DNA of 64,000 nt, taken from the NCBI GenBank assembly GCA_905234185.1, contig CAJOGC010000004.1, positions 1-64,000 of the forward strand. The letters run 5' to 3'. Positions 1-64,000 of the stretch are shown piece by piece (within the stretch, counting starts at the first letter, position 1; each line of letters starts with the position of its first letter). Source of the DNA: an uncultured Alphaproteobacteria bacterium. Lineage in GTDB: Bacteria; Pseudomonadota; Alphaproteobacteria; Rs-D84. A program made the position numbers and the translations under genes. The notes under the pieces were generated by a model. The model searched no databases and had not been told where the DNA came from. It worked only from the letters and a program-made list of their open reading frames with translations.

Positions 1-11
1 AACTCTCCAAC

Positions 12-366
12 CTTTCTGACTACCCCGTCTTGCGTCACTGCCGTTCCGCAATCCACCCCTTCGCACGGCGAAGGGGAATTAAGTATCTGGAAAAATTGCG
101 TAAAAATAAATAGATGATTCCAGATAATAAAAAGTCCCCTTTGCGGTGCGAAGGGGTGTCACGAAGTGACAGGGTAGTTGTGACGAGAGCCAAAGAAAGT
201 AAAAACTTCACCACTCTTTCTGACTACCCCGTCTTGCGTCACTGCCGTTCCGCAATCCACCCCTTCACTGTGGTGAAGGGGAGTTAAACTCTCTGCAATC
301 CGATTCCAGATAATAAAGTCCCCTTCGCGGTGCGAAGGGGTGCCCGCAGGGCGGGGTAGTGGTGAC
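12..366. repeat. intergenic hairpin repeat, two copies
   Basis: No gene is supported in the first 378 bases. A 51-bp block at 12-62 recurs exactly at 216-266. Each copy is followed by a CCCCTTC/GAAGGGG hairpin, then by a related block (about 121-182 and 305-365) that carries a second hairpin. The second hairpin differs between copies (TGTCACGAAGTGACA against TGCCCGCAGGGCGGG) while both arms still pair. This suggests an interspersed structured repeat rather than coding sequence. Confidence 0.75.
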
Positions 367-378
367 AATGGCCCGCCA

Positions 379-825
379 TTAAAATGGAATGTCGTCATCT
401 ATTTGTGCGGGGGTGATTTCTTCGCGCGGTTGGACGGGGGTTGCGACATCGCCGCCGGCGTTATCTAACGCCTTTGCACCGGTTAAAATAACCATCTGGC
501 CCGCATATGGATTAAGGACAACCTCGGTCGTGTATGTGTCTGCACCGGCTTGGTTTTGCCATTTGCGGGTGCGTAATGAACCTTCGATATAAAGACGGGT
601 TCCTTTTTGCAACATGCGTTCGGCAACATCGACAAGATTCGGGTTGAATATCACAACACGATGCCATTCGGTTTGTTCTTTCTGTTCGCCGGTCGCGCGA
701 TCGCGCCAACGTTCGGATGTCGCAAGTGAAAAACTTGCCACTTTTTGACCACTCTGCATAGAGCGAATCTGGGGGTCTTGGCCCACATTGCCGACCAAAA
801 TTACTTTGTTTATGCTGCCTGCCAT
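379..825 (-). CDS. ssb: single-stranded DNA-binding protein
   Basis: This 148-residue protein has the usual bacterial SSB length and layout. An N-terminal OB fold (about 1-110) starts [14 protein letters not shown] and contains WHRVVIF and [13 protein letters not shown] flexible linker follows, and the acidic tail ends DDDIPF, the conserved peptide that recruits replication and repair proteins. It coats ssDNA in replication, recombination and repair. The gene is transcribed divergently from rho across a 188-bp gap. In many alphaproteobacteria ssb lies beside uvrA; here uvrA is about 23 kb away. The start has a GGAAA-type ribosome site just upstream. Confidence 0.97.
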
Positions 826-921
826 ACTGATTTCCTTTCGGTTAAATTATTCGTATGTTTTGATTCGACCAAAAAAAAGCATTGAAATCAAGAAAAAAAC
901 GCGGACAAATTTTCAGGGGAC

Positions 922-950
922 TTGACTTTTTTGTCAATTTATAATATAAT
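922..950 (+). promoter_or_regulatory. sigma-70 promoter of rho
   Basis: A TTGACT box at 922-927 and a TATAAT box at 945-950 are separated by 17 bp, which is near consensus. They lie about 65 bp upstream of the rho start. The leader is GC-rich with a GGGCG/CGCCC-type hairpin and ends in AAAAGGA before the ATG. Confidence 0.75.
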
Positions 951-1013
951 AGGTGAGTCAACAAGGCGGGGGGCGTTCGCCCGTGGAGCCCGCATCCCAC
1001 AAAAGGAAAAATT

Positions 1014-2282
1014 ATGCATATAAATGAACTAAAGGCGAAATCGCCACAACAACTGTTGAAAATGGCCGAAGATATGGGCATTGAAAATCCGTCGCAATTA
1101 AATGTACAACAATTGCGATTTGCGGTTATGCGTGTCTATGCGGCGGATAAGAAAATTACACTGATTGGTGACGGTGTTCTTGAACGGATGCAGGATGGGT
1201 TTGGTTTCCTGCGCGCGCCGGAATCGAATTACCTGGCGGGGCCGGACGATTTGTATGTGTCACCGAACCTTATTAAAAAATACGGCCTTAAGACCGGCGA
1301 TTATATCGAGGGTCAGATCCAGGCACCACAAAACGAATCGGAACGGTATTTTGCGTTGGAAACAATAGAACGCGTGAATGGTGGTGATCCGGAAAAATTG
1401 CGCCATCGTGTGTCTTTTGACGATATGACACCGCTGTATCCGGACGAAATGTTGAGAATGGAAGTCGTTGATGATAAGGATAAGGGACGCAGCCTGTCCG
1501 CACGTGTCATCGACCTTATATCGCCAACGGGCAAGGGACAACGTTCGTTGATTGTTGCACCACCGCGCACCGGTAAAACGGTTATGTTGCAAAATATCGC
1601 GCATTCAATCGCAACAAACTATCCAGATGTTAAGTTAATCGTTTTGCTGATTGATGAACGACCCGAAGAAGTGACTGATATGCAACGCAGTGTCAAAGGC
1701 GAGGTTATATCGTCCACATTTGATGAACCGGCAACGCGTCATATCCAGGTCGCCGAAATGGTTATCGAAAAGGCGAAAAGATTGGTCGAATCCGGTCAGG
1801 ATGTTGTGATTCTGCTTGATTCTATTACCCGTTTGGGCCGTGCGTATAATACATGTGTTCCATCCTCAGGTAAGGTTTTAACCGGTGGTGTTGACGCATA
1901 TGCATTACAGCGTCCAAAACGTTTCTTTGGGGCCGCCCGCAATATCGAAGGTGGCGGTTCGTTGACAATTATCGCGACCGCGTTGATTGATACGGGATCA
2001 AAAATGGACGAAGTTGTTTTCGAAGAATTCAAAGGGACCGGTAATAGCGAAATCATACTTGATAGAAAACTTTCCGATAAACGCGTTTATCCGGCAATCG
2101 ATATTACAAAGTCTGGGACGCGTAAAGAAGATTTATTGGTCGGTAAAGAAACGCTGTCAAAAATGTATGTCTTGCGGCGCATCATCAATCCGATGGGAAC
2201 ATTGGAAGCAATGGAATTCTTGTTGGATAAGTTGCGTTTGACCAAGACGAATGATGATTTCTTTGGTTCGATGAATCAATAA
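1014..2282 (+). CDS. rho: transcription termination factor Rho
   Basis: The 422-residue length matches standard Rho. It has an N-terminal helical and OB-type RNA-binding part (about 1-125, with [16 protein letters not shown]) and a RecA-type ATPase. The Walker A motif APPRTGKT is at 182-189, and [14 protein letters not shown] is the Walker B region. The Q-loop ([20 protein letters not shown]) and the R-loop region ([13 protein letters not shown]) are intact. As a hexameric helicase it ends untranslated or Rho-dependent transcripts. It has its own strong promoter, and AAAAGGA precedes the ATG. Confidence 0.98.
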
Positions 2283-2297
2283 AATCGATAATAGTAC

Positions 2298-2326
2298 TTT
2301 GTTTGTCGCCATATGTGTGGTATAAT
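2298..2326 (+). promoter_or_regulatory. putative promoter of the 2354-2984 cluster
   Basis: A perfect TATAAT at 2321-2326 lies 17 bp after a weak TTTGTT at 2298-2303. It sits between rho and the small membrane-protein genes, so these may be transcribed independently of rho. Confidence 0.5.
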
Positions 2327-2353
2327 AACGCCATACATATGGTGATTTAAGTA

Positions 2354-2605
2354 ATGAATATTAAAAAAATCTTTTTATTTGGGATTGTAATCGTGGCGGC
2401 AATCGTGGTCGCGTACGGTGCGTTCAGGTATTTTACAGCGGAAAAATACGAAATCCAACAGATTGAACTGGAAACAAAAAATCTGAATATATATACCGAT
2501 GGTGGACCGATTAAGACCATTTCAATAGATGCCAAGGTGCCTAAAAAGTCCGCCAATGATGCGACTAAAAATCAAAAGCCTGATATAAAGGTTTGGATTG
2601 AATAA
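2354..2605 (+). CDS. small single-pass membrane protein
   Basis: This 83-residue protein is not recognised. One N-terminal membrane segment (about 5-25, FLFGIVIVAAIVVAYGAF) is followed by a charged, probably periplasmic, tail rich in Lys, Glu and Asp. It is the first of three small envelope genes (2354, 2621, 2775) lying close together on the plus strand. The neighbours look like a spanin pair, so an envelope role is plausible but unproven. No strong ribosome site is visible. Confidence 0.6.
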   Translation: MNIKKIFLFGIVIVAAIVVAYGAFRYFTAEKYEIQQIELETKNLNIYTDGGPIKTISIDAKVPKKSANDATKNQKPDIKVWIE

Positions 2606-2620
2606 ATTAATGGAATTGAA

Positions 2621-2848
2621 ATGATACGAATTTATTTTGTGGCACTTGGCGGTGCCGCAATTTTTTTATCTTATTTTGTCGGTATGCATGTCGCAAATAT
2701 TAAATGTAATGAGCGCAGTGCAAATACCGTTGCGGAACAAATAATTACACATAACAGTATATGGGGGGCAACAGATGAAGAAGTTATGCATACTGGGGTT
2801 GGCGATATTCGTCTCATCCTGCGCGAGAAATACACAATCGCCGAATAA
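2621..2848 (+). CDS. inner-membrane spanin-like protein (Rz-like)
   Basis: The 75-residue protein has an N-terminal membrane anchor (about 4-22, IYFVALGGAAIFLSYFVGM) and a short soluble tail with a single Cys. The last 74 nt overlap, in the +1 frame, a gene for an outer-membrane lipoprotein. That layout is the hallmark of phage Rz/Rz1 pairs, in which an inner-membrane i-spanin and a lipoprotein o-spanin bridge the periplasm and fuse the membranes at lysis. Only the architecture supports the assignment; I recognise no family signature. No holin, endolysin or other phage gene is adjacent. It could instead be an unrelated envelope bridge. Confidence 0.5.
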   Translation: MIRIYFVALGGAAIFLSYFVGMHVANIKCNERSANTVAEQIITHNSIWGATDEEVMHTGVGDIRLILREKYTIAE

Positions 2849-2984
2849 TATCTGTGCACCGATTGTGTGCCAAAAAATATATGGCCATGAGTCAGACTGG
2901 CAAATAATAAGCGACGATTTGGCACGAAATATCTATCGACATAATTTGATGTGTGAAAATATTACCCATTCATCGCAATTGTAA
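2775..2984 (+). CDS. outer-membrane lipoprotein, o-spanin-like (Rz1-like)
   Basis: This 69-residue lipoprotein has an N-terminal signal ending in the lipobox VSSC (Cys16). GGGGGG lies about 6 bp before the ATG. The gene starts inside the 2621-2848 gene in the +1 frame, as rz1 does in rz, and extends 136 bp past its stop. The mature peptide has further Cys residues that might form disulfides, as some o-spanins do. Its 3' end overlaps the convergent ureohydrolase gene by 23 bp. Confidence 0.5.
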   Translation: MKKLCILGLAIFVSSCARNTQSPNNICAPIVCQKIYGHESDWQIISDDLARNIYRHNLMCENITHSSQL

Positions 2985-3801
2985 TCAGTTGATGCACAAT
3001 ATCCGCAGATTGTTGATCGCCATTGGGGGCGTATTCTACAAATTCAATACCATATGCATCGGCAAAGGCATGAACAATGTATTTTGCCGCATCGACGGTT
3101 ATTCCGTTTTCTTCGGGAACAAGTGTGTCTGGAAAATATTTGGGGTCAATACTGTCGAAATCAAAAGACAAAACAAATGGCCGGTTTGAAAGCATTTTAC
3201 GAACCGTTGCAACGGTGTCACGGATGGCATCCATTGTTTGTAATTCGTTTGCATATCGTATAAAAATGTTTTTTGTTCGGACAAAATCTAACTCGGCCGG
3301 TTCGAATGAACGCGTACCAATATAGAAAATGTTTTCGGGCCGAAGAGATGGTTTTTTTGTCGGAATCGCCAACCAACGCGCATCGCCATCGCCCAAAAGA
3401 CCACGGACATTGCACCCGTGTGGGGCGCCGGATGCTTGGGCCCGCGAAGATTCAGGTGTATGTATGTCCAGGTGCGCATCCACATAAACCATGCATAAAT
3501 CAGTATCTGGAATTTGGTCGGCCAGTGCCGCAAAATGCCCAAAGTTAACCGAATGATCGCCCCCAATCATAATGTGCCGATTGCGCGGTGTATTGTCATA
3601 TATTCGACGTTGAACCAATGCATTTTCGGCAAAACGGTCCGTAACGCATGCGGCAATATCAACCGGTATATTGGCTATATTATTCCAATTGACTAATGGA
3701 AACATTTCTTTAACTGCGTGTGGTGCCAACGCCGGTCCACCATCTTGTGGCTTGGCGCATGCGCCACGTCCATATTCTATGCCCATAAAGTGTGAAATCA
3801 T
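2962..3801 (-). CDS. ureohydrolase (arginase/agmatinase family)
   Basis: A 279-residue member of the binuclear Mn ureohydrolase family, which hydrolyses a guanidinium group to urea. The metal-binding motifs are all present: GGDHS (80-84, His83), DAHLDIH (Asp108, His110, Asp112) and SFDFDSIDP (Asp214, Asp216). The substrate (arginine, agmatine, formiminoglutamate or another guanidino compound) cannot be read from the sequence. The protein is slightly shorter than typical arginases. The start codon overlaps the stop of the upstream secreted-protein gene as ATGA, so the two are probably co-translated. Confidence 0.88.
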   Translation of the reverse strand: MISHFMGIEYGRGACAKPQDGGPALAPHAVKEMFPLVNWNNIANIPVDIAACVTDRFAENALVQRRIYDNTPRNRHIMIGGDHSVNFGHFAALADQIPDTDLCMVYVDAHLDIHTPESSRAQASGAPHGCNVRGLLGDGDARWLAIPTKKPSLRPENIFYIGTRSFEPAELDFVRTKNIFIRYANELQTMDAIRDTVATVRKMLSNRPFVLSFDFDSIDPKYFPDTLVPEENGITVDAAKYIVHAFADAYGIEFVEYAPNGDQQSADIVHQLITIAMNG

Positions 3802-4784
3802 TCTTGGTATGCCCCCAGAACGCTTTCGGCGGCGTTCTTTAATTTTTGTAATGATGATTCGTATGTGGCACAGTCGGTGTTAATCATAGACCGATATGCG
3901 TCACGAAGATTCGATGCCATATAAAAACATCCACGCAAGTGTTGAACACAATATTCATGACCCGTCATAAATGCGTTTTGGCCGCGAACACGGCTTTCCA
4001 TCGATGACCAGTCTATATCCAGCAAATTGTCGATGTTAGTCCATGAATTATCGCCCGTGTATTTTCCTATTGTTGACATCCAGTATTCGTTCATTTCTTC
4101 ATCGGACCATTCGCCATCGTTACGGATTTGTAATATCTGTTTTATAAGATTTTCAATTGCGGGTTGATATGTCGCATCAATCTGGGACAACTTGGAACTG
4201 CAATAGCAACGATTGTATTGCGTATTTTCACGGACACAGTACATATTCATGCACTCTGTATAGTCCGCCAAGCATCGCGCAGAAGATATTGTTGGGGTGG
4301 TGTCCGGCAAAGCCGCCGCATTTTCCGCCGAACGATATTTATATGTATTTTCCAATCTTGTTGAATCGGTCGTCGCAATCGTTTGCCCCCGTCGTGGTGC
4401 GACATTTCGGGCGGACTGGGTTCCGGAACGCGCAACGACGCGTCGTGCGGGTGTCGTTGTTGTGGTGGGCACAGAAGATTTCGCACTGCGTGCAACAACG
4501 CGTCTTGGGGCGGATAATTGTTCCGTTCGAACAACGGCGTTAATCGGACTTGTCGTTGGCGAAGTTGCATCGGCAGGTTTCAATGTCGTTCGCATTTGAT
4601 TGTTCAGATATGGATACATATAGTTGTATGTATAACTTGCCGTTGGGTTGTCTGTTTGATTTTGAATGGTTGCGCCACCCGTGCGCGATGCGCTTGACAC
4701 GCCACGAACCGATGCGGCATTCGCCGATATTGTGACGGCGGTGACCAAAACTAAAATAAAAAATCTCCTTGCCATGATGTTCAT
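3798..4784 (-). CDS. secreted protein with six-cysteine motif
   Basis: The function is not recognised. A signal peptide (RRFFILVLVTAVTISANA) is followed by a low-complexity Thr/Ser/Arg region with repeated RRVVARS. Next comes a Cys-rich motif, C-x5-C-M-x3-C-x8-Y-x-R-C-x-C, and a helical C-terminal half with more Cys. The same arrangement (R/T/S-rich stretch, then the same Cys motif) occurs in the 860-residue protein at 49005-51587, so the two are paralogues. The start at 4784 (MNIMARRFF) is preferred over 4808 because it leaves a normal signal peptide. The stop overlaps the ureohydrolase start. Confidence 0.75.
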   Translation of the reverse strand: MNIMARRFFILVLVTAVTISANAASVRGVSSASRTGGATIQNQTDNPTASYTYNYMYPYLNNQMRTTLKPADATSPTTSPINAVVRTEQLSAPRRVVARSAKSSVPTTTTTPARRVVARSGTQSARNVAPRRGQTIATTDSTRLENTYKYRSAENAAALPDTTPTISSARCLADYTECMNMYCVRENTQYNRCYCSSKLSQIDATYQPAIENLIKQILQIRNDGEWSDEEMNEYWMSTIGKYTGDNSWTNIDNLLDIDWSSMESRVRGQNAFMTGHEYCVQHLRGCFYMASNLRDAYRSMINTDCATYESSLQKLKNAAESVLGAYQE

Positions 4785-4866
4785 AATAGAACTTTTGTAT
4801 GTATTCATACAAGCGGAAAATGTATCGAAATAAAATCATACCATTAGCAAAAGAATATTTTTGTCC

Positions 4867-4895
4867 TTGTATTTGTGGTGTGTGTATCATATACT
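4867..4895 (+). promoter_or_regulatory. putative promoter of the lipoprotein gene
   Basis: TTGTAT at 4867-4872 and TATACT at 4890-4895 are spaced 17 bp apart. They lie about 30 bp before a GGAAAGGG ribosome site and the ATG at 4924. Confidence 0.5.
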
Positions 4896-4923
4896 GACGG
4901 TGATATAAAATAAGGAAAGGGCG

Positions 4924-6501
4924 ATGAGAAAAAATTTGTTTCCAATATTTGCATTGTTGTTGTCTGCGTGCGGTGGTGGCGGGTCGACCCCATATGGTGA
5001 AATTCCACCAATAAATCGTACAGAATCCGTTGCCCAGAGTAATGCACGCATTACATCGATGATCACGAACAGTAAGTACCAGGTTGCACGTTATGTCGCA
5101 AATCAGTTAGGGGAAGCGGACGCCGCTTCGATAAATTTGGTGCGTGGTGCAACGGCGCGTGGCGCATTCGTCCCCGCCGAAACAGGGAACGAAAATTATG
5201 ACCGGGCCCAGGAAATAATAGATTTGGCTGCATGGCTGGTCGACAATAATACATCGATGGATGATATTAGGGAAAAATATGACACATCGTCTGCGGACGC
5301 GAATAAAATCAAATTAGCCCTTAAATTGCTGCGGGCGCGCGATTTATACCAAGGGGGCGATCATTCCGCGGAAACGGCCGAAAATATAGTTAACAACCGT
5401 GCTTCGTTGGCGGCACCGTTGGCCCAGTTGCAACATGATACACAAATATTTGATATAAATACCGTGCGGTTCGATTTGGCAGGTGGACATTTTTCCGACT
5501 ATGGCCAGAAAATTTCTTTCTCAACCGATGGCCGTGGTCGCATAAAAGATATTTCGTTAAGTGACGATTCTCGGTTCGAGGGTATCGGTAGAAATGGCGA
5601 AGATTCTACTTTTTCGGTCACAAACAGACCCATATACCATTACACATTACAAATCGATGGTGATGACGATATTTTTGTTGAAGGCGTGACCAGTATAAAA
5701 GAATTAAAGGATAAATTGAAAAATAAATTAGCAACGAAATTTGGCGAAAATACCACCGAGTATAATAATTATAAAGATGAAGTAGACGCTATTACGGAAA
5801 ATACATTTGTCACGAATACCGAAGAACGTGGAAAAAAGATTCTTGATGCAACATTTCGACCGGAATTCGCCGGTAAAGATGTCGGTTTACGTTATTCGGA
5901 TTTTGGGTTGATGCACATAACTACGCATTTCCATGGGCGTGATCCTGAAGATATATCTGAAGCCATCGCTGGTGGATATACGAATAACGAATTTGCGGAA
6001 AATGTAATCCAAACATCAATGCATTTTACGGGTCGCGCCATCGGTACTGTGCAGTATCGGCGATATGCGCAAACAGATCCCATGGCGGAAGAGGTTTTGG
6101 TGGACACAGATACACTGGGGCTTGACGGCGAAGCATCGATGGATTTCGACCCGGCCAGTGCCAGTCAACAGGTTCAAATGAATTTCGGAAATTGGTACAA
6201 TGTTTCGGCGGATACCGCGGGAAATATAACTTTTTCTGAATACACCGGTTCAACTGATAACAATCATTTCAGATTTAATACAGAAAACATATCTGGGGCG
6301 GCGGTTAATTACGATCGCACCGATGATGGCATGATGGCGGATAGTGCACCGGAAATAGTTGTGCGTTATTTTGGCGACGATGTGGCGTCCGAATCTGTTG
6401 GATATGTCAAGGTTGGCGAAGATCGAGATATTGGTGCAAATTCATATGAAAATGTGTTGTTTAATGCGGGATTTGGTATGAAAACGCCGGATGAAAACTA
6501 A
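4924..6501 (+). CDS. surface lipoprotein, possible TbpB-like barrel at C terminus
   Basis: A 525-residue lipoprotein with lipobox LLSAC (Cys16) followed by a GGGGS linker. The first half is mostly helical and charged. The last 130 or so residues are beta-rich with regular Gly and aromatic spacing (VQMNFGNWYNVSAD, then NVLFNAGFGM), which recalls the eight-stranded barrel of transferrin-binding-protein-B-like surface lipoproteins. That comparison is a pattern impression, and the ligand is unknown. A strong GGAAAGGG site and its own promoter precede it. Confidence 0.75.
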   Translation: MRKNLFPIFALLLSACGGGGSTPYGEIPPINRTESVAQSNARITSMITNSKYQVARYVANQLGEADAASINLVRGATARGAFVPAETGNENYDRAQEIIDLAAWLVDNNTSMDDIREKYDTSSADANKIKLALKLLRARDLYQGGDHSAETAENIVNNRASLAAPLAQLQHDTQIFDINTVRFDLAGGHFSDYGQKISFSTDGRGRIKDISLSDDSRFEGIGRNGEDSTFSVTNRPIYHYTLQIDGDDDIFVEGVTSIKELKDKLKNKLATKFGENTTEYNNYKDEVDAITENTFVTNTEERGKKILDATFRPEFAGKDVGLRYSDFGLMHITTHFHGRDPEDISEAIAGGYTNNEFAENVIQTSMHFTGRAIGTVQYRRYAQTDPMAEEVLVDTDTLGLDGEASMDFDPASASQQVQMNFGNWYNVSADTAGNITFSEYTGSTDNNHFRFNTENISGAAVNYDRTDDGMMADSAPEIVVRYFGDDVASESVGYVKVGEDRDIGANSYENVLFNAGFGMKTPDEN

Positions 6502-6541
6502 GATCGGCCATATAATGTCCGGGTGCGGCACAGATAAAAAT

Positions 6542-6569
6542 TTGCATTTATTGAAAAAGGTGTTATAAT
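6542..6569 (+). promoter_or_regulatory. promoter of tRNA-Pro(TGG)
   Basis: TTGCAT at 6542-6547 and TATAAT at 6564-6569 are spaced 16 bp apart, about 10 bp before the tRNA 5' end. Confidence 0.7.
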
Positions 6570-6579
6570 TGCCCACATT

Positions 6580-6656
6580 CGGGGTGTAGCTCAGCCTGGT
6601 AGAGTACTTGGTTTGGGACCAAGGTGTCGGAGGTTCGAACCCTCTCACCCCGACCA
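6580..6656 (+). tRNA. tRNA-Pro(TGG)
   Basis: A 77-nt cloverleaf with acceptor stem CGGGGTG/CACCCCG, anticodon TGG at 6614-6616, T-loop GGTTCGAACC and an encoded CCA. C1 pairing with G72 is normal for bacterial tRNA-Pro. Its last 20 nt and terminator are repeated 192 bp downstream. Confidence 0.97.
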
Positions 6657-6879
6657 TAAAATTCAAATCGGCCGAATGGCCGATTTTAATTTTTTGTTTG
6701 TGGGTACAGCGGGTCGATGCCTTGCAATGAAATTGCCCAGGGTCGACAATGAGTAAGCAAGAACGAGTGAACGCGAAGTTCGCGCGCTAACGAATGCCCC
6801 ATAGCCGACACGAATGTGTCGTGCGAGGGAACCCTCTCACCCCGACCATAAAATTCAAATCGGCCGAATGGCCGATTTT
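6637..6879. repeat. 51-bp direct repeat of tRNA-Pro 3' end plus terminator
   Basis: 6637-6687 is repeated exactly at 6829-6879. Each copy begins at the T-loop GA, runs through CCA and includes the AAATCGGCC/GGCCGATTT hairpin. The sequence between the copies (6688-6828) is GC-rich, has no gene and ends in a short hairpin flanked by conserved bases (about 6785-6828). A related tail precedes the tRNA-Arg fragment at 7663. It looks like an integration or excision scar at a tRNA attachment site. Confidence 0.8.
6665..6697 (+). terminator. terminator after tRNA-Pro
   Basis: The hairpin AAATCGGCC-GAAT-GGCCGATTT is followed by a T-rich run. A second copy occurs at 6857-6879. Confidence 0.75.
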
Positions 6880-6959
6880 TTGTTTTTTATCCGCTTGAAC
6901 CAAATGGGGTAAGGTGGTAAAATATCTTGCGATAGCAATCTATCAGAGGAGGGGGCATC

Positions 6960-7607
6960 ATGGTAAACACAAGAAAAACGACAACAAAACAAAAAACAGC
7001 AAGCCCTGGGCGGGGTCGACGGGTAAAATCGGCCCAGGTTAATCCCGTTGTTGTGTCGATTAACCGTATGTATCGTAAGGGGGCGCCCATACTGGTTGCT
7101 GAATCAGCATTGTTTATGGTGGCAGCGGTTGTTTTGTTTATTAAACCGGTGCTGGTGTTAACAATATTTACATATATTATCGGTGTCGCGCTTTTGTTGT
7201 TCGGGCTTTATCGTATGATGTCTGGATTTGTGGCAACAAATGATAGTGGTGGCGGCGTTGATGTTGTATTTGGATTGATCAGCATTGTGTTGGGGTTGCT
7301 TTTCGTGGTATATCCATCCGGATCATTGGTCAGTGTCGCATACATATTCGTGATATTGTTTTTCTTTAAGGCATTGCGAATTCTTATATTTGCGATTAAT
7401 CTGGCACGTGCGCGATTTGGACACTATCTGATTACATTGGCTGTGGCAATTGTATTGTTTGGATTGGCGATTGCGTTATTCTGGTTCCCGTTGGGGACAT
7501 TTATTGCGATGACATACTATTTGGCGGTATTGTTGGTGGTCTATGCGGTGGCCGATATATATATGTTTACGGAATTAAACAAATTGCGGCAACTGGTCAC
7601 AGATTGA
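6960..7607 (+). CDS. HdeD/DUF308-like multi-pass membrane protein
   Basis: A 215-residue protein with a basic N-terminal tail (about 1-40) and about six membrane segments in paired short hairpins (for example ALFMVAAVVLFIKPVLVLTI). That spacing is typical of the HdeD/DUF308 family, whose E. coli member is linked to acid resistance. The function here is inferred from the fold pattern only. The start is fixed by an excellent GAGGAGGGG site. It is the last chromosomal gene before the tRNA-Arg island. Confidence 0.75.
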   Translation: MVNTRKTTTKQKTASPGRGRRVKSAQVNPVVVSINRMYRKGAPILVAESALFMVAAVVLFIKPVLVLTIFTYIIGVALLLFGLYRMMSGFVATNDSGGGVDVVFGLISIVLGLLFVVYPSGSLVSVAYIFVILFFFKALRILIFAINLARARFGHYLITLAVAIVLFGLAIALFWFPLGTFIAMTYYLAVLLVVYAVADIYMFTELNKLRQLVTD

Positions 7608-7608
7608 A

Positions 7609-7638
7609 GAACCGCCCATTTGGGCGGTTCTTTTATTT
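7609..7638 (+). terminator. terminator after HdeD-like gene
   Basis: The stem GAACCGCCCA/TGGGCGGTTC is followed directly by TTTTATTT. Confidence 0.85.
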
Positions 7639-7642
7639 GTCT

Positions 7643-7773
7643 TGGCGCGCCCTGCAGGATTCCCTCACTCGGCACAAAATTGTGCCGGCTGCGGGGCAAC
7701 CGTAACGCTTTTGCTGTGCTGACGCTTGCAAAATCTACTTGTTGTCGAACCTGCGACCTGCGGATTAGAAATC
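7643..7773. other. attL: tRNA-Arg 3' fragment interrupted by 82-bp hairpin element
   Basis: On the minus strand, 7773-7745 matches tRNA-Arg from the anticodon loop to the T-loop (ending GGTTCGA). After 82 bp of foreign sequence (7744-7663), 7662-7643 gives the rest, from GAATCC to CCA. The two bases GA are present on both sides of the insert. The insert ends in a hairpin GGCACAA/TTGTGCC followed by GAGTGAGG, similar to the tail beside the duplicated tRNA-Pro end at 6829. Confidence 0.8.
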
Positions 7774-8229
7774 GTCTGAACCAAAACCGATTGTTCGCCC
7801 AATTCCCGCCCCTTTCCGCCATTTTACCCACCCTCCAACCACCACCCTATGTAGCAAATATGTAACATTTTTTAATGATTCGTTTGGTGTTTTGTATCAA
7901 AACAACAATAAAATACAAAAAACAGTTTGTTTTTACGTGTTTTTTATGTCCTGAACACCGCAGAAAACGGGGATTCCCAAAATGCAAGAAAAAAAGCCAC
8001 TTTTTTGTTAAAAATCGTGCTGAAAACACTCAAAAAATACTGTATATTGTGTGTATGGATGAATTGAGGCACAATATGTTGAAAAACATCCTGGGGATGT
8101 GGTTATCCCCAAGAACGGATACCCAAAATAATAAGGGCGACCAACTCATCCCTTATTATAGCAAAATCCACGGTTAATCGCAACCAGTTTGTTAATTGGG
8201 TATGGTTGCATGAACCAAAAGGCTAAAAT
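7774..8229. other. left end of island without a clear gene
   Basis: No convincing gene is seen in these 456 bases. A 40-codon frame at 8055-8177 (MDELRHNMLKNILGMW...) lacks a ribosome site and is left uncalled. A short inverted repeat, TGGGGAT/ATCCCCA, lies near 8093-8112. CAACCA/TGGTTG arms flank 8180-8210, just before the HNH gene, and could be an operator. Confidence 0.5.
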
Positions 8230-8472
8230 ATGTCAAAACTAGATGACATTTGGCAAAAAGGTTCTGCAGTACGTGGTAAGAATCCAGACACTTGGCGTAA
8301 GGATTCTGAAGGCAATCTTATACGTCGTGGTTCGTACGGAACTTGTGGCGAATATGGTTGGCACGTGGACCACATACACCCGAAGGCACTGGGCGGTTCG
8401 GATAATATCCGAAATTTGCAGCCACTGCATTGGGAAGAGAACCTTGAAAAGGGTAAAAAATATCCTTATTAA
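8230..8472 (+). CDS. mini-HNH endonuclease
   Basis: This 80-residue protein contains the HNH core, with VDHIHPKALGGSDNIRNLQP followed by LHWEEN near its C terminus. The Asp-His pair, the GG-x-D-x3-N turn and the closing Asn are all present, so the metal-dependent nuclease fold could be complete. Small HNH proteins of this kind occur in phages and beside restriction systems; the target is unknown. It starts after AAAGG and ends at a strong hairpin, convergent to the type III res gene. It is the outermost cargo gene on the left of the island. Confidence 0.8.
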   Translation: MSKLDDIWQKGSAVRGKNPDTWRKDSEGNLIRRGSYGTCGEYGWHVDHIHPKALGGSDNIRNLQPLHWEENLEKGKKYPY

Positions 8473-8501
8473 AAAAAACGTGGTCGTTTGACCACGTTTT
8501 T
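8471..8501. terminator. bidirectional terminator between HNH and res genes
   Basis: The stem ACGTGGTC/GACCACGT is flanked by an A run on one side and a T run on the other, so it could serve both convergent genes. Confidence 0.8.
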
Positions 8502-8523
8502 CATTCGACAGCATAATTTTTAA

Positions 8524-11460
8524 TTAAAACAATTTACCCTCGGCACGGGTACGGGTCAAACGCGACATTTCCAAAATTTCTTTGATAGATGCATTTTGGT
8601 CGTGCATTGTTTCAAAGTTGGTTTGTGCCAATAATACGTACCGCCACTCTGCATCCATACGTTCAGACGCTGGCAATTCATTGATTTTATTTATCCAATC
8701 CAAAGCACCGATTTCTTTTGCCTGAGTGTCGGGGTTATTTGCTCTATCATTGCCCTTTGTTTCAACGATATAAATCTTATCTTTGATTTGAACAATGAAG
8801 TCAGGATAATATGTGCCAAGCATTCCGTCCTGGCGCAGATAACGGAAACGTGCGAATGTATGTTTGTGTTCGCTGATTTTGATAATCTTATCCACTTCCG
8901 GATCAATATCACAGGCTTCTAAAAACGCACGTTCTAAGCCACCTTTGTTTGATGGGAAAAATGTTTTTGTATAGATTGATTTGCGAATATCCAAAGCAAA
9001 ATTTTCACGTCCAACCAATTTATCCACTTCCGAGAACCAATGTTTTTCAACTTCGGCTTCGTGCACATTTAATTGATTGTGCATTTCGTAGATAGCTTTG
9101 GATAATTCTGTCATTGTGTGTTGAATGATTGTCGCCTTGGACAATATCAGCACGCGCCAGTTTCCATCAACCATCGGGTCAAATTCCTGGTTAAATAAAC
9201 GCGTTCTTATGTACCTGTCGATAGCAGAAATCAACAAAGTTTGATTTATCTGCATCAAAGGCATTTCCGTTTTGTGACCATTGGATGCGACTTTAGCAAA
9301 GTTTGTCGTAATAGCATTTAGCATCTTTTGCAAATATTCGTTATACGATTGTGCAGTAAAGATATCGCTGCTGACTTTATATTCGCCAAATTGGGTTTTA
9401 ACCTGCATTTCGCGACCAATGAAACGGTCTGCGTTATCATTTGGCACCATAGCCTTTAATTGTTTCAGATCAATATCAAACGGGCGCATTTTATCAACAG
9501 ATATTTCTGTGCCCGCCAAAGTTTCTTCTTTGTCTTTGATAATGTGTGGCCAGAACATATCGTAATCTTTGTAATTATCTTTCAATTCTGCAACAACCAT
9601 ACCGCCAAGTGGTTTTGGACCTTTGCCTGGTTCTTTGGCTGTGACGACCATTTCTTTACCCAATTCATCATAGAATGTTTTGAATGCCGGATGCTCTACA
9701 ACGAACAGAGTATCAAGATAGTTGACCGGTGCGGTCTTCAAATCATAAATGTTATGACGATTTTCTGCTTTTACATCATCATATTCGCGACCACGCCACA
9801 TTAAACGTAAACCGCGACCAAGAACTTGTTCCAACAAAATTGGTGCCTGTGATGAACGCAATGGAACAATTACGCAGATGTTATTTACATCGAATCCTTC
9901 GCGCAACATCATAACACTGACAACAACTTTTGGATGGGTTTGTTTATCCAAAGTGAATAATTTTTGTTTAAGGTCTAACCATTCGTCTTCCTTTAATTCA
10001 CCCTTCTTGTTGGAATCGATACGCATTATGTCTTCTTCGGAAAAGCCATCTTCTTTGGCCAAAAAATCACAAACAAACGGCGACACATCTGTATCTTCGC
10101 AGATAACCATCATCTTTGGGTGTTTATTTGGATCGTGTGCAACGAAATCTTTTTCCAGAATCTTTAAACGTTCCAATCCGGCACGCAACATTAAACGTTG
10201 ACCAGAAGACAACCCCATAACTTTACCGGCAGAATTACGGACAGATTTAAAATCAATGTCTTCGTTTGGCATAGATGCCCATTCTTTGCGTTCATCCAAT
10301 ACAAACGTTTTTACAAAACCTGCACGCATAGCTGTCGTTAATTCAAAATTGACGATAATATGTGGAAAATAATGCTTGGTTTCATTTTTACCACCACCAG
10401 TCACAGAATATGGTGTTGCAGAAAAGTCGATTTGAATATAATTTGCACCTTTGCCAGATGATATTGTATTCAGTGACTTTTGCCATTCTACTTCTTCAAC
10501 AATGCCATAGTTTTTATTTTCATGAATATGGTGTGCTTCATCATTAAATACACAGATATCCGGCAGTGAAGACAAGTGTTCCAACAATCCACCACGCAAT
10601 AATTTGTTATCCAGTACATCCAATGCATTACCTGCGGCAACACCAGGTGTCACAGGCAAAACATCAGTGGCGATTTCACGGGTGTTATTCAAATCAACAC
10701 CGTTTAATTCTGTCTCAGATTCTGGTTCTTCTTCGTCATCAACCAACGCGTGCCAGTTTGTAATAGCAATCAAACCGTCACCGGTAGTTTTACTTGTGAT
10801 TTCTGTTTTATCGGCCACAGAATTTTGGACAAACGAATATATGTCTTGGCGGTATTTTTCTGGCAAGAACAAATCTTCGTTGCTTTTGATATCAGATGTA
10901 TTGAAATCACGTTTGCCAATGGTTGTTTCTTTACCGCGAAACGCATCCAACAATCTTTCATAAACAATCAAGCCCGGCGCAATCAACAAAAAGTTTTTTG
11001 TAAATTTTATTGGCGATTTTGACGATGCGTATTTAGCATTCAAATATTGCCATATCAACAACGCATTTAATACCCATGTTTTACCGGTACCTGTTGCCAT
11101 TTTTACGCAGTATTTTGGGAAATTATATTTTTGATTGGCAATAACATTTATGAAATCGCCATCGGTTGGAACCTCACTTTGTTCGGCAACCGCAGAATAC
11201 ATATCAGGAACAGATTTAGATTGCAGCACTTCATGGACATATATTGCATTCAAAATTGCTTGTTTTTGCCCTATGTGGAAATTTCTATCACGAATATCGG
11301 TAAACGATGGGTCAAACCAATAACGCAACAAATCAGCCGTGATTGGTGTGACCGATTGCAAGAAACGACCAGATTCCCAATCAGCATTAACCAATTTTGT
11401 TAAACTTTCTGCAAACTTTAATGGAATATCACGAGTTCCTGTATTCTTTGGTGCTGTCAT
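8524..11460 (-). CDS. type III restriction enzyme, Res subunit
   Basis: A 978-residue SF2 helicase-nuclease of normal Res size. Walker A is MATGTGKTW (121-129). The DEAH-type motif is NDEAHH, and helicase motif VI lies near EQVLGRGLRL. The C-terminal PD-(D/E)xK nuclease has YPDF around 882-885 and ETKG ending at 903. With Mod it forms a type III complex that recognises an asymmetric site, translocates on or slides along DNA, and cleaves when two unmethylated sites are suitably oriented. It is the last gene of the operon mod, membrane protein, 54-residue protein, res, and starts 1 bp after the preceding stop. No frameshift is seen. Confidence 0.95.
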   Translation of the reverse strand: MTAPKNTGTRDIPLKFAESLTKLVNADWESGRFLQSVTPITADLLRYWFDPSFTDIRDRNFHIGQKQAILNAIYVHEVLQSKSVPDMYSAVAEQSEVPTDGDFINVIANQKYNFPKYCVKMATGTGKTWVLNALLIWQYLNAKYASSKSPIKFTKNFLLIAPGLIVYERLLDAFRGKETTIGKRDFNTSDIKSNEDLFLPEKYRQDIYSFVQNSVADKTEITSKTTGDGLIAITNWHALVDDEEEPESETELNGVDLNNTREIATDVLPVTPGVAAGNALDVLDNKLLRGGLLEHLSSLPDICVFNDEAHHIHENKNYGIVEEVEWQKSLNTISSGKGANYIQIDFSATPYSVTGGGKNETKHYFPHIIVNFELTTAMRAGFVKTFVLDERKEWASMPNEDIDFKSVRNSAGKVMGLSSGQRLMLRAGLERLKILEKDFVAHDPNKHPKMMVICEDTDVSPFVCDFLAKEDGFSEEDIMRIDSNKKGELKEDEWLDLKQKLFTLDKQTHPKVVVSVMMLREGFDVNNICVIVPLRSSQAPILLEQVLGRGLRLMWRGREYDDVKAENRHNIYDLKTAPVNYLDTLFVVEHPAFKTFYDELGKEMVVTAKEPGKGPKPLGGMVVAELKDNYKDYDMFWPHIIKDKEETLAGTEISVDKMRPFDIDLKQLKAMVPNDNADRFIGREMQVKTQFGEYKVSSDIFTAQSYNEYLQKMLNAITTNFAKVASNGHKTEMPLMQINQTLLISAIDRYIRTRLFNQEFDPMVDGNWRVLILSKATIIQHTMTELSKAIYEMHNQLNVHEAEVEKHWFSEVDKLVGRENFALDIRKSIYTKTFFPSNKGGLERAFLEACDIDPEVDKIIKISEHKHTFARFRYLRQDGMLGTYYPDFIVQIKDKIYIVETKGNDRANNPDTQAKEIGALDWINKINELPASERMDAEWRYVLLAQTNFETMHDQNASIKEILEMSRLTRTRAEGKLF

Positions 11461-11461
11461 A

Positions 11462-11626
11462 TTATTTTCCTTTTTTGGCGGGTTTTAACACATCTTTTGG
11501 TACATCTGGAGAATTGTAAACCCGCGCTGGTTTCAAAATGCCTTTTTGCACATTTGGTGAGTCCATTGTTGGTTTCAATACGGCTTTTGGGACATTCGGC
11601 GATTCACACATAACTTTATATTTCAT
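11462..11626 (-). CDS. 54-residue triple-repeat protein within type III operon
   Basis: This small gene lies between the membrane-protein gene and res. It encodes three copies of an 11-residue motif: SPNVPKAVLKP (residues 9-19), SPNVQKGILKP (23-33) and SPDVPKDVLKP (39-49), with a basic KKGK end. A GTGGAGGA-type ribosome site precedes the ATG. It overlaps the upstream gene by 11 bp and stops 1 bp before the res ATG. Codons differ between the repeats while residues are kept, which argues for selection on the protein. The function is unknown; repeated SPxVxKxxLKP peptides could be docking motifs. Confidence 0.7.
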   Translation of the reverse strand: MKYKVMCESPNVPKAVLKPTMDSPNVQKGILKPARVYNSPDVPKDVLKPAKKGK

Positions 11627-12005
11627 ATTGTCCTCCACAGGTTAAATATATGATGATTAACAAATATCCGATAATCATGCAGATAAAGTTCCAATTTACT
11701 GATTTATTAAATTTTTCTTGAATTTCTCCATATTTTTCGGCGTTTTTCTCATTTGCTAATGCCGCATCACATGATTTCTTACCATATATAGCACCAATAA
11801 TATGTGCGACAACCACAGCTACCGCGAAGATGTTAACCGCTACGAATAAAAATTTTCCCCAAAAACCAAATTTTAACACTTTATCTACATACCCCAAAGC
11901 CAATGGAATAGAACCAAGTGCTGCCGTTAAGGTTAATTTATCGATGAAATTTTGAATATCTTTATAGTATTCTCGTAATATTTTTTCTCTTTCTTTGTTT
12001 GTCAT
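11616..12005 (-). CDS. small membrane protein within type III operon
   Basis: A 129-residue protein with a charged helical N terminus (about 1-22) and membrane segments near 28-40, 50-75 and 103-122, separated by a charged helical loop. The gene starts 3 bp after the mod stop and overlaps the 54-residue gene, so it is translationally tied to the restriction operon. Membrane proteins embedded in defence operons are often killing effectors (for example SLATT-type proteins), but I see no specific family signature. It might also anchor the complex to the membrane. Confidence 0.7.
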   Translation of the reverse strand: MTNKEREKILREYYKDIQNFIDKLTLTAALGSIPLALGYVDKVLKFGFWGKFLFVAVNIFAVAVVVAHIIGAIYGKKSCDAALANEKNAEKYGEIQEKFNKSVNWNFICMIIGYLLIIIYLTCGGQYEI

Positions 12006-12008
12006 GAT

Positions 12009-13907
12009 CTACACCTCCACAACTGCCATGGATTCAAAACCAAAAACATCAACTGCTTTGACACAGATTTTGCGTTTGTGGTCCACTTTTGGAACAACAA
12101 TGTGTGCATCATGAATTACACGCAACGGGTCGTCATCGTTGTTTGTGTTTTCACGATAATCTTGCCACACGGAACGGAAAGTCTGACCGTCATAATCTGG
12201 ATCAATGGACCAGTATTCAATTAAATCCAATGGGTTGTCGGCCATAACTTGTTGAACAACCGCCTTTGATTTGTCGTCCAATGGTAAATTGTCGGGCGAC
12301 AACAAAACATAATTATCCAATTCGATGTTCAATGTTTCTTTGCCGTCTTCATTTGCCGGACTTACCGTTGGCTTTTTGATGGTCAAATATTGCAACGAAT
12401 TAAAGCGGATTTTGTTACCATCGACCAAGTCCTTATAATCTTTCTTGCGTAACAAGTCTAACAAATCTGGTGGAATAACCAGCACTTCACATTCGGATTT
12501 ATTCATAACGGATAATTTATCACCAATATCAAAACTGAAATTCCAGCCCAATATAATAACCTTTTTCCATCCACCCATGAATGAGTCACGCAATTCCATT
12601 GCGCGTTTAATGGTGTTTGCGTTGGTCACTTTGTTTGGACTATCAACCACCACCAATGTAGATTCATCACGTATATGTCCAACGTTTACCGGTGCATCTT
12701 CGGAATCAAATGGTAATGCACCATAAAGCCGCATAACAACACGTGCCAAATCAGAAACCCGTTTGTATTGTTTGTCGGACAGGAATGCTTCACGTGAATA
12801 GTCGCCAATTGAATGATAAAGGAATGGTTTGCAATCTGGAATATCTATCAACCGTTTGCGCATAATCATTGTTGACGGTTTGCCCAAATCGGAAGTAATC
12901 CAACGGCGACCCAATTTTTCTGCAACCGCAGCAGTCGTGCCAGAACCACCAAAGAAGTCGGCCACGATAGCCCCCTCGTTTGACGATGCTTTAATTATTC
13001 GTTCCAATAATTTTTCTGGCTTTTGAGTGCCATAATCAACGCGTTCACTGGAACTTCGTCCGACCATATCTATATCCCATACATCTTTACAATTTACAAG
13101 CGTATACCAACCAATTTCATCTTCAAACTCTTCCACACCTTTAAAATGATACGGCTTAAAGCCACGGTTGTATGATTTTTCTTTTAACACATTAAAAATA
13201 GCTTTGGTTTCATCTTTTTTATAGAAGAATATTGTATCGTGTTTTCGTGCAAAAGTGCTTTGACCGACCCCTCCAGATTTATAACTCCAGACTATTTCAT
13301 TAACAAAATTATTTTTTCCGAAGATATCATCTAAAATCACTTTCAGATAATGTCCTGCATGCCAATCACAATGAACATAAATAGACCCCTGTTCAGACAA
13401 AAGTTCTTTCATTAGAGCAAGTCGGGGATATAACATTCTTAAATAACTGATAGTGCCATCCGCCCAGGTGTCTGAATATGCAAATTGTTCCAATACTGTT
13501 GGTTTTTGTTCGACGTTGCCGTTTGGTAAGGTTATTTTTGTCCTGTAATCGGCTTTGGAATCAAACGGCGGGTCGATGTAAATCAAATCTATCTTACCGC
13601 GCATAGATGGCAGGCCTGTTTCCGGATCACCATTCAATAATGCCTGCATCGCAAACAAATTATCACCATGAATCAAACGATTGAACCATCCTTCGGTTTC
13701 ACAATATTCTGCGCTGGTATTATCTGGGGGACAACATTTACGTATATTTCCTGCAAACAAACCACCATCTTTTGGTGATGGCAAAACGTATTCATTTGTT
13801 TGTAATAACAATTTATTATCAGATTGTGCACGTTGCAATATTTTTTCAACTTCTTTTTTACCGTGCGTAACAACATCTGGTAGCATTTCAATCAATGATT
13901 TTGGCAT
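12009..13907 (-). CDS. type III DNA methyltransferase, Mod subunit
   Basis: A 632-residue beta-class adenine N6-methyltransferase. The catalytic motif IV (IDPPF, DPPF at 112-115) precedes the AdoMet motif I (FFGGSGTT at 318-325), as expected for this class. The region between should contain target recognition, and the last 250 residues are Mod-specific. It gives the sequence specificity of the type III complex and protects host DNA. It is first in the operon, and the next gene starts 3 bp after its stop. I see no simple repeat tract near its start that would suggest phase variation. Confidence 0.95.
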
Positions 13908-14013
13908 TATTCTTCATCCTTCGTTTGTAGTCGGCTTTCAAACGGACATTTAATTGCCGCACCCACACTATTGCACAAAAAATGCTTTTATTTCAAGAGG
14001 TTTATGCAAATTT

Positions 14014-14631
14014 TCACATTTGGGGCAAAGAAGCCTCCATTTTTCCGCCTATATATCGATTTAACGTTCTTGGGCTGACATTTAACAGTTTGGAAACTTT
14101 GCGTTTTGATACACCTGTAAATAACAATTCTTTGGCATATTCACATTTGCCATCCATTTTATGATGGGAATTTTTGCTGCCTAATTGTCGTCCCAATTTT
14201 ATGCCAGCATCTTTTCGGCGACATAATGCTTCTTTGGTGCGCTGGGCAATCATATCGCGTTCTATTTCTGCGGCCATGCCAAACGCAAAGGCCAAAACTT
14301 TACTTTGAATCGAATTATCCAATGTATAGCCATCTTTCACGCTGTAAACACGCACATCACGTTTTAATAAAAATTCCAATATACGAAACAGCATAAATAA
14401 TCGCCGTCCAAAACGCGACAATTCCGATATAATAACAACATCGCCAGGAACAACCGATTGCATCAGCAACCCCAATGCACGCTGTTCCGGTTCTTTGGTG
14501 CCGGAAATGCCAGCGTCCTCAATGTATTTATCAATGCATAAACCCAATGCGCTGGCTTTGGATTCAATGCCCAGTTTTTGATTTTCACAGTCCTGTTTGT
14601 CGGTAGAAACCCGAATATAACCATATATCAC
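14014..14631 (-). CDS. serine recombinase (resolvase/invertase type)
   Basis: A 205-residue small serine recombinase. The catalytic Ser9 lies in YIRVSTDKQ, and the catalytic domain includes ISELSRFGRR and the helix AFGMAAEIERDMIAQRTKEAL. A C-terminal helix-turn-helix (SKRKVSKLLNVSPRTLNRYI) binds the crossover site. It starts at GTG behind AAAGGAG. Such enzymes invert or resolve DNA segments. No paired inverted site is evident next to it, so whether it moves the island cargo or acts elsewhere is open. It lies upstream of mod in the same direction but with a 106-bp gap. Confidence 0.93.
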   Translation of the reverse strand: MIYGYIRVSTDKQDCENQKLGIESKASALGLCIDKYIEDAGISGTKEPEQRALGLLMQSVVPGDVVIISELSRFGRRLFMLFRILEFLLKRDVRVYSVKDGYTLDNSIQSKVLAFAFGMAAEIERDMIAQRTKEALCRRKDAGIKLGRQLGSKNSHHKMDGKCEYAKELLFTGVSKRKVSKLLNVSPRTLNRYIGGKMEASLPQM

Positions 14632-14764
14632 AATAAACTCCTTTGGTTCGTTGTTCTATATGCCGTAGATTTCGTTTTATTCAAGTAAATAAAGGGCTAT
14701 ATTGCCCTTGCTTTTATTAAAGCTCTGTTTTATTATCACATTGAAAAAAATTAACGAGAAACAA

Positions 14765-15130
14765 ATGGTTTATAATTGGCTTTATGATAGATTTGGAAAT
14801 CCGGTGGCGTACTTCCTGTTGAGTGGAGAAATATACGCAATTGATGGAAGACCCTTGGCTTATTTGGTAGGCTTTTATGTTTATTCTTATACTGGACGTT
14901 GTATGGGGTTCTTTGTAAATGGTTGGCTAATTGATAAAATGGGCTTCTGTGCATTGTACACGGCGAACGCCATAGGAGGCCCGATAAAGCCTGTGCGTCG
15001 TATACACCCGATTCCATGTATAAGACAAATTCCTCCGTTAAAATCCATAAGACAATTGCCTTTACCAATGCCGTCTTTGAAATTTGGGTGGTCGACATTG
15101 GCAAGTGGAATTACTTATTTTACTGCATAA
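14765..15130 (+). CDS. 4-fold beta-flower-like protein
   Basis: A 121-residue protein. Its first half has four short repeats in which an aromatic or Ile strand is followed by a Gly turn (LYDRFGNPVAYF, IYAIDGRPLAYL, VYSYTGRCMGFF, LIDKMGFCALYT). This resembles the small 4-fold beta-flower domain found in phages and bacteria; the match is by pattern only. The C-terminal half is rich in Pro, Ile and Arg. The start at 14765 is chosen because the repeat region begins there (MVYNWLYD). It is followed 10 bp later by a SieB-like gene, so they may be one unit. Confidence 0.6.
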   Translation: MVYNWLYDRFGNPVAYFLLSGEIYAIDGRPLAYLVGFYVYSYTGRCMGFFVNGWLIDKMGFCALYTANAIGGPIKPVRRIHPIPCIRQIPPLKSIRQLPLPMPSLKFGWSTLASGITYFTA

Positions 15131-15140
15131 GGGGTGTAAG

Positions 15141-15731
15141 ATGGACAGTGTATTAAAATATCTTATGCCGTGCTTTTTGGATGTTATCCGATACCCATTA
15201 ACTTGGTGCATCACTGGAATTGTTGGAATCGCGGTTGTTTTTTTGCCGTTGGGATTAGAAGCACACAAAATATGGGTTTTGTTGGTAAGTGCAGAATTGT
15301 TGGCGCTTTTTACAAGTTGGACGATAAAATGGTATTTGGATGTAAGAGCAAGGAAAAAACTTATTTATTTTGAATTGCAATCTCTGTGTCCAGAAGAAAA
15401 AGATATTTTGCGTTCGATGTTGAAAACAAGTGTAAATTGTTATGAATTAAAAATTTCACATGATTTTGATGTTAATGCACAGACCAAGCAGAACATTTTA
15501 GTTTGCAGATTAACCGCTTTGAAAGACCGAGGTTTATTGGACTTAACACAAACACCATATGATACAAATAATGATTTGTTAAAAGCAACAATGCCTGTGA
15601 TGGTTTGGGCACTGCTAAAAAAGAAATATAAAAAAGATCCGTCGTATTTTGTTCGGGTAAGTAATACTATTAAACGGCGTTCTATAAAAAAACGATTAAA
15701 AAGGGTTTTTCGCAAACGTAAAAAACGTTAG
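15141..15731 (+). CDS. SieB-like two-TM protein, candidate superinfection exclusion
   Basis: A 196-residue protein with two membrane helices (about 13-37 and 43-62) and a cytoplasmic domain (CPEEKDILRSMLKTSVN, then LKDRGLLDL). It ends in a very basic tail. The size, membrane layout and helical soluble domain resemble phage SieB superinfection-exclusion proteins; this is recognised by pattern. SieB in phages P22 and lambda aborts infection by other phages. AAGGGGTG lies before the ATG at 15141. Its position in an island with a restriction system supports a defensive role, but it is not proof. Confidence 0.6.
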   Translation: MDSVLKYLMPCFLDVIRYPLTWCITGIVGIAVVFLPLGLEAHKIWVLLVSAELLALFTSWTIKWYLDVRARKKLIYFELQSLCPEEKDILRSMLKTSVNCYELKISHDFDVNAQTKQNILVCRLTALKDRGLLDLTQTPYDTNNDLLKATMPVMVWALLKKKYKKDPSYFVRVSNTIKRRSIKKRLKRVFRKRKKR

Positions 15732-15763
15732 TCGTTGTGCGATGGTGTAACAAATCAAATTTT

Positions 15764-16210
15764 TCAATTATCAACAAACACAATTCCAAACCATTTGCGT
15801 AAAAGGGTTAGATGGGCGTTATATGTCGTTGCGCGGGATTGTTCGCGCTTGAATTCGGCGATTTCTTCGGCTGACAAGCCAAGTTCCCGTATAAGCCGAT
15901 TAGCCAGCCCCATAAGATAAAAAACGTTCCCTTGGGGGCTTTTTAGGTCAATAATGATGCCGGTTGGATACTTTGCGTTGGGTATATTCGGTATTTCGTT
16001 GCGCTGAGTGGCTTTAAGGCGGGCGACCATTTGAACGAACTTGTTTTGAATACGGCGAAGCAACCATGCCTGGCGACAAGTCAATTTACCACCGTTTGTT
16101 CGGCGAATAGCGGTCTGTAGCTCGCGTAAAGACCGACATGCGGCAAAATACAGCATCACAAAATCTGTGCGATGGTTGGGGCAAATGTCGTCAAAATGCG
16201 TATATTTCAT
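15764..16210 (-). CDS. phage-associated protein of unknown function
   Basis: A 148-residue protein. The N-terminal part is helical and basic. The C-terminal half contains DLKSPQGNVFYLMGLANRL followed by LLRKWFGIVF, a pattern (S-P-x-G-N-x-F, then a helix and a terminal FG) that I associate with small phage and prophage proteins of unknown function. The start at 16210 follows AAAAGGA at good spacing, so the longer frame to 16243 is rejected. It is divergent from the BRO-type gene, which makes the 117-bp gap a likely control region of the element. Confidence 0.6.
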   Translation of the reverse strand: MKYTHFDDICPNHRTDFVMLYFAACRSLRELQTAIRRTNGGKLTCRQAWLLRRIQNKFVQMVARLKATQRNEIPNIPNAKYPTGIIIDLKSPQGNVFYLMGLANRLIRELGLSAEEIAEFKREQSRATTYNAHLTLLRKWFGIVFVDN

Positions 16211-16326
16211 AGACAATCCTTTTAAGGTTGTCGTATTTGGCATAATCTTTCACCACTTGTCCAGTCATTTCTTTTTACTGGCTATTTTGGGTTGTGTCGG
16301 CTATAATTTTAGCAAAGGAAGAAGAA

Positions 16327-17157
16327 ATGGCTCAATCAACCAGCATCAAATTATTTGAAGACAAAAACATCCGGACACTTTGGGATGAAAACCAAGAACA
16401 ATGGTATTTTTCGGTTGTTGATGTTATCGGCATTCTTACTGATTCCGATTATCAGCATGCACGTAATTATTGGAAAGTATTGAAAAATCGCCTTAAATCA
16501 GAAGGAAACGAAACGGTTACAAATTGTAACCAGTTGAAAATGGTTGCGCCAGACGGCAAGATGCGCGAAACAGATGTCGCGACCACCGAACAATTATTGC
16601 GCCTTGTTCAATCAATCCCAAGTAAGAAAGCAGAACCATTTAAGTTATGGTTGGCACGTGTTGGTTCTGAAAGATTAGATGAAATCGCAGATCCAGAATT
16701 GGCAATCAATCGTGCGCTGGAAACCTATGCACGCAAAGGATATTCTTTGGATTGGATAAATCAACGGTTGAAAACAATCGAAGTTCGTAAATTGATGACT
16801 GATGAATGGGACAAAGGTGGTATCAAGAAAGGTCTGGAATATGCGATTTTGACGGATGAGATTTATAAGGGTTGGGCTGGCATGAACAGTCGTGAATATA
16901 AAAAGTTGAAAGGTTTGCACAAAGAAAACCTGCGCGACAATATGAGCAACCTGGAACTGGTATTGAATATGCTGGCGGAGGCAACGACCACTGAAATCGC
17001 GAAAAAAGAAAAACCGCAGGGGTTATCTGCGAACATTCGTGTTGCACGCGAGGGTGCAAGTGTTGCCGGCGATGCCCGCAAAAAAATAGAAGCCAAGACC
17101 GGTAAACCGGTTCTAACTGGTCGTAATGCTAAAAGTTTAAAGAAAATAACAAAATAA
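16327..17157 (+). CDS. BRO-N-type phage antirepressor-like protein
   Basis: A 276-residue protein. The N-terminal 110 residues form a BRO-N-like domain (LFEDKNIRTLWDENQEQWYF, then VVDVIGILTDS). A middle helical part follows (LARVGSERLDEIADPELAINRALETYARKGY), and the C terminus is basic. Proteins of this type act as phage antirepressors or DNA-damage-linked regulators. AAGGAAGAAG precedes the ATG at 16327. Its place between phage-family genes suggests a role in controlling the element lysogeny-type switch. Confidence 0.8.
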   Translation: MAQSTSIKLFEDKNIRTLWDENQEQWYFSVVDVIGILTDSDYQHARNYWKVLKNRLKSEGNETVTNCNQLKMVAPDGKMRETDVATTEQLLRLVQSIPSKKAEPFKLWLARVGSERLDEIADPELAINRALETYARKGYSLDWINQRLKTIEVRKLMTDEWDKGGIKKGLEYAILTDEIYKGWAGMNSREYKKLKGLHKENLRDNMSNLELVLNMLAEATTTEIAKKEKPQGLSANIRVAREGASVAGDARKKIEAKTGKPVLTGRNAKSLKKITK

Positions 17158-17215
17158 ATTTCATCATTTTATTGCTTTTTCTTGATTTTTACGGATTATG
17201 CGGTATTGTTTCTAT

Positions 17216-17677
17216 ATGAAAAACAATAATCCAAAAATTATTCGTGAACGTTTTGAAAAAGAACTGAACGACGATACAAAGTGGACACGTGCAAACGTTG
17301 AATTTCGAATTTGCTCAGCCATCCTTTTTGCTGTACGCATGAACAAAAACGACAAGACTTGGCAACAAATGTTAGCATCATGGCCAGCAGATTGTTCTGT
17401 GCGATATGAATGGTTTAAATCTGTTGTTGCGAATATTGAATTGAAACCCAATCTCGGTAGCGAATATGGTGACTATGATAATTTATATAATGTCTTGGTT
17501 CACTGGTTGGATTCTGTGGACAGTGTCCTGGATCGAAAAATATTGATTTTACACTCGTGCGATTTATCAATGAATAAAATCGGGGCAATACTTGGAAAGT
17601 TACGTCAGACCGTCAGTCGTCGTCACACCAATGCAATAGATGCGTTGGTTTGGAAACTAAACCATCCCAAAAACTAA
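17216..17677 (+). CDS. phage-type protein with C-terminal sigma-like HTH
   Basis: A 153-residue protein. The C-terminal third (ILILHSCDLSMNKIGAILGKLRQTVSRRH) looks like a sigma region-4 or DUF6362-type helix-turn-helix. The N-terminal part is helical with several Trp. It may regulate the operon that follows (17842-19453). No clear ribosome site is seen at either possible start (17198 or 17216); the second was chosen because it begins MKNNN. The function is inferred from the HTH alone. Confidence 0.55.
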   Translation: MKNNNPKIIRERFEKELNDDTKWTRANVEFRICSAILFAVRMNKNDKTWQQMLASWPADCSVRYEWFKSVVANIELKPNLGSEYGDYDNLYNVLVHWLDSVDSVLDRKILILHSCDLSMNKIGAILGKLRQTVSRRHTNAIDALVWKLNHPKN

Positions 17678-17841
17678 CCAGCATACTTAAAGCATTATTT
17701 GTCGCATATTTTTACACCCAAAAATATAACAAAAACAAACAAAAAGGGTATTTTGTCGCAAAAGCGTGCGTTGTGCACGCGTATTTTTTGTGCATATTTT
17801 TGTATATAGACATATCAGAACCCGAACCAAAAGGAAAAATC

Positions 17842-18054
17842 ATGACAACAATATTATCCAAAGACGAATACATGACCGAACGTGCGCTGGCCGAGATGTG
17901 GGGATTGAAACGCAACACTTTACAAAAATGGCGTTCGTTGGGTGTTGGACCAAAATTTCTGAAACGTGTTGGTCGCATCGTATATCGCAAACAAGATATA
18001 GCCGAATTCGAACAAAACAATATATTCCAACGTACTACAAGCGACAAACGATAG
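17842..18054 (+). CDS. AlpA-like HTH regulator/excisionase
   Basis: A 70-residue winged-helix protein: YMTERALAEMWGLKRNTLQKWRSLGVGPKF then VGRIVYRKQDIAEFEQ. This is the MerR/AlpA-type fold used by phage and satellite excisionases and activators. The long frame beginning at 17650 is not used, because AAAAGGA sits just before the ATG at 17842. AlpA-type proteins are typical of phage satellites, where they control excision and induction. It leads a tight run of genes ending at the integrase. Confidence 0.85.
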   Translation: MTTILSKDEYMTERALAEMWGLKRNTLQKWRSLGVGPKFLKRVGRIVYRKQDIAEFEQNNIFQRTTSDKR

Positions 18055-18063
18055 GAAACTGTT

Positions 18064-18648
18064 ATGAAACGGCTGGCCAATCCAAAATGGGCACTTTTAT
18101 TGGAAAATATATCACGCGAAGAACGCGGTGATATATTCATGGCAGTTTTGAAGTATCCGGATGCGGAATGTTCAAGTGCTGTGTGGCCATTTATAAAAGC
18201 CGAATTAGATGAAGACGATATTAAATACAAAGCCAAATGTGAACGACTGGCCACGAACAGATTGGCACGTTGGGGCGAACAGAATTCATCAGATATCAAA
18301 CAGACTTTATCAGAAATCGGACAGAAATCAGACGCAATAGCAAATAGCAAGACCAACAATACAAATACAATAGAACAAAGCAAGGCAATACAAAGTCGTG
18401 CAAATGATATGCTTCAAAAATTATCAAACTCTTTCAGCCCATTACGCACGCCTAAATATCATATAGATAATGAATTTTCATTGCCAGAAATCATTAAAAG
18501 GAACAGAGATTTGTTACCGGTATTCAAAGAATTTACACCAGAACAACTGGAAAAAGGACAATTGTCATTGATACGCAAGTGTATGGGACAAGACAAAACA
18601 ATGGCACAAATCATAGGATGGATAAGGAACGAAGGAAAATTCACATAA
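18064..18648 (+). CDS. phage-type protein, DUF6291-like N terminus
   Basis: A 194-residue protein. The first 70 residues (ALLLENISREERGDIFMAVLKYP, with WPFIKAELDED) resemble DUF6291-type phage proteins encoded near replication genes. A low-complexity Asn/Ser/Thr linker (about 80-120) leads to a helical C-terminal domain with Trp (MAQIIGWIRNEGKF). The function is unknown; the position suggests replication or packaging control. It starts 9 bp after the AlpA-like gene. Confidence 0.55.
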   Translation: MKRLANPKWALLLENISREERGDIFMAVLKYPDAECSSAVWPFIKAELDEDDIKYKAKCERLATNRLARWGEQNSSDIKQTLSEIGQKSDAIANSKTNNTNTIEQSKAIQSRANDMLQKLSNSFSPLRTPKYHIDNEFSLPEIIKRNRDLLPVFKEFTPEQLEKGQLSLIRKCMGQDKTMAQIIGWIRNEGKFT

Positions 18649-18762
18649 GTAAAAGGTACTGTGACGACCTTTCGTGCTGAGGGTAACGGCGAGCGCGGCA
18701 TTTGCCTAGCGACAGAAACAAAAAAACGGTGAACGGTGAACACAAAACAAAAAGGAGCAATA

Positions 18763-19239
18763 ATGTTATTATCAAGAAGAGAATATGCAGCACATCGCGG
18801 TGTTACGGTAGCCGCAGTTCAAAAGGCTGTTGAAACGGGGCGAATAACCCTAATAGATGGGAAAATAGATCCTGAAAAAGCAGATAAAGAATGGGCAGAA
18901 AATACTAACCCTGCCTATAACACCCCGCGTGCAGATGACGGTTTTTCAACCCCGTATCAGAAAAGCAGAATGATGAAAACAACATACGATGCGATGCTGA
19001 AGAAACTGGAATATGAAGAACGAGCAGGAAAGTTAGTCTCTAGAGCACAAGTAGAATCTGATATCTTTGCAGCCTCTCGGGCTACAAGGGATCATTTACT
19101 GATGATTCCGAAGCGTGTTGCGCCAAGAATTATCGGTCTAAACAGTATTTCCGAGATCGAATATATTTTGAGCAAGGAAATAACTGACTCATTAACAAGT
19201 CTATGCAACCTATTAAAAGGTAACAACAAAGGAGAATAA
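18763..19239 (+). CDS. Nu1/TerS-like terminase small subunit
   Basis: A 158-residue protein. The N-terminal winged HTH (SRREYAAHRGVTVAAVQKAV, then GRITLIDGKIDPEKADKEWA) and the long helical C-terminal part (AGKLVSRAQVESDIFAASRATRDHLLMIPKRVAPRI) match the Nu1 family of small terminase subunits, which bind the packaging site. No large subunit or capsid gene is present. That is expected of satellites that redirect helper packaging. AAAGGAG lies before the ATG at 18763, which is preferred to 18736. The upstream gap 18649-18762 has a tandem ACGGTGA and a hairpin module. Confidence 0.8.
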   Translation: MLLSRREYAAHRGVTVAAVQKAVETGRITLIDGKIDPEKADKEWAENTNPAYNTPRADDGFSTPYQKSRMMKTTYDAMLKKLEYEERAGKLVSRAQVESDIFAASRATRDHLLMIPKRVAPRIIGLNSISEIEYILSKEITDSLTSLCNLLKGNNKGE

Positions 19240-19240
19240 A

Positions 19241-19453
19241 ATGACACAAAAAACAACCCTTGAAAAAACGATAGCGTTTTTAAGAAAAAAATCTCACACA
19301 TTGATCAAAAAGACTGCACTTGAAATGATGGGAAAGTCCGAGGATGAAATTCGCATAATTTTGGATAGAGCAATGACAGATTTTTGTAACGTGGGTGCAA
19401 AATATTTTGTGCGAGAATATAACAAAAACATGCAAAAATCAAAGGATCTTTAA
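19241..19453 (+). CDS. small helical protein of unknown function
   Basis: A 70-residue, basic, helical protein that I do not recognise. It starts 1 bp after the terS-like stop, with the ribosome site (GGAGAA) inside the previous gene, so the two are probably co-translated. A small protein paired with a TerS-like gene could modify packaging, but nothing in the sequence shows this. Confidence 0.55.
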   Translation: MTQKTTLEKTIAFLRKKSHTLIKKTALEMMGKSEDEIRIILDRAMTDFCNVGAKYFVREYNKNMQKSKDL

Positions 19454-19517
19454 TAGTGTTATTCACTGGACTTGTACGCTTTTATTAGCAATGTTGTGTG
19501 TAATAAAGGGCGTTAAA

Positions 19518-20729
19518 ATGCGGGCACTTAAATGTCAAAAGTTGGTTTTAACAACAGGATTCCTGAATAAGTTGAAATCCGACATTGATTTGCAGATAAC
19601 AGATGCGGCCATACCGGGGCTACAATGCCGGTATTCGGCCGCAACTGACCGCAAAGTGTTCTATTTAGGGTATCGTGTTCGTGGTTCATATCAACAAAAG
19701 CATATGAAACTGGGGTCATTGGCAGAGTTTAGTTTGAACGAAATTCGTGCTCGTGCGATAAAGACAAAACAAGACATCGCCAATGGACTGGACCCACAAG
19801 CAGAACAACGTATGCGCATAAAGCAAAATGAAATGCTTGAGGCACGACGTAAACAAGTCCAGGAATTAACCCCAATATTTATGGAAAAACATTGCCGCGA
19901 AAACAATCGGGCGAATACTTATCGCACAAACGAAGCATTGATGCGTTTGTATATAATCCCGTATCTTGGCGATAAATACATTGCAGATATTGATTTGTGC
20001 ACAATCCAAGACATGTATGACAAAATCAAAAATACAAAAACCGTTGCGGTTGCACTGCATGTTATGCGGTTATTGTCTACTTTTCTGAATTGGTGCGAAA
20101 AATACAATTATCGCACAATAAATTCAAATCCTTGCCATTTGGTCCAAAAAGCAAAATCCCCGAAAATGAACCACACGCTTTTGGATATCAACGGCTATAA
20201 ACGGTTGTTTGATGCACTGAACGAAGCATATTGCGCTGGGAAATATGCACCACAGGCTATCTTGGCAATCAAAACACTCGCACTGACAGGGTGCCGTTGC
20301 AGTGAAATAACAGACTTGGAACGGGACGAGTTAGACTTGGAAAACGGGTATCTGCATTTAAACAAACGTAAAACAGATGCGTTTAATGTGCCACTGGGCG
20401 ATCCAGCAATAGAAGTTATAAAACAGGCTCTAAACATTTGTAAAAGCAAACGATATGTATTTCATTCGCCAATCGACCATACGCGTCCATTGACAGATTT
20501 GCGTAAAGCTTTCTGGTGGGCATTGGATCGTGCCGAATTGCCACGTATGCGTATACACGACTTGCGTCATTCCTTTGCGACACTGGCAACCAGTATGGGC
20601 GAAGATATAAGAATATTAAAAGACGTACTGGGACACACCAAAATCACCACGACAGAAATCTATGCACATGCATCAAGTAATGCCGCACGTCGCACCGCGA
20701 ACAATGTCGCAAGCATGATAACAGGATAA
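19518..20729 (+). CDS. int: tyrosine recombinase (integrase) of the island
   Basis: A 403-residue P4/lambda-type integrase. The N-terminal arm-binding region (DUF4102-like, LVLTTGFLNKLKSDI, then YLGYRVRGSYQQKHMKLG) is followed by a core-binding SAM-like domain and the catalytic domain. The catalytic residues are visible: Arg260 (TGCRCSEI), Lys285, His347-x-x-Arg350 (HDLRH), His373 (LGHTK) and Tyr382. It inserts the island into the 3' part of tRNA-Arg, 222 bp away. The start at 19518 follows AAAGGG; the longer frame from 19395 is unlikely because it overlaps the previous gene. Confidence 0.95.
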   Translation: MRALKCQKLVLTTGFLNKLKSDIDLQITDAAIPGLQCRYSAATDRKVFYLGYRVRGSYQQKHMKLGSLAEFSLNEIRARAIKTKQDIANGLDPQAEQRMRIKQNEMLEARRKQVQELTPIFMEKHCRENNRANTYRTNEALMRLYIIPYLGDKYIADIDLCTIQDMYDKIKNTKTVAVALHVMRLLSTFLNWCEKYNYRTINSNPCHLVQKAKSPKMNHTLLDINGYKRLFDALNEAYCAGKYAPQAILAIKTLALTGCRCSEITDLERDELDLENGYLHLNKRKTDAFNVPLGDPAIEVIKQALNICKSKRYVFHSPIDHTRPLTDLRKAFWWALDRAELPRMRIHDLRHSFATLATSMGEDIRILKDVLGHTKITTTEIYAHASSNAARRTANNVASMITG

Positions 20730-20760
20730 ATTGGTGAATATCGGGGGCAACAAACAAAAA

Positions 20761-20790
20761 TAAAATCGGGATAAACCCGATTTAATTTTT
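20761..20790 (+). terminator. terminator after integrase
   Basis: The stem AAATCGGG/CCCGATTT has a 5-nt loop and is followed by TAATTTTT. Confidence 0.75.
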
Positions 20791-20808
20791 GGCGCGCCCT
20801 GCAGGATT
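20790..20808 (-). repeat. extra copy of tRNA-Arg 3' end
   Basis: 19 nt identical to the last 19 nt of tRNA-Arg including CCA (AATCC...GCGCCA on the minus strand) lie 143 bp beyond the intact gene. The spacing is like the tRNA-Pro duplication. The spacer contains GCAAGAACGCGTGAAACGCG (minus strand), similar to GCAAGAACGAGTGAACGCG in the tRNA-Pro spacer. Confidence 0.7.
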
Positions 20809-20909
20809 GTTCGCGATGCTCACCACACGTAAGGCTCGAACCGCGTTTCACGCGTTCTTGCCAACTATCGTGTCGAACTACGGTTCGAATCTCGGTTGTA
20901 CCAACCGTA

Positions 20910-20942
20910 AAAACAAAAATACGACACAAGGTCGTATTTGTG
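20910..20942 (-). terminator. terminator of tRNA-Arg
   Basis: On the minus strand a stem AAATACGAC/GTCGTATTT is followed by TTGTTTTT, just past the tRNA 3' end. Confidence 0.65.
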
Positions 20943-20951
20943 TTTTTATTC

Positions 20952-21028
20952 TGGCGCGCCCTGCAGGATTCGAACCTGCGACCTGCGGATTAGAAATCCG
21001 ATGCTCTATCCAGCTGGGCTAAGGGCGC
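20952..21028 (-). tRNA. tRNA-Arg(TCT), island attachment site
   Basis: A 77-nt cloverleaf with acceptor GCGCCCT/AGGGCGC, anticodon TCT in the loop TTTCTAA, T-arm GCAGGTTCGAATCCTGC and an encoded CCA. The last 47 nt (20952-20998) are also found, split, at 7643-7773. The gene stays complete because the island brings its own 3' half. Confidence 0.97.
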
Positions 21029-21172
21029 AATGTCGGCATTTTACAACAAAAAACTTAATATTTCAAGTGATGCATAAAAGTAATTGTATTTTTGGTTTTT
21101 GTTCCTGTATGAAATGTCGCGGAATCGTGATATGATGCAAATACAGTACAAAATCAAAAAAGAGGAAAAATT

Positions 21173-21646
21173 ATGAAAAAGTTTTGGATTTTTGTTTTTG
21201 CCATGATCGTTTCGTTTATTCCGGGCATAATTGGCGTATTCTTTACCCCACATGGCGCGTCAAATATATGGTATAATGCATTGGCTAAATCTGTATTGAC
21301 GCCGGCGGGTTGGGTATTCAGTGTCGCGTGGACATTGCTTTATATTCTTTTGGGTATCGCATTATACATCGTCATAATTAACAAGAAAAATCGAATTGAT
21401 AAAACAGGGGCATATTGGTTGTTCGTTGGCCAGATGATTTTGAATGCGTTATGGTCAATAATATTTTTTGGCGCACACATGCCGGCGTTGGCATTATTGG
21501 TATTGTTGGCGTTAATCGTGGAATCTGTATTTTTGGCGCGGTCGTTCCATCGGGTGAATCATGCCGCGGGATACTTGGTGTGGCCGTACATAGTTTGGAT
21601 GTGTTTTGCAACATATCTGAATGCGACAATCATGTTCTTGAATTAA
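21173..21646 (+). CDS. tspO: TspO/MBR family membrane protein
   Basis: A 157-residue protein with five membrane helices and the family motifs: LTPAGWVFSVAWTLLYILLG, LNALWSIIFFG and WPYIVWMCFATYLN. TspO proteins bind porphyrins and other hydrophobic ligands and act in tetrapyrrole and stress regulation. The length is typical. GAGGAAAAATT precedes the ATG. It is the first gene right of the island, and a hairpin terminator follows. Confidence 0.93.
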   Translation: MKKFWIFVFAMIVSFIPGIIGVFFTPHGASNIWYNALAKSVLTPAGWVFSVAWTLLYILLGIALYIVIINKKNRIDKTGAYWLFVGQMILNALWSIIFFGAHMPALALLVLLALIVESVFLARSFHRVNHAAGYLVWPYIVWMCFATYLNATIMFLN

Positions 21647-21651
21647 AATAA

Positions 21652-21676
21652 AAACCGCCATAATGGCGGTTTCTAA
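21652..21676. terminator. terminator between tspO and the FtsB-like gene
   Basis: The stem AAACCGCCA/TGGCGGTTT is shared by the convergent genes. Confidence 0.7.
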
Positions 21677-22008
21677 ATTTTCAGAATTTTGTATCTGGGG
21701 TCGCCTATGTTAAGATATTGCAACCCCAATTCTTCGACATAATCGGGACTGTAATCATGTAATAGTTGAATGTGTTTCCGTAATTCGTCAAGACGGGCTG
21801 TTTGCTGCTCCAGTTCGGCCCGTTCATTATTTAGACGCCATGCATTCATGACAAATCCCTGGATGTTTGTATAGCCGACAAAGATACGAACGAACATAGA
21901 TATTGCAACCAAGGTCAACAATATTCCCCATTTGCCACGCGGACCACCCGTCCATGCGCGCCCAATAAATCCAAAGAAATTTTTGATTTTTTCTTTCATG
22001 CGTGTCAT
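21673..22008 (-). CDS. ftsB: FtsB/DivIC-like cell division protein
   Basis: A 111-residue bitopic protein. A membrane helix (about 28-48, GILLTLVAISMFVRIFVGY) is followed by a coiled coil (NNERAELEQQTARLDELRKHIQLLHD) and a short C-terminal part. This is the FtsB/DivIC layout of the FtsQLB divisome complex; in alphaproteobacteria a gene of this type usually lies near pdhA or eno. The start may be Met4 (21999). A TATAAT sequence lies at the start on the minus strand, and the divergent dus gene begins 10 bp away. Confidence 0.75.
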   Translation of the reverse strand: MTRMKEKIKNFFGFIGRAWTGGPRGKWGILLTLVAISMFVRIFVGYTNIQGFVMNAWRLNNERAELEQQTARLDELRKHIQLLHDYSPDYVEELGLQYLNIGDPRYKILKI

Positions 22009-22018
22009 TATATCACAA

Positions 22019-22939
22019 ATGTTTAGTAATAATCAAATTTTTGCTGCACCATTGGCTGGAATAACGGACAGACCATTCCGGCGCGTGATTCGTATGTTTT
22101 CGCCAACATCGCCGTTGGTCACGGAAATGATATCATGCCATTCTTTGGTGGAATCGCATAAAAATTGCCCGCGTAATTTTGATCGATATGATGACGAAGG
22201 ACCAATCGGGGCCCAGATTTTTGGTGCAATTCCCGATTTAATGGCGGACGCCGCTCGTATTCTGGCCGATGCGGGGGCGAACTGGATTGATATAAATATG
22301 GGATGTCCCGTACCAAAGGTCGCAACGCGTGCGAATGCCGGGGCATATCTTATGCGGGATCATAAATTGGCGGGAAAAATTATGGATTCGGTGGTTCGTG
22401 CGGTTGATGTTCCCGTATCAATTAAAACGCGTCTGGGGTGGGATGATGAACATATGGATTGGCGTGAATTAATCAATATAGCGGCGGATTGCGGGGTACA
22501 TTTTGCCGCATTGCATGGACGAACGCGATCCCAGGGGTATTTGGGCAAATCGACATTGCCAGATGTGCACGATGTGCCGATTCCAATTATTGCTAATGGT
22601 GATATAAAAAGTGCGATTGACGCAGAAAATGCCGAAAAATTGGGCTTTTCGGGTGTGATGATTGGGCGGGCATTGCTGGGGCGGCCATGGGCGTTGTTTG
22701 AAATTGGTGGTGGGGTGGCACCAAAAAATATTGGCGATGTTGTATTGAAACATATGGAATACATGATTGAGTACTATGGTGAACGGGTGGCGATACCAAT
22801 GTTTCGTAAACATGCCGCGTGGTACAGTGCGGGTATGCCAAATTCATCTGATTTCCGCATACGTGTAAATGAAGTCACAACGGTGGCAGATTTGCGCAAT
22901 GAAATTTGTGCATTTTGGGGTTGCGAATTGAAAATATAG
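22019..22939 (+). CDS. dusB: tRNA-dihydrouridine synthase
   Basis: A 306-residue FMN-dependent TIM-barrel enzyme that reduces uridine to dihydrouridine in tRNA. Motifs: APLAGITDRPFRR at the N terminus, INMGCPVPKV with the catalytic Cys, KTRLGW, LHGRTRSQGY, IIANGDI and GVMIGRALLG. It is slightly shorter than E. coli DusB. The start at 22019 gives the normal N terminus; the frame extends 29 codons upstream into the ftsB-like gene and is not credible there. No clear ribosome site. Assignment to DusB rather than DusA or DusC is by overall pattern. Confidence 0.92.
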   Translation: MFSNNQIFAAPLAGITDRPFRRVIRMFSPTSPLVTEMISCHSLVESHKNCPRNFDRYDDEGPIGAQIFGAIPDLMADAARILADAGANWIDINMGCPVPKVATRANAGAYLMRDHKLAGKIMDSVVRAVDVPVSIKTRLGWDDEHMDWRELINIAADCGVHFAALHGRTRSQGYLGKSTLPDVHDVPIPIIANGDIKSAIDAENAEKLGFSGVMIGRALLGRPWALFEIGGGVAPKNIGDVVLKHMEYMIEYYGERVAIPMFRKHAAWYSAGMPNSSDFRIRVNEVTTVADLRNEICAFWGCELKI

Positions 22940-22973
22940 ATTCTATGATAATGCTTAGATTGGGGGCGTAAAA

Positions 22974-23891
22974 ATGGATGATGCTATAAAAGAAAACGAA
23001 AACACAAAGCCGGTGGCTGAAATGACGGCGGGTGAAATGTTGCGTAATGCGCGTACAACGGGTCGGCGCAAACGCGAATTACAGACGATTGCAAAATTGC
23101 TCTGTATCAAAGAAGAATTTTTACAGGCATTAGAAGATGGTAATTACACCGTCTTGCCAGAGGTGGTGTATATTTTGGGTTTTGCGCGTAATTATGCGAT
23201 GGAATTGGGACTTAATCCGGATGAAGTGATTGGCAAAATTAAACGCGAATTGGGGTTGGTTGGTGAATGTCGCGTGGTGACCGAAGATGCATCTCGGATA
23301 ATCAAAAAGACCGAGGGCGCATCGTGCAGAATAGGCCGTGATGCCCAACCAGAAAAATCGTTGAAAATTTCGGACATTATGCCGATGTTGAAAAATGCAT
23401 GGGCGTATATTGCTCGGCATTGGCAATGGGCCACCGGAATCGCGGGTGGCTTGTTGTTGGTTATCCTGATGTTAGTAATTGTGTTTTCTGGACCGTCTAA
23501 AACGGTCGCGGAACCTGATATAAACGGCGCAGATGTGACCGCATTGTCAGAACCGACTGAACCAGCATATACACAACCAGTGCGCGAATTATTCGGAACC
23601 GAAAACCGTGATCGTGCGACAATAATATTACAAGCAAACAAAAACGCTGGTGATGTCGGCACTTGGGTCCAAATAGAAGATGCGCGTGGTAAAAAGTTGT
23701 TCAGCAAAATAATGTTCCCGGGTGACATATTTTATATGCCAAACGGTAATGGATACAAGGGGACATTTGGCAATGTTGCCGGTATCGATTTTTGGGTCGA
23801 AGGCAAACTGGCCCCGACGGTAAAGGCGAACCGTAACGCAAAAGTATTAATTACTGCGGATAATCTGCTTAAACCGGCGGACGGACAATAA
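22974..23891 (+). CDS. rodZ: RodZ-like HTH transmembrane protein
   Basis: A 305-residue protein. An N-terminal cytoplasmic HTH domain (about 20-90, EMLRNARTTGRRKRELQTIAKLL, then VYILGFARNYAMELGLNP) is followed by a linker, one membrane helix (about 158-178) and a periplasmic beta-rich DUF4115 domain (VQIEDARGKKLFSKIMFPGD, then FWVEGKLAP). RodZ links MreB to the cell-wall elongation machinery. It lies 34 bp after dusB. A strong terminator follows. Confidence 0.85.
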   Translation: MDDAIKENENTKPVAEMTAGEMLRNARTTGRRKRELQTIAKLLCIKEEFLQALEDGNYTVLPEVVYILGFARNYAMELGLNPDEVIGKIKRELGLVGECRVVTEDASRIIKKTEGASCRIGRDAQPEKSLKISDIMPMLKNAWAYIARHWQWATGIAGGLLLVILMLVIVFSGPSKTVAEPDINGADVTALSEPTEPAYTQPVRELFGTENRDRATIILQANKNAGDVGTWVQIEDARGKKLFSKIMFPGDIFYMPNGNGYKGTFGNVAGIDFWVEGKLAPTVKANRNAKVLITADNLLKPADGQ

Positions 23892-23895
23892 CAGG

Positions 23896-23924
23896 AAAAA
23901 CCGCCGATATAGTGGCGGTTTTTT
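23896..23924 (+). terminator. terminator after rodZ-like gene
   Basis: The stem AAAACCGCC/GGCGGTTTT is followed by TT. Confidence 0.8.
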
Positions 23925-23972
23925 CAGCCGATTGAACTTGAAAAACAGAATAAATGGACTAAATCATCTGAT

Positions 23973-26816
23973 ATGGGTGGCGTGATAAAAATTCGCGGTG
24001 CGCGCGAAAATAATCTTAAAAATATTGATCTGGACATACCAAAAAATAAATTGGTGGTCTTTACCGGCGTGTCTGGTTCGGGCAAGTCGTCGCTGGCGTT
24101 TAATACCATTTATGCCGAGGGCCAGCGCCGATATGTTGAATCACTTTCGTCATATGCGCGTCAGTTTTTGGATATGCAGAAGAAACCGGATGTTGATTTA
24201 ATCGAGGGTTTGTCGCCCGCCATTTCTATCGAGCAGAAAACCACATCAAAAAATCCTCGTTCAACCGTTGGTACCGTGACCGAGGTTTATGATTATCTGC
24301 GTCTTTTGTGGGCGCGGGTCGGGGTGCCTCATTCGCCGGTGACGGGATTGCCGATTAAGTCGCAAACAATCGCCGAAATGGTTGATTGGACCATGAAAAT
24401 TCCTGCCGCAACGAAAATTTACATAATGGCCCCACTGGTTCGTGATCGTAAGGGCGAATATAAAAAAGAGATTGCTTTTCTGGTTAAACAAGGATATGTG
24501 CGCGCAATAATTGATGGGGAACTTTACGATTTGTCATCAGTGCCACCATTGGACAAGAATAAAAAACATAATATATTCGTTATTGTTGATAGATTGGCGA
24601 TGCCATCAGTGGATGTGTCTGAATCCGATTTGGAAGAGTTCAGAAGCCGCTTATATTCTTCATTCGAAGGTTCGTTACGTTTGGTCCCGGGGTCGGTGTT
24701 GGTGCGGCGTCTGGACACAAACGAGGATACATTGTATTCACAAAACTATGCGTGTCCCGTCAGTGGCTTTACAGTTCCCAAAATAGAACCGCGTCTTTTT
24801 TCGTTTAATGCGCCCGTTGGTGCATGCCAGGCATGTGATGGTTTGGGGGTTCAACTGAAAATATCGCCGGATTTGGTTGTCCCGGATCCATCAAAATCGA
24901 TATTAGGTGGCGCAATCGCGCCGTGGTCGCGTGGTGGAATGTTGACACAATATGATCATTTGTTGGACGCGCTGCATAAAAAATACAAAATACCGTTGTC
25001 TAAACCGTGGCACACACTAACCGCAGAACAGAAAAATATTGTGCTGTACGGCAGCGGTGATGAAGCGATTAAAATAAACTGGAACGGATTTGTTTATGAA
25101 AAACCATATGAAGGGGTGATTCCAAACCTGGAACGCCGGTGGCGTGAATCCGAATCAGAAATAATGCGTGCAGAAATCGCGAAATATCAGTCTGAAAAGC
25201 CGTGCCCGGTATGTCATGGCAAGCGACTTAATATCCAGGCGTTATGTGTAAAAATAAATGGCGCGGATATAATGGATGTTTGCGATATGTCAATCGATGA
25301 TTGCCTTGGCTGGTTCAACGATTTGCCAAACCATTTATCACAAAAAGAAAATGATATTGCGCGTGTGATATTACGTGAAATAACCAGTCGTTTAACTTTC
25401 TTGCAAAATGTTGGTTTGGGATATTTGACATTGTCGCGTATGGCGGGAACGCTTTCTGGGGGGGAATCCCAGCGCATTCGTTTGGCATCACAAATAGGCT
25501 CCGGATTGTCGGGGGTTCTGTATGTGTTGGACGAACCATCGATTGGATTGCATCAAAGCGATAATGACAAATTACTGGATACATTAAAGATGTTGCGCGA
25601 TAAAGATAATACGGTCATAGTTGTGGAACATGACGAGGACGCTATGCGCGCGGCGGACTTTCTGGTCGATATAGGTCGTGGGGCGGGGGTAAATGGCGGA
25701 AATGTTGTTGTCGCCGGAACACCGGATAAGGTTATTAAGTGTAAAGATTCGTTGACGGGTCAATATTTATCCGGCAAACGTAAAATAGAGGTGCCCAAAA
25801 CACGACGCGTCGGTAATGGAAAGTCCATCGTTGTTATGGGGGCGCGTGAAAATAATCTTGGAAATATAAATGTCGAATTTCCACTTGGTTGTTTTATTGC
25901 ACTGACCGGGGTGTCGGGTTCGGGTAAATCGACATTGCTATTGGACACTTTGTATCCGGCACTGATGCGGTCATTGTATAATTCCAAGATAGAGGCAGGT
26001 GCACATGATATTATAAGTGGTATGGAAAATGTAGACAAAGTAGTCGACATAGATCAGTCGCCAATCGGACGCAGCCCACGCAGTAATCCGGCAACATATA
26101 CCGGTGTATTCACGGATATACGTGATTTCTTTGCCGAATTGCCCGAATCAAAGGCGCGCGGATATACCACGGGGCGTTTTTCTTTTAATGTCAAAGGGGG
26201 GCGATGCGAAGCGTGCCAGGGTGATGGCCAGATTAAAATAGAAATGAACTTTTTGGCCGATGTTTATGTCGAATGTGACAAATGTCACGGTGCACGATAT
26301 AATGATGAAACACTGACCGTTAAATATAAAGGCAAATCGATTGCCGATGTATTGAATATGACGGTCGAAGAAGCCTATCGTTATTTTATAAATGTTCCAA
26401 AGATACGTCGCAAATTGGAATTGTTGCGCCGTGTCGGATTGGATTATATCAAATTGGGTCAGAGTTCGTTGGATTTATCCGGTGGTGAAGCCCAGCGTAT
26501 AAAATTATCGCGCGAATTGGCGGCACGCAGTACTGGACAAACGATTTATATCCTGGATGAACCAACAACAGGTTTGCATTTCGAGGATATTAAACTGCTT
26601 TTGTCTGTGTTGCATGAACTGGTTGATGCCGGAAATACAGTCATTGTAATTGAACATAATTTAGAAGTTATTAAAACAGCCGATTGGATTGTGGATCTGG
26701 GGCCGGGCGGCGGAATTAACGGCGGCCGCGTGATAGCCACCGGCACACCGGAACATATTGCCGCAAACAAACAGTCGCTTACTGGACGATATCTAAAGAA
26801 GTATCTGGACAAATAG
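23973..26816 (+). CDS. uvrA: excinuclease ABC subunit A
   Basis: At 947 residues this is full-length UvrA, the damage-sensing ATPase of nucleotide excision repair. The two ABC modules show Walker A motifs GVSGSGKSS (about 32-40) and GVSGSGKST, signatures [16 protein letters not shown] and [16 protein letters not shown], and Walker B regions [10 protein letters not shown] and [10 protein letters not shown]. The zinc modules [10 protein letters not shown] and CEACQGDG...[10 protein letters not shown] are present. The first zinc site reads CPVSGF...CQACDG, as in most UvrA. There is no strong ribosome site before the ATG. Confidence 0.98.
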
Positions 26817-26860
26817 TGTTTTTTGGAATAAAATTATACTGAATAAATAAAGGAGTAATC

Positions 26861-27379
26861 ATGTTTGGGTTTGGTAAAAAAAAGGAAACAAAAACAAATA
26901 TTCAAGATGACACATCGGCGAATATCGATTCGGAATTGAAAGATGTTAAAATGCCGTCCGGGATGAAGGAAACGGCCGCGCGCATGATGTCGGGTGAGTT
27001 TGATTTGAATGATATGTTGGCCCAATTGAAACAGATTAAAAAAATGAGCAATTTTAGCGGGTTGCTGAAAATGGTGCCGGGTATGTCTGGCGCGGTTAGT
27101 GCCATGAAAGAAAAAATAAAGGACGGCAGTGTCGATGCCCAGATTAAGATACTGGAAGCGATGACCGTCGCAGAACGGGCCGAACCGGAAAAGATTTTTG
27201 CCAATGCCAAGGCACGTATTGCGGAAACCGCTGGTTGCACCGTGCGTGATGTTGAACACATTATCAAACAATACACCAAAATGAAACAACAAATGGCAAT
27301 GATTCAGCGCATGGGCGGGATGGAGGCTGTTATGCAGCGTATGCAGGCATCAGGGGGTGGGGTGCCGGGTGCGAAATAA
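26861..27379 (+). CDS. free-standing SRP54/Ffh M-domain protein
   Basis: This 172-residue protein resembles only the C-terminal Met-rich M domain of Ffh: FDLNDMLAQLKQIKKMSNFSG, MVPGM, then ILEAMTVAERAEPEKIF and ARIAETAGCTVRDVEHIIKQ, ending in Met-rich GGMEAVMQRMQ. The NG GTPase (about 300 residues) is absent, and no frame for it lies upstream, which is uvrA. The RNA-contact motif of Ffh (S-R-x-R-I-A-x-G-S-G) is altered to N-A-K-A-R-I-A-E-T-A-G. It might bind signal peptides or another RNA without GTPase control. AAAGGAG precedes the ATG; rlmE follows after 9 bp. Confidence 0.8.
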   Translation: MFGFGKKKETKTNIQDDTSANIDSELKDVKMPSGMKETAARMMSGEFDLNDMLAQLKQIKKMSNFSGLLKMVPGMSGAVSAMKEKIKDGSVDAQIKILEAMTVAERAEPEKIFANAKARIAETAGCTVRDVEHIIKQYTKMKQQMAMIQRMGGMEAVMQRMQASGGGVPGAK

Positions 27380-27388
27380 TTTTATATT

Positions 27389-28048
27389 ATGAAAATACTA
27401 AATAAAAAGATTGCTGCAAAAAAATCTTCTGTTGCCTGGATCCAGCGCCAGGTGGCTGATCCATATGTCGCGCGCGCACACCGTGATGGCTATCGCGCGC
27501 GTGCGGCATACAAACTAATCGAAATGAACGAAAGGTTTCATTTCCTTAAAAATGGCCAGGTTGTTGTCGATTTAGGCGCGGCACCGGGATCTTGGTCGCA
27601 ATATATTGCGCGGACATATCCGCGGTCCAAAATTTTTGCGATGGACTTGCTAGAGATTACGCCGATTCCAAATGTTGTCTTTTATCAGGGCGATTTTACA
27701 TCGGACGATGCTTTGATGTGGCTGAACGAACAACTGGGGTTGGAATCTGGTGAAACAGGGCATGGTACCGCGGATGTGGTTGTGTCCGATATGGCACCAA
27801 ATACCGTTGGTCATAAAAAGACCGATCATTTGCGTCAAATGGTGCTGTTGGAATATGCACTGGATTTCGCGTTGCACGCATTAAAACCGGGTGGAACATT
27901 TGTGGCAAAGTCTTTTACCGGTGGAACAACTGGTGAATTAATAAAGCAGATAAAGGCGAATTTCGATTCCGTGCACCAGGTTAAACCACCCGCATCACGC
28001 AAAGATAGTGTGGAAATGTTTATTGTTGCGATGGGGTTTCATGGATAA
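27389..28048 (+). CDS. rlmE: 23S rRNA 2'-O-ribose methyltransferase
   Basis: A 219-residue FtsJ/RrmJ-family enzyme that methylates U2552 of 23S rRNA in the A-loop. Motifs: an N-terminal RARAAYKLIEMNERF with the catalytic Lys, the AdoMet loop VVDLGAAPGSWSQYIA, VVVSDMAPN with the catalytic Asp, and LKPGGTFVAKSF with the second Lys. The length is normal for RlmE. It is likely co-transcribed with the M-domain gene. Confidence 0.95.
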   Translation: MKILNKKIAAKKSSVAWIQRQVADPYVARAHRDGYRARAAYKLIEMNERFHFLKNGQVVVDLGAAPGSWSQYIARTYPRSKIFAMDLLEITPIPNVVFYQGDFTSDDALMWLNEQLGLESGETGHGTADVVVSDMAPNTVGHKKTDHLRQMVLLEYALDFALHALKPGGTFVAKSFTGGTTGELIKQIKANFDSVHQVKPPASRKDSVEMFIVAMGFHG

Positions 28049-28074
28049 TAAAAAACGGCAAAATGCCGTTTTTT
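28049..28074. terminator. terminator between rlmE and 28073 gene
   Basis: The stem AAAACGGCA/TGCCGTTTT is followed by TTTATTTTTT on the plus strand. Confidence 0.8.
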
Positions 28075-28540
28075 ATTTTTTCTTCATATATTCTTCGTAC
28101 AATTTTTTTTCGCGCTGTTTTTGTGATTTGATATATTCTTGGGCCTGTTTAAGAGAAAAACGGCAATCCCGTATAATTTCCATGCGACGTGCGATTTTGG
28201 TTCTGCGTTCGCTGGCAGGAAGCGTTTCATCGGCTCTGATTTCCTTTATTTTTTGCTCCATTTCCGCTATGATGTTTGTCCATTTTTGGATAAGTTCCTG
28301 TTTGGTGTGTAATGGGGCGTATATCGATGAAAAGGCGTCTGGCATGCGGCGGATGGCCGGTTGATAAGTGGAATAATCGGACAATGGCTTTGCGCTAGTG
28401 TATGAACTGTGCCCGCGCCAAGCGTCACGCATATCGATTGGTTTATAGGCGTTGGAACGTTGTGCTTCGTGGACTTCTTCGTTGTACTGTTTCAATTGTT
28501 CTGGGGTCATGCCTTCGGTAATTGGTTTTTGCATAGTCAT
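28073..28540 (-). CDS. cytosolic coiled-coil protein of unknown function
   Basis: A 155-residue protein without a signal or membrane segment. The N-terminal half is polar with several Tyr. The second half is a long basic helix (KQELIQKWTNIIAEMEQKIK, then AQEYIKSQKQREKKLYEEY) that could form a coiled coil. I do not recognise the family. The start at 28540 follows AAGGAT at 8 bp, so the longer frame to 28567 is not used. Confidence 0.65.
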   Translation of the reverse strand: MTMQKPITEGMTPEQLKQYNEEVHEAQRSNAYKPIDMRDAWRGHSSYTSAKPLSDYSTYQPAIRRMPDAFSSIYAPLHTKQELIQKWTNIIAEMEQKIKEIRADETLPASERRTKIARRMEIIRDCRFSLKQAQEYIKSQKQREKKLYEEYMKKK

Positions 28541-28703
28541 GTTTATATCCTTGTTGTTGATTGACACTAAATCATTTTATTTTTTGTTAATTTAGCCGAT
28601 GTCAAACACATATCGATTTTATAAGTATAGCCGAAATAGGTTGTTTGTCAAATGCTTTGTTGGTTTATGATAAATATGGGCCAAAACCGTTGGTAATAGT
28701 TTA

Positions 28704-28733
28704 TTGACATGTATGTGGGGCTGTTGTTATAAT
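28704..28733 (+). promoter_or_regulatory. consensus promoter of the 28782-29773 secreted pair
   Basis: A perfect TTGACA at 28704-28709 and a perfect TATAAT at 28728-28733 are spaced 18 bp apart, which predicts strong expression of the secreted-protein genes that follow. Confidence 0.75.
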
Positions 28734-28781
28734 TCATATATGGAAGCATGTCATGGTTTGATAAGTCCAAGGGGAAAGGGA

Positions 28782-28964
28782 ATGAAAATGAAATTCTTTA
28801 CAGTTTTGTTGATTTGTTTTATTCCTGTATTTGGTGCGTCGGCCGTTGTGGATGGTCCTGACCCGATTATTTTGGATGATGTTAAAGGGGGACTATTATC
28901 CGGCAGGAACAACCTGTGCCAGTTAATGTGCATGGTACCAATGGGTGGAAATATTAGTGTATGA
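28782..28964 (+). CDS. short secreted peptide
   Basis: A 60-residue precursor with a clear signal peptide (FFTVLLICFIPVFGASA) and a mature part of about 40 residues with two Cys. GGGGAAAGGG lies before the ATG. The start of its mature region (VVDGPDPI) echoes the DDDIDPI start of the next protein, so it may be a truncated relative. It overlaps the next gene as ATGA, and a strong promoter precedes it. Confidence 0.6.
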   Translation: MKMKFFTVLLICFIPVFGASAVVDGPDPIILDDVKGGLLSGRNNLCQLMCMVPMGGNISV

Positions 28965-29773
28965 AGATAAGAACTTTCGCACTTTTGTTGCTTTGTTTGG
29001 GGGCCCCGATGTTTTGTGCGTTTGGGGATGATGATATCGATCCGATCGAAGAAGATCGTGGTTGTACGATTATTGACTGTACAAGCAATTCGGATTGCTT
29101 GGACCAGGGGACGGATTGGTACTGTGCGGATACGCCAGGATGCAGAAATAAATGTCATGAACCCGATGGGCCAGACCCACATGAACAATGTATAGAATCC
29201 TGTGAATGGGTTAGTGCTGAGAATGGTGTTGATCAAGTGGAAGAATGCACAGATAGTAATTGTGATATCACTTATCTAAGATATCGTTGCGGAAAGAATC
29301 GGTATTCCAAAGCGGGAAAAAAGACGGCGTTTCAAATAAGTGCTTTGGATTGCACGAATTGTGCGGGTGGGGGGACGGCACCCGCCGGAAGTAGCAGTGC
29401 AAGTGCGTGTACTACAAATCTGTCGAGTTGTATAGATCAAGGTACGACTTGTGAATGGGTGTCCGGTTCTTTGGTACAATCTGGTTACGAAAACTATAAA
29501 TGCACGACGAAATATACAAATTGTGATGATAAAATTAGTGTTACAAAATATCGTTGCGCGGCGAACTATTATCCGACCAAGAATACCATAACCGGCGAAG
29601 CAACAACACAGAGTGATCTGGATTGTAAACGCTGTCCGACAATCGACGGTGCCAGTTCAACCAGTAGTGCCGGTTCCATAAACATAACAGGCTGTTGCCT
29701 GGGAACGGGGGTTGGGGGTGACGACGGAACAGGGGTTTTCGTAATCACATCAAGTTGTTGTGCGTCAAAATAA
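28961..29773 (+). CDS. secreted cysteine-rich protein
   Basis: A 270-residue exported protein with about 28 Cys after the signal peptide (TFALLLLCLGAPMFCAFG). Repeated modules have the form C-E-W-V-S followed by a Tyr-rich Y-R-C or Y-K-C strand (CEWVSAENG...YRCGKN, CEWVSGSL...YKCTTK, TKYRCAANYYP). That points to a disulfide-rich surface or extracellular protein. The function is unknown. The YRCxxNYYP pattern recalls the GTYLP-type secreted proteins at 38751-40558. It ends before the convergent rnhA. Confidence 0.7.
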   Translation: MKIRTFALLLLCLGAPMFCAFGDDDIDPIEEDRGCTIIDCTSNSDCLDQGTDWYCADTPGCRNKCHEPDGPDPHEQCIESCEWVSAENGVDQVEECTDSNCDITYLRYRCGKNRYSKAGKKTAFQISALDCTNCAGGGTAPAGSSSASACTTNLSSCIDQGTTCEWVSGSLVQSGYENYKCTTKYTNCDDKISVTKYRCAANYYPTKNTITGEATTQSDLDCKRCPTIDGASSTSSAGSINITGCCLGTGVGGDDGTGVFVITSSCCASK

Positions 29774-29794
29774 TTGTCTGTTTCACATTCAAAT

Positions 29795-30223
29795 TTATTT
29801 CAGTTTTTCCGCATATCCGCGCGCCAATTCATCGCAACGTTCATTAAATTCTTCACCGTTGTGGCCACGGACCCAGACCCAATGAATTTCTACGTTTTGC
29901 GCCAGTTCGTCCAGTTGTTTCCATAAATCTTGATTTTTTACGGGTTTTTTATTGGACCCGCGCCAATTATTTTTCTTCCAATTTTTCATCCATGTTTGCA
30001 TGCCGTTTTTAACATACTGGCTGTCCGTATGAATTTCGACCGATGTGTGTCGATGGGCAGCGGTAAGTGCGCGAATCACCGCCATTAATTCCATGCGATT
30101 GTTTGTCGTGTCGCGTTCGCCACCACACCGTTCCGCAATGTGTTCGCCGTCGGTGGCAACAAATGACCATCCACCCGGACCGGGATTACCCAAACAAGAA
30201 CCATCTGTCCATATTTTTAGCAT
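29795..30223 (-). CDS. rnhA: ribonuclease HI
   Basis: A 142-residue RNase HI that removes the RNA strand of RNA-DNA hybrids. The catalytic set is present: Asp7 (TDGS), Glu45 (NNRMEL), Asp67 (HTDSQY), His121 and Asp131 (ERCDEL). The basic handle region (MKNWKKNNWRGSNKKPVKN) is also present. The frame runs on to 30445, but GAGGT before the ATG at 30223 and the family N terminus set the start there. It is divergent from the transketolase gene. Confidence 0.96.
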   Translation of the reverse strand: MLKIWTDGSCLGNPGPGGWSFVATDGEHIAERCGGERDTTNNRMELMAVIRALTAAHRHTSVEIHTDSQYVKNGMQTWMKNWKKNNWRGSNKKPVKNQDLWKQLDELAQNVEIHWVWVRGHNGEEFNERCDELARGYAEKLK

Positions 30224-30259
30224 TTTATAAACCTCGTTTTTATGATATAATATCACAAT

Positions 30260-32041
30260 ATGATGTATAATGCCACGGATTTGACAAATATGGCCAATGT
30301 TGTTCGCGCAGATGCGTTGCGCGCGGTGTTGTCGGCGCATTCCGGGCATGTTGGAATTGCGCTTGGGGCGGCGAATATAATTACGGCGGTTTTTGCAAAC
30401 TTTATGCGACGTGGTGTTGACCGATTCGTTTTGTCGGCGGGACACGGTTCGGCAATGTTATATGCGACATTAAAATTGGCGGGGTATAATATTGGTGGGT
30501 TGGAATCTTTTCGTAAAATTGGTGGGTTGCCGGGACATCCGGAATATGGAATGGACGGGGTTGATGCGACCACGGGGCCACTGGGGGCGGGCGTTGGAAA
30601 CGCGGTTGGATTGGCGTTGGCGGAAAAGATTGAAAACACCGATGCGCGTGTGTATTGCCTGTGTGGTGACGGTGATTTAAGTGAAGGTGTGGCAAACGAA
30701 TCGATTGCCTTTGCCGGACAGTATAAATTGAATAATCTTGTTTTATTGTGGGATGACAACGGTATAACGATTGATGGCGCGGCATTGACCGATATGGATA
30801 TTCCAACACGAATGCGTGCGGCGGGTTGGAATGTTATAACGGTCGATGGTATGGATGGTGCGGCGGTAAGTACGGCTGTTAATGATTCACGACGGCTTGC
30901 ACGGCCAACATTTATTCAATGCAAAACAAAAATAGGTGAATATTCTTCCGTCTCTGGAACTGCGCGCGCACACGGTTTGGCGATAGACGACGGCGAATTA
31001 GTGCGTTTAATTTCTAAATTAGATTCAGCGGCGGGTCGTGCATTGTGGGGCGGCGTGGCAAAAATGGCGACCGCGAAACGCGAACCAATTGCACAGATTA
31101 ATTTTAACAAAGTGAAAACTCCAAATGCGCCGACCGATATTTCAACGCGTGAATTGTCGGGAATGTATATCGGTGCGATGCTGGATGCGGGCGTCAATAT
31201 TGTCGGGGGCAGTGCGGATCTGGGCGCCAGCACGAATGCATTGGTCAAACAATCGATTCGTATAACACCGGGGCATTTTGACGGGAACTATATTGACTAT
31301 GGCGTGCGCGAACACGCGATGGGTGCAATTATGAATGGATTGGCGGCGGCGGGGTTGCGACCGTATGGTTCGACATTCTTGGCGTTTTCTGATTATATGC
31401 GGCCATCGATTCGGCTGGCGGCTATGTCGGGTTTGCCGGTGGTGTATGTATTCACACATGACAGTATTGCGGTCGGTGAAGACGGCCCAACGCATCAACC
31501 GGTTGAACAGTTGCCTTCGTTGCGTTTAATTCCAAACCTTAATGTGTTTCGTCCATGCAATATGGCAGAGGTTGCATATTCATGGCGCACCGCGTTGTCG
31601 GAAAAGTCGCGTCCGTCGTGCATTATTTTGTCGCGTCAAAAAATACACATGGTGCCGACGCCGGTCGGGGCGGAGATATCGCGTGGTGCCTATGTTATCA
31701 AACCCGCAAAATCGGCGCGTGTGCGTATGACAATTATTGCAACCGGGACCGAGGTTTCGTTAGCAATCGCGGTGGCTGAAAAATTGGGCGATAGCGTCCA
31801 AGTTGTAAGTATGCCATCGGTCGAACATTTTCGTGCACAATTCGCAACATATAAAAAACAGATTCTGCGCGGGCGTGTTGTGGCAATAGAGGCGGCGTCC
31901 CCAACCCCATGGTTTGAATTTGCCGATGCGGTAATTGGTGTGAATCGATTTGGCTTATCGGGACCGGGTGGGGCGGTGTATTCGGCACTTGGGTTCAATG
32001 TGAATCAAATTGTTCAGGAAATTAAAAACGCTGTTAAATAA
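30260..32041 (+). CDS. tkt: transketolase
   Basis: At 593 residues it is shorter than usual (about 660) but has all domains. It transfers two-carbon ketol units between sugar phosphates in the pentose phosphate pathway, using thiamine diphosphate. Motifs: SGHVGIALGAAN at the N terminus, the ThDP site GDGDLSEG...DDNGITIDG, YDYGVREHAMG-like NYIDYGVREHAMGAIMNG, and HDSIAVGEDGPTHQPVEQL. The classical SGHPG has V for P. YgjP follows 2 bp later. Confidence 0.93.
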   Translation: MMYNATDLTNMANVVRADALRAVLSAHSGHVGIALGAANIITAVFANFMRRGVDRFVLSAGHGSAMLYATLKLAGYNIGGLESFRKIGGLPGHPEYGMDGVDATTGPLGAGVGNAVGLALAEKIENTDARVYCLCGDGDLSEGVANESIAFAGQYKLNNLVLLWDDNGITIDGAALTDMDIPTRMRAAGWNVITVDGMDGAAVSTAVNDSRRLARPTFIQCKTKIGEYSSVSGTARAHGLAIDDGELVRLISKLDSAAGRALWGGVAKMATAKREPIAQINFNKVKTPNAPTDISTRELSGMYIGAMLDAGVNIVGGSADLGASTNALVKQSIRITPGHFDGNYIDYGVREHAMGAIMNGLAAAGLRPYGSTFLAFSDYMRPSIRLAAMSGLPVVYVFTHDSIAVGEDGPTHQPVEQLPSLRLIPNLNVFRPCNMAEVAYSWRTALSEKSRPSCIILSRQKIHMVPTPVGAEISRGAYVIKPAKSARVRMTIIATGTEVSLAIAVAEKLGDSVQVVSMPSVEHFRAQFATYKKQILRGRVVAIEAASPTPWFEFADAVIGVNRFGLSGPGGAVYSALGFNVNQIVQEIKNAVK

Positions 32042-32043
32042 AT

Positions 32044-32751
32044 ATGGCCGATTACGTGTTTGTATCTTCGTCTGGTGAAAATATTCCAATAGTAATAACG
32101 ACACGGCGCGGTCTGCGAAATATTACATTGCGACCCAAAACATCACCAACGCGTGAAATACATATTTCCAAACCGTGGATTTCTTCTGATAAATCGGCGA
32201 TTCGCTTTGTGGAATCTAAACGGCGCTGGATTGAAAATATTTTCGCGCGCGCACCACAAAAGCAAACGATTGTGCCGGGCGATGTGATTGAATTTCTGGG
32301 GCGGACGGTGATAATTCATCATGATGCCGCGCGGCGTGCGAATCAATTTATTATTCATGATGAAGCGCATGCAACACTGATTGTCGGGGGTGGGGCGGAA
32401 ATGTTCGAAAGCCGTGTGCGTAATTTTATCAAGTCCGAATTTCTTAAAACGGCACGCGAAATGATACGAACCGCACCGCGCGAATTGTGGCCGTCGCGCG
32501 TTGTGGCGCACGATACGACGACCAGATGGGGCAGTTGTTCTACCACTGGAACAATGTCGCTGTCATGGCGATTGGCATTCGCACCACGGGACATTATGCG
32601 TTATGTTGTCATGCATGAATTGGCGCATCGGCGACACATGGACCATTCGCCGGCTTTTTGGAAATTTGTTTCGGAACTCTATGGTTTTGGTGTGGAACGC
32701 GCAAAGAGATGGCTGAATGTGCATGGTGGTGAATTGCATAAATATTTTTAA
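32044..32751 (+). CDS. YgjP-type metallopeptidase
   Basis: A 235-residue member of the YgjP/M48-like zinc peptidase family. The zinc helix HELAHRRHMDHSPAFW carries the HExxH-like HELAH and a third His. The preceding TTRWGSCS motif is typical of the family. The substrate is unknown. It is translated from the tkt transcript, starting 2 bp after its stop. Confidence 0.88.
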   Translation: MADYVFVSSSGENIPIVITTRRGLRNITLRPKTSPTREIHISKPWISSDKSAIRFVESKRRWIENIFARAPQKQTIVPGDVIEFLGRTVIIHHDAARRANQFIIHDEAHATLIVGGGAEMFESRVRNFIKSEFLKTAREMIRTAPRELWPSRVVAHDTTTRWGSCSTTGTMSLSWRLAFAPRDIMRYVVMHELAHRRHMDHSPAFWKFVSELYGFGVERAKRWLNVHGGELHKYF

Positions 32752-32754
32752 TCC

Positions 32755-32782
32755 TTGAAATCTGGGATTTTTAGGCTATATT
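32755..32782 (+). promoter_or_regulatory. putative promoter before leader ORF and hisS
   Basis: TTGAAA at 32755-32760 and TATATT at 32777-32782 are spaced 16 bp apart. A start near 32789 would leave the leader ORF almost leaderless. A second TATAAT at 32878-32883, with a weak -35, could also serve hisS. Confidence 0.45.
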
Positions 32783-32791
32783 TAATACGCT

Positions 32792-32857
32792 ATGAATACA
32801 GAGGTTGCATCTTTTTCGTTGTTTTTTCATCACGCCCGTGCGGGTGTGTGTTTCTAG
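32792..32857 (+). CDS. possible leader peptide upstream of hisS
   Basis: A 21-codon frame encodes MNTEVASFSLFF followed by HHARAGVCF. Two adjacent His codons lie just before the stem CACGCCCG/CGGGTGTG. A short ORF with His codons beside a hairpin, ahead of a histidyl-tRNA synthetase gene, suggests attenuation by charged tRNA-His. The frame has no ribosome site, and only two His codons are present, so the call is tentative. Confidence 0.35.
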   Translation: MNTEVASFSLFFHHARAGVCF

Positions 32858-32939
32858 CGTTCATTTAAAAAATATGATATAATGCGTACGATAAGTATGC
32901 GGTTTTCCATAAATAATTAAGGACAACGAGGAAAATAAA

Positions 32940-34235
32940 ATGGAATTAAAACCAACAAAACCTTTATCGGGATTTATAGAATTAACGCCTGTGCAGCAGC
33001 GGTGCTTTGACACATGTGTTGAGCGTATGCGTGGTGTGCTGAATACGGCCGGTTATACACGTCTTGATTTGCCGGCAATTGAACGCGCCGAAGTTTTGAC
33101 GGATAAAGACAATTGGGACGAAATTGAAACCCAAATGTTCCTTTTCCAAAAAGGCGACACAAAAATGGGGTTGCGCTATGACGGAACGGTGGGATTATCG
33201 CGGTATATTGCGGGTCACCTGAACGATCTGGTGTTCCCATTTCGTGCATATCAATTTGCGCGTAATTATCGTGGTGAACGTCCGCAACGCGGTCGCTATC
33301 GCGAATTCTATCAAATGGACATTGATATTTTAGGTTTGGAATCATTGTCCACGAATTATGATGCGGAAATTGTCGCAACATTGTCGCGGATGTATGATTC
33401 TATATCTGATATTGTGGGGCGTGTGAAAATAAAAGTGGGCAATCGTCGTTTTTGGAATGCGATGTTCGAGTACCTGAAACTGACTGATGAACAATCACGT
33501 GCAGCATTTGTATTGATAGATAAAAAAGACAAGTTGAAAGACTTTTTACCGGCGTTAATCGATGCTGTCGGTGAAAAATCGGCAAACGAAATTAATGATG
33601 TGTTTACAAATGGGTATTGGTCATTCATAAACAAAAGTGTTAACTTGAAATCCGCTGTGTCGGAAATGGATGATTTTATGCGTTTGTTGAAATCTATGGG
33701 TATTGAAAATGCCGAAATAGATGTGTCTATTATGCGCGGTCATTCGTATTACACGGGTGTCGTGTTCGAATTTTTTAGTGTCGATTATCCGTGGTTGCCC
33801 GCAGTCGGTGGTGGTGGTCGTTATGAAAATCTGGCGTCTAAATTTTCCAAAACGAAAATCGTTGGTGTCGGTGCGTCCATCGGTGTTTCGCGTTTACTTG
33901 TCGCATTGATGGAAGAAAACAAAATCGACATGGGGCGATTTGAAAATCCGATTGTGGCGGCGGTATTGCCGATGGGCAATTCGTCGGTTCCGTTTGCGAT
34001 GGGTGTTGTGAACAAATTGCGGGCTAAAAATATCACCGCCGTGGCGTATCTGGATGCCGAAAAGAAGTTTAAGAACCAAATTGAGTATGCTGATAAAATA
34101 AAGGCCAAATTCAGTTTGATAATCGGCGAAGATGAAGTTAAATCTAAAGAAATAAGTGTCAAAGATATGGCGACCGGTGAACAGCAAAAATTATCGGTTG
34201 CGGACACTGTAAAATTATTGAAAACGGTATATTAA
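32940..34235 (+). CDS. hisS: histidyl-tRNA synthetase
   Basis: A 431-residue class II synthetase that charges tRNA-His. Motif 2 is FRAYQFARNYRGERPQRGRYREFYQMDIDILG, motif 3 is VGVGASIGVSRL, and a C-terminal anticodon-binding domain (about 335-431) is present. The histidine motif, usually RGLDYYTG, reads RGHSYYTG here. The divergence may relate to the atypical tRNA-His recognition known in some alphaproteobacteria, or to a HisZ-like role; retention of motifs 2 and 3 and of the anticodon domain favours HisRS. prfA follows 1 bp later. Confidence 0.9.
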   Translation: MELKPTKPLSGFIELTPVQQRCFDTCVERMRGVLNTAGYTRLDLPAIERAEVLTDKDNWDEIETQMFLFQKGDTKMGLRYDGTVGLSRYIAGHLNDLVFPFRAYQFARNYRGERPQRGRYREFYQMDIDILGLESLSTNYDAEIVATLSRMYDSISDIVGRVKIKVGNRRFWNAMFEYLKLTDEQSRAAFVLIDKKDKLKDFLPALIDAVGEKSANEINDVFTNGYWSFINKSVNLKSAVSEMDDFMRLLKSMGIENAEIDVSIMRGHSYYTGVVFEFFSVDYPWLPAVGGGGRYENLASKFSKTKIVGVGASIGVSRLLVALMEENKIDMGRFENPIVAAVLPMGNSSVPFAMGVVNKLRAKNITAVAYLDAEKKFKNQIEYADKIKAKFSLIIGEDEVKSKEISVKDMATGEQQKLSVADTVKLLKTVY

Positions 34236-34236
34236 A

Positions 34237-35301
34237 ATGATAGTTGAACAGAAGTTGAAAGATATTCAAACGCGTGCGGCAGAAATCGAAACACAAATGA
34301 ACTCTGGTTCGGTGTCGGGTGATGAATTAACTAAATTGTCCAAGGAATATTCGCGCATTAACGAAATATTGCCGTTGATAAACGAATATTTTCAGACAAA
34401 ACAAGGTATTGCAGATGCGGCAGAAATGGAACATGATCCAGAGTTGCACGCGATTGCGGTGGAACAGTTAGTGGAATTAAATCATGCGTTGCCGGAAATC
34501 GAAAAAAAATTACAGATTGCGCTGCTGCCCCGGGATGCTGCGGATGATAACAGTGTGATTATGGAAATTCGCGCCGGTGTTGGTGGTGAAGAGTCCGCAC
34601 TGTTCGCGGGTGATTTGTTCAATCAATATAAATCATATGCGGTGCGTCATGGCTGGAAAATCGAAATTATCGAAGAAAATCCAACATCGTTGCATGGGTA
34701 CAAGGAAGTTGTTTTTAAAATTGATGGCGTGGGTGCATATGCGCGTATGAAATTTGAATCGGGGATTCATCGTGTTCAACGCGTCCCAGAAACCGAGGCC
34801 GGAGGCCGCATTCATACATCGGCGGCATCGGTTGCCGTTATGCCCGAAGCCAAAGATATCGATGTTGTTATCGAGGATAAGGATATTCGTATCGATGTTT
34901 ATCGTGCATCCGGTGCCGGGGGACAACATGTTAACAAAACTGATTCTGCGATCCGTATAACACACTTTCCGTCTGGCATCGTTGTGACGTGCCAAAATGA
35001 ACGCAGCCAGTTTCAAAACAAAGCAACGGCAATGGCGGTTCTGCGGTCTAAGTTATATGAAAAACAACGCATGGAGCAAATGAACGCATCAAATGCATCG
35101 CGGCGTTCTATGGTTGGTTCGGGTGATCGCAGTGAAAAGATTCGTACATATAATTTCCCAGAACAACGCGTGACCGATCACCGTATCAAATTAACATTAT
35201 ACAAATTGGATGATATTTTGGCGGGCGGGGCGGCATTGGACGAAATGATAGATGCATTAATAGCCGCCGATCAATTAGAGCAATTGGCAAATCTGGAATA
35301 A
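34237..35301 (+). CDS. prfA: peptide chain release factor 1
   Basis: A 354-residue class I release factor that reads UAA and UAG. The catalytic GGQ lies in YRASGAGGQHVNKTDSAIR. The N-terminal coiled coil, the domain ending IHRVQRVPETEAGGRIHTSAASVAVMPE and the C-terminal DHRIKLTLYKLDDIL are all in place. It is co-transcribed with hisS (1-bp gap). Its presence, with TAA and TAG stops in use, fits the standard code. Confidence 0.97.
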   Translation: MIVEQKLKDIQTRAAEIETQMNSGSVSGDELTKLSKEYSRINEILPLINEYFQTKQGIADAAEMEHDPELHAIAVEQLVELNHALPEIEKKLQIALLPRDAADDNSVIMEIRAGVGGEESALFAGDLFNQYKSYAVRHGWKIEIIEENPTSLHGYKEVVFKIDGVGAYARMKFESGIHRVQRVPETEAGGRIHTSAASVAVMPEAKDIDVVIEDKDIRIDVYRASGAGGQHVNKTDSAIRITHFPSGIVVTCQNERSQFQNKATAMAVLRSKLYEKQRMEQMNASNASRRSMVGSGDRSEKIRTYNFPEQRVTDHRIKLTLYKLDDILAGGAALDEMIDALIAADQLEQLANLE

Positions 35302-35322
35302 ATCGGAACACCGGATAATTAT

Positions 35323-35349
35323 AAACCGCCCAAAAGGGCGGTTTTGTTT
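35323..35349. terminator. terminator after prfA
   Basis: The stem AAACCGCCC/GGGCGGTTT is followed by TGTTTC. Confidence 0.8.
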
Positions 35350-35354
35350 CTGGT

Positions 35355-36455
35355 TTAGAATATATATCTCAATTGGACACCACCAGACCAACCGGTGCGG
35401 CCACCGTCATGTCGATATATTGATGCGGACATATTGAAACGTTCGATATCTTTTTCGATTGATAATCCGTATTCGAAATAATCTTTCATTTCAAGTTCGG
35501 TTATTGTGTTCCCGGCAATCGTGATATTCCCGCCCGATGTAAAGTTAGCAACATAACGCACGGTCGCAATGGTATAAATATCATTGTCCATAGAAGCGAT
35601 TGCGCGTAATGATGGTGCAACCTCAAACATATGGGCGTTGTTGTCTATGTCCAGATCCGTCCCCGTTGTTGTTTCGTAACCACTGGAATGTATCCATGTG
35701 TATCCGCCATACACGCCGGGTTGCAATGTAAGTGTTTCATTAAGCATGATATTGTATGATACATTCATGGCTATTCCGGCCCAAAGATTTGTTGTGTCGT
35801 CTTTGTCACCAAGTGCAGATTTTACATCACTGAATAAAACACCCAGGTCGGCAGCACCAGTTATATTAAACCCGTTTACATGATAACCGCGATACAAACC
35901 AACAAAACCACCATTTTCGGTTAATTTAACATCATCATTCTTTTCGCGGGCAAGTGCAAGACCCCCAAACCCGCCAGATTGTGAAAAACCACCCGAGATT
36001 TCTTTGGGATCGCCTGCAAACCCAAGTGTTATTAAATCGTAATCAGAATCTATTTTGTCAAACCCGTCGAATTTAGCCTTGTCCTGGGCATGGTGCCAAT
36101 CCAGCCAATCGTATCCCAGTACGTTTGTTTCGCCCCCACTGCGGCCGGACGAAAGGGCGGTGCTGTTGTCGCCATATATATCACCATCACAATATGTTAT
36201 ACCGTATACCGGCTGACACAAGGGGACATTTGTTTCGGGTTCTGGGGTCATTCGTAAATAATTCCCCATCGTCACCGCCGCGGTCCCATCAAAATTATCA
36301 AAGGCGTTTAGCATAATGTTATGCTGCATAGTCGCTATATTATTTGTAATAACCCCGCTTGCATGCATCCGTGAAATAGGGGTCGCGCCCGCTACGAATG
36401 GCATTAATACAATGCCTGTGACGGTGGCCATTGCGAAAGTGTAGGTGTGTGTCAT
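35355..36455 (-). CDS. outer-membrane beta-barrel protein, autotransporter-like
   Basis: A 366-residue exported protein. The signal region is TFAMATVTGIVLMPFVAGA. The C-terminal two thirds alternate Gly and aromatic residues in beta strands and end in GVQLRYIF, with a terminal Phe as required for BAM-dependent barrels. The barrel portion resembles autotransporter-type domains, but a long passenger is missing. The strand pattern is the only evidence, and no ligand or transport role is visible. Confidence 0.75.
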   Translation of the reverse strand: MTHTYTFAMATVTGIVLMPFVAGATPISRMHASGVITNNIATMQHNIMLNAFDNFDGTAAVTMGNYLRMTPEPETNVPLCQPVYGITYCDGDIYGDNSTALSSGRSGGETNVLGYDWLDWHHAQDKAKFDGFDKIDSDYDLITLGFAGDPKEISGGFSQSGGFGGLALAREKNDDVKLTENGGFVGLYRGYHVNGFNITGAADLGVLFSDVKSALGDKDDTTNLWAGIAMNVSYNIMLNETLTLQPGVYGGYTWIHSSGYETTTGTDLDIDNNAHMFEVAPSLRAIASMDNDIYTIATVRYVANFTSGGNITIAGNTITELEMKDYFEYGLSIEKDIERFNMSASIYRHDGGRTGWSGGVQLRYIF

Positions 36456-36580
36456 AGACTGGCTCTCTCTTTTTTGTTGCCTCTGTGCTTAAGTATAACC
36501 AAAATAGGGGTAAAAGTAAAAGCTTTTTTTATAATTTTTTATTGTTCTGTTTTCAATTTTTTTCTAATATCACATCCAGT

Positions 36581-37150
36581 ATGGAAAAAGAACCAGTATC
36601 TTTATCTGATCGGCCTATTGTCATGGTCGGCCTTATGGGCGCGGGCAAAACCAGTATCGGGCGGGCCTTGGCGCGCCGCCTTAAAATACCTTTTGTTGAT
36701 TCTGACAAAGAAATCGAGGCCGCCGCCGGGTGCAGCGTGGTCGATATCTTTGCCATGTATGGCGAAGAAGAATTCCGCCGTGTGGAACACCGTGTAATGC
36801 AACGGCTTTTGGATACACCGCCGACATGCAAAGTGATTTCCACGGGTGAGGGCGCGTTTATAACACCCGCGGTGCGTGAAATGGTGCTTAAACGGGCGAT
36901 AACTGTATGGCTTCGTGCGGATTTGGATTTGCTGGTCAAACGAACAAATTTTCGTGACACACGACCACAACTTTTGCACACAGATAGTAAAAAAATCCTG
37001 GCCCAATTAATAAAAGAGCGCTATGATATCTATGCGTTGGCGGATATTACCGTCGAAACCAAAGACGAGAGTCTGCGAAAAACCCTTAATAAAGTGGTGG
37101 ACGCAATAAGAACATACACAAACGAAAGGAAGAAAAATGGCAAAAAGTAA
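36581..37150 (+). CDS. aroK: shikimate kinase
   Basis: A 189-residue P-loop kinase that phosphorylates shikimate in aromatic amino acid synthesis. Walker A is GLMGAGKTS; the shikimate-binding DSD and FRRVEHRVM and the LID region KRTNFRDTRPQL are present. The glycine motif, usually GGGA, reads STGEGAF, with Glu in place of the second Gly. The frame extends 32 codons upstream, but the family N terminus starts near 36581. It overlaps mscL by 14 bp. Confidence 0.9.
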   Translation: MEKEPVSLSDRPIVMVGLMGAGKTSIGRALARRLKIPFVDSDKEIEAAAGCSVVDIFAMYGEEEFRRVEHRVMQRLLDTPPTCKVISTGEGAFITPAVREMVLKRAITVWLRADLDLLVKRTNFRDTRPQLLHTDSKKILAQLIKERYDIYALADITVETKDESLRKTLNKVVDAIRTYTNERKKNGKK

Positions 37151-37655
37151 TTTTATCAAAGATTTTACGGCGTTTATAAGTCGCGGGAATGCAATCGACA
37201 TGGCTGTCGGTATCATCGTTGGGTCCGTGATGACCAGTGTTGTTAATTCGTTGGTCAAAGATGTGATTATGCCGCCGATTGGGGTTTTGGTTGGTGGAAT
37301 TGATTTTTCTGACTGGAAAATTGCGCTTGGGTTTGGCACGGACGCAACAATCAATATTGGGGTATTTCTGAATACCGTCATCAGTTTCTTGATAACGATG
37401 TTTGCAATTTTCTTGATCGTGCGTTTGGTGGCCAAGGCGAAAGCAAAAAAGCCTGCAACGACACATGCGTGCCCATATTGCCAATCAACAATAAGCAACG
37501 CAGCGACAAAATGCCCGTATTGCTGCAGCAGTGTTGAACCTGTGGAAACGGCGGCCGCCGAAGAAAGCGATTTGGCGCGGGGGTTGCACAGCGTGACCAA
37601 GTTGGCGGCCGGGGGATTAAAGAAAGTCAAAAAAATCGCAAAAACAAAGAAATAA
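37137..37655 (+). CDS. mscL: large-conductance mechanosensitive channel with zinc ribbon
   Basis: A 172-residue MscL, longer than the usual 136. The channel part has two membrane helices (IDMAVGIIVGSVMTSVVNSLVKD and VISFLITMFAIFLIVRLVAK). The C-terminal addition is a zinc ribbon, CPYCQSTISNAATKCPYC, and a basic Lys-rich tail. MscL opens under membrane tension in hypo-osmotic shock. The zinc ribbon is an unusual cytoplasmic extension. GAAAGGAAG precedes the ATG, inside aroK. Confidence 0.93.
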   Translation: MAKSNFIKDFTAFISRGNAIDMAVGIIVGSVMTSVVNSLVKDVIMPPIGVLVGGIDFSDWKIALGFGTDATINIGVFLNTVISFLITMFAIFLIVRLVAKAKAKKPATTHACPYCQSTISNAATKCPYCCSSVEPVETAAAEESDLARGLHSVTKLAAGGLKKVKKIAKTKK

Positions 37656-37686
37656 GTTCAATTTGTGATAAAATAATTAAATATAA

Positions 37687-37710
37687 AAACGCCCCGTTTC
37701 GGGGTGTTTT
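37687..37710 (+). terminator. terminator after mscL
   Basis: The stem AAAACGCCCCG/CGGGGTGTTTT has a short loop and ends in TTTT. Confidence 0.8.
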
Positions 37711-38750
37711 CTGTTTTAATAACGAAGTGTGGTTGGTGGGGTGTGTTTTTGTGGCTTTTGACGAATTGTCCCGGTTTTTGGGCTTTTTTGCATTCGTATA
37801 GTGGTTTTTTTATAATGGTTTTTGGTGTAAAAAACCGAAAAAATGGCGGATTCCTGCGGGTCGGGGGGATCGTGCGTCGTTGGCGTGTTGTTGGTTGTAA
37901 GGCCGGGAAATGGCGGAAATCCGGGCTGCGCAGCGGTGAGCAGGTGACAAAAATAATAAAGTTGAAATAATTTATAAAAAAATTATAAAAACAGCATGAT
38001 TTTACTAAAAAATCGGTCGAAAATCATATGGCCGGTCGCTGGTAAGGGAATAAAAAATAATTTTTATTGTGTTTTGCATGAAAACCCCAGAAATCTGCCA
38101 GGGAAGCGACACATAAAAGGCGCATAATGTATATTATGTATAGTTTGCTATCGCAAACAATACATAATATCCGAAAAACATATAATTGTGCGAATATTAT
38201 TCTCAAATCAAAAAGTTATCAGATTTGTTGTTGGATTTTTTGTTATGGATTTTTTTTGCTATCGCAAACAATACATAATATCTGAAAAACATATAATTGT
38301 GCGAATTTGTTGTTGAATTTTTCGTTATGGATTTTTTTTGCTATCGCAAACAATACATAATATCCGAAAAACATATAATTGTGCGAATATTATTCTCAAA
38401 TCAAACTCAAATCAAAAAGTTATCAGATTTAATGTTATCAGATTTGTTGTTGAATTTTTCGTTATGGATTTTTGTGGCTGATCTTTGAAAAATATTTTTG
38501 CATTGCTTTTGTGATGCGTGGAATTTTTTGCGTTTGGTTTTTTCGTTTGGTGCACATCGTCGTCCGTTAGCCATGTTTATTGTCCGGTTTGGTGTGGCTG
38601 TATTTTTATATACACTTTTTTGCGATATGCGCCCTGTCCCGGCCCTAATTTGCTAAAATATACTAAAAATGGCGGATTTCTGCGGTTTTTTCGCGTTCGT
38701 CGGATAAAAAACGCATTTTTTTGGCTTTTTTGTGGTTTTAGTTGGGGATT
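37711..38750. other. 1-kb gene-free repeat-rich region
   Basis: No frame with a ribosome site or recognisable product is seen in these 1,040 bases. The region is T-rich on the plus strand. AAAAATGGCGGATT occurs near 37837 and 38664, with similar flanks. Three copies of a 52-bp repeat occupy the middle. A long inverted repeat spans 38132-38169: the arms TATTATGTATAGTTTGC and GCAAACAATACATAATA pair with one A-A mismatch. It could hold an untranslated RNA or be a decayed mobile element. Confidence 0.6.
38144..38388. repeat. three direct copies of a 52-bp repeat
   Basis: Copies at 38144-38195, 38255-38306 and 38337-38388 start TTTGCTATCGCAAACAATAC and end AATTGTGCGAAT, with one C/T difference. 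Each contains a hairpin TTTGC/GCAAA and a TATAAT. The spacers share TTGTTGTT-GATTTTTCGTTATGGA-like sequence, so the true unit is longer. The spacing is irregular (111 and 82 bp), unlike CRISPR. Confidence 0.85.
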
Positions 38751-39323
38751 TTATTCCGTTGGGGCGCTAACCGTATCATCATAAATCGACCAAGTTGTTG
38801 TTCCATCACTGGCTTTTAGCATTTTTGTCGTATCTTTGTTCATCGGAACGTCCGCTGTCGTCATATTAAGATAGAATATTTCGCCCGTTTCGGTCATGAA
38901 GTTCAGCGATTTTGTCGTTTTTCGTTCCGAACGCATATAAAGGGCCACGTTGCCCAAATGCAACAATCGACCGCATTGACCGCTTTCCCACATGCCCGAT
39001 GGTGCCACCAGACCAGATGTACACGATGTTATACCCCCATCCACTTCTGTGCTGTATGTGTATTCACCGCCTGGGCAGTATGAATTTTCCAAACAGGTTT
39101 CACATTGTTCGGTTCCACGTGGTAAATATGTTCCGGGGGCACAGTTATAAATAGTATCCTCGTAAACAGGGACCATAACAAAAGAACCAGAATACACCCC
39201 GGTGTTTGATGCGGTGCATGCATTTGATACCTGGGAGTTTGGCAGTAAAGTCATATCGTCGGCAAAGGCGTTTGCCGAAAACAACAACCCCAGGGACAAA
39301 ATGCAGATTGCTTTGTTGGACAT
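38751..39323 (-). CDS. secreted Cys-rich protein, GTYLP family
   Basis: A 190-residue exported protein (signal ICILSLGLLFSANAFA). The Cys-rich module reads NTGVYSGSF, then NCAPGTYLPRGTEQCETC and NSYCPGG. The C-terminal half is a beta-rich domain (HLGNVALYMRSERKTTKSLN, then TWSIYDD). The module closely matches the next protein (39368-40558), so they are tandem paralogues. The function is unknown; the GTYLP-Cys pattern resembles EGF-like or tumour-necrosis-receptor-type Cys repeats. Confidence 0.75.
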   Translation of the reverse strand: MSNKAICILSLGLLFSANAFADDMTLLPNSQVSNACTASNTGVYSGSFVMVPVYEDTIYNCAPGTYLPRGTEQCETCLENSYCPGGEYTYSTEVDGGITSCTSGLVAPSGMWESGQCGRLLHLGNVALYMRSERKTTKSLNFMTETGEIFYLNMTTADVPMNKDTTKMLKASDGTTTWSIYDDTVSAPTE

Positions 39324-39367
39324 TTATAACTCTACCGTTGTTTTGCCTTTATTATATAGTTTCTCGG

Positions 39368-40558
39368 TTAATTCCCGCTCTTTTGGAACTTCCAACCACG
39401 GAATGTTTTACCCGGTTTAACCGCCGCGGCACGTGGCGTCCGTATATCCCCACCAAATGTACATTGTCCCGCATTGTTCGCCGCAATATCATCGGCCGAC
39501 GCATCGGTCCAGTTAATCGTTATCACATTCGGTTCACATATTGCTGGACCACTAGTGGTCACCGAACCGAGAACAGCATTGCGAAAGATGAGAGAAATCG
39601 TGCTCGCGCTATTCATACCACCTGCGCATGACTCTGCACACCTGTTCGTGCAATAGGAAGCATCCGCGTAACGATCATAGAACACCCACGGGCCAGAAAG
39701 GCTCTGTGACCCACCGTTATATGGGGTATAACTCTCTACTTGGCACCAGCAAGATTTTCCAGTACCAAATTCTGGGGTCAAATTATCGATTTTGGTCACT
39801 TGGTCGCCTGTTGTGGCAGCAGAATTACTCAATGCGCCTTTACCACTTTGTGTGCTGCACAAGGCACGACCACGAAGCACACCCTTAGTGGTTCCGTAAT
39901 CTGTTGCCCAAGTGTTGTTTTCTGTTAAACCGTATGTGGATGCATTGCCATTTCCATCAGTCCCACCATTGTTCAAGTACGAGTATGCAGTGCCCCAATC
40001 TGTACCAATCGTTGGATTAAGGTCTGCTGATTGTGTGGTACTATGTGTATGATACCCATTTTCACATCCCGTCGCGCTACATGTATCAACACCGGCACCA
40101 TAGTAATCATTACCCGTCACCGCCGTTGAATGTGCAACATTTGTTGTCGTACATGCCTTATAACAATCAGTGTTCGCGGTTGCGCCGGCATCCGAACTTG
40201 TAAATCCACCGTCCAGGGTCGAACACGATGTTAACCCCTGGGCATTATTAGCGTCATAATAAACAGGATTGGCTAGTCCGGGACAGAAGTTCCCCGCCGT
40301 ACATGTTGCTGTGGCTTCCCCGGCCGCCGGCAGATATGTTCCCGCCGTGACTGTATAAGTATTATTCGTATAGTCCGCCGTCACATTGACCGAACCAGAA
40401 TATACACCCATATTGCCATATGTCGCCTGACCCGTGTATGTATAATCTTCTAACATATATTCATCGTTTGGAAATGTGGCCGATGTGTGACTGGGTTCCG
40501 CAAACGCGGGTGACGCAACAAACAATGTTGCAATACTTGTCAACACGACTTTCTTCAT
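39368..40558 (-). CDS. secreted Cys-rich protein with InlB-repeat-like C terminus
   Basis: A 396-residue exported protein (signal VVLTSIATLFVASPAFA). It has the GVYSGS...AGTYLPAAG...CTAGNFCPG module of its neighbour and a long Asn/Thr/Gly-rich Cys region. The C-terminal motif, INWTDAS...CTFGGDIRTPRAA followed by GKTFRGWKF, resembles InlB B-repeat (Listeria-Bacteroides) strands seen in surface proteins. GGGAGA lies before the ATG at 40558, so the longer frame to 40621 is rejected. Adhesion or surface display is inferred only. Confidence 0.75.
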   Translation of the reverse strand: MKKVVLTSIATLFVASPAFAEPSHTSATFPNDEYMLEDYTYTGQATYGNMGVYSGSVNVTADYTNNTYTVTAGTYLPAAGEATATCTAGNFCPGLANPVYYDANNAQGLTSCSTLDGGFTSSDAGATANTDCYKACTTTNVAHSTAVTGNDYYGAGVDTCSATGCENGYHTHSTTQSADLNPTIGTDWGTAYSYLNNGGTDGNGNASTYGLTENNTWATDYGTTKGVLRGRALCSTQSGKGALSNSAATTGDQVTKIDNLTPEFGTGKSCWCQVESYTPYNGGSQSLSGPWVFYDRYADASYCTNRCAESCAGGMNSASTISLIFRNAVLGSVTTSGPAICEPNVITINWTDASADDIAANNAGQCTFGGDIRTPRAAAVKPGKTFRGWKFQKSGN

Positions 40559-40740
40559 ATGGAATCTCCCTTTTTCTTTCCTGTCGCGAATATTATACAA
40601 GAAAACACCAAATGGGTGCAATGTTTTTTTTCATTTTTTGTAAAATCGCCCCGCTCTATTTTGATTGGTACATAAAAAACTTGAATTATCGGGGGGTTAA
40701 ATATAAAATGCGGTGATATATGGTAATATGGAGCATGGTC

Positions 40741-43140
40741 ATGGCCGATGATATGAAAAGAATTCGTGAACGTGAGGAAAAGTGGCAACGCCGCTGGCGT
40801 GATGCGCGCGCTTTTGTGCCAAAGAACGATGGTAAATTGCCGAAATACTATAATTTAATAGAATTTCCGTTCCCGTCGGGGTCGGGTTTGCATGTTGGTC
40901 ACATGTTGCCATACACCGGAATGGATGTTATGGCGCGGTTTAAACGCGCGCGTGGCTATGATGTCCTTTACCCCATTGGATATGATTCAATGGGGATTTC
41001 GTCTGAAAAATATGCAACCAAGGTTGGCAAACACCCGCGCGATTCTGTGGCGGAACTGATTAAAATTTTCGAGAAAGATATTTCTGTTATGGGGTTGTCT
41101 TTTAATCCGGAATCGACCGTTGCAACATCTGATGCGGAATTTATTAAGTGGACCCAGTGGATGTTTATTCAGTTCTTTAATGCGGGGTTGGCATATAAGT
41201 CCGAATTGCCGATGAATTGGTGCCCGAATTGTAAAACAAATCTGACCAACGAAGAGTTGGAAGATGGTTGTTGTGAACGTTGTCACGGCCCGGTCGAAAA
41301 GAAAATGAAATTACAATGGAACCTGGCAATAACAAAATACGCGGACAGATTGATAGATGATTTGGCGTTGGTGGACTATCCGGAACGTGTTAAAACGCAA
41401 CAGATAAATTGGATTGGTCGTTCGTATGGTGCCGAAGTTGATTTCAAGGTTGGTGACGATTCGTTGACCGTTTACACCACGCGGGTCGATACTATTTATG
41501 GTGCGACCTTTGCCGTTATGGCGCCGGAACATCCGTTGGTTGAAAAGTGGTTGGATGAATTGAAAATCAATAACGATGCGGATGTACGGGAATATATTGC
41601 CGTGGCACGCGCAAAGTCTGAATTCGAACGGACGGACGTATCCAAGGAAAAAACAGGTGTCAAACTGGATGGTGTTATGGCGACAAATCCGTTTAATGGT
41701 CGTGACATTCCGATCTTTATTTCGGACTATGTTTTGACCGATTATGGGACAGGTGCAATTATGGCGGTGCCGGCACATGATTCGCGTGACTGGGATTTCG
41801 CAAAGAAGTTCGGACTGGAAATTATTCCTGTGTTGTCGGGGGGCGAACCGGGTCAGGTATGGGAAGGTGACGGCCAACATATTAATTCCGAATTTATGAA
41901 CGGTATGAACAAGGCGGATGCAATTGCGGCGGCGATTAAGTATGGAACCGAACGCGGTTTTGTGCGCGCGACCAAGAAATATAAATTAAAGGACTGGGGC
42001 TTTTCGCGCCAGATGTATTGGGGCGAACCGATTCCGTTGGTCCATTGTGATAAGTGCGGTTGGGTGCCGGTGCCAGAATCCGAATTGCCGTTGTTACAGC
42101 CGCACATGACCGATTATAAACCGACCGAGGACGGCGAAAGCCCCTTGGCGCGTGCAACCGATTGGGTAAATACAACATGCCCCAGATGTGGTGCGCCGGC
42201 GCAACGCGAAACGGATACTATGCCACAATGGGCGGGTTCGTCGTGGTATTTTATGCGATACCTGGACCCGCATAATGACACTGAATTTTGCTCGCGGGCT
42301 CAGTTAGATAAATGGATGCCGGTCGACCATTATAATGGCGGCATGGAACATACGACGCGTCACCTGCTCTATTCGCGATTCTGGTATAAAGCATTGTATG
42401 ATTTGGGGTTCGTTCCGGGGGTTGAACCGTATAAAAAAAGAACCAGCAGCGGCTTGCTGATGGGGGCGGACGGTGTGAAAATGTCTAAATCACGCGGTAA
42501 TGTTGTCCCGTCGACCGACGCGGTGAATCGTGCCGGTGCCGATGCGTGCCGTATGACGATTTTATCACTTGGCCCATGGGAACAGAACGTTAATTGGTCC
42601 GAGGGAACCCTGGCCGGCGTGCAACGTTTCCTTAAACGCGTGGAAAATATGTCCGATAATTTGACAGATGATGCTATGACTGCTGAACAAGAACGGCTGA
42701 TGAATCAATTAATTGCCGATGTGACCGAACGAATCGACGGAATGAAGTTTAACACTGCTATTTCCGCGATGATGGAATATATTAATGCGTTTCCGGGCGG
42801 TAAAATGCCCCGCCCCGCCTATGTGGCGCTGATTCGTGTACTGAACCCATTTGCACCGCATTTAACCGAAGAAATGTGGGAAAAATTGGGCAATAAAACG
42901 ATGTTGACGTTGTCCGATTGGCCGACATATGACGAATCGAAATTGGCGAAAAACGATATGACAATCGTTGTGTCGATAAATGGCAAGCGCGCAAATGACT
43001 TTGTCGTGCCGGTGGGTGCGACCGAATCTGAAATAACCGATGCCGCAAAATCGGCGGCGGGCGCAAAACTGAACGGCGCAACAATAATAAAAACAATCGT
43101 TGTCCCGAACAAGTTAGTTAATTTTGTGATAAAGAAATAA
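40741..43140 (+). CDS. leuS: leucyl-tRNA synthetase
   Basis: A 799-residue class I synthetase that charges tRNA-Leu. The HIGH motif is GLHVGHMLPYTG, the KMSKS motif is GVKMSKSRGN. The CP1 editing domain has TTRVDTIYGATF and IMAVPAHDSRDWDFA. The zinc-type Cys clusters CPNCKTN and CERCHG are present. It is about 60 residues shorter than E. coli LeuRS. GGAG precedes the ATG at 40741 (MADDMKRI), which is preferred over 40720. Confidence 0.97.
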   Translation: MADDMKRIREREEKWQRRWRDARAFVPKNDGKLPKYYNLIEFPFPSGSGLHVGHMLPYTGMDVMARFKRARGYDVLYPIGYDSMGISSEKYATKVGKHPRDSVAELIKIFEKDISVMGLSFNPESTVATSDAEFIKWTQWMFIQFFNAGLAYKSELPMNWCPNCKTNLTNEELEDGCCERCHGPVEKKMKLQWNLAITKYADRLIDDLALVDYPERVKTQQINWIGRSYGAEVDFKVGDDSLTVYTTRVDTIYGATFAVMAPEHPLVEKWLDELKINNDADVREYIAVARAKSEFERTDVSKEKTGVKLDGVMATNPFNGRDIPIFISDYVLTDYGTGAIMAVPAHDSRDWDFAKKFGLEIIPVLSGGEPGQVWEGDGQHINSEFMNGMNKADAIAAAIKYGTERGFVRATKKYKLKDWGFSRQMYWGEPIPLVHCDKCGWVPVPESELPLLQPHMTDYKPTEDGESPLARATDWVNTTCPRCGAPAQRETDTMPQWAGSSWYFMRYLDPHNDTEFCSRAQLDKWMPVDHYNGGMEHTTRHLLYSRFWYKALYDLGFVPGVEPYKKRTSSGLLMGADGVKMSKSRGNVVPSTDAVNRAGADACRMTILSLGPWEQNVNWSEGTLAGVQRFLKRVENMSDNLTDDAMTAEQERLMNQLIADVTERIDGMKFNTAISAMMEYINAFPGGKMPRPAYVALIRVLNPFAPHLTEEMWEKLGNKTMLTLSDWPTYDESKLAKNDMTIVVSINGKRANDFVVPVGATESEITDAAKSAAGAKLNGATIIKTIVVPNKLVNFVIKK

Positions 43141-43164
43141 AAAACGGGGTGGTGCCCCGTTTTT
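43141..43164. terminator. terminator after leuS
   Basis: The stem AAAACGGGG/CCCCGTTTT is followed by TG. Confidence 0.8.
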
Positions 43165-43183
43165 GCTAACCGTTAATCACTAA

Positions 43184-43630
43184 CTAAGAAATCTTTTCGA
43201 TTCGACGGATGCGGCGTTCGCAATCGTCAAATGGGCTTTCCAAGAAAGTTTGAACACATACAAAAGCCATTTCAATATCAATATCGTCCGCGGCCAATGC
43301 AATTACATTTATATCGTCATGAAAACGGTCGTCACGTGCCTGGTCTGGGCGGTCGCAACGCGACGCACGAATGTGGCGGAAACGATTCGCCGCAATCATT
43401 ATGCCCGCACCCGTGCCACAGATAAGAATCCCACGTGATTTCGGATCGTCCGCCATTGCTTCGGCTAATTTTGCGGCGACATCTGGATAGTCAACCGGTG
43501 TATTCAAATCGTCGGTGCCCAGGTTTACAACCATATACCCCGCCGCATTCAGCATTTCAATCAGATACAATTTCAGCCCCACCCCACGATGATCGGCGGC
43601 AATGTAAACTTTGGATACAGTCTTATTCAT
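43184..43630 (-). CDS. rpiB: ribose-5-phosphate isomerase B
   Basis: A 148-residue LacA/RpiB-family isomerase that interconverts ribose 5-phosphate and ribulose 5-phosphate. Motifs: YIAADHRGVGLKLYL, VDYPDVAAKLAEAM, GILICGTGAGIMIAANR with the catalytic Cys, and DDINVIALAADDI. The family CGTGIG reads CGTGAG. Its start overlaps the end of the bactofilin gene by 8 bp. It pairs functionally with the transketolase elsewhere in the window. Confidence 0.93.
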   Translation of the reverse strand: MNKTVSKVYIAADHRGVGLKLYLIEMLNAAGYMVVNLGTDDLNTPVDYPDVAAKLAEAMADDPKSRGILICGTGAGIMIAANRFRHIRASRCDRPDQARDDRFHDDINVIALAADDIDIEMAFVCVQTFLESPFDDCERRIRRIEKIS

Positions 43631-43985
43631 GTTTTTTATCCTTCGCGTCTTTGCGTTTTGTTAATTTGCATTCCAGTGCGGTGTTTGCGGTTATGTTTAA
43701 TGTGCGGTAAGACAATTCGCCGCGCATTTGGGCCGCACTGAACATATTTGCATTATTCACGGTCGCCGGGCCGTCCAATGTGCCGTGCAAGAACAAATTA
43801 TCAGCAACGATTGCACCCTCGACCACGCCCCCGCGGCCAATTACGACGGTTGTTGCGGTAATGTCGCCAACGATGTGCCCGTGAATCTGAACCGTGTGGT
43901 CAGTTTTTATATCGCCGTTAACATGGCACCCCGCCCCGATGACGGTTGGTGATTGTTTCTCACTTGAATTAGTAAATGCCAACAT
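43623..43985 (-). CDS. bacA: bactofilin
   Basis: A 120-residue bactofilin (DUF583), a cytoskeletal polymer in bacteria. The right-handed beta-helix repeats are visible (VIGAGCHVNGDIKTDHTVQIHGHIVGDI, then GVVEGAIVADNLFLHGTL), flanked by short unstructured ends. In several bacteria bactofilins recruit cell-wall enzymes. Here an M23 endopeptidase gene lies immediately upstream in the same direction, the classical pairing. GGAAAGGATAGGGG precedes the ATG. Confidence 0.92.
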   Translation of the reverse strand: MLAFTNSSEKQSPTVIGAGCHVNGDIKTDHTVQIHGHIVGDITATTVVIGRGGVVEGAIVADNLFLHGTLDGPATVNNANMFSAAQMRGELSYRTLNITANTALECKLTKRKDAKDKKHE

Positions 43986-44000
43986 TCCCCTATCCTTTCC

Positions 44001-45278
44001 TTATTCTTTTATAAACTTGCTTGGGTCAAACGGTTCACCCTTGTATCGAATTTCATAGTGCAAGTGTGGCCCCGTTGAACGTCCAGATGAACCGCCAAGT
44101 CCCACGACCGTGCCCGGACGAACCCAATCGCCACGTGCAACGGTTGCGCGCGATAAGTGTGCGTATAGTGTGGTAAAGCCCAATCCGTGGTCTATTTCCA
44201 CCGTTAAACCGTATCCGACACGTTCGCCCGCCGATATTACACGACCCGGGGCGACCGCCATCAATTCCGTGCCAATTTTGCCGGCAAAGTCAATTCCACG
44301 ATGCTTTTTGGGTTTGCCGGTAAATGGATCTTTGCGGGTACCATAGTTAGATGTCACGCGGACATCGCGTATCGGTGCACCAATCGGTAATATGCGTGAC
44401 ATCTTGGTCAGGCCGTTCCACAATTCCAATCCGTCCGCCAATTTTTGATATTTTGGATCCATTCCTTTGTCCATGGTCAGCGGATTAAATGCCGCACCAA
44501 CCAAAGAATTTGCGTATTTATTTGCGCGTTCAACCAAATCACGTTCGTTCAGCCCCAATGTGGCGATTGTTCCGTTTATCTTTTTAATATTCTGGCGTAG
44601 TTCGTCCACATGTTCGTTTGTCATTTTTGCGACCGTTTCAACAATTTGAGAATCCGCAGTGGCAATTTGTTGAACATTTTCGGCAATCAGGTCGCTTTGT
44701 TTACGTAAAGCCTCGTTTTCGGCGCGGGTAATTTCGTATTCAACAGACAATTCCGCCAATTTTGTGTATTCCGGTGCATAGTCCGCGTTGGTGAACATTT
44801 CGGTCAAACGCGTCCGTAAGAAATCCATTTCACCCCATGTTTTCAAACGATTGTTCAGTAATTCTTCCTTTTGCGCATCGGTCAATTTGTCGGCGTGCAA
44901 TATTTTGTCGTCTGTCACGTTTAAATTACGGGTTAATTCGTTGAATTTAGTCAAATAAGTTTGTAAATCGGCCATGTGCCGATCGTGTGTGGCACGCATT
45001 TCCTCTATCTGGGCGGTACGCATTTGCAACATGGGACGATGGTAAACAAATACATATGTCGACCATGACGCCCAAACAATCAAACCCGTCTTGCCACAGA
45101 ATTTTGTAAAGCGCCAGAAACTGTTTTGTTGGTATGTATAAACATTGCCGCGCGGAATATCCATAACGGTAAATTCGCGTGGCGGGAAAATGCGTGTAAT
45201 CACGCGCCACAGTGCCCGAAACGGCCATGTGATAAGCGACCACAGCGATGAAAAATATCGTGCAATAAAACTTAACAT
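44001..45278 (-). CDS. M23 (LytM) endopeptidase with coiled coil
   Basis: A 425-residue membrane-anchored peptidoglycan endopeptidase. A cytoplasmic N terminus, one membrane helix (about 57-77) and a coiled coil (about 80-250) precede the LytM domain. Zinc ligands are His326 and Asp330 (HRGIDFAG) and His407 (HLHYEI, His405 also). It cuts peptide cross-links, and with the bactofilin gene 15 bp downstream it probably shapes the cell wall. The start overlaps the methyltransferase gene by 7 bp. Confidence 0.92.
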   Translation of the reverse strand: MLSFIARYFSSLWSLITWPFRALWRVITRIFPPREFTVMDIPRGNVYTYQQNSFWRFTKFCGKTGLIVWASWSTYVFVYHRPMLQMRTAQIEEMRATHDRHMADLQTYLTKFNELTRNLNVTDDKILHADKLTDAQKEELLNNRLKTWGEMDFLRTRLTEMFTNADYAPEYTKLAELSVEYEITRAENEALRKQSDLIAENVQQIATADSQIVETVAKMTNEHVDELRQNIKKINGTIATLGLNERDLVERANKYANSLVGAAFNPLTMDKGMDPKYQKLADGLELWNGLTKMSRILPIGAPIRDVRVTSNYGTRKDPFTGKPKKHRGIDFAGKIGTELMAVAPGRVISAGERVGYGLTVEIDHGLGFTTLYAHLSRATVARGDWVRPGTVVGLGGSSGRSTGPHLHYEIRYKGEPFDPSKFIKE

Positions 45279-45961
45279 TGTGAGTCTAGTTTAGCCAATG
45301 TATCAGAAATAGTCAAGCCATCACGTAATATCATTTCGCAATTCATGGCCAGGCCGTCAAATACGCTTGTCGGACCGTGTGTCCCAACGCGGGCGCGGAT
45401 TATAACGCGTTCGGCAGTGTGTTTGTTGCTGAATAATGGAAATATTGTTATGTCGCCACACACCGGGTTCAGTGCCGAAATAATGTCTGATACGGCACCT
45501 GCGTCGACAATTGTGCAAAATGTTCCGCGTGGGCGGACGCGCGCAACCGATTTTTTTGTCCATTTAACCAAATCAACATTATGGTGTGCGTTATGGGCCG
45601 CGGGTGTACCCCGAAAATACGGTGGATTTGTTATAACAATATCAAATGTTCGTGGGGTGCGCCAATTCATAATATCGGCATTTATTAATTCAATGGTTCT
45701 ATTATTAAGTGTGGCGTTTTTGGCGCACTGGGTCAACATAGTATCTGATATATCTAGGCCTGTGGCAGACTTAATATCCGAATTAGCCATCAAACACAAA
45801 ATCGCCCCACCCGTTCCAACACCAATGTCCAGAACCGTTTTTGCGTGTATGTGCGCAACCGCCGCCGCCAACCACACCGCATCGGACGTCGGGTTATAGG
45901 TGCCACGATAAAACGCGGCACGTCCCCCCAACATGGTAAAAATATCTTGTTTTTCGGACAT
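45272..45961 (-). CDS. N6-adenine methyltransferase, TrmN6-like
   Basis: A 229-residue class I AdoMet methyltransferase of the MTS/TrmN6 type. The AdoMet loop is VLDIGVGTGGAI, and the catalytic motif NPPY (112-115) marks adenine N6 methylation. TrmN6 modifies A37 of tRNA-Val, so tRNA is a likely substrate. The ATG at 45961 is preferred over the TTG at 45982. It overlaps the M23 gene. Confidence 0.85.
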   Translation of the reverse strand: MSEKQDIFTMLGGRAAFYRGTYNPTSDAVWLAAAVAHIHAKTVLDIGVGTGGAILCLMANSDIKSATGLDISDTMLTQCAKNATLNNRTIELINADIMNWRTPRTFDIVITNPPYFRGTPAAHNAHHNVDLVKWTKKSVARVRPRGTFCTIVDAGAVSDIISALNPVCGDITIFPLFSNKHTAERVIIRARVGTHGPTSVFDGLAMNCEMILRDGLTISDTLAKLDSQC

Positions 45962-45999
45962 GTCTGTATAATAATCCAACAAAAGAAAAAGGCAAGTTT

Positions 46000-46980
46000 A
46001 TGTTTGATGATGCGATTATAGTACAAAGCGCGATAAGCGCGTTCAATAATGCCGCACTGGTGGCACCTGCGTTTTTTTGGTCGGCATTGTTGACATTGCC
46101 TTTGTATGCAATTGTTTGGGCCATGGGGGGAAAGATTGCGGAATATTTACACTGGTCACATGGAAATATAATCGCGCGTTCCGCGCTGTGGACGGTTATT
46201 ATCACGATTGGATGGGTTGTTTTATTCGGTGGTAATTATGCCGTGTTGCGGGATGATACATCGACATTGCCGTTTATGATTGCCGCAATAACATTTGTTT
46301 CGTTTGTATTTATCGGATCTTACACTCGTGATATTAAGTGGTGGCGACGGGAACATATTGCCTATGTCATGTTGGTGCTGTTTGCATTGGGGGTGTCTGA
46401 TACGCATATTTGGTGGGGACCGTTGATGCAGATTGGTGCGGCATTTTTTGGCTTTTTTGTTGGTCGAACATCAAAGGTTGAAATGCCCGCAATACCCGGT
46501 GTCTTGCTTGTGATGGGGGCAACTGTGACGGCAATGCTGATGCAGCCAGAATACTTTCGATTTGGTCAGTTGGGTAATTTGACGTGGGTTCATTTGTTTG
46601 CGGTTTTATTATTTGGAATGCTTGTTGCGGCGACTTTGGCGGTTCGGAATATAAATGCACGTGGACGCATTCATAACAGTGCGCATATTAAATTAAGGTG
46701 GATGATACGGTTTGTTTGTGCACTGGGGATTGGTCTTTTTATTATGACGGAGTCTGTGCCTGTATTTATTGGTGTGGCGGTGGCGGTGTTCTTGCTGGTC
46801 GCATTGAATGTATGGCACGCAAAAAAAATTCCCGGCGTAATGGGCGATAAATTGTTTGCGTTATCTGTTGTATTATTCGGGATTCTTACCACTATGCCCG
46901 TGATAACGGCCATTGGCATAATATGTTTTGTTAATATGCCGCAACTTGATTTTGGGCATGAAATCAGCCGTTTGTTATAA
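46000..46980 (+). CDS. multi-pass membrane protein of unknown function
   Basis: A 326-residue protein with about ten hydrophobic segments and short loops, for example ARSALWTVIITIGWVVLF and IAYVMLVLFALGVSD. I see no transporter or enzyme motif. AAGGCAAG precedes the ATG. It is divergent from the methyltransferase gene and lies upstream of lpxA with a 79-bp gap. Confidence 0.7.
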   Translation: MFDDAIIVQSAISAFNNAALVAPAFFWSALLTLPLYAIVWAMGGKIAEYLHWSHGNIIARSALWTVIITIGWVVLFGGNYAVLRDDTSTLPFMIAAITFVSFVFIGSYTRDIKWWRREHIAYVMLVLFALGVSDTHIWWGPLMQIGAAFFGFFVGRTSKVEMPAIPGVLLVMGATVTAMLMQPEYFRFGQLGNLTWVHLFAVLLFGMLVAATLAVRNINARGRIHNSAHIKLRWMIRFVCALGIGLFIMTESVPVFIGVAVAVFLLVALNVWHAKKIPGVMGDKLFALSVVLFGILTTMPVITAIGIICFVNMPQLDFGHEISRLL

Positions 46981-47059
46981 TTGGTTATATTTATTTAATA
47001 CCATTTATTTGCTTAATTAGTTATGATTACAAGTGAAAATATAACAAAAGAGCAATAAA

Positions 47060-47863
47060 ATGAGTACAATACATCCAACCGCGATAATTCACGACGGGGC
47101 CGTTTTGGGGACCGATTGTAAAATCGGGCCTAATTGCATCGTTGGACCCAATGTCATATTGGGCGATCGTGTGGAATTGATTTCTAATGTGGTCATAGAT
47201 GGAAAAACATCGATTGGTGACGATACAATAGTGTATCCGTTCGCGGTTCTTGGCGTAATGAGCCAGGATTTAAAATGGCAAGATGAATCCGCAATGACGG
47301 GTTTGCGAATTGGAAAACGGTGTCGTATTCGTGAATATGTGACAATTCATTCCGGAACCCCGGCATCAGACGGAACCGAAATTGGTGATGATTGCCAGAT
47401 TATGGTTAATGCACATGTTGGACATGATTGCAAGGTGGGAAACAATGTGGTTATGTCTAACCTGGTACAGGTTGCCGGACATGTAGAGATAGAAGATTTT
47501 GTTATTTTGTCCGGTGGGGTTATGGTATTACAGTTTTCACGCATCGGGCGCAATGCCTTTGTGGCCGGTATGACCGGGGTCACAAACGATGTTTTGCCAT
47601 ATGCTATATACGAAGGTAATCCACGCGCTGTATATCGCACAATAAATCGCGTTGGGTTGATGCGACACGGATTTACGAACGAAGATATGCATGCCATTCA
47701 TGCGGTGTATACCGCGGTATTTCGTGGAACCGAAGGCACCGTTTCCGAACGACTTGCACGGGTTCGCAAAGAAGTGAAAAATAATAAATATGCCATGGAT
47801 GCCATAGACTTTATCGAAAATCGTTCAAAACGCGGCATCGGCACATCACAAAATGCAGAATAA
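47060..47863 (+). CDS. lpxA: acyl-ACP:UDP-N-acetylglucosamine O-acyltransferase
   Basis: A 267-residue left-handed beta-helix enzyme with hexapeptide repeats (IHPTAIIHDGAVLG, then IGPNCIVGP). It starts lipid A synthesis by transferring a 3-hydroxyacyl chain to UDP-GlcNAc. The catalytic His is His122 in NAHVGHDC. The length and the C-terminal helical part are typical. lpxB overlaps it by 11 bp. fabZ and lpxD, often adjacent, are absent here. Confidence 0.96.
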   Translation: MSTIHPTAIIHDGAVLGTDCKIGPNCIVGPNVILGDRVELISNVVIDGKTSIGDDTIVYPFAVLGVMSQDLKWQDESAMTGLRIGKRCRIREYVTIHSGTPASDGTEIGDDCQIMVNAHVGHDCKVGNNVVMSNLVQVAGHVEIEDFVILSGGVMVLQFSRIGRNAFVAGMTGVTNDVLPYAIYEGNPRAVYRTINRVGLMRHGFTNEDMHAIHAVYTAVFRGTEGTVSERLARVRKEVKNNKYAMDAIDFIENRSKRGIGTSQNAE

Positions 47864-48980
47864 AAAGTTGAAAATATTTATTATCGCGGGTGAAGTATCC
47901 GGGGATGTTTTGGGGGCAAAGATTATGCACGAAATGCCACACACAACATTCGTTGGTGTTGGTGGTGAAAATATGAAGCGTGCCGGATTAAAATCGTTAT
48001 TCCCTATTTCGGATTTGGCGGTTATGGGGGCCATAGAGGTTGTTGCGCATGCGCGTACATTGACACGGCGTATTCGTGAAACGGCTGATGCAATTATCGA
48101 TGAAAAGCCAGATTTGGTTTTAACGATTGACTCACCCGGATTTGCACGCAGTGTTGTTGGGCGGTTGCGTAAATCGCGCGCCGGCCAGAAACTTGTTGCA
48201 AATGGGTTGCGTTTTTATCATGTTGTTGCGCCCCAGGTTTGGGCATGGCGTCCAACGCGGGCAAAGAAATATGCGCGGACTTTTGATAAACTTTATGCGT
48301 TTTTTGATTTTGAACTGCCCTATTTCACTAAATATGGATTGGCAACGGTGGCGGTCGGGCATCCGATTTCAGATGGTCTGGTCGGTAAAAGATATACAGG
48401 AAATAACAGCAAAATAATCACATTGATTCCCGGCAGTCGCATGTCCGAAGTGCGGCGTTTGATGCCGATTTTTCGTGATGTGGCCCGGACGCTTCATGTC
48501 AATGATGGTGGCTACAGGTTTGTGATACCAACCGTTGAAACGACACGGGAATACATTGCAAACAATGTAAAAAATTGGGGTATTCCGGTCGATTTGGTCG
48601 ATTCTGACAAACGATACGATTTATATTGCAAAACATATATTGCGATTGCGGCCAGTGGAACGGTTTCCGCGGAACTGGCGATGATTCATGTTCCAACAAT
48701 AGTTGTTTATCGTATGAATCCGATAACGGTGTGGTTGGCGCGACGTGTTATACGCATTCGTTGGGCATCGTTGGTAAATATATTATTAAATCGCGGTGTG
48801 TATCCAGAACTTCTGGGGGCGGATGCCAACGCGAAGAATATACTGTCATGTTTTTCTGATTTGACCAATGTTGGAATGCGTCGGAAAATGATTAATGATT
48901 TAGCGGATGCCGATAAATTGTGGCAAAAGTCTGGTAAAGTCCCGGCAAAAATCATAGCAAATGATTTGACCAAGAATTAA
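47853..48980 (+). CDS. lpxB: lipid-A-disaccharide synthase
   Basis: A 375-residue glycosyltransferase (GT19) that condenses UDP-diacylglucosamine with lipid X. Family motifs: IIAGEVSGDVLGAKIM near the N terminus, VVAPQVWAWRPTRAKKYA, LIPGSRMSEVRRLMPIF and SGTVSAELAMIHVPTIVVYRM. The gene starts inside lpxA, so the two steps are translationally coupled. The cell therefore makes lipid A, which fits the outer-membrane proteins in the window. Confidence 0.97.
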   Translation: MQNKKLKIFIIAGEVSGDVLGAKIMHEMPHTTFVGVGGENMKRAGLKSLFPISDLAVMGAIEVVAHARTLTRRIRETADAIIDEKPDLVLTIDSPGFARSVVGRLRKSRAGQKLVANGLRFYHVVAPQVWAWRPTRAKKYARTFDKLYAFFDFELPYFTKYGLATVAVGHPISDGLVGKRYTGNNSKIITLIPGSRMSEVRRLMPIFRDVARTLHVNDGGYRFVIPTVETTREYIANNVKNWGIPVDLVDSDKRYDLYCKTYIAIAASGTVSAELAMIHVPTIVVYRMNPITVWLARRVIRIRWASLVNILLNRGVYPELLGADANAKNILSCFSDLTNVGMRRKMINDLADADKLWQKSGKVPAKIIANDLTKN

Positions 48981-49004
48981 TTAAAATAGAAAACGACAAT
49001 TATC

Positions 49005-51587
49005 TTATCTGATAATCACTTCGGGTATCAGATTTTGTTGGTCAAATTCCTGATTATTATCGTCACGGCATACATAGGAATCTTCTGTTTCTTCTGATTT
49101 TGGGGTGTATCCGTATGGGCATACCTGGCCATCGGTATTTGTGTATTGGGTGCACCAAGAATACGAAGATGTATCTTCTGCGGTGGATGCACCAAGTTCC
49201 CACCAGGTTTCGGCGGTGGCATCCCAACACAAAGCATCTTTTGCACTTTTGTCGTCCATCGGCTTGGTGGGTAATTCAGCAACGCAAGTCGCACTTTTTC
49301 CGTTTTTACTGCGACGCGCACCGTTTTCCCAACATAAACACGCACCCCAGAAAGATGTGTCCACATTAAGGTTGTAATCACGCGGGCACATGTCTTCGCC
49401 GATAAAGTCTTCTGGGACACTATCACCATCGCTTGCAAATATTCCATACGCTTTGGCCAACGACTTGTAATCGGCGTATAATTGCTGTTGTTCTTGGGGA
49501 TACCACAGGCATATGTTTTTATTGCTTTGGTTTTTCCCGCCATAGATATTTTCCTTGATAAATTGGCGTTCTACGAAACGGCCACCGATATTTGCACATT
49601 GTGTTGTTAATGTATCGATAATTTGGTTATAAATTTCTGTTGCAACGCCAGTGGGTCGTAAAACACGATTGCGCATCGTGTCGGTGTTATTAGCAACGGT
49701 CCCATATCGAACTTCGTTGCCGGATATATCGAACAGTAGTTGGTCAAGTTCGCCGGGATCTTTTGAAGTATACATACGATCAAACCCACCAAACGCCTGT
49801 TCTATAATTTTATCGTCTTGGCATGGAGTCAAATTTTTCAGTTGTTTTGCGCATGGCGATTTAAGGGTTTCGTTGTTGGTTAAGTCGTATAGTGTGAACC
49901 AATCGCCGGCAGAGCCAGTTTTAAACAAACCACTGTATGGGTAATAGAAGTTTTCATATCCAGTGCCACCATATTTATCAAAGCATTGCTTTACAACAGC
50001 ACGACATGCGGTAAGTGTATCTGTTTTTTGGCGGGTGTTGACATATTGTGCGATTATGCCGCCCTCAAACATGCCGTCACACGAAGCCACATAGTCTTTA
50101 CACATTTCTGTTGTTAATGCAATCTTGTCTGGTTGTAAAATTGTTAATCCCGAACCGATAAGGGCCGCCATTGCCGATGTTATTGATCCATCTTTGTCTT
50201 CATAACAATTAGAAACAAAATCCAAACACCCCTGGGTTATTTCCGATATCTTGGATTGTTGGGCGTAATATATGGCCAACATCGCCTTGTCCAAATATTC
50301 GGACCATGCTTCGTCAGCGATTTCTGTGCATTTATCCAACGCCGGTGCCGCAAACATTTTAGTGCGTTTTTCGAAATTGGAAACGAACAAGCGGTTGCTT
50401 GCGCGTTTGGACAATTGTTGGTTCGCTATATCCGTATTTTCGTCAAATGTCAGCAATTTGCCAAGATTGTCAAAATTAACCACCCCGGCAATTGGGGCGC
50501 CGGTTGATTTATCTATGAATTCGCCGTTGTCCAAACATTTATGATAATTGGCACCACAGACCTCTTCACTAAGTATCGCCGATTCAATATTATTTATACA
50601 TGTTGCCAAATCGTCCGAATTATGTTTGCGACGGTTTTCTACCCGGGCCAGATCCAGCATCGCGCTGCCTTCGCGGATTGCAGATTTCATTTGTGATTGT
50701 CGTTCTTCGATTGCGGTTTGGACGGTGTTGCAGTCTTGTTCTATGGCCATAAGATATGCGTTTACCGCGCGTTGTAATGATGCGTTATTACAGTCCGCAG
50801 CGACGGCTTTCCGGCATCGTGGATAAACCGCGGTGTATAACTCTAGCCCGTTATAAGAGGCGATGATTTGGCTGTCATTGTCACCAAATGCGGTTGTCAA
50901 ATCGTACGACATATTGATCGTGTTAAGCCCAGAATATTTTCCACCAACCGTTGTATCGCCACCGGAAATAGAATTCATGATGGCCTGTAATAAAGCCTTG
51001 GATGCGGATGTATCAGACGCCAGTGCGTTTTCGCCCTCTGATGCGGTTTTCATGGCGGTCGCCTGGGCCGCGGTCAACCCCACGACATCCAGATTTTCTG
51101 TGAATACAGTTAATTCTTGGCCCGCATCAGTCAGTGCCGTGCGTTGCTTTTCAAGTTTGGAAATGCGATTACTGCACGAACACCGTTGATAGTCGTCATT
51201 TTTCAGTGCACAAAATTGATCCATACATGTAAAAAATGCGGATTTGCATGTTTCGTATGCCGCGCCGGTGCGGGTTTCCGATGTTGAAATTTGTTGTGTT
51301 TGGGTCGCCGCGCGTGCAGATATGCCCGATTGAGATGGTGTTTGTGCCGCCAATGGCCGTGTCACAACATTTGATTGTCCGCGTCCGGTTGCGGAACGTT
51401 CGGTCAATGTGCGTTGCGGAACCAAAATGCTGGATCGGGCGGTGGTTGTGCGTTCGGACGAAGTTGTGGTTGAAATTCTTTTCTGTTGTGTTGCGCGTTG
51501 CGTGTTTGTCCCGTCACGCACGGCCGCGCCCACGTGCGTTGTTAACGACATGGCAACTACAATGATAAAAATAAGAATTTTTTTCAT
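49005..51587 (-). CDS. large secreted protein with six-cysteine motif
   Basis: An 860-residue exported protein (signal ILIFIIVVAMSLTTHVGA). An R/T/S-rich region (about 25-110, with TTTARSSILVPQ and RSATGRG) is followed by C-x6-C-M-x3-C-x8-Y-x-R-C-x-C (ETCKSAFFTCMDQFC and YQRCSCSNR). The rest is mostly helical with many spaced Cys (KCLDNGEF, CLDFVSNCY, CRAVVKQCF). The C-terminal 150 residues are Cys-rich and aromatic. The same opening occurs in 3798-4784. Not recognised; probably a periplasmic or surface scaffold. Confidence 0.75.
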   Translation of the reverse strand: MKKILIFIIVVAMSLTTHVGAAVRDGTNTQRATQQKRISTTTSSERTTTARSSILVPQRTLTERSATGRGQSNVVTRPLAAQTPSQSGISARAATQTQQISTSETRTGAAYETCKSAFFTCMDQFCALKNDDYQRCSCSNRISKLEKQRTALTDAGQELTVFTENLDVVGLTAAQATAMKTASEGENALASDTSASKALLQAIMNSISGGDTTVGGKYSGLNTINMSYDLTTAFGDNDSQIIASYNGLELYTAVYPRCRKAVAADCNNASLQRAVNAYLMAIEQDCNTVQTAIEERQSQMKSAIREGSAMLDLARVENRRKHNSDDLATCINNIESAILSEEVCGANYHKCLDNGEFIDKSTGAPIAGVVNFDNLGKLLTFDENTDIANQQLSKRASNRLFVSNFEKRTKMFAAPALDKCTEIADEAWSEYLDKAMLAIYYAQQSKISEITQGCLDFVSNCYEDKDGSITSAMAALIGSGLTILQPDKIALTTEMCKDYVASCDGMFEGGIIAQYVNTRQKTDTLTACRAVVKQCFDKYGGTGYENFYYPYSGLFKTGSAGDWFTLYDLTNNETLKSPCAKQLKNLTPCQDDKIIEQAFGGFDRMYTSKDPGELDQLLFDISGNEVRYGTVANNTDTMRNRVLRPTGVATEIYNQIIDTLTTQCANIGGRFVERQFIKENIYGGKNQSNKNICLWYPQEQQQLYADYKSLAKAYGIFASDGDSVPEDFIGEDMCPRDYNLNVDTSFWGACLCWENGARRSKNGKSATCVAELPTKPMDDKSAKDALCWDATAETWWELGASTAEDTSSYSWCTQYTNTDGQVCPYGYTPKSEETEDSYVCRDDNNQEFDQQNLIPEVIIR

Positions 51588-51680
51588 CTCTGGGTGAATT
51601 GTACCAAAAATAGCAAAATCAGAGCAAGCGAAATATAGTTTTTTTACAAGATTTTATACACTTTTTATGCAATTTTGTTG

Positions 51681-51709
51681 TTGCAAAAAAATTTATGTTG
51701 CGTTATCAT
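51681..51709 (+). promoter_or_regulatory. promoter of the tRNA cluster
   Basis: TTGCAA at 51681-51686 and TATCAT at 51704-51709 are spaced 17 bp apart, about 22 bp before tRNA-Leu. Confidence 0.55.
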
Positions 51710-51730
51710 GGGGAACGCTTTACAATTGTC

Positions 51731-51817
51731 GGGCATATGGCGGAATTGGTAGACGCGCTAGTTTCAGGTACTAGTGGTAGCAATACCTTGGAAGTTCGAG
51801 TCTTCTTATGCCCACCA
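51731..51817 (+). tRNA. tRNA-Leu(CAG)
   Basis: An 87-nt type II tRNA with acceptor GGGCATA/TATGCCC, anticodon stem CTAGT/ACTAG, anticodon CAG, a long variable arm and an encoded CCA. Confidence 0.95.
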
Positions 51818-51829
51818 TATAAGAGTTCT

Positions 51830-51905
51830 GGGGTTGTAGCTCAGTTGATAGAGCGCTACGTTCGCATCGTAGAGGTCGTGGGTTTGAGTCCCATCAGCTC
51901 CACCA
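51830..51905 (+). tRNA. tRNA-Ala(CGC)
   Basis: A 76-nt tRNA with acceptor GGGGTTG/CAGCTCC (with G-T pairs), anticodon stem CTACG/CGTAG and anticodon CGC in the loop TTCGCAT, with an encoded CCA. It starts 12 bp after tRNA-Leu. Confidence 0.93.
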
Positions 51906-52221
51906 CCCGTCTTTGCTGACGCAAAGCCGCGGCTACGCGGATTTAAGTCTTGCAAAACGGAGTGTCGCGGCGGTTGCTTGCAACCGACGGACAAAAACAG
52001 GTTATCGCGCGCAATGCGCGCGTTTTATAAGTCCGGGGATATGGCGGAATGGTAGACGCTGAGGACTTAAAATCCTTTGGTCATTGCGACCGTGTGGGTT
52101 CAAGTCCCACTATCCCCACCACCAATTTTCGTTATCGCGCGCAACGCGCACGATTAAGAAAATTGAGTGTCTCGGCGTAACAACCGCAAGGTTGTGAATA
52201 CGGACAGCAAGAACGTTTTTT
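51906..52221. repeat. hairpin modules between tRNA genes
   Basis: The two spacers 51906-52034 and 52122-52221 share modules in different order. One is GTTATCGCGCGCAAYGCGC (52001-52020 and 52132-52150). The other is GAGTGTC-CGGCG, a variable hairpin, then CGGACA-CAA (about 51960-51998 and 52165-52211). The hairpins differ (GGTTGC/GCAACC against CAACC/GGTTG) but both pair. A loosely similar module lies near 18691-18720. Confidence 0.6.
52035..52121 (+). tRNA. tRNA-Leu(TAA)
   Basis: An 87-nt type II tRNA with acceptor GGGGATA/TATCCCC, anticodon TAA in the loop CTTAAAA, a long variable arm and an encoded CCA. Confidence 0.95.
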
Positions 52222-52298
52222 GGATGTGTGGCTCAGTTGGTTAGAGCACTACGTTCACATCGTAGGGGTCGGCGGTTCGAGTCCGCCCACATCCACCA
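52222..52298 (+). tRNA. tRNA-Val(CAC)
   Basis: A 77-nt tRNA with acceptor GGATGTG/CACATCC, anticodon CAC in the loop TTCACAT and an encoded CCA. Its anticodon arm is nearly identical to that of tRNA-Ala(CGC). Confidence 0.95.
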
Positions 52299-52303
52299 GA
52301 ATA

Positions 52304-52331
52304 AAAAACCGCCAGTTTGGGCGGTTTTGTT
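52304..52331 (+). terminator. terminator of the tRNA cluster
   Basis: The stem AAACCGCC/GGCGGTTT is followed by TGTTTTG. Confidence 0.8.
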
Positions 52332-52401
52332 TTGTGTCGGTGTGTTTTTCAGAATGCGCACGTCTTGGGCGCGCAGTGAAAAGAATTCGGAGTTATCTTA
52401 A

Positions 52402-52719
52402 CTATCTTAACCCCAATGCACGACAGCATGCCGATGCGGCCGTTTTCCAATCAGAATACTGTTTGCTGGGATTGCGCAAATCGGTCCATGGTTGCCAACC
52501 AGGACATTTTTTATTGTTTCCAACGCCGGTGCATTTGGCATAACGACGCAAAGAACAAGTTTGGTTGGAAATCTTGCCTGTATCAGTTGTGCATTTTACG
52601 ACCACATTCTGATTTTTTGCATCCATCTGGCCCAGTTCTTTGGATGATAAAATCTGGTACGCGTTCGCGGACAATGCCGTCGATATCGTGACAATAAATG
52701 CAATGAATAGTTTTCTCAT
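52402..52719 (-). CDS. small secreted Cys-containing protein
   Basis: A 105-residue exported protein (signal LFIAFIVTISTALSANA). The mature part has seven Cys and a basic middle (CTTDTGKISNQTCSLRRYAKC, then CPGWQPWTD and ACCRALG). Unknown function. AAAGGGGGA precedes the ATG. It lies 139 bp beyond the end of the 524-residue gene in the same direction and may be a separate unit. Confidence 0.65.
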   Translation of the reverse strand: MRKLFIAFIVTISTALSANAYQILSSKELGQMDAKNQNVVVKCTTDTGKISNQTCSLRRYAKCTGVGNNKKCPGWQPWTDLRNPSKQYSDWKTAASACCRALGLR

Positions 52720-52858
52720 ATATATCCCCCTTTGCCTGTGTTAATTATATGCTTTTTTATCGATAAAAACAATATGATTTTTATCATGTAATAAAAAGCG
52801 ATTATATGTTTAGGTTTGTCTGAATTTACCTGAACATGTTGCCGTGTTATTGATGGTT

Positions 52859-54433
52859 TTATTCTACCCGCAAAGACCCCGCAGGATTTTGTATGATGTA
52901 ATAAACTTCGCGTTTCCCATTCATTTTTTCTGGATTACTTATTGCTGGTTGGACCACATAAATATCCAGCCCCTTGCACAGCGGATCGGAATCGTTTGCT
53001 CTTTGGACATCTTCGGTAAATTCTTCGGCAAAACGCAACGCTTCATTCAGGGCGGCGTTTTCAGCGGATTCCCCGTTTTCAAGAAACTGTAGCCATGCAC
53101 CATGGGATACTTCGTTCCTGCGATCTTTTATGATGTTTCCATCTTCATCTGTTTCAACCAGATCATCACCGGACAGCAAGCCAAATGCATTAAATTTAAT
53201 GTTATCGGGTAATCTATAAGTCGCGGAACTATAACCAAATGCTTTGGCCAATTCTATCAAGAATTCTGGGGTGCCATTTGATGTGGCGTTTGCTGTACCC
53301 GCACCGGCGGCGGCAACAGTGGCCTGGATCCCGCCACGTTTAATGCGTTGACCCCATGTGACACCATGACCATAAACCTTGGCCGCGTTTTTAGGATTTA
53401 GTGTTGTTATGCCCGGTTTAACCATTTTCCAGGGTTGACCCAGTGCGGTTTTCCATGGCGTTAAAGTTCCGTTAGCAACAATTTTTTCCAATGATGTACC
53501 GATTTTTATTAATTCGCTGGCCCTGGTTCCATCTTTTACCTTTACACCGGCCTCGGCCAATGCTTTGATTGCGTCTGTACGGCTTTTTTGGGCGGCAGCA
53601 CTGGTCCCCTTTTTCGCTGCCTTGGCAGCGGTCGCGGCCTTTTTCAATTTGGCGGCGTTTCTGGTGACCCGTGCGCTTGCAACCGCCTTGGACGCGCCGG
53701 TGACGGCGGCACCCGCGGCTTGGGCTTCGGCACTTATCCCCAATGTCACCAACGCTAATGCAACTTCGCCGGCAAGAGATGCCCAACCCCAATAAACATC
53801 TTCGCCATCATAAACATAAAAATCATTACCCTTCCAAAAACTGTCTTGTTCGCCCATGGTTTGGTGTGTTGCGCGGTTTATTACATCTTTGTCGTGTGCC
53901 ATGTGATTTCCATGTGTACATGCGCGCGCCATGCCCATAAGTTTATTAGAATTTGCCGGGAAAAATTTGTTCTTGTTTTGTTTCATGTATTCCGTTGAAA
54001 TAACAGGAATATCGGCATTGGCATAATTATCCAAGCTGCCCTTTTGTACAACAAGTATACCGTACCAAGGCAATACACTTTCCATTTCGTCGGGTACATT
54101 TGGATCAATTGTTCCAACAAGCGAATCGGTAAAGTTTAATGTTATATCAAATTGGTGATTTTTGGTATTAACAGAAAATTCCGTTCCTGAATAGGCAGGT
54201 AAATCATATTTTACCGATGCACATTCAGAATGATGTTCGATAATTTCATCCATTTCTGGAAGCAATAATAAACGCAGTTCGCGTTCTAATGTCGGGGATG
54301 TAGGATTTATGTTAGCAGATTCCAGTTTCGATGACAGTTGTGACACAAGGTGGTTTTTACAGCCCTCGCCCGTGGCACAAAATCCAGTGCAGATATTAAA
54401 CAAGGAAAAAAAAGCAAAAAGATATTTTTTCAT
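52859..54433 (-). CDS. secreted protein with long Ala-rich central region
   Basis: A 524-residue exported protein (signal YLFAFFSLFNICTGFCA). The N-terminal 200 residues form a mixed domain with a few Cys. The centre (about 215-310) is Ala/Gly/Lys-rich and could make amphipathic or membrane helices (WGWASLAGEVALALVTLGIS, then AKLKKAATAAKAAKKG). The C terminus is polar. The layout, a secreted head followed by a hydrophobic and basic helical stretch, is seen in some toxins, but no domain is recognised. It starts immediately after the stop of the 292-residue gene. Confidence 0.65.
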   Translation of the reverse strand: MKKYLFAFFSLFNICTGFCATGEGCKNHLVSQLSSKLESANINPTSPTLERELRLLLLPEMDEIIEHHSECASVKYDLPAYSGTEFSVNTKNHQFDITLNFTDSLVGTIDPNVPDEMESVLPWYGILVVQKGSLDNYANADIPVISTEYMKQNKNKFFPANSNKLMGMARACTHGNHMAHDKDVINRATHQTMGEQDSFWKGNDFYVYDGEDVYWGWASLAGEVALALVTLGISAEAQAAGAAVTGASKAVASARVTRNAAKLKKAATAAKAAKKGTSAAAQKSRTDAIKALAEAGVKVKDGTRASELIKIGTSLEKIVANGTLTPWKTALGQPWKMVKPGITTLNPKNAAKVYGHGVTWGQRIKRGGIQATVAAAGAGTANATSNGTPEFLIELAKAFGYSSATYRLPDNIKFNAFGLLSGDDLVETDEDGNIIKDRRNEVSHGAWLQFLENGESAENAALNEALRFAEEFTEDVQRANDSDPLCKGLDIYVVQPAISNPEKMNGKREVYYIIQNPAGSLRVE

Positions 54434-55312
54434 TTATTTGATTTTGTAAATCAATGTCAGTTTCGTGACATCGGGTCGACTGGTATCTATGCGGATATCC
54501 GATTGGTTGCCTTGATATGTCCCGGCTTCATTCCTTCTTGTTATGGCATCTTTTTCTTTTTCAATCTCGAACGGTGCGGCATATGGCGATGCGTCCTTGA
54601 ACGGTTCGTATCCAGCGGTTTGTAATTCCATACTGTCGGAAAATGACAAGTCGCCGGCCGTTGTTGGAAAGTCCGCACGCGCCAGATTAATATAATCCGC
54701 CCCATTCATAGATTGCAGATTTTCTAGTTCGCGACTGCGTTCTTTCTTTTCGCGTTCCCATTCCTCGTTATTCCAGGTGCGGTTTTTTATTTCATATGGG
54801 TTTTCAATCTGAAAATTCGTTTCGTTAAATGTCGGATTTGCAACCGTTCCGGTCGGAAATGCAGTGTAAGCATTCGATGGACCCGCATTGGAGTATTTAG
54901 AAACATAATCGTTAAATTCAGAATCAATAAAACCGGCACACGATGTTGCATAATTGTGTCCCGGCAAACGCGCCAATTGCAACATCATTACGGGCCGAAT
55001 ATCAGAAATACGCATACTGACACAATTATCATTTTCCACACAGTATGCCGCGATAAGCGTTCCAACCGTTCGCTGACAGTCGGCGGTATTCAGATCGGCA
55101 CCTTGGGCATAAATTGGTTGGGGCATACGTTGATTATACGGACCGTTCGGATTCCAAAATGGATTGGAAGAATAGTTCTGAACATTCTGGATAAGACCAT
55201 ATTGCGATATCGGTTGTATCGATGTTCCGCCAGAAGCAATTGATGCCGCGTGCGCCGGCAAAGCCGATGTGACCGTGCATAAAACACAAAATATACCGAT
55301 TTTGATTCTCAT
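54434..55312 (-). CDS. secreted protein of unknown function
   Basis: A 292-residue exported protein (signal IGIFCVLCTVTSALPAHA). It has four Cys in the segment DCQRTVGTLIAAYCVENDNC and ATSCAGF, then a charged middle. AGGGACAG precedes the ATG at 55312; the longer frame to 55357 overlaps the prepilin peptidase gene and is not used. It is bounded by the prepilin peptidase upstream and the 524-residue gene downstream, with no gap. Confidence 0.65.
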   Translation of the reverse strand: MRIKIGIFCVLCTVTSALPAHAASIASGGTSIQPISQYGLIQNVQNYSSNPFWNPNGPYNQRMPQPIYAQGADLNTADCQRTVGTLIAAYCVENDNCVSMRISDIRPVMMLQLARLPGHNYATSCAGFIDSEFNDYVSKYSNAGPSNAYTAFPTGTVANPTFNETNFQIENPYEIKNRTWNNEEWEREKKERSRELENLQSMNGADYINLARADFPTTAGDLSFSDSMELQTAGYEPFKDASPYAAPFEIEKEKDAITRRNEAGTYQGNQSDIRIDTSRPDVTKLTLIYKIK

Positions 55313-55334
55313 CTTCTGTCCCTTGTTCTCTTGA

Positions 55335-55808
55335 TTATAACAAAAATATCTCTGCAATTAAAGCCAAAATTGCACCGGCAATAAAGAATGGTGCAAATGG
55401 AATAAACTGTTGATGACGTGCGCGGGCCCAGATACCACCAAATAAGCATGACAAAACTAGTGCAATCGCAAGTCCCGTCGGCCCCATCCATAATCCGCCC
55501 GTTGCCAGCAATTTTATATCCCCCATACCAATCGGGGTGTCTGCATCTGGGTTATGGCGTCTGCGAACATAGTCAAAGATGTAGCCCACCCCGGCCCCCA
55601 ATGCATAGCCCGCAAACGCACCAATCGCAGATGTGCGTGGACCGCAAACCCATCCGGGAACGATGTTCACAACCAGCAACCCGATTAAAAATAAAGGCAT
55701 AAGGTATGCGTCTGGAATAATCCGCCGCCGGAAATCAGCCACAGAAATAGCAATCGCGCATGCCGTGGCGGCCACAAACAGAACTGATAAAAATAAATAA
55801 AAAATCAT
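55335..55808 (-). CDS. A24-type prepilin peptidase (CpaA-like)
   Basis: A 157-residue membrane aspartic protease. The two catalytic Asp motifs are DFRRRIIPD and GMGDIKLLATGG. The N-terminal methyltransferase domain of PilD is missing, as in CpaA/TadV peptidases. It would process pilin-like leader peptides. It is followed after 22 bp by two secreted-protein genes whose leaders look like standard Sec signals, so their processing by it is not evident. Confidence 0.88.
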   Translation of the reverse strand: MIFYLFLSVLFVAATACAIAISVADFRRRIIPDAYLMPLFLIGLLVVNIVPGWVCGPRTSAIGAFAGYALGAGVGYIFDYVRRRHNPDADTPIGMGDIKLLATGGLWMGPTGLAIALVLSCLFGGIWARARHQQFIPFAPFFIAGAILALIAEIFLL

Positions 55809-55883
55809 ATTTTTCTCCCTTGCGTTTCGATTCGGAACTGTGATAAAATCAACTTATAATAATTATAGCAAGGATTTTATAAA

Positions 55884-56486
55884 ATGAGCAAGGGTTGGGA
55901 TAACGCAACATTGAAAAAATTGAAAGGACTTGTTGGCAAGGGATTGTCGACATCCGAAATTGGCAAGCGATTGGGACTGTCGAAAAATGCGGTTGTTGGC
56001 AAGTTGAACCGATTGGGCTGGAATTCCCGGGCGGGGGTGGTTGATGATAATACTGCCAAAACGACCAATAAAACCGCGACCACAAAAAAGACGGTGGCCA
56101 AGGGTGTTGCAAAAAAAACGGTGGCAAAATCGTCGGTCGTTAAAAATAAGGCAAAGGTGCCGGCCAAGAAATCTGGGGTCGCGGCCACAAAAGCGGACAA
56201 GAAAACCGCGCAAGAAACTGTAAAAAAGACGGTGGCAAAACAATCTGATAAACCAAAGGAAACAAAAAGTACAAAGACATCGTCCAAAAATTTGGCCATG
56301 CATCAGCGTATTATTCAACACTCGCTGGAAATGGCTAACCTTAAACCGAATCAATGTCGTTGGCCGATTGGCGATCCGGATTCTGAAAATTTTCATTTCT
56401 GTGGCAAGCAGGTTTTTACCGGCAAACCATATTGCTATGAACATTGTAGATTGGCGTATCAATTTACACCACCAAAAAAGAAATAA
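55884..56486 (+). CDS. gcrA: GcrA-type cell-cycle regulator
   Basis: A 200-residue GcrA-family protein. The N-terminal DNA-binding part is GWDNATLKKLKGLVGKGLST then IGKRLGLSKNAVVGKLNRLGW. The C-terminal sigma-factor-contacting part is QCRWPIGDP then FHFCGKQVFTGKPYCYEHC. In Caulobacter GcrA activates sigma-70 promoters at CcrM-methylated GANTC sites. The central linker is unusually long and Lys/Thr-rich, with repeated KKTVAK. It is limited to alphaproteobacteria, which supports the taxonomy. Confidence 0.93.
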   Translation: MSKGWDNATLKKLKGLVGKGLSTSEIGKRLGLSKNAVVGKLNRLGWNSRAGVVDDNTAKTTNKTATTKKTVAKGVAKKTVAKSSVVKNKAKVPAKKSGVAATKADKKTAQETVKKTVAKQSDKPKETKSTKTSSKNLAMHQRIIQHSLEMANLKPNQCRWPIGDPDSENFHFCGKQVFTGKPYCYEHCRLAYQFTPPKKK

Positions 56487-56530
56487 ACACATGAACCCCA
56501 GGATGCAAAATGCCACGCGAGAGAGAAATA

Positions 56531-58678
56531 ATGTCAAAAAAAATCAAAACAGTTGATTATGATATTAACGACAATTTAATTCGTGCATGGTATAACGGCG
56601 CGGGTGAATTGTTGTTCGTGCTGGATGAAACGCTTAGCGCGAATAAGCCTAATGTTTTGTTGGTAATCGATTCGTTTGATGAACGCAAGTGGGATGATGT
56701 TTTGGCGAATGACTATGGTATAGATTTGGAAACGGTGCGTCCCAAGAAAGATAACAAGTATCAAAAATTGGATATCGAATATGGCGGGCTGGATGTCTAT
56801 GCCGATTTAATCGAAGCATACGAATCGGATGGTGATGTGGATGACGCGTTGGAAAACCTTGAACGGTTCAGAACGATGTCTGTGCGTCGCAGTGCCAAAG
56901 AAAGACTAAGTGCCGCAGAAGAAACAGCAAACAAATCGCGTGAAACAATAGAACGGGCGAATGATGCTATTTCAGAGTTGCGGGCGCGCGTCCGGGAACT
57001 GCGGACGAAATTAGCAGAACAAAAACGCAATGTCGGACGTGAACCGACCAAGGTATCTGCGGCCAAGATTCTTAAAACCGAATCGCAAATTGATGTTATA
57101 ACTGAAAAATTGTCGCGCGCGAAAAAGCGGCTGGAAAGCGCTAAGCGTCGCTTGGCCACCGCCGAAGACGATGCCGAAATTGCACGCGCGATTCTTGCAC
57201 AAAGTGCGGATGTTAAATCAACACGCCATAAATCACATGTTGTTCGTGCGATAAAAAAACAGTCGCCTGTTTTGACTGAGAGTGCGCCGTATGATGAATC
57301 CGGTGCAGAAGATGAAGATTTTTCAACGGATCAATATGACGAAGAATATGAAGAAACCGAAGAATATAACCCGGATACAGAAGAAATGACAGAAAAAGAT
57401 GAAACGGTTAAGCCCTTGTTTGATAAGGATCCTGAAATTTTGGATGATAATATTGCATTCAAACCGATTGATTTTAATGCAAATGCTGCGGAAAGCGTTG
57501 ACACGAAACCCGTGGCGGTGCCACATGTTGAACATGGGGTGGCTCCGGCACCATTGTCGTTTGTGCCACCTGCTCCTGTGGTCGGTGAAACGCAATCTGA
57601 TGTCGATGTTGGTGTCGAACAAAATGGCACCATGTTAGATAATTTGACATCTGTCGAACCGGTGGAAAGCGAACAAATTGATGTCGAAACGACGATTGAA
57701 CCAGCGGTCGTTGTGCCAGATGCCGATATCGCCGGCGATTTAATGCCTGTCGCGGATGTTCCCGTCGCAACAATTGAACAAATTGAACCGATTACACCTG
57801 TGGAGCCGATTACCAATGTTCGTCCTGTATCTCCGATAAGTGGCTATGATTCCGCAGCCAGCAATTCGCGGGTGGATAAAAAACCGACATTAATATATTA
57901 TGTGATGTTAATATTGCTTATCGGATTGTCGATATTTACATTGTGGTTGTATCAGTATAAAAATGGTGGTGTTTTGCCGAATCTTACGACAACAAATACC
58001 ACGCTGGATGTTGTCGTCGACGACGGCGAAAAAACAAATATCCCCAGCCCATTGGTAAAGTCATCTGATACGACAGATGTGTCGGAAAGTGTGGTTGAAC
58101 CGGTGGAATCAGTGACTGAACCGGAACCTGTTGCCGCTGTTATTGCCGAACCAGAAACGGTTGCTGTCGTAGAATCTGAACCGGTTACTGAACCGAAGTC
58201 GGTTGCGATCGTGGAAGCGGCAAATGTTGTTGAAAGCCCGTTTGTAAATGTGCGTACAGTCGCGACATACGAACCAGAAAAGAAAGTGATACCAACCGAA
58301 GAAGAGGTTTTGGCACGCAAGCCTGGATATAATGTTTCACAAAACGAAAAGATGTTTGTCGCGGCGCCCGATTACGACACGGAAACAATTTCCAAGTCGG
58401 AAAGTGTTTTTGATGAAGGTATAGAAGATTTGACCTATTCAATGGATCTTGATGTCCAGCCGGTGTCGGTATCAGTGCCAGAAGTTGTCACATCCGAGGT
58501 CGCGGTCGTGGAACCAGATGCAACGATGGCTATGCCGGAATCTGAGCCGGAACCAGAAAGTTGTGCAGGTGGCGCACCGGCCGATGAATATGGTTGTTGC
58601 CCCGGGGAAGAGTATTCTTATACAGATGATGGTTTTATGTGTTGTACAGATGATGGGTGTTTCCCACCGTTACAGTAA
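56531..58678 (+). CDS. large single-pass protein with coiled coil and Val/Glu repeats
   Basis: A 715-residue protein of unknown function. The N-terminal globular part (1-100) is followed by a coiled coil (about 105-215, RERLSAAEETANKSRETI-like) and an acidic low-complexity region. One membrane helix is near 455-475 (YYVMLILLIGLSIFTLWLY). A Val/Glu/Pro repeat region (EPVESVTEPEPVAAV) ends in a Cys-rich tail (CAGGAPADEYGCCPGEEY, then CCTDDGC). It may span the envelope with the Cys tail outside. GAGAGAAATA precedes the ATG. Confidence 0.7.
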   Translation: MSKKIKTVDYDINDNLIRAWYNGAGELLFVLDETLSANKPNVLLVIDSFDERKWDDVLANDYGIDLETVRPKKDNKYQKLDIEYGGLDVYADLIEAYESDGDVDDALENLERFRTMSVRRSAKERLSAAEETANKSRETIERANDAISELRARVRELRTKLAEQKRNVGREPTKVSAAKILKTESQIDVITEKLSRAKKRLESAKRRLATAEDDAEIARAILAQSADVKSTRHKSHVVRAIKKQSPVLTESAPYDESGAEDEDFSTDQYDEEYEETEEYNPDTEEMTEKDETVKPLFDKDPEILDDNIAFKPIDFNANAAESVDTKPVAVPHVEHGVAPAPLSFVPPAPVVGETQSDVDVGVEQNGTMLDNLTSVEPVESEQIDVETTIEPAVVVPDADIAGDLMPVADVPVATIEQIEPITPVEPITNVRPVSPISGYDSAASNSRVDKKPTLIYYVMLILLIGLSIFTLWLYQYKNGGVLPNLTTTNTTLDVVVDDGEKTNIPSPLVKSSDTTDVSESVVEPVESVTEPEPVAAVIAEPETVAVVESEPVTEPKSVAIVEAANVVESPFVNVRTVATYEPEKKVIPTEEEVLARKPGYNVSQNEKMFVAAPDYDTETISKSESVFDEGIEDLTYSMDLDVQPVSVSVPEVVTSEVAVVEPDATMAMPESEPEPESCAGGAPADEYGCCPGEEYSYTDDGFMCCTDDGCFPPLQ

Positions 58679-58693
58679 TGTTGAACACAATAT

Positions 58694-58719
58694 AAAATCC
58701 GCCATTTGGCGGATTTTTC
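58694..58719. terminator. terminator between the 715-residue gene and acpS
   Basis: The stem AAATCCGCC/GGCGGATTT is followed by TTCTTT. Confidence 0.8.
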
Positions 58720-58734
58720 TTTCGTTTTCCGATT

Positions 58735-59118
58735 TTATTTTTCATCGCGTTCAATTACAACAATCGCGGCGGAAAAGTCGTCTTGGTCGGTAATGGACAA
58801 ATGCACACGTGCCGTTGTTCCGGCCAGCTCTTTTAATGCGGCCTTGGCCCCGCCGGCAATTAATAATTCGGGGCGACCGGCATCATCATGGTCAACAGAA
58901 ACATCAGAAAAAGCAATGTCATCGCCAAATCCGGTGCCAAGTGCTTTCAGGCATGCTTCGCGAGCGGCCCAGAAATTAGCCAAATGTTTTTCAGCATTAG
59001 TGTTATCGTTATCGGCGTATTCTAGTTCTTTTTTTGTAAATATGCGTTGCTTTTTAAATGCGGACCATTCGAGAAAACGGTTGCATTCTACCAAATCAAT
59101 TCCAATACCAACAATCAT
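58735..59118 (-). CDS. acpS: holo-acyl-carrier-protein synthase
   Basis: A 127-residue AcpS, which transfers 4'-phosphopantetheine to acyl carrier protein. The metal-binding Asp lies in GIGIDLVECNRF (Asp8) and the Glu in AAREACLKALG. The length is normal. GGAAGGAAA precedes the ATG at 59118. It supplies active ACP for the lipid A enzyme LpxA and for fatty acid synthesis. Confidence 0.94.
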   Translation of the reverse strand: MIVGIGIDLVECNRFLEWSAFKKQRIFTKKELEYADNDNTNAEKHLANFWAAREACLKALGTGFGDDIAFSDVSVDHDDAGRPELLIAGGAKAALKELAGTTARVHLSITDQDDFSAAIVVIERDEK

Positions 59119-59235
59119 AGTATTTCCTTCCTTGGTTATTGTGTCTATGCGCATACTAGTAATTTTTTTCCGATTCGTGCAAGCAGAAAATTTATTAGTT
59201 GTTAGTGTTGGTGATTAGTGGTTAGTGATGATTAT

Positions 59236-59259
59236 AAAAACCGCCCGTTGGGGCGGTTT
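59236..59259 (-). terminator. terminator of the 37-residue gene
   Basis: The stem AAACCGCCC/GGGCGGTTT lies just past the stop, followed by TTATAA on the minus strand. Confidence 0.65.
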
Positions 59260-59260
59260 C

Positions 59261-59374
59261 TTACTTGTCGCATTTTTCGGGTTTGCCTGGATATTTCTTG
59301 TCATGATCGTGTCCCGCAACCAGGCTTCTGCACTCTTTACAGCGGCAGTTTTTGCCGTGTTCGTTTTTGGTCAT
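59261..59374 (-). CDS. 37-residue Cys/His-rich peptide
   Basis: A small frame behind a near-perfect AAAAAGGAGAAATCT ribosome site. The product is basic and has CRCKEC (Cys10, Cys12, Cys15), HDHDKK and a last Cys at 35. The C-x-C-x2-C plus His pattern suggests metal binding. It ends right at a hairpin terminator, so the unit looks complete. Unknown function. Confidence 0.6.
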   Translation of the reverse strand: MTKNEHGKNCRCKECRSLVAGHDHDKKYPGKPEKCDK

Positions 59375-59472
59375 AGATTTCTCCTTTTTCTGTATTGTTT
59401 TGTTTTTAGTCCGGACATATTTATTTTACACGATCGCCCCACCCCACACAATATGCATAAATGCCCAGGTTT

Positions 59473-59564
59473 CGTCATCCCGCTGAAGAGCGGGATCCAC
59501 TGCGCCGCAGGCATATAATAAAGTCACTGCGTGGCAATGGATGCCGACCTGCGTCGGTATGACG
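59473..59564. repeat. 92-bp palindromic intergenic element
   Basis: The ends CGTCAT and ATGACG are inverted. Inside are two hairpins, CCCGCTGAAGAGCGGG and GCCGACCTGCGTCGGT, joined by a variable middle. This form (GTCATxCC...GGATCCA...ATGACG) is a familiar class of short palindromic repeats in proteobacteria. Confidence 0.7.
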
Positions 59565-59615
59565 ATAAAAAATATTTGTAATTCCATAATCTGTGTTTTA
59601 AGATAATAGGCATGT

Positions 59616-59692
59616 CGGGGCATAGCTCAGCCTGGTAGAGTACTTGCATGGGGTGCAAGGGGTCGCACGTTCGAATCGTGTTGCCCCGACCA
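59616..59692 (+). tRNA. tRNA-Pro(GGG)
   Basis: A 77-nt tRNA with acceptor CGGGGCA/TGCCCCG, anticodon GGG in the loop ATGGGGT and an encoded CCA. With tRNA-Pro(TGG) at 6580 it is the second proline isoacceptor in this window. Confidence 0.95.
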
Positions 59693-59702
59693 TTGATTAA
59701 TT

Positions 59703-60314
59703 ATGAAAAAATGTGTTTTGTATCTTCACGGCAAGGGTGGAACCGCGAACGAAGCGGACTTTTATAGGCGTTTTTTCCCAGGGTGCGATGTTGTTGGACT
59801 GGATTATGATGATACGGCACCATGGAAAAATCGGGACGAGATTTTGTCTGCGTACCAATTTTCGTCAAAACAATATGACGGCATAATCATTGTTGCCAAC
59901 AGTATTGGTGCATATTTCGCCATGAACGCGCTGTCGGGACGTGATATCGAACACGCATATTTTATTTCGCCGGTGCTTGATATGGAACGGCTGATATTGG
60001 ATTTAATGTCTTGGTCGGGTGTCACCGAATCGGAATTGGCGGATAAAAAAGTAATTATGACACCAAATTGGAACGAACCATTGTCGTGGGAATATTTGAC
60101 GTATGTTCGTGAACATCCGATTGTATGGAATGTGCCAACCGACATATTATATGGTGAAAAAGATATACTTATACCATTTGAAACGGTGTCGAAGTTTGTA
60201 CGGTCTAGTGGCGCACGATTAACGGTTATGAAAAATGGTGAACATTGGTTCCATACGGCGGCTGCGGTAAGGTTCCATGATGAGTGGCTTACAAATTGTA
60301 TTAACGAAAAATAA
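59703..60314 (+). CDS. alpha/beta hydrolase (RBBP9/YdeN-like)
   Basis: A 203-residue small serine hydrolase. The N-terminal strand ends LYLHGKGG. The nucleophile is Ser in VANSIGAYFA (N-S-I-G form), the acid is Asp in YGEKDILIPF and the base is His in GEHWFH. It resembles RBBP9/YdeN-type hydrolases, and the substrate is unknown. It starts 10 bp after tRNA-Pro(GGG). Confidence 0.8.
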   Translation: MKKCVLYLHGKGGTANEADFYRRFFPGCDVVGLDYDDTAPWKNRDEILSAYQFSSKQYDGIIIVANSIGAYFAMNALSGRDIEHAYFISPVLDMERLILDLMSWSGVTESELADKKVIMTPNWNEPLSWEYLTYVREHPIVWNVPTDILYGEKDILIPFETVSKFVRSSGARLTVMKNGEHWFHTAAAVRFHDEWLTNCINEK

Positions 60315-60332
60315 AACCAAAGGAGAAGTAAA

Positions 60333-60518
60333 ATGGCGATAGCAACAGCGGTTCAACGTGGTTCATGGGTATATGTGTTTGATGAGGCTGGTCGACAATT
60401 AACGACTATTTCTGGTGATTTGCACGGGTTTACCGGTTCTTCGGTGTCTGTGAAACGCGGAAATTGGATTTATGTCTTTGATGAACATGGTCATCAGCAA
60501 CACTGTTACTCGTGTTAA
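60333..60518 (+). CDS. small tandem-repeat protein
   Basis: A 61-residue protein made of two copies of a strand motif, VQRGSWVYVFDEAGRQL and VKRGNWIYVFDEHGHQQ, joined by SGDLHGFTGSSVS. The motif (R-G-x-W-x-Y-V-F-D-E-x-G) is the type found in small beta-flower-like proteins. The C terminus ends CYSC. AAAGGAGAAG precedes the ATG. Unknown function; it may follow the hydrolase gene in one transcript. Confidence 0.7.
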   Translation: MAIATAVQRGSWVYVFDEAGRQLTTISGDLHGFTGSSVSVKRGNWIYVFDEHGHQQHCYSC

Positions 60519-60535
60519 TGCTTTTATGGAAAATT

Positions 60536-60558
60536 AAACCGCCCACATGGGCGGTTTT
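60536..60558. terminator. terminator after 60333 gene
   Basis: The stem AAACCGCCCA/TGGGCGGTTT is followed by TCTTT. Confidence 0.8.
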
Positions 60559-60586
60559 CTTTGGGAGACACTTTCATTTTTTTATA

Positions 60587-60895
60587 TTACATTGCGTTTG
60601 ATGCCAATATAGCAAACGCAATCAATGCATCACCAAGCAAGACGGCGGTTGTATCATGATGATGGTGATGATGCACCGGTGCCGGTGGCGGTGTCGGACG
60701 CACCTGGGCGACAACAATCGGTTGTGGCCGACGATGTGATGCGGAATGATTTGCGGGTTTGGGTGCATGCTTGTCCACCATTTGTACCCCGTGATGATCA
60801 TTGTGTGGTTTTGGCGCATGATTGAATGCGGGTTTCGCATATGCACCGGTTGAGACTAATGCCGCCACAGCAACAGCCACTATTGTTTTTTTCAT
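60587..60895 (-). CDS. secreted His-rich protein
   Basis: A 102-residue exported protein (signal TIVAVAVAALVSTGAYA). The mature part is rich in His and Pro (NHAPKPHNDHHG, then PPPAPVHHHHHHD) and ends in a hydrophobic segment (VLLGDALIAFAILASN) that may insert in a membrane. The natural six-His run suggests Ni, Zn or Cu binding in the periplasm. AAAGGAGT precedes the ATG. Confidence 0.7.
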   Translation of the reverse strand: MKKTIVAVAVAALVSTGAYAKPAFNHAPKPHNDHHGVQMVDKHAPKPANHSASHRRPQPIVVAQVRPTPPPAPVHHHHHHDTTAVLLGDALIAFAILASNAM

Positions 60896-61090
60896 GTTTT
60901 ACTCCTTTGTCTGTAATCGCATTATTTCATAAATAAAATAATTATGCAATAAAATAATTAAATTATTTAATAAATATTTTTCGCCCTGTTCTTTATATTA
61001 GTTGTCCAAAAATATTTGATTTTTTTGTCTTTGTAATTTAGAATCCGCGGCATGCGAAAATAAAAATGTTTCAACATTGGGGGAATGACT

Positions 61091-61975
61091 ATGTTTGATA
61101 CCGAAAAATTGAAAACATTCTCTTGGGTAAATGTCGGAAACCCAGATCACGAAGATTTCGAACGTTTGCAATCTGACTACAAAATTGATGAAGATACTAT
61201 ATCCGATATTTTGGATCCGGACGAACAACCACGATTCGAAGTCGAAGATGATTACAAGGTTATAATTGTGCGTTTCCCGATTGTGAACCGCGAAATTGAA
61301 ACAACATGGCATACAGAACCGTTGTCGATTATTTATTCGCGTGACAATGTTATTACCGTCTGTCGCAAACGGTGTGATTTGCTGGACAAAATTAAACGCG
61401 ACGAGAAAGCAACCCGTGAAGAATTTATTTTGAATATCATTTATTATATCGCCGAATCGTATTTGCGCAGTTTGAAAGAGTTAAACAAACGGGTTATGCG
61501 CGCTAAAAATGCCTTGTCGCAACGCATACGCAAACCAGAATTGCTGTCGTTATTGGATGTGGAAAACAGTTATACCCTGTACATGGCGGGTATCAAGGGG
61601 AATATTTCTGTTATGGATAAATTGGATAAATTGCGCGGATTTGTTAAAACCGATGAAGCCGAAGAACTGGCGGAAGATGCGCGGATTGAATTAGCCCAGG
61701 CGACCGAAGTTGTGACATCGTACAGCAAGATGCTGAAAGCCATCAAGGAAACATTTGAAAGCGTGATTAATATGGATTCCAACACTTACATTAATCGTTT
61801 GACTATGTGGAACATTATTTTGATTGCGCCAACGATTGTTGTTGGTTATTACGGCATGAATATGAAATTGCCGGGTGCAAATAATGATTGGACCGCGGTT
61901 ATAATACTGATTTTGATATTCGCCCTGTTGATTGGGTATGCCGCGTTGGGTGTTCTGATGCGTCGCCGTCGGTAA
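61091..61975 (+). CDS. corA: CorA-family metal transporter
   Basis: A 294-residue CorA/MIT-family channel for Mg2+ or related divalent ions. A cytoplasmic funnel with long helices leads to two C-terminal membrane helices and the signature YYGMNMKLPG. The last residues are basic (MRRRR). A GGGGGA site lies 6 bp before the ATG at 61091; the ATG at 61085 is too close to it. It is convergent with the following gene. Confidence 0.93.
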   Translation: MFDTEKLKTFSWVNVGNPDHEDFERLQSDYKIDEDTISDILDPDEQPRFEVEDDYKVIIVRFPIVNREIETTWHTEPLSIIYSRDNVITVCRKRCDLLDKIKRDEKATREEFILNIIYYIAESYLRSLKELNKRVMRAKNALSQRIRKPELLSLLDVENSYTLYMAGIKGNISVMDKLDKLRGFVKTDEAEELAEDARIELAQATEVVTSYSKMLKAIKETFESVINMDSNTYINRLTMWNIILIAPTIVVGYYGMNMKLPGANNDWTAVIILILIFALLIGYAALGVLMRRRR

Positions 61976-63007
61976 TTACCGTTCGTTTGATTTGTTCTTT
62001 ATAATTGCGACAAAGTTAGGTATTGCTTCGATTATGCCATCCGGCATGGTTGTCATTTGCTGCATTGCGCATATTGTTTGTGGATGTTCGGTGCCATCAC
62101 AGAAAGCACATTTGGTTGAATTCATTTTCTGTAAAGCCGGACATTTTTTGATTGCAAAAGATACGGGATTACGTTGCCCGAACAGTTTCAAGTATTCCGC
62201 CCTGTTATTGTGACGCATCGCTAAAAGGTACAAGTATGTTGGGCACACCGATTTTACTATATTGTCGCGTTCTTTGTTCATATTACGTTTTTCGTGTTGT
62301 TGTTTTAATATTGCTTGGCGATTTTGTTCATAGTATTCAGCCTGGTGTGCACGGTATTGTTCCTTTTTGGCATAGTAACATTTCTTTTTGGTATCGCTTA
62401 TGTTCTTGGCATTTTTACGACGATACCCGGATTCGTATGCCAGAATTTTTTTGTGGTTTTGGATACGATATTGTTTTTGATATGCGGCAACTTGTTCCGT
62501 GTGTTCCGCCACATATTTACGAGACAGCGCATTAAGATATTCTTTGTTGGCAAGATAGTATTTATGATGGTTAATTTTATTACGGATGCGTTTTCTTTCT
62601 TGTTGTTCTTTTTGTTGTTGTTTGATGATATTTATTGCCTTGTTATAAGCGATTTCTGGTTTAGATAATATTTCATGTGCATCAGATTTTTTGGCTTTCA
62701 TATTCAATCTGGACATTTTTGATTCAGATATCTTGAATGGCAATATTGTCCGGATAAGTGCAACAAGGGCGTCTGATAAATACGCCCGTCCACATATCAA
62801 TGCAGAAAAATCTGATCCCGATAAAAATTCGGACAACCCATTTTCAACAATAAAAGTTTCAATTGTTTTCGGGGTGTCTGATTCATATAAAAACCATTCT
62901 GTGAATAATTCAGACAGTGTTGTGATTTTTGAAATAATGGATTGTGTTGGCAACCAATCAATTCGCAATTCAGAAAAAGATGAATAAGTTGCGTTTCTTT
63001 TATTCAT
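61976..63007 (-). CDS. protein with six 15-residue Tyr/Lys repeats
   Basis: A 343-residue protein without a signal. The N-terminal part (1-110) is mixed. The middle is six repeats of 15 residues beginning with Tyr (YYLANKEYLNALSRK, YVAEHTEQVAAYQKQ, YRIQNHKKILAYESG and so on), forming a basic helical array. The C terminus has C-x2-C-type Cys (KCAFCDGTEHPQTIC), perhaps a zinc site. The start overlaps the radical SAM stop as ATGA. The function is unknown; it may be the partner or substrate of that enzyme. Confidence 0.7.
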   Translation of the reverse strand: MNKRNATYSSFSELRIDWLPTQSIISKITTLSELFTEWFLYESDTPKTIETFIVENGLSEFLSGSDFSALICGRAYLSDALVALIRTILPFKISESKMSRLNMKAKKSDAHEILSKPEIAYNKAINIIKQQQKEQQERKRIRNKINHHKYYLANKEYLNALSRKYVAEHTEQVAAYQKQYRIQNHKKILAYESGYRRKNAKNISDTKKKCYYAKKEQYRAHQAEYYEQNRQAILKQQHEKRNMNKERDNIVKSVCPTYLYLLAMRHNNRAEYLKLFGQRNPVSFAIKKCPALQKMNSTKCAFCDGTEHPQTICAMQQMTTMPDGIIEAIPNFVAIIKNKSNER

Positions 63008-63858
63008 TTTAATTTATTTTGATAAAACTTTTGCATTAAAATTCGCGTTACTGTATCAAGGTCGCGTCCGGCAATACGTTCCCGGAATTTATAGTTAAGT
63101 ATGGCATTGCCGGCGTTGTCGACGACTAAACAATGTCCGTCAGAATCGGGGGTTCCGGTGTTTGACCCCGTGGTATATGTTTTGGTTTCTATCGCCCGTC
63201 CCGCTTTATATATTGGGGTATTGAATGATGTAAATATTTGTATACCCGAATAACCGAATATTGCGGCAAAATCGTTATTTTCGGTGTTCGTTGAATATGT
63301 CATAATGCCGAGATGTGATAATTTTTCGCGTAATTGTCGCAGTTTTGTTTTTGATGCCACAGTGTTAAACCCAACCAATGATATACGAATTGCCGGCGCC
63401 AGATATTGACTTTTGACAATGTCGGCAATTACATTGGCGGCGCCGTCCAGGTTGTTGTGAAATTCATCAATGGAAATGTCCAGTGTCGTCACAATTTGTG
63501 TAGAATAAACGACACGTGCCAAGTCTTTTAATATGTTTTGGCGCAGGTCTGTGCTGTTTCCCCATGTTGCATTTGTTTTTATTGTCGGAATACCGCCGGC
63601 ATTATATATCATATACAGTGCCTGGGGAATATAATCACGGTTACCAAAAACGAACGGCGCCATGGCTTCGCCCCCACCAATAACAAAATATTCGGTTTTG
63701 GGGAATTCTATCTGGTTGAATTGAGTGATAAAATTTTGCATTTGTGCCAATGGCATGAACTGTTTTGGACGCGTTGGCCCAGACAATTCACAACAATGGG
63801 CGCAATTCAAATTGCACCAATTTGTTATTTTAAGACAAAGGCTTAGTTTACTATTCAT
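63004..63858 (-). CDS. radical SAM protein
   Basis: A 284-residue radical SAM enzyme. The 4Fe-4S motif is WCNLNCAHC (C-x3-C-x2-C), preceded by LCLKIT. The next motif is VIGGGEA, a GGE-type AdoMet site. The C-terminal third lacks an obvious SPASM Cys cluster. Substrates of this superfamily are very varied. It is translationally coupled to the Tyr-repeat protein downstream, which may be its target. That link rests on gene order only. Confidence 0.85.
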   Translation of the reverse strand: MNSKLSLCLKITNWCNLNCAHCCELSGPTRPKQFMPLAQMQNFITQFNQIEFPKTEYFVIGGGEAMAPFVFGNRDYIPQALYMIYNAGGIPTIKTNATWGNSTDLRQNILKDLARVVYSTQIVTTLDISIDEFHNNLDGAANVIADIVKSQYLAPAIRISLVGFNTVASKTKLRQLREKLSHLGIMTYSTNTENNDFAAIFGYSGIQIFTSFNTPIYKAGRAIETKTYTTGSNTGTPDSDGHCLVVDNAGNAILNYKFRERIAGRDLDTVTRILMQKFYQNKLK

Positions 63859-63917
63859 ACCTATGAATGTAATACAGAAATATTATTTTGTCAACACAGG
63901 TAAACGGTGAATAAAAG

Positions 63918-63945
63918 TGGGGTGTTTGCCCCACCCCGTTTTTTT
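63918..63945 (+). terminator. hairpin near the window end
   Basis: GTGGGG and CCCCAC form the stem, and CCCGTTTTTTTT follows. Confidence 0.6.
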
Positions 63946-64000
63946 TATTGTGCCAATGCGGCGCGAATTTGTTGCATGTTTCCGTCCAGGGTTTGTGACG
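63945..64000 (-). CDS. 3' end of a partial gene
   Basis: A minus-strand frame ends TAA at 63945-63947 and reads SQTLDGNMQQIRAALAQ up to the window edge. It is open with no stop to 64000, but only 18 codons are visible, so the call rests on amino-acid plausibility and on the hairpin after it. Confidence 0.4.
   Translation of the reverse strand, partial: SQTLDGNMQQIRAALAQ

Follow-up and report, generated by a model that had tools for sequence, protein, structure and literature searches.

What is the M domain of Ffh kept for in a bacterium that lacks the rest of the signal recognition particle (SRP)? The SRP is commonly described as universal, with a GTPase cycle that is regarded as essential in nature. 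The question is raised by an open reading frame on the plus strand of the window (the whole 64,000-nucleotide stretch of DNA analyzed here), which runs from an ATG at position 26861 to a stop codon at 27377-27379 and encodes 172 amino acids. We found that its product matches the Pfam profile SRP_SPB (PF02978) over the whole profile, positions 1-91 (hmmscan, 7.9e-23, 81.1 bits, cut-off 27). The ffh profile TIGR00959 aligns only from profile position 314 onwards (87 bits, cut-off 473), so that the NG domain is absent from the protein. The open reading frame, the Pfam match, conservation, and a gene tree thus identify a free, NG-less Ffh M domain, as the first-pass annotation had proposed on a reading that it had staked on a match to PF02978. 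The gene is preceded by a Shine-Dalgarno-like AAGGAG (26850-26855), read in the sequence 5 nt 5' of the ATG.

The protein begins with a short aromatic and polybasic segment, MFGFGKKK (26861-26884), that is conserved in the M-only copies: the pattern MFGF[G/I][KR]K[KA] was found in 88/88 Enterousia copies, and the other M-only genera start with M[SA]WF[SG]xKK or MAFLGFGKKK. The M domain core (26996-27295; PF02978 positions 1-91) is delimited by Pfam, model, and alignment and retains the hydrophobic groove and the PG finger loop, and a Met-rich C-terminal helix and tail occupy residues 139-163 (27275-27349), with helices predicted at residues 128-150 and 154-165. Across the aligned M-only copies, the hydrophobic helix positions, P355-G356, and the Met-rich tail are all retained. 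An AlphaFold model of the protein has a pLDDT of ~94-97 for residues 91-140, lower values in the finger-loop region, and low values for residues 9-28. When the predicted fold was searched with Foldseek, Ffh/SRP54 M domains were returned first, followed by the mitoribosomal entries 6z1p_AT, 9g6k_Le, and 9i05_AI.

The former 4.5S RNA-binding motif (residues 114-125, 27200-27235, located by alignment) now reads ANAKARIAETAG, which the first-pass annotation had correctly given as A-N-A-K-A-R-I-A-E-T-A-G. Compared to E. coli Ffh, whose numbering we use, the canonical SRxxRxxxGSG is lost through S397 to N, R398 to A, G405 to T, and S406 to A. We compared 28 M-only sequences with 25 full-length Ffh proteins from order members and outgroups: position 397 is N in 28/28 M-only copies, position 398 is A in all 28 and R in 25/25 full Ffh, and position 405 is T in 23/28 M-only copies and G in 25/25 full Ffh. 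In the structure of the Ffh M domain with RNA, these residues are known to contact 4.5S RNA. R401 is retained in the 28 sequences, whereas the M-only gene of genus g23 (G191, L350:5871-6377) retains R398 and carries E at R401; these are two distinct routes to loss of the RNA site. Many further changes fixed in the lineage lie outside the RNA motif.

Absence of the SRP GTPases and the SRP RNA

In the genome that carries the window, a PF02978 search returned a single match, the gene at 26861-27379, and a search with the SRP GTPase profile PF00448 returned none, while the same profile was positive in 14/14 control genomes; neither the Ffh NG domain nor FtsY was found there by profile search. As the genome has no full Ffh, the M-only protein is not a paralogue, which was one of two suggestions made in the first-pass annotation. 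The other, a split SRP, falls as well, because a separate NG part was found in none of the 164 genomes of the M-only genera described below.

The organism belongs to the Candidatus Enterousia lineage in the GTDB order Rs-D84, whose genomes are all uncultured metagenome-assembled genomes (MAGs) and measure ~0.75-1.0 Mb in Enterousia (mSphere 2025, PMC12306168). The main text of that paper does not mention the SRP, and our literature search found no paper connecting Rs-D84 and SRP. Among 201 genomes of the order, 189 have a PF02978 match, comprising 35 full-length Ffh and 154 M-only genes (150-273 amino acids where open frames were listed; contig ends split a few of them). M-only genes occur in the genera g1 (Enterousia, 156 genomes), g18, g19, g20, g23, and g24; the single, incomplete genome of g21 has neither an M domain nor an SRP GTPase. 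In a survey of 183 genomes of the family, the full-SRP genera (g22 and g25-g29) account for 19, of which 18 have genuine SRP GTPases, the exception being a genome that is 54% complete; an SRP GTPase (Ffh NG or FtsY) was found by profile search in 0/164 genomes of the other seven genera. Likewise, among 59 relatives, every genome from another family had SRP GTPase matches, and genomes of the same genus had at most a match of 17-20 bits. Weak PF00448 matches (17-23 bits) in M-only genomes were considered as candidate SRP GTPases and rejected: all five open reading frames inspected, including the two matches lying just above the cut-off, encode Der/EngA.

An assembly error that splits ffh at this site had been named in the first-pass annotation as a way in which its reading could fail. 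Such an error is excluded, since 154 genomes of the lineage carry the same short gene, one of them (G060) in a single contig of 1,001,484 bases. Only one genome of an M-only genus that is more than 90% complete lacks a PF02978 match (G142; 5 contigs, scored 100% complete). Neither uvrA, nor rlmE, nor the transketolase gene was found in C2-C4 and most of C5 of this genome (~70% read, excluding the interior of C1), and the absence of its M domain may be a gap in the assembly.

The SRP RNA follows the same distribution. With the Rfam model RF00169, which overlooks some true RNAs (2/14 controls, as well as those of G038 and G039), we found SRP RNA in 21/24 genomes of other genera and in no genome of the genus itself. 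A lineage-specific covariance model, built from the RNAs found by RF00169 and searched with laxer filters, recovered the RNAs of G038 and G039 and found SRP RNA in 20/21 full-SRP genomes and in 0/18 M-only genomes (best chance E 0.25). A covariance model search of positions 42500-47500 of the window with filters off gave nothing above chance (best E 0.54). Separately, weak matches to the SRP RNA model cluster within ~1.2 kb in one genome (G196:C1:17121-18287; L292, L295-L297), which is probably a structured repeat array.

Loci and origin of the M-only gene

The M-only gene is separated by 44 bp from uvrA (23973-26816, plus strand), which precedes it, and by 9 bp from the gene that follows, an rlmE-like gene of the FtsJ family (27389-28048, plus strand); the names of these neighbors rest on recognition by sequence. 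The 44 bp between uvrA and the M-only gene (26817-26860) hold no trace of the NG domain. In g22 and g25-g29, the full-length ffh is located beside uvrA, and near rlmE where the contig continues, which is the place taken by the M-only genes. Since these sister genera keep the full-length gene at the uvrA-ffh-rlmE locus, the NG domain was deleted in place, and the M-only gene, as a reduced orthologue, is what remains of ffh itself at its ancestral locus. Adjoining this locus (window positions 28704-29773) are genes for Cys-rich proteins with apparent signal peptides, and a similar Cys-rich, exported-looking protein is encoded near ftsY at L253:6326-7003.

The places of the two other SRP genes are closed at the sites we examined. 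In g28, g29, and g26, ftsY has pgk on one side and clpP-clpX on the other; in the M-only genus g23, where this site was seen, ftsY is absent and a spacer of ~350 bp separates pgk from clpP-clpX. A GC-rich repeat, CCCCTCCCTTGGAGGGG..., occurs in this spacer (G191, L339:17650-18000) as inverted copies and may be the element through which ftsY was deleted. In g27 and g29, both with a full SRP, a methyltransferase-like gene has the 4.5S RNA gene next to its 3' end. In the window, the only place where this site was seen closed, the methyltransferase-like gene (45272-45982, minus strand) and its neighbor (44001-45278) share 7 bp, which closes the place of the RNA gene.

Two full-SRP genomes have unusual SRP genes. 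One of the 35 full-length ffh genes, that of G199 in g27 (L238:5104-6492), is interrupted by a single in-frame TAG in the GTPase domain, with ftsY and the 4.5S RNA intact; this is either a sequencing error or the onset of SRP decay in the nearest full-SRP relative. In G193 of g25, Ffh and FtsY (L232:5974-7593 and L266:2765-3934) have extra insertions inside the GTPase domain that look like translated repeat elements, and the FtsY of 389 amino acids has a low-complexity insert.

In a tree of M-domain genes, all M-only copies group together (100/100) in a single clade, whose stem measures 1.84 changes per column. After this initial burst of change the gene evolved under strong constraint, with a median dN/dS of ~0.07 (for pairs with dS 0.1-1, the value is 0.075). 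The g23 gene nests within this clade, so that the M-only gene arose once. This placement is at odds with the species trees built from ribosomal proteins and from locus genes, which put g23 outside the other M-only genera and beyond full-SRP g27, with full-SRP genera in between (AU p 0.0011 and 0.0406). Either the M-only gene was transferred to g23, or the long branch of g23 is wrongly placed, and the SRP was correspondingly lost once, or once with an additional transfer. Overall, the SRP GTPases and the SRP RNA were lost together anciently in a bacterial clade that retained the M domain under constraint, and the M-only protein is almost certainly the sole, RNA-free and GTPase-free remnant of the SRP.

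Possible role of the free M domain

With the GTPases and the RNA lost, the gating of recognition and delivery by SRP and FtsY is gone. A constitutive nascent-chain binder is the simplest reading of what is left, because the retained part is the one that binds hydrophobic signals. The gene is an in-place remnant of ffh after the loss of the Ffh NG domain, FtsY, and 4.5S RNA; its M domain was retained under strong constraint, minus the RNA-binding arginine and with a newly acquired N-terminus that is short, basic, and aromatic. We propose that the free M domain would bind hydrophobic signal-anchor and transmembrane segments at the ribosome exit or soon after, without RNA or GTP, and would hand its clients to SecYEG or YidC by proximity instead of through a GTPase-gated receptor. 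Its position may be close to the tunnel exit, like that of mitochondrial mL105, and/or at the membrane, to which MFGFGKKK would attach it. This segment resembles the FtsY N-termini of the full-SRP sisters (MGIFSK, MGLFKKLFAKK) and, to judge by its composition, is possibly a membrane anchor that replaces FtsY. Taken as a whole, we give this explanation a probability of about 0.6 on the present sequence comparisons; that the protein is a nascent-chain factor feeding SecYEG/YidC is its probable but purely inferential part.

The genomes encode SecY, SecB, trigger factor, and YidC. We considered compensation by an Oxa1-like YidC tail and rejected it, as tails measured from GLxxYW have 25-27 residues in Enterousia and 21-54 in others, and sequence comparison of the ribosomal proteins uL24 and uL29 revealed no consistent lineage-specific docking change. 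With the YidC tail not lengthened and uL24/uL29 unchanged, the genomes give no sign of a compensating device for ribosome tethering.

The same observations bear on an alternative in which the M-only protein is a soluble chaperone of the holdase type, catching hydrophobic segments post-translationally off the ribosome, together with SecA/SecB, and is no ribosome factor. The retention of SecB and trigger factor, uL24/uL29 free of co-evolved docking, and the lack of an RNA to place the protein on the ribosome are all consistent with this alternative. However, direct contact with the tunnel exit is known for SRP M domains and for mL105 (PMC7326499, PMC9576764), and the Met-rich C-terminal helix is the counterpart of the mL105 helix that enters the tunnel, which makes a holdase rather unlikely. 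We consider it unlikelier still that the domain was repurposed for a role other than targeting, for instance as a regulator or scaffold, with membrane insertion left to SecA/YidC. The long stem, the many fixed changes beyond the RNA motif, and the new N-terminus would fit such a change of role, but the protein keeps the groove-type hydrophobic positions as well as the PG loop and the Met-rich tail, and the losses fall on the NG domain and the RNA-contact residues, as expected were signal binding what remains.

That the pattern is an artefact, arising from a split ffh assembly or from a divergent NG domain, FtsY, or SRP RNA that was missed or lies in missing parts of MAGs, is highly improbable: MAGs are all there is and RF00169 has its blind spots, yet none of the 164 genomes, G060 among them, yielded a domain that scores ~120-250 bits in relatives, the lineage RNA model detects nearly all positives, and the loci are closed at the sites examined. 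Least credible is a functionless, decaying vestige of ffh, which reduced genomes and the loss of the rest of the SRP might suggest but which the substitution pattern, with its low dN/dS and near-invariant blocks, renders very unlikely, as does the persistence of the gene, with its own ribosome-binding site, in 154 genomes of six genera.

Comparison with known systems

A free M domain has a mitochondrial precedent in mL105/MAP67, seen in Tetrahymena (6z1p_AT), Polytomella, and Toxoplasma mitoribosomes. mL105, an M domain that lacks NG, sits at the tunnel exit and extends its C-terminal helix into the tunnel (PMC7326499); in Polytomella it is associated with density assigned to the OXA1L insertase (PMC9576764), and MAP67 is of the same family (PMC8321541). 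Like the M-only protein, it lacks NG and SRP RNA and works in a compartment of alphaproteobacterial descent, and homology between the two is indicated by a profile match to Tetrahymena 6z1p_AT (4.6e-7) and by the fold match. In contrast to the M-only gene, which lies on a bacterial chromosome at the ffh locus in cells that retain SecY, mL105/MAP67 is a nuclear-encoded, mitochondrial, stable subunit of the ribosome and coexists with mtFfh in Goniomonas. The two probably originated independently, as the locus of the M-only gene is that of ffh in sister genera.

The M domain is homologous to that of bacterial Ffh/SRP54 throughout and orthologous by gene tree and locus, but the M-only lineage lacks the NG GTPase, receptor, and RNA, and its RNA motif is destroyed. 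Chloroplast SRP54 of seed plants belongs to an SRP without SRP RNA. The protist mtFfh likewise functions without SRP RNA (PMC8321541). Both cpSRP54 and mtFfh keep the NG domain and FtsY, which the M-only lineage has lost. Extreme insect endosymbionts also lost SRP parts in reduced genomes, as illustrated by Portiera and Carsonella, whose gene lists imply that they have no ffh (PMC4122945), but no retained, constrained free M domain has been described in them, and Rs-D84 keeps SecB, trigger factor, YidC, and SecY.

We know of no description outside mitochondria of an SRP reduced to the domain that grips signal peptides. Here, a gut clade with tiny genomes, represented by 164 of them, has lost both GTPases and the RNA but has kept the channel and the insertase, and the signal-binding domain is all that it preserves of the SRP, while sister genera with a full SRP and identical gene order provide an unusually clean comparison of before and after. 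More tentatively, with the odds slightly against it, a single small M-domain protein may carry out signal recognition and membrane-protein targeting without GTP, receptor, or RNA, as a minimal SRP that independently repeated the mitochondrial mL105 route and has a membrane-anchoring N-terminus in place of FtsY. The lineage thus makes testable the question of which minimal part of the SRP is worth retaining once GTP-driven targeting is lost, and provides, in bacteria, a parallel to the way in which mitochondrial mL105/MAP67 arose.
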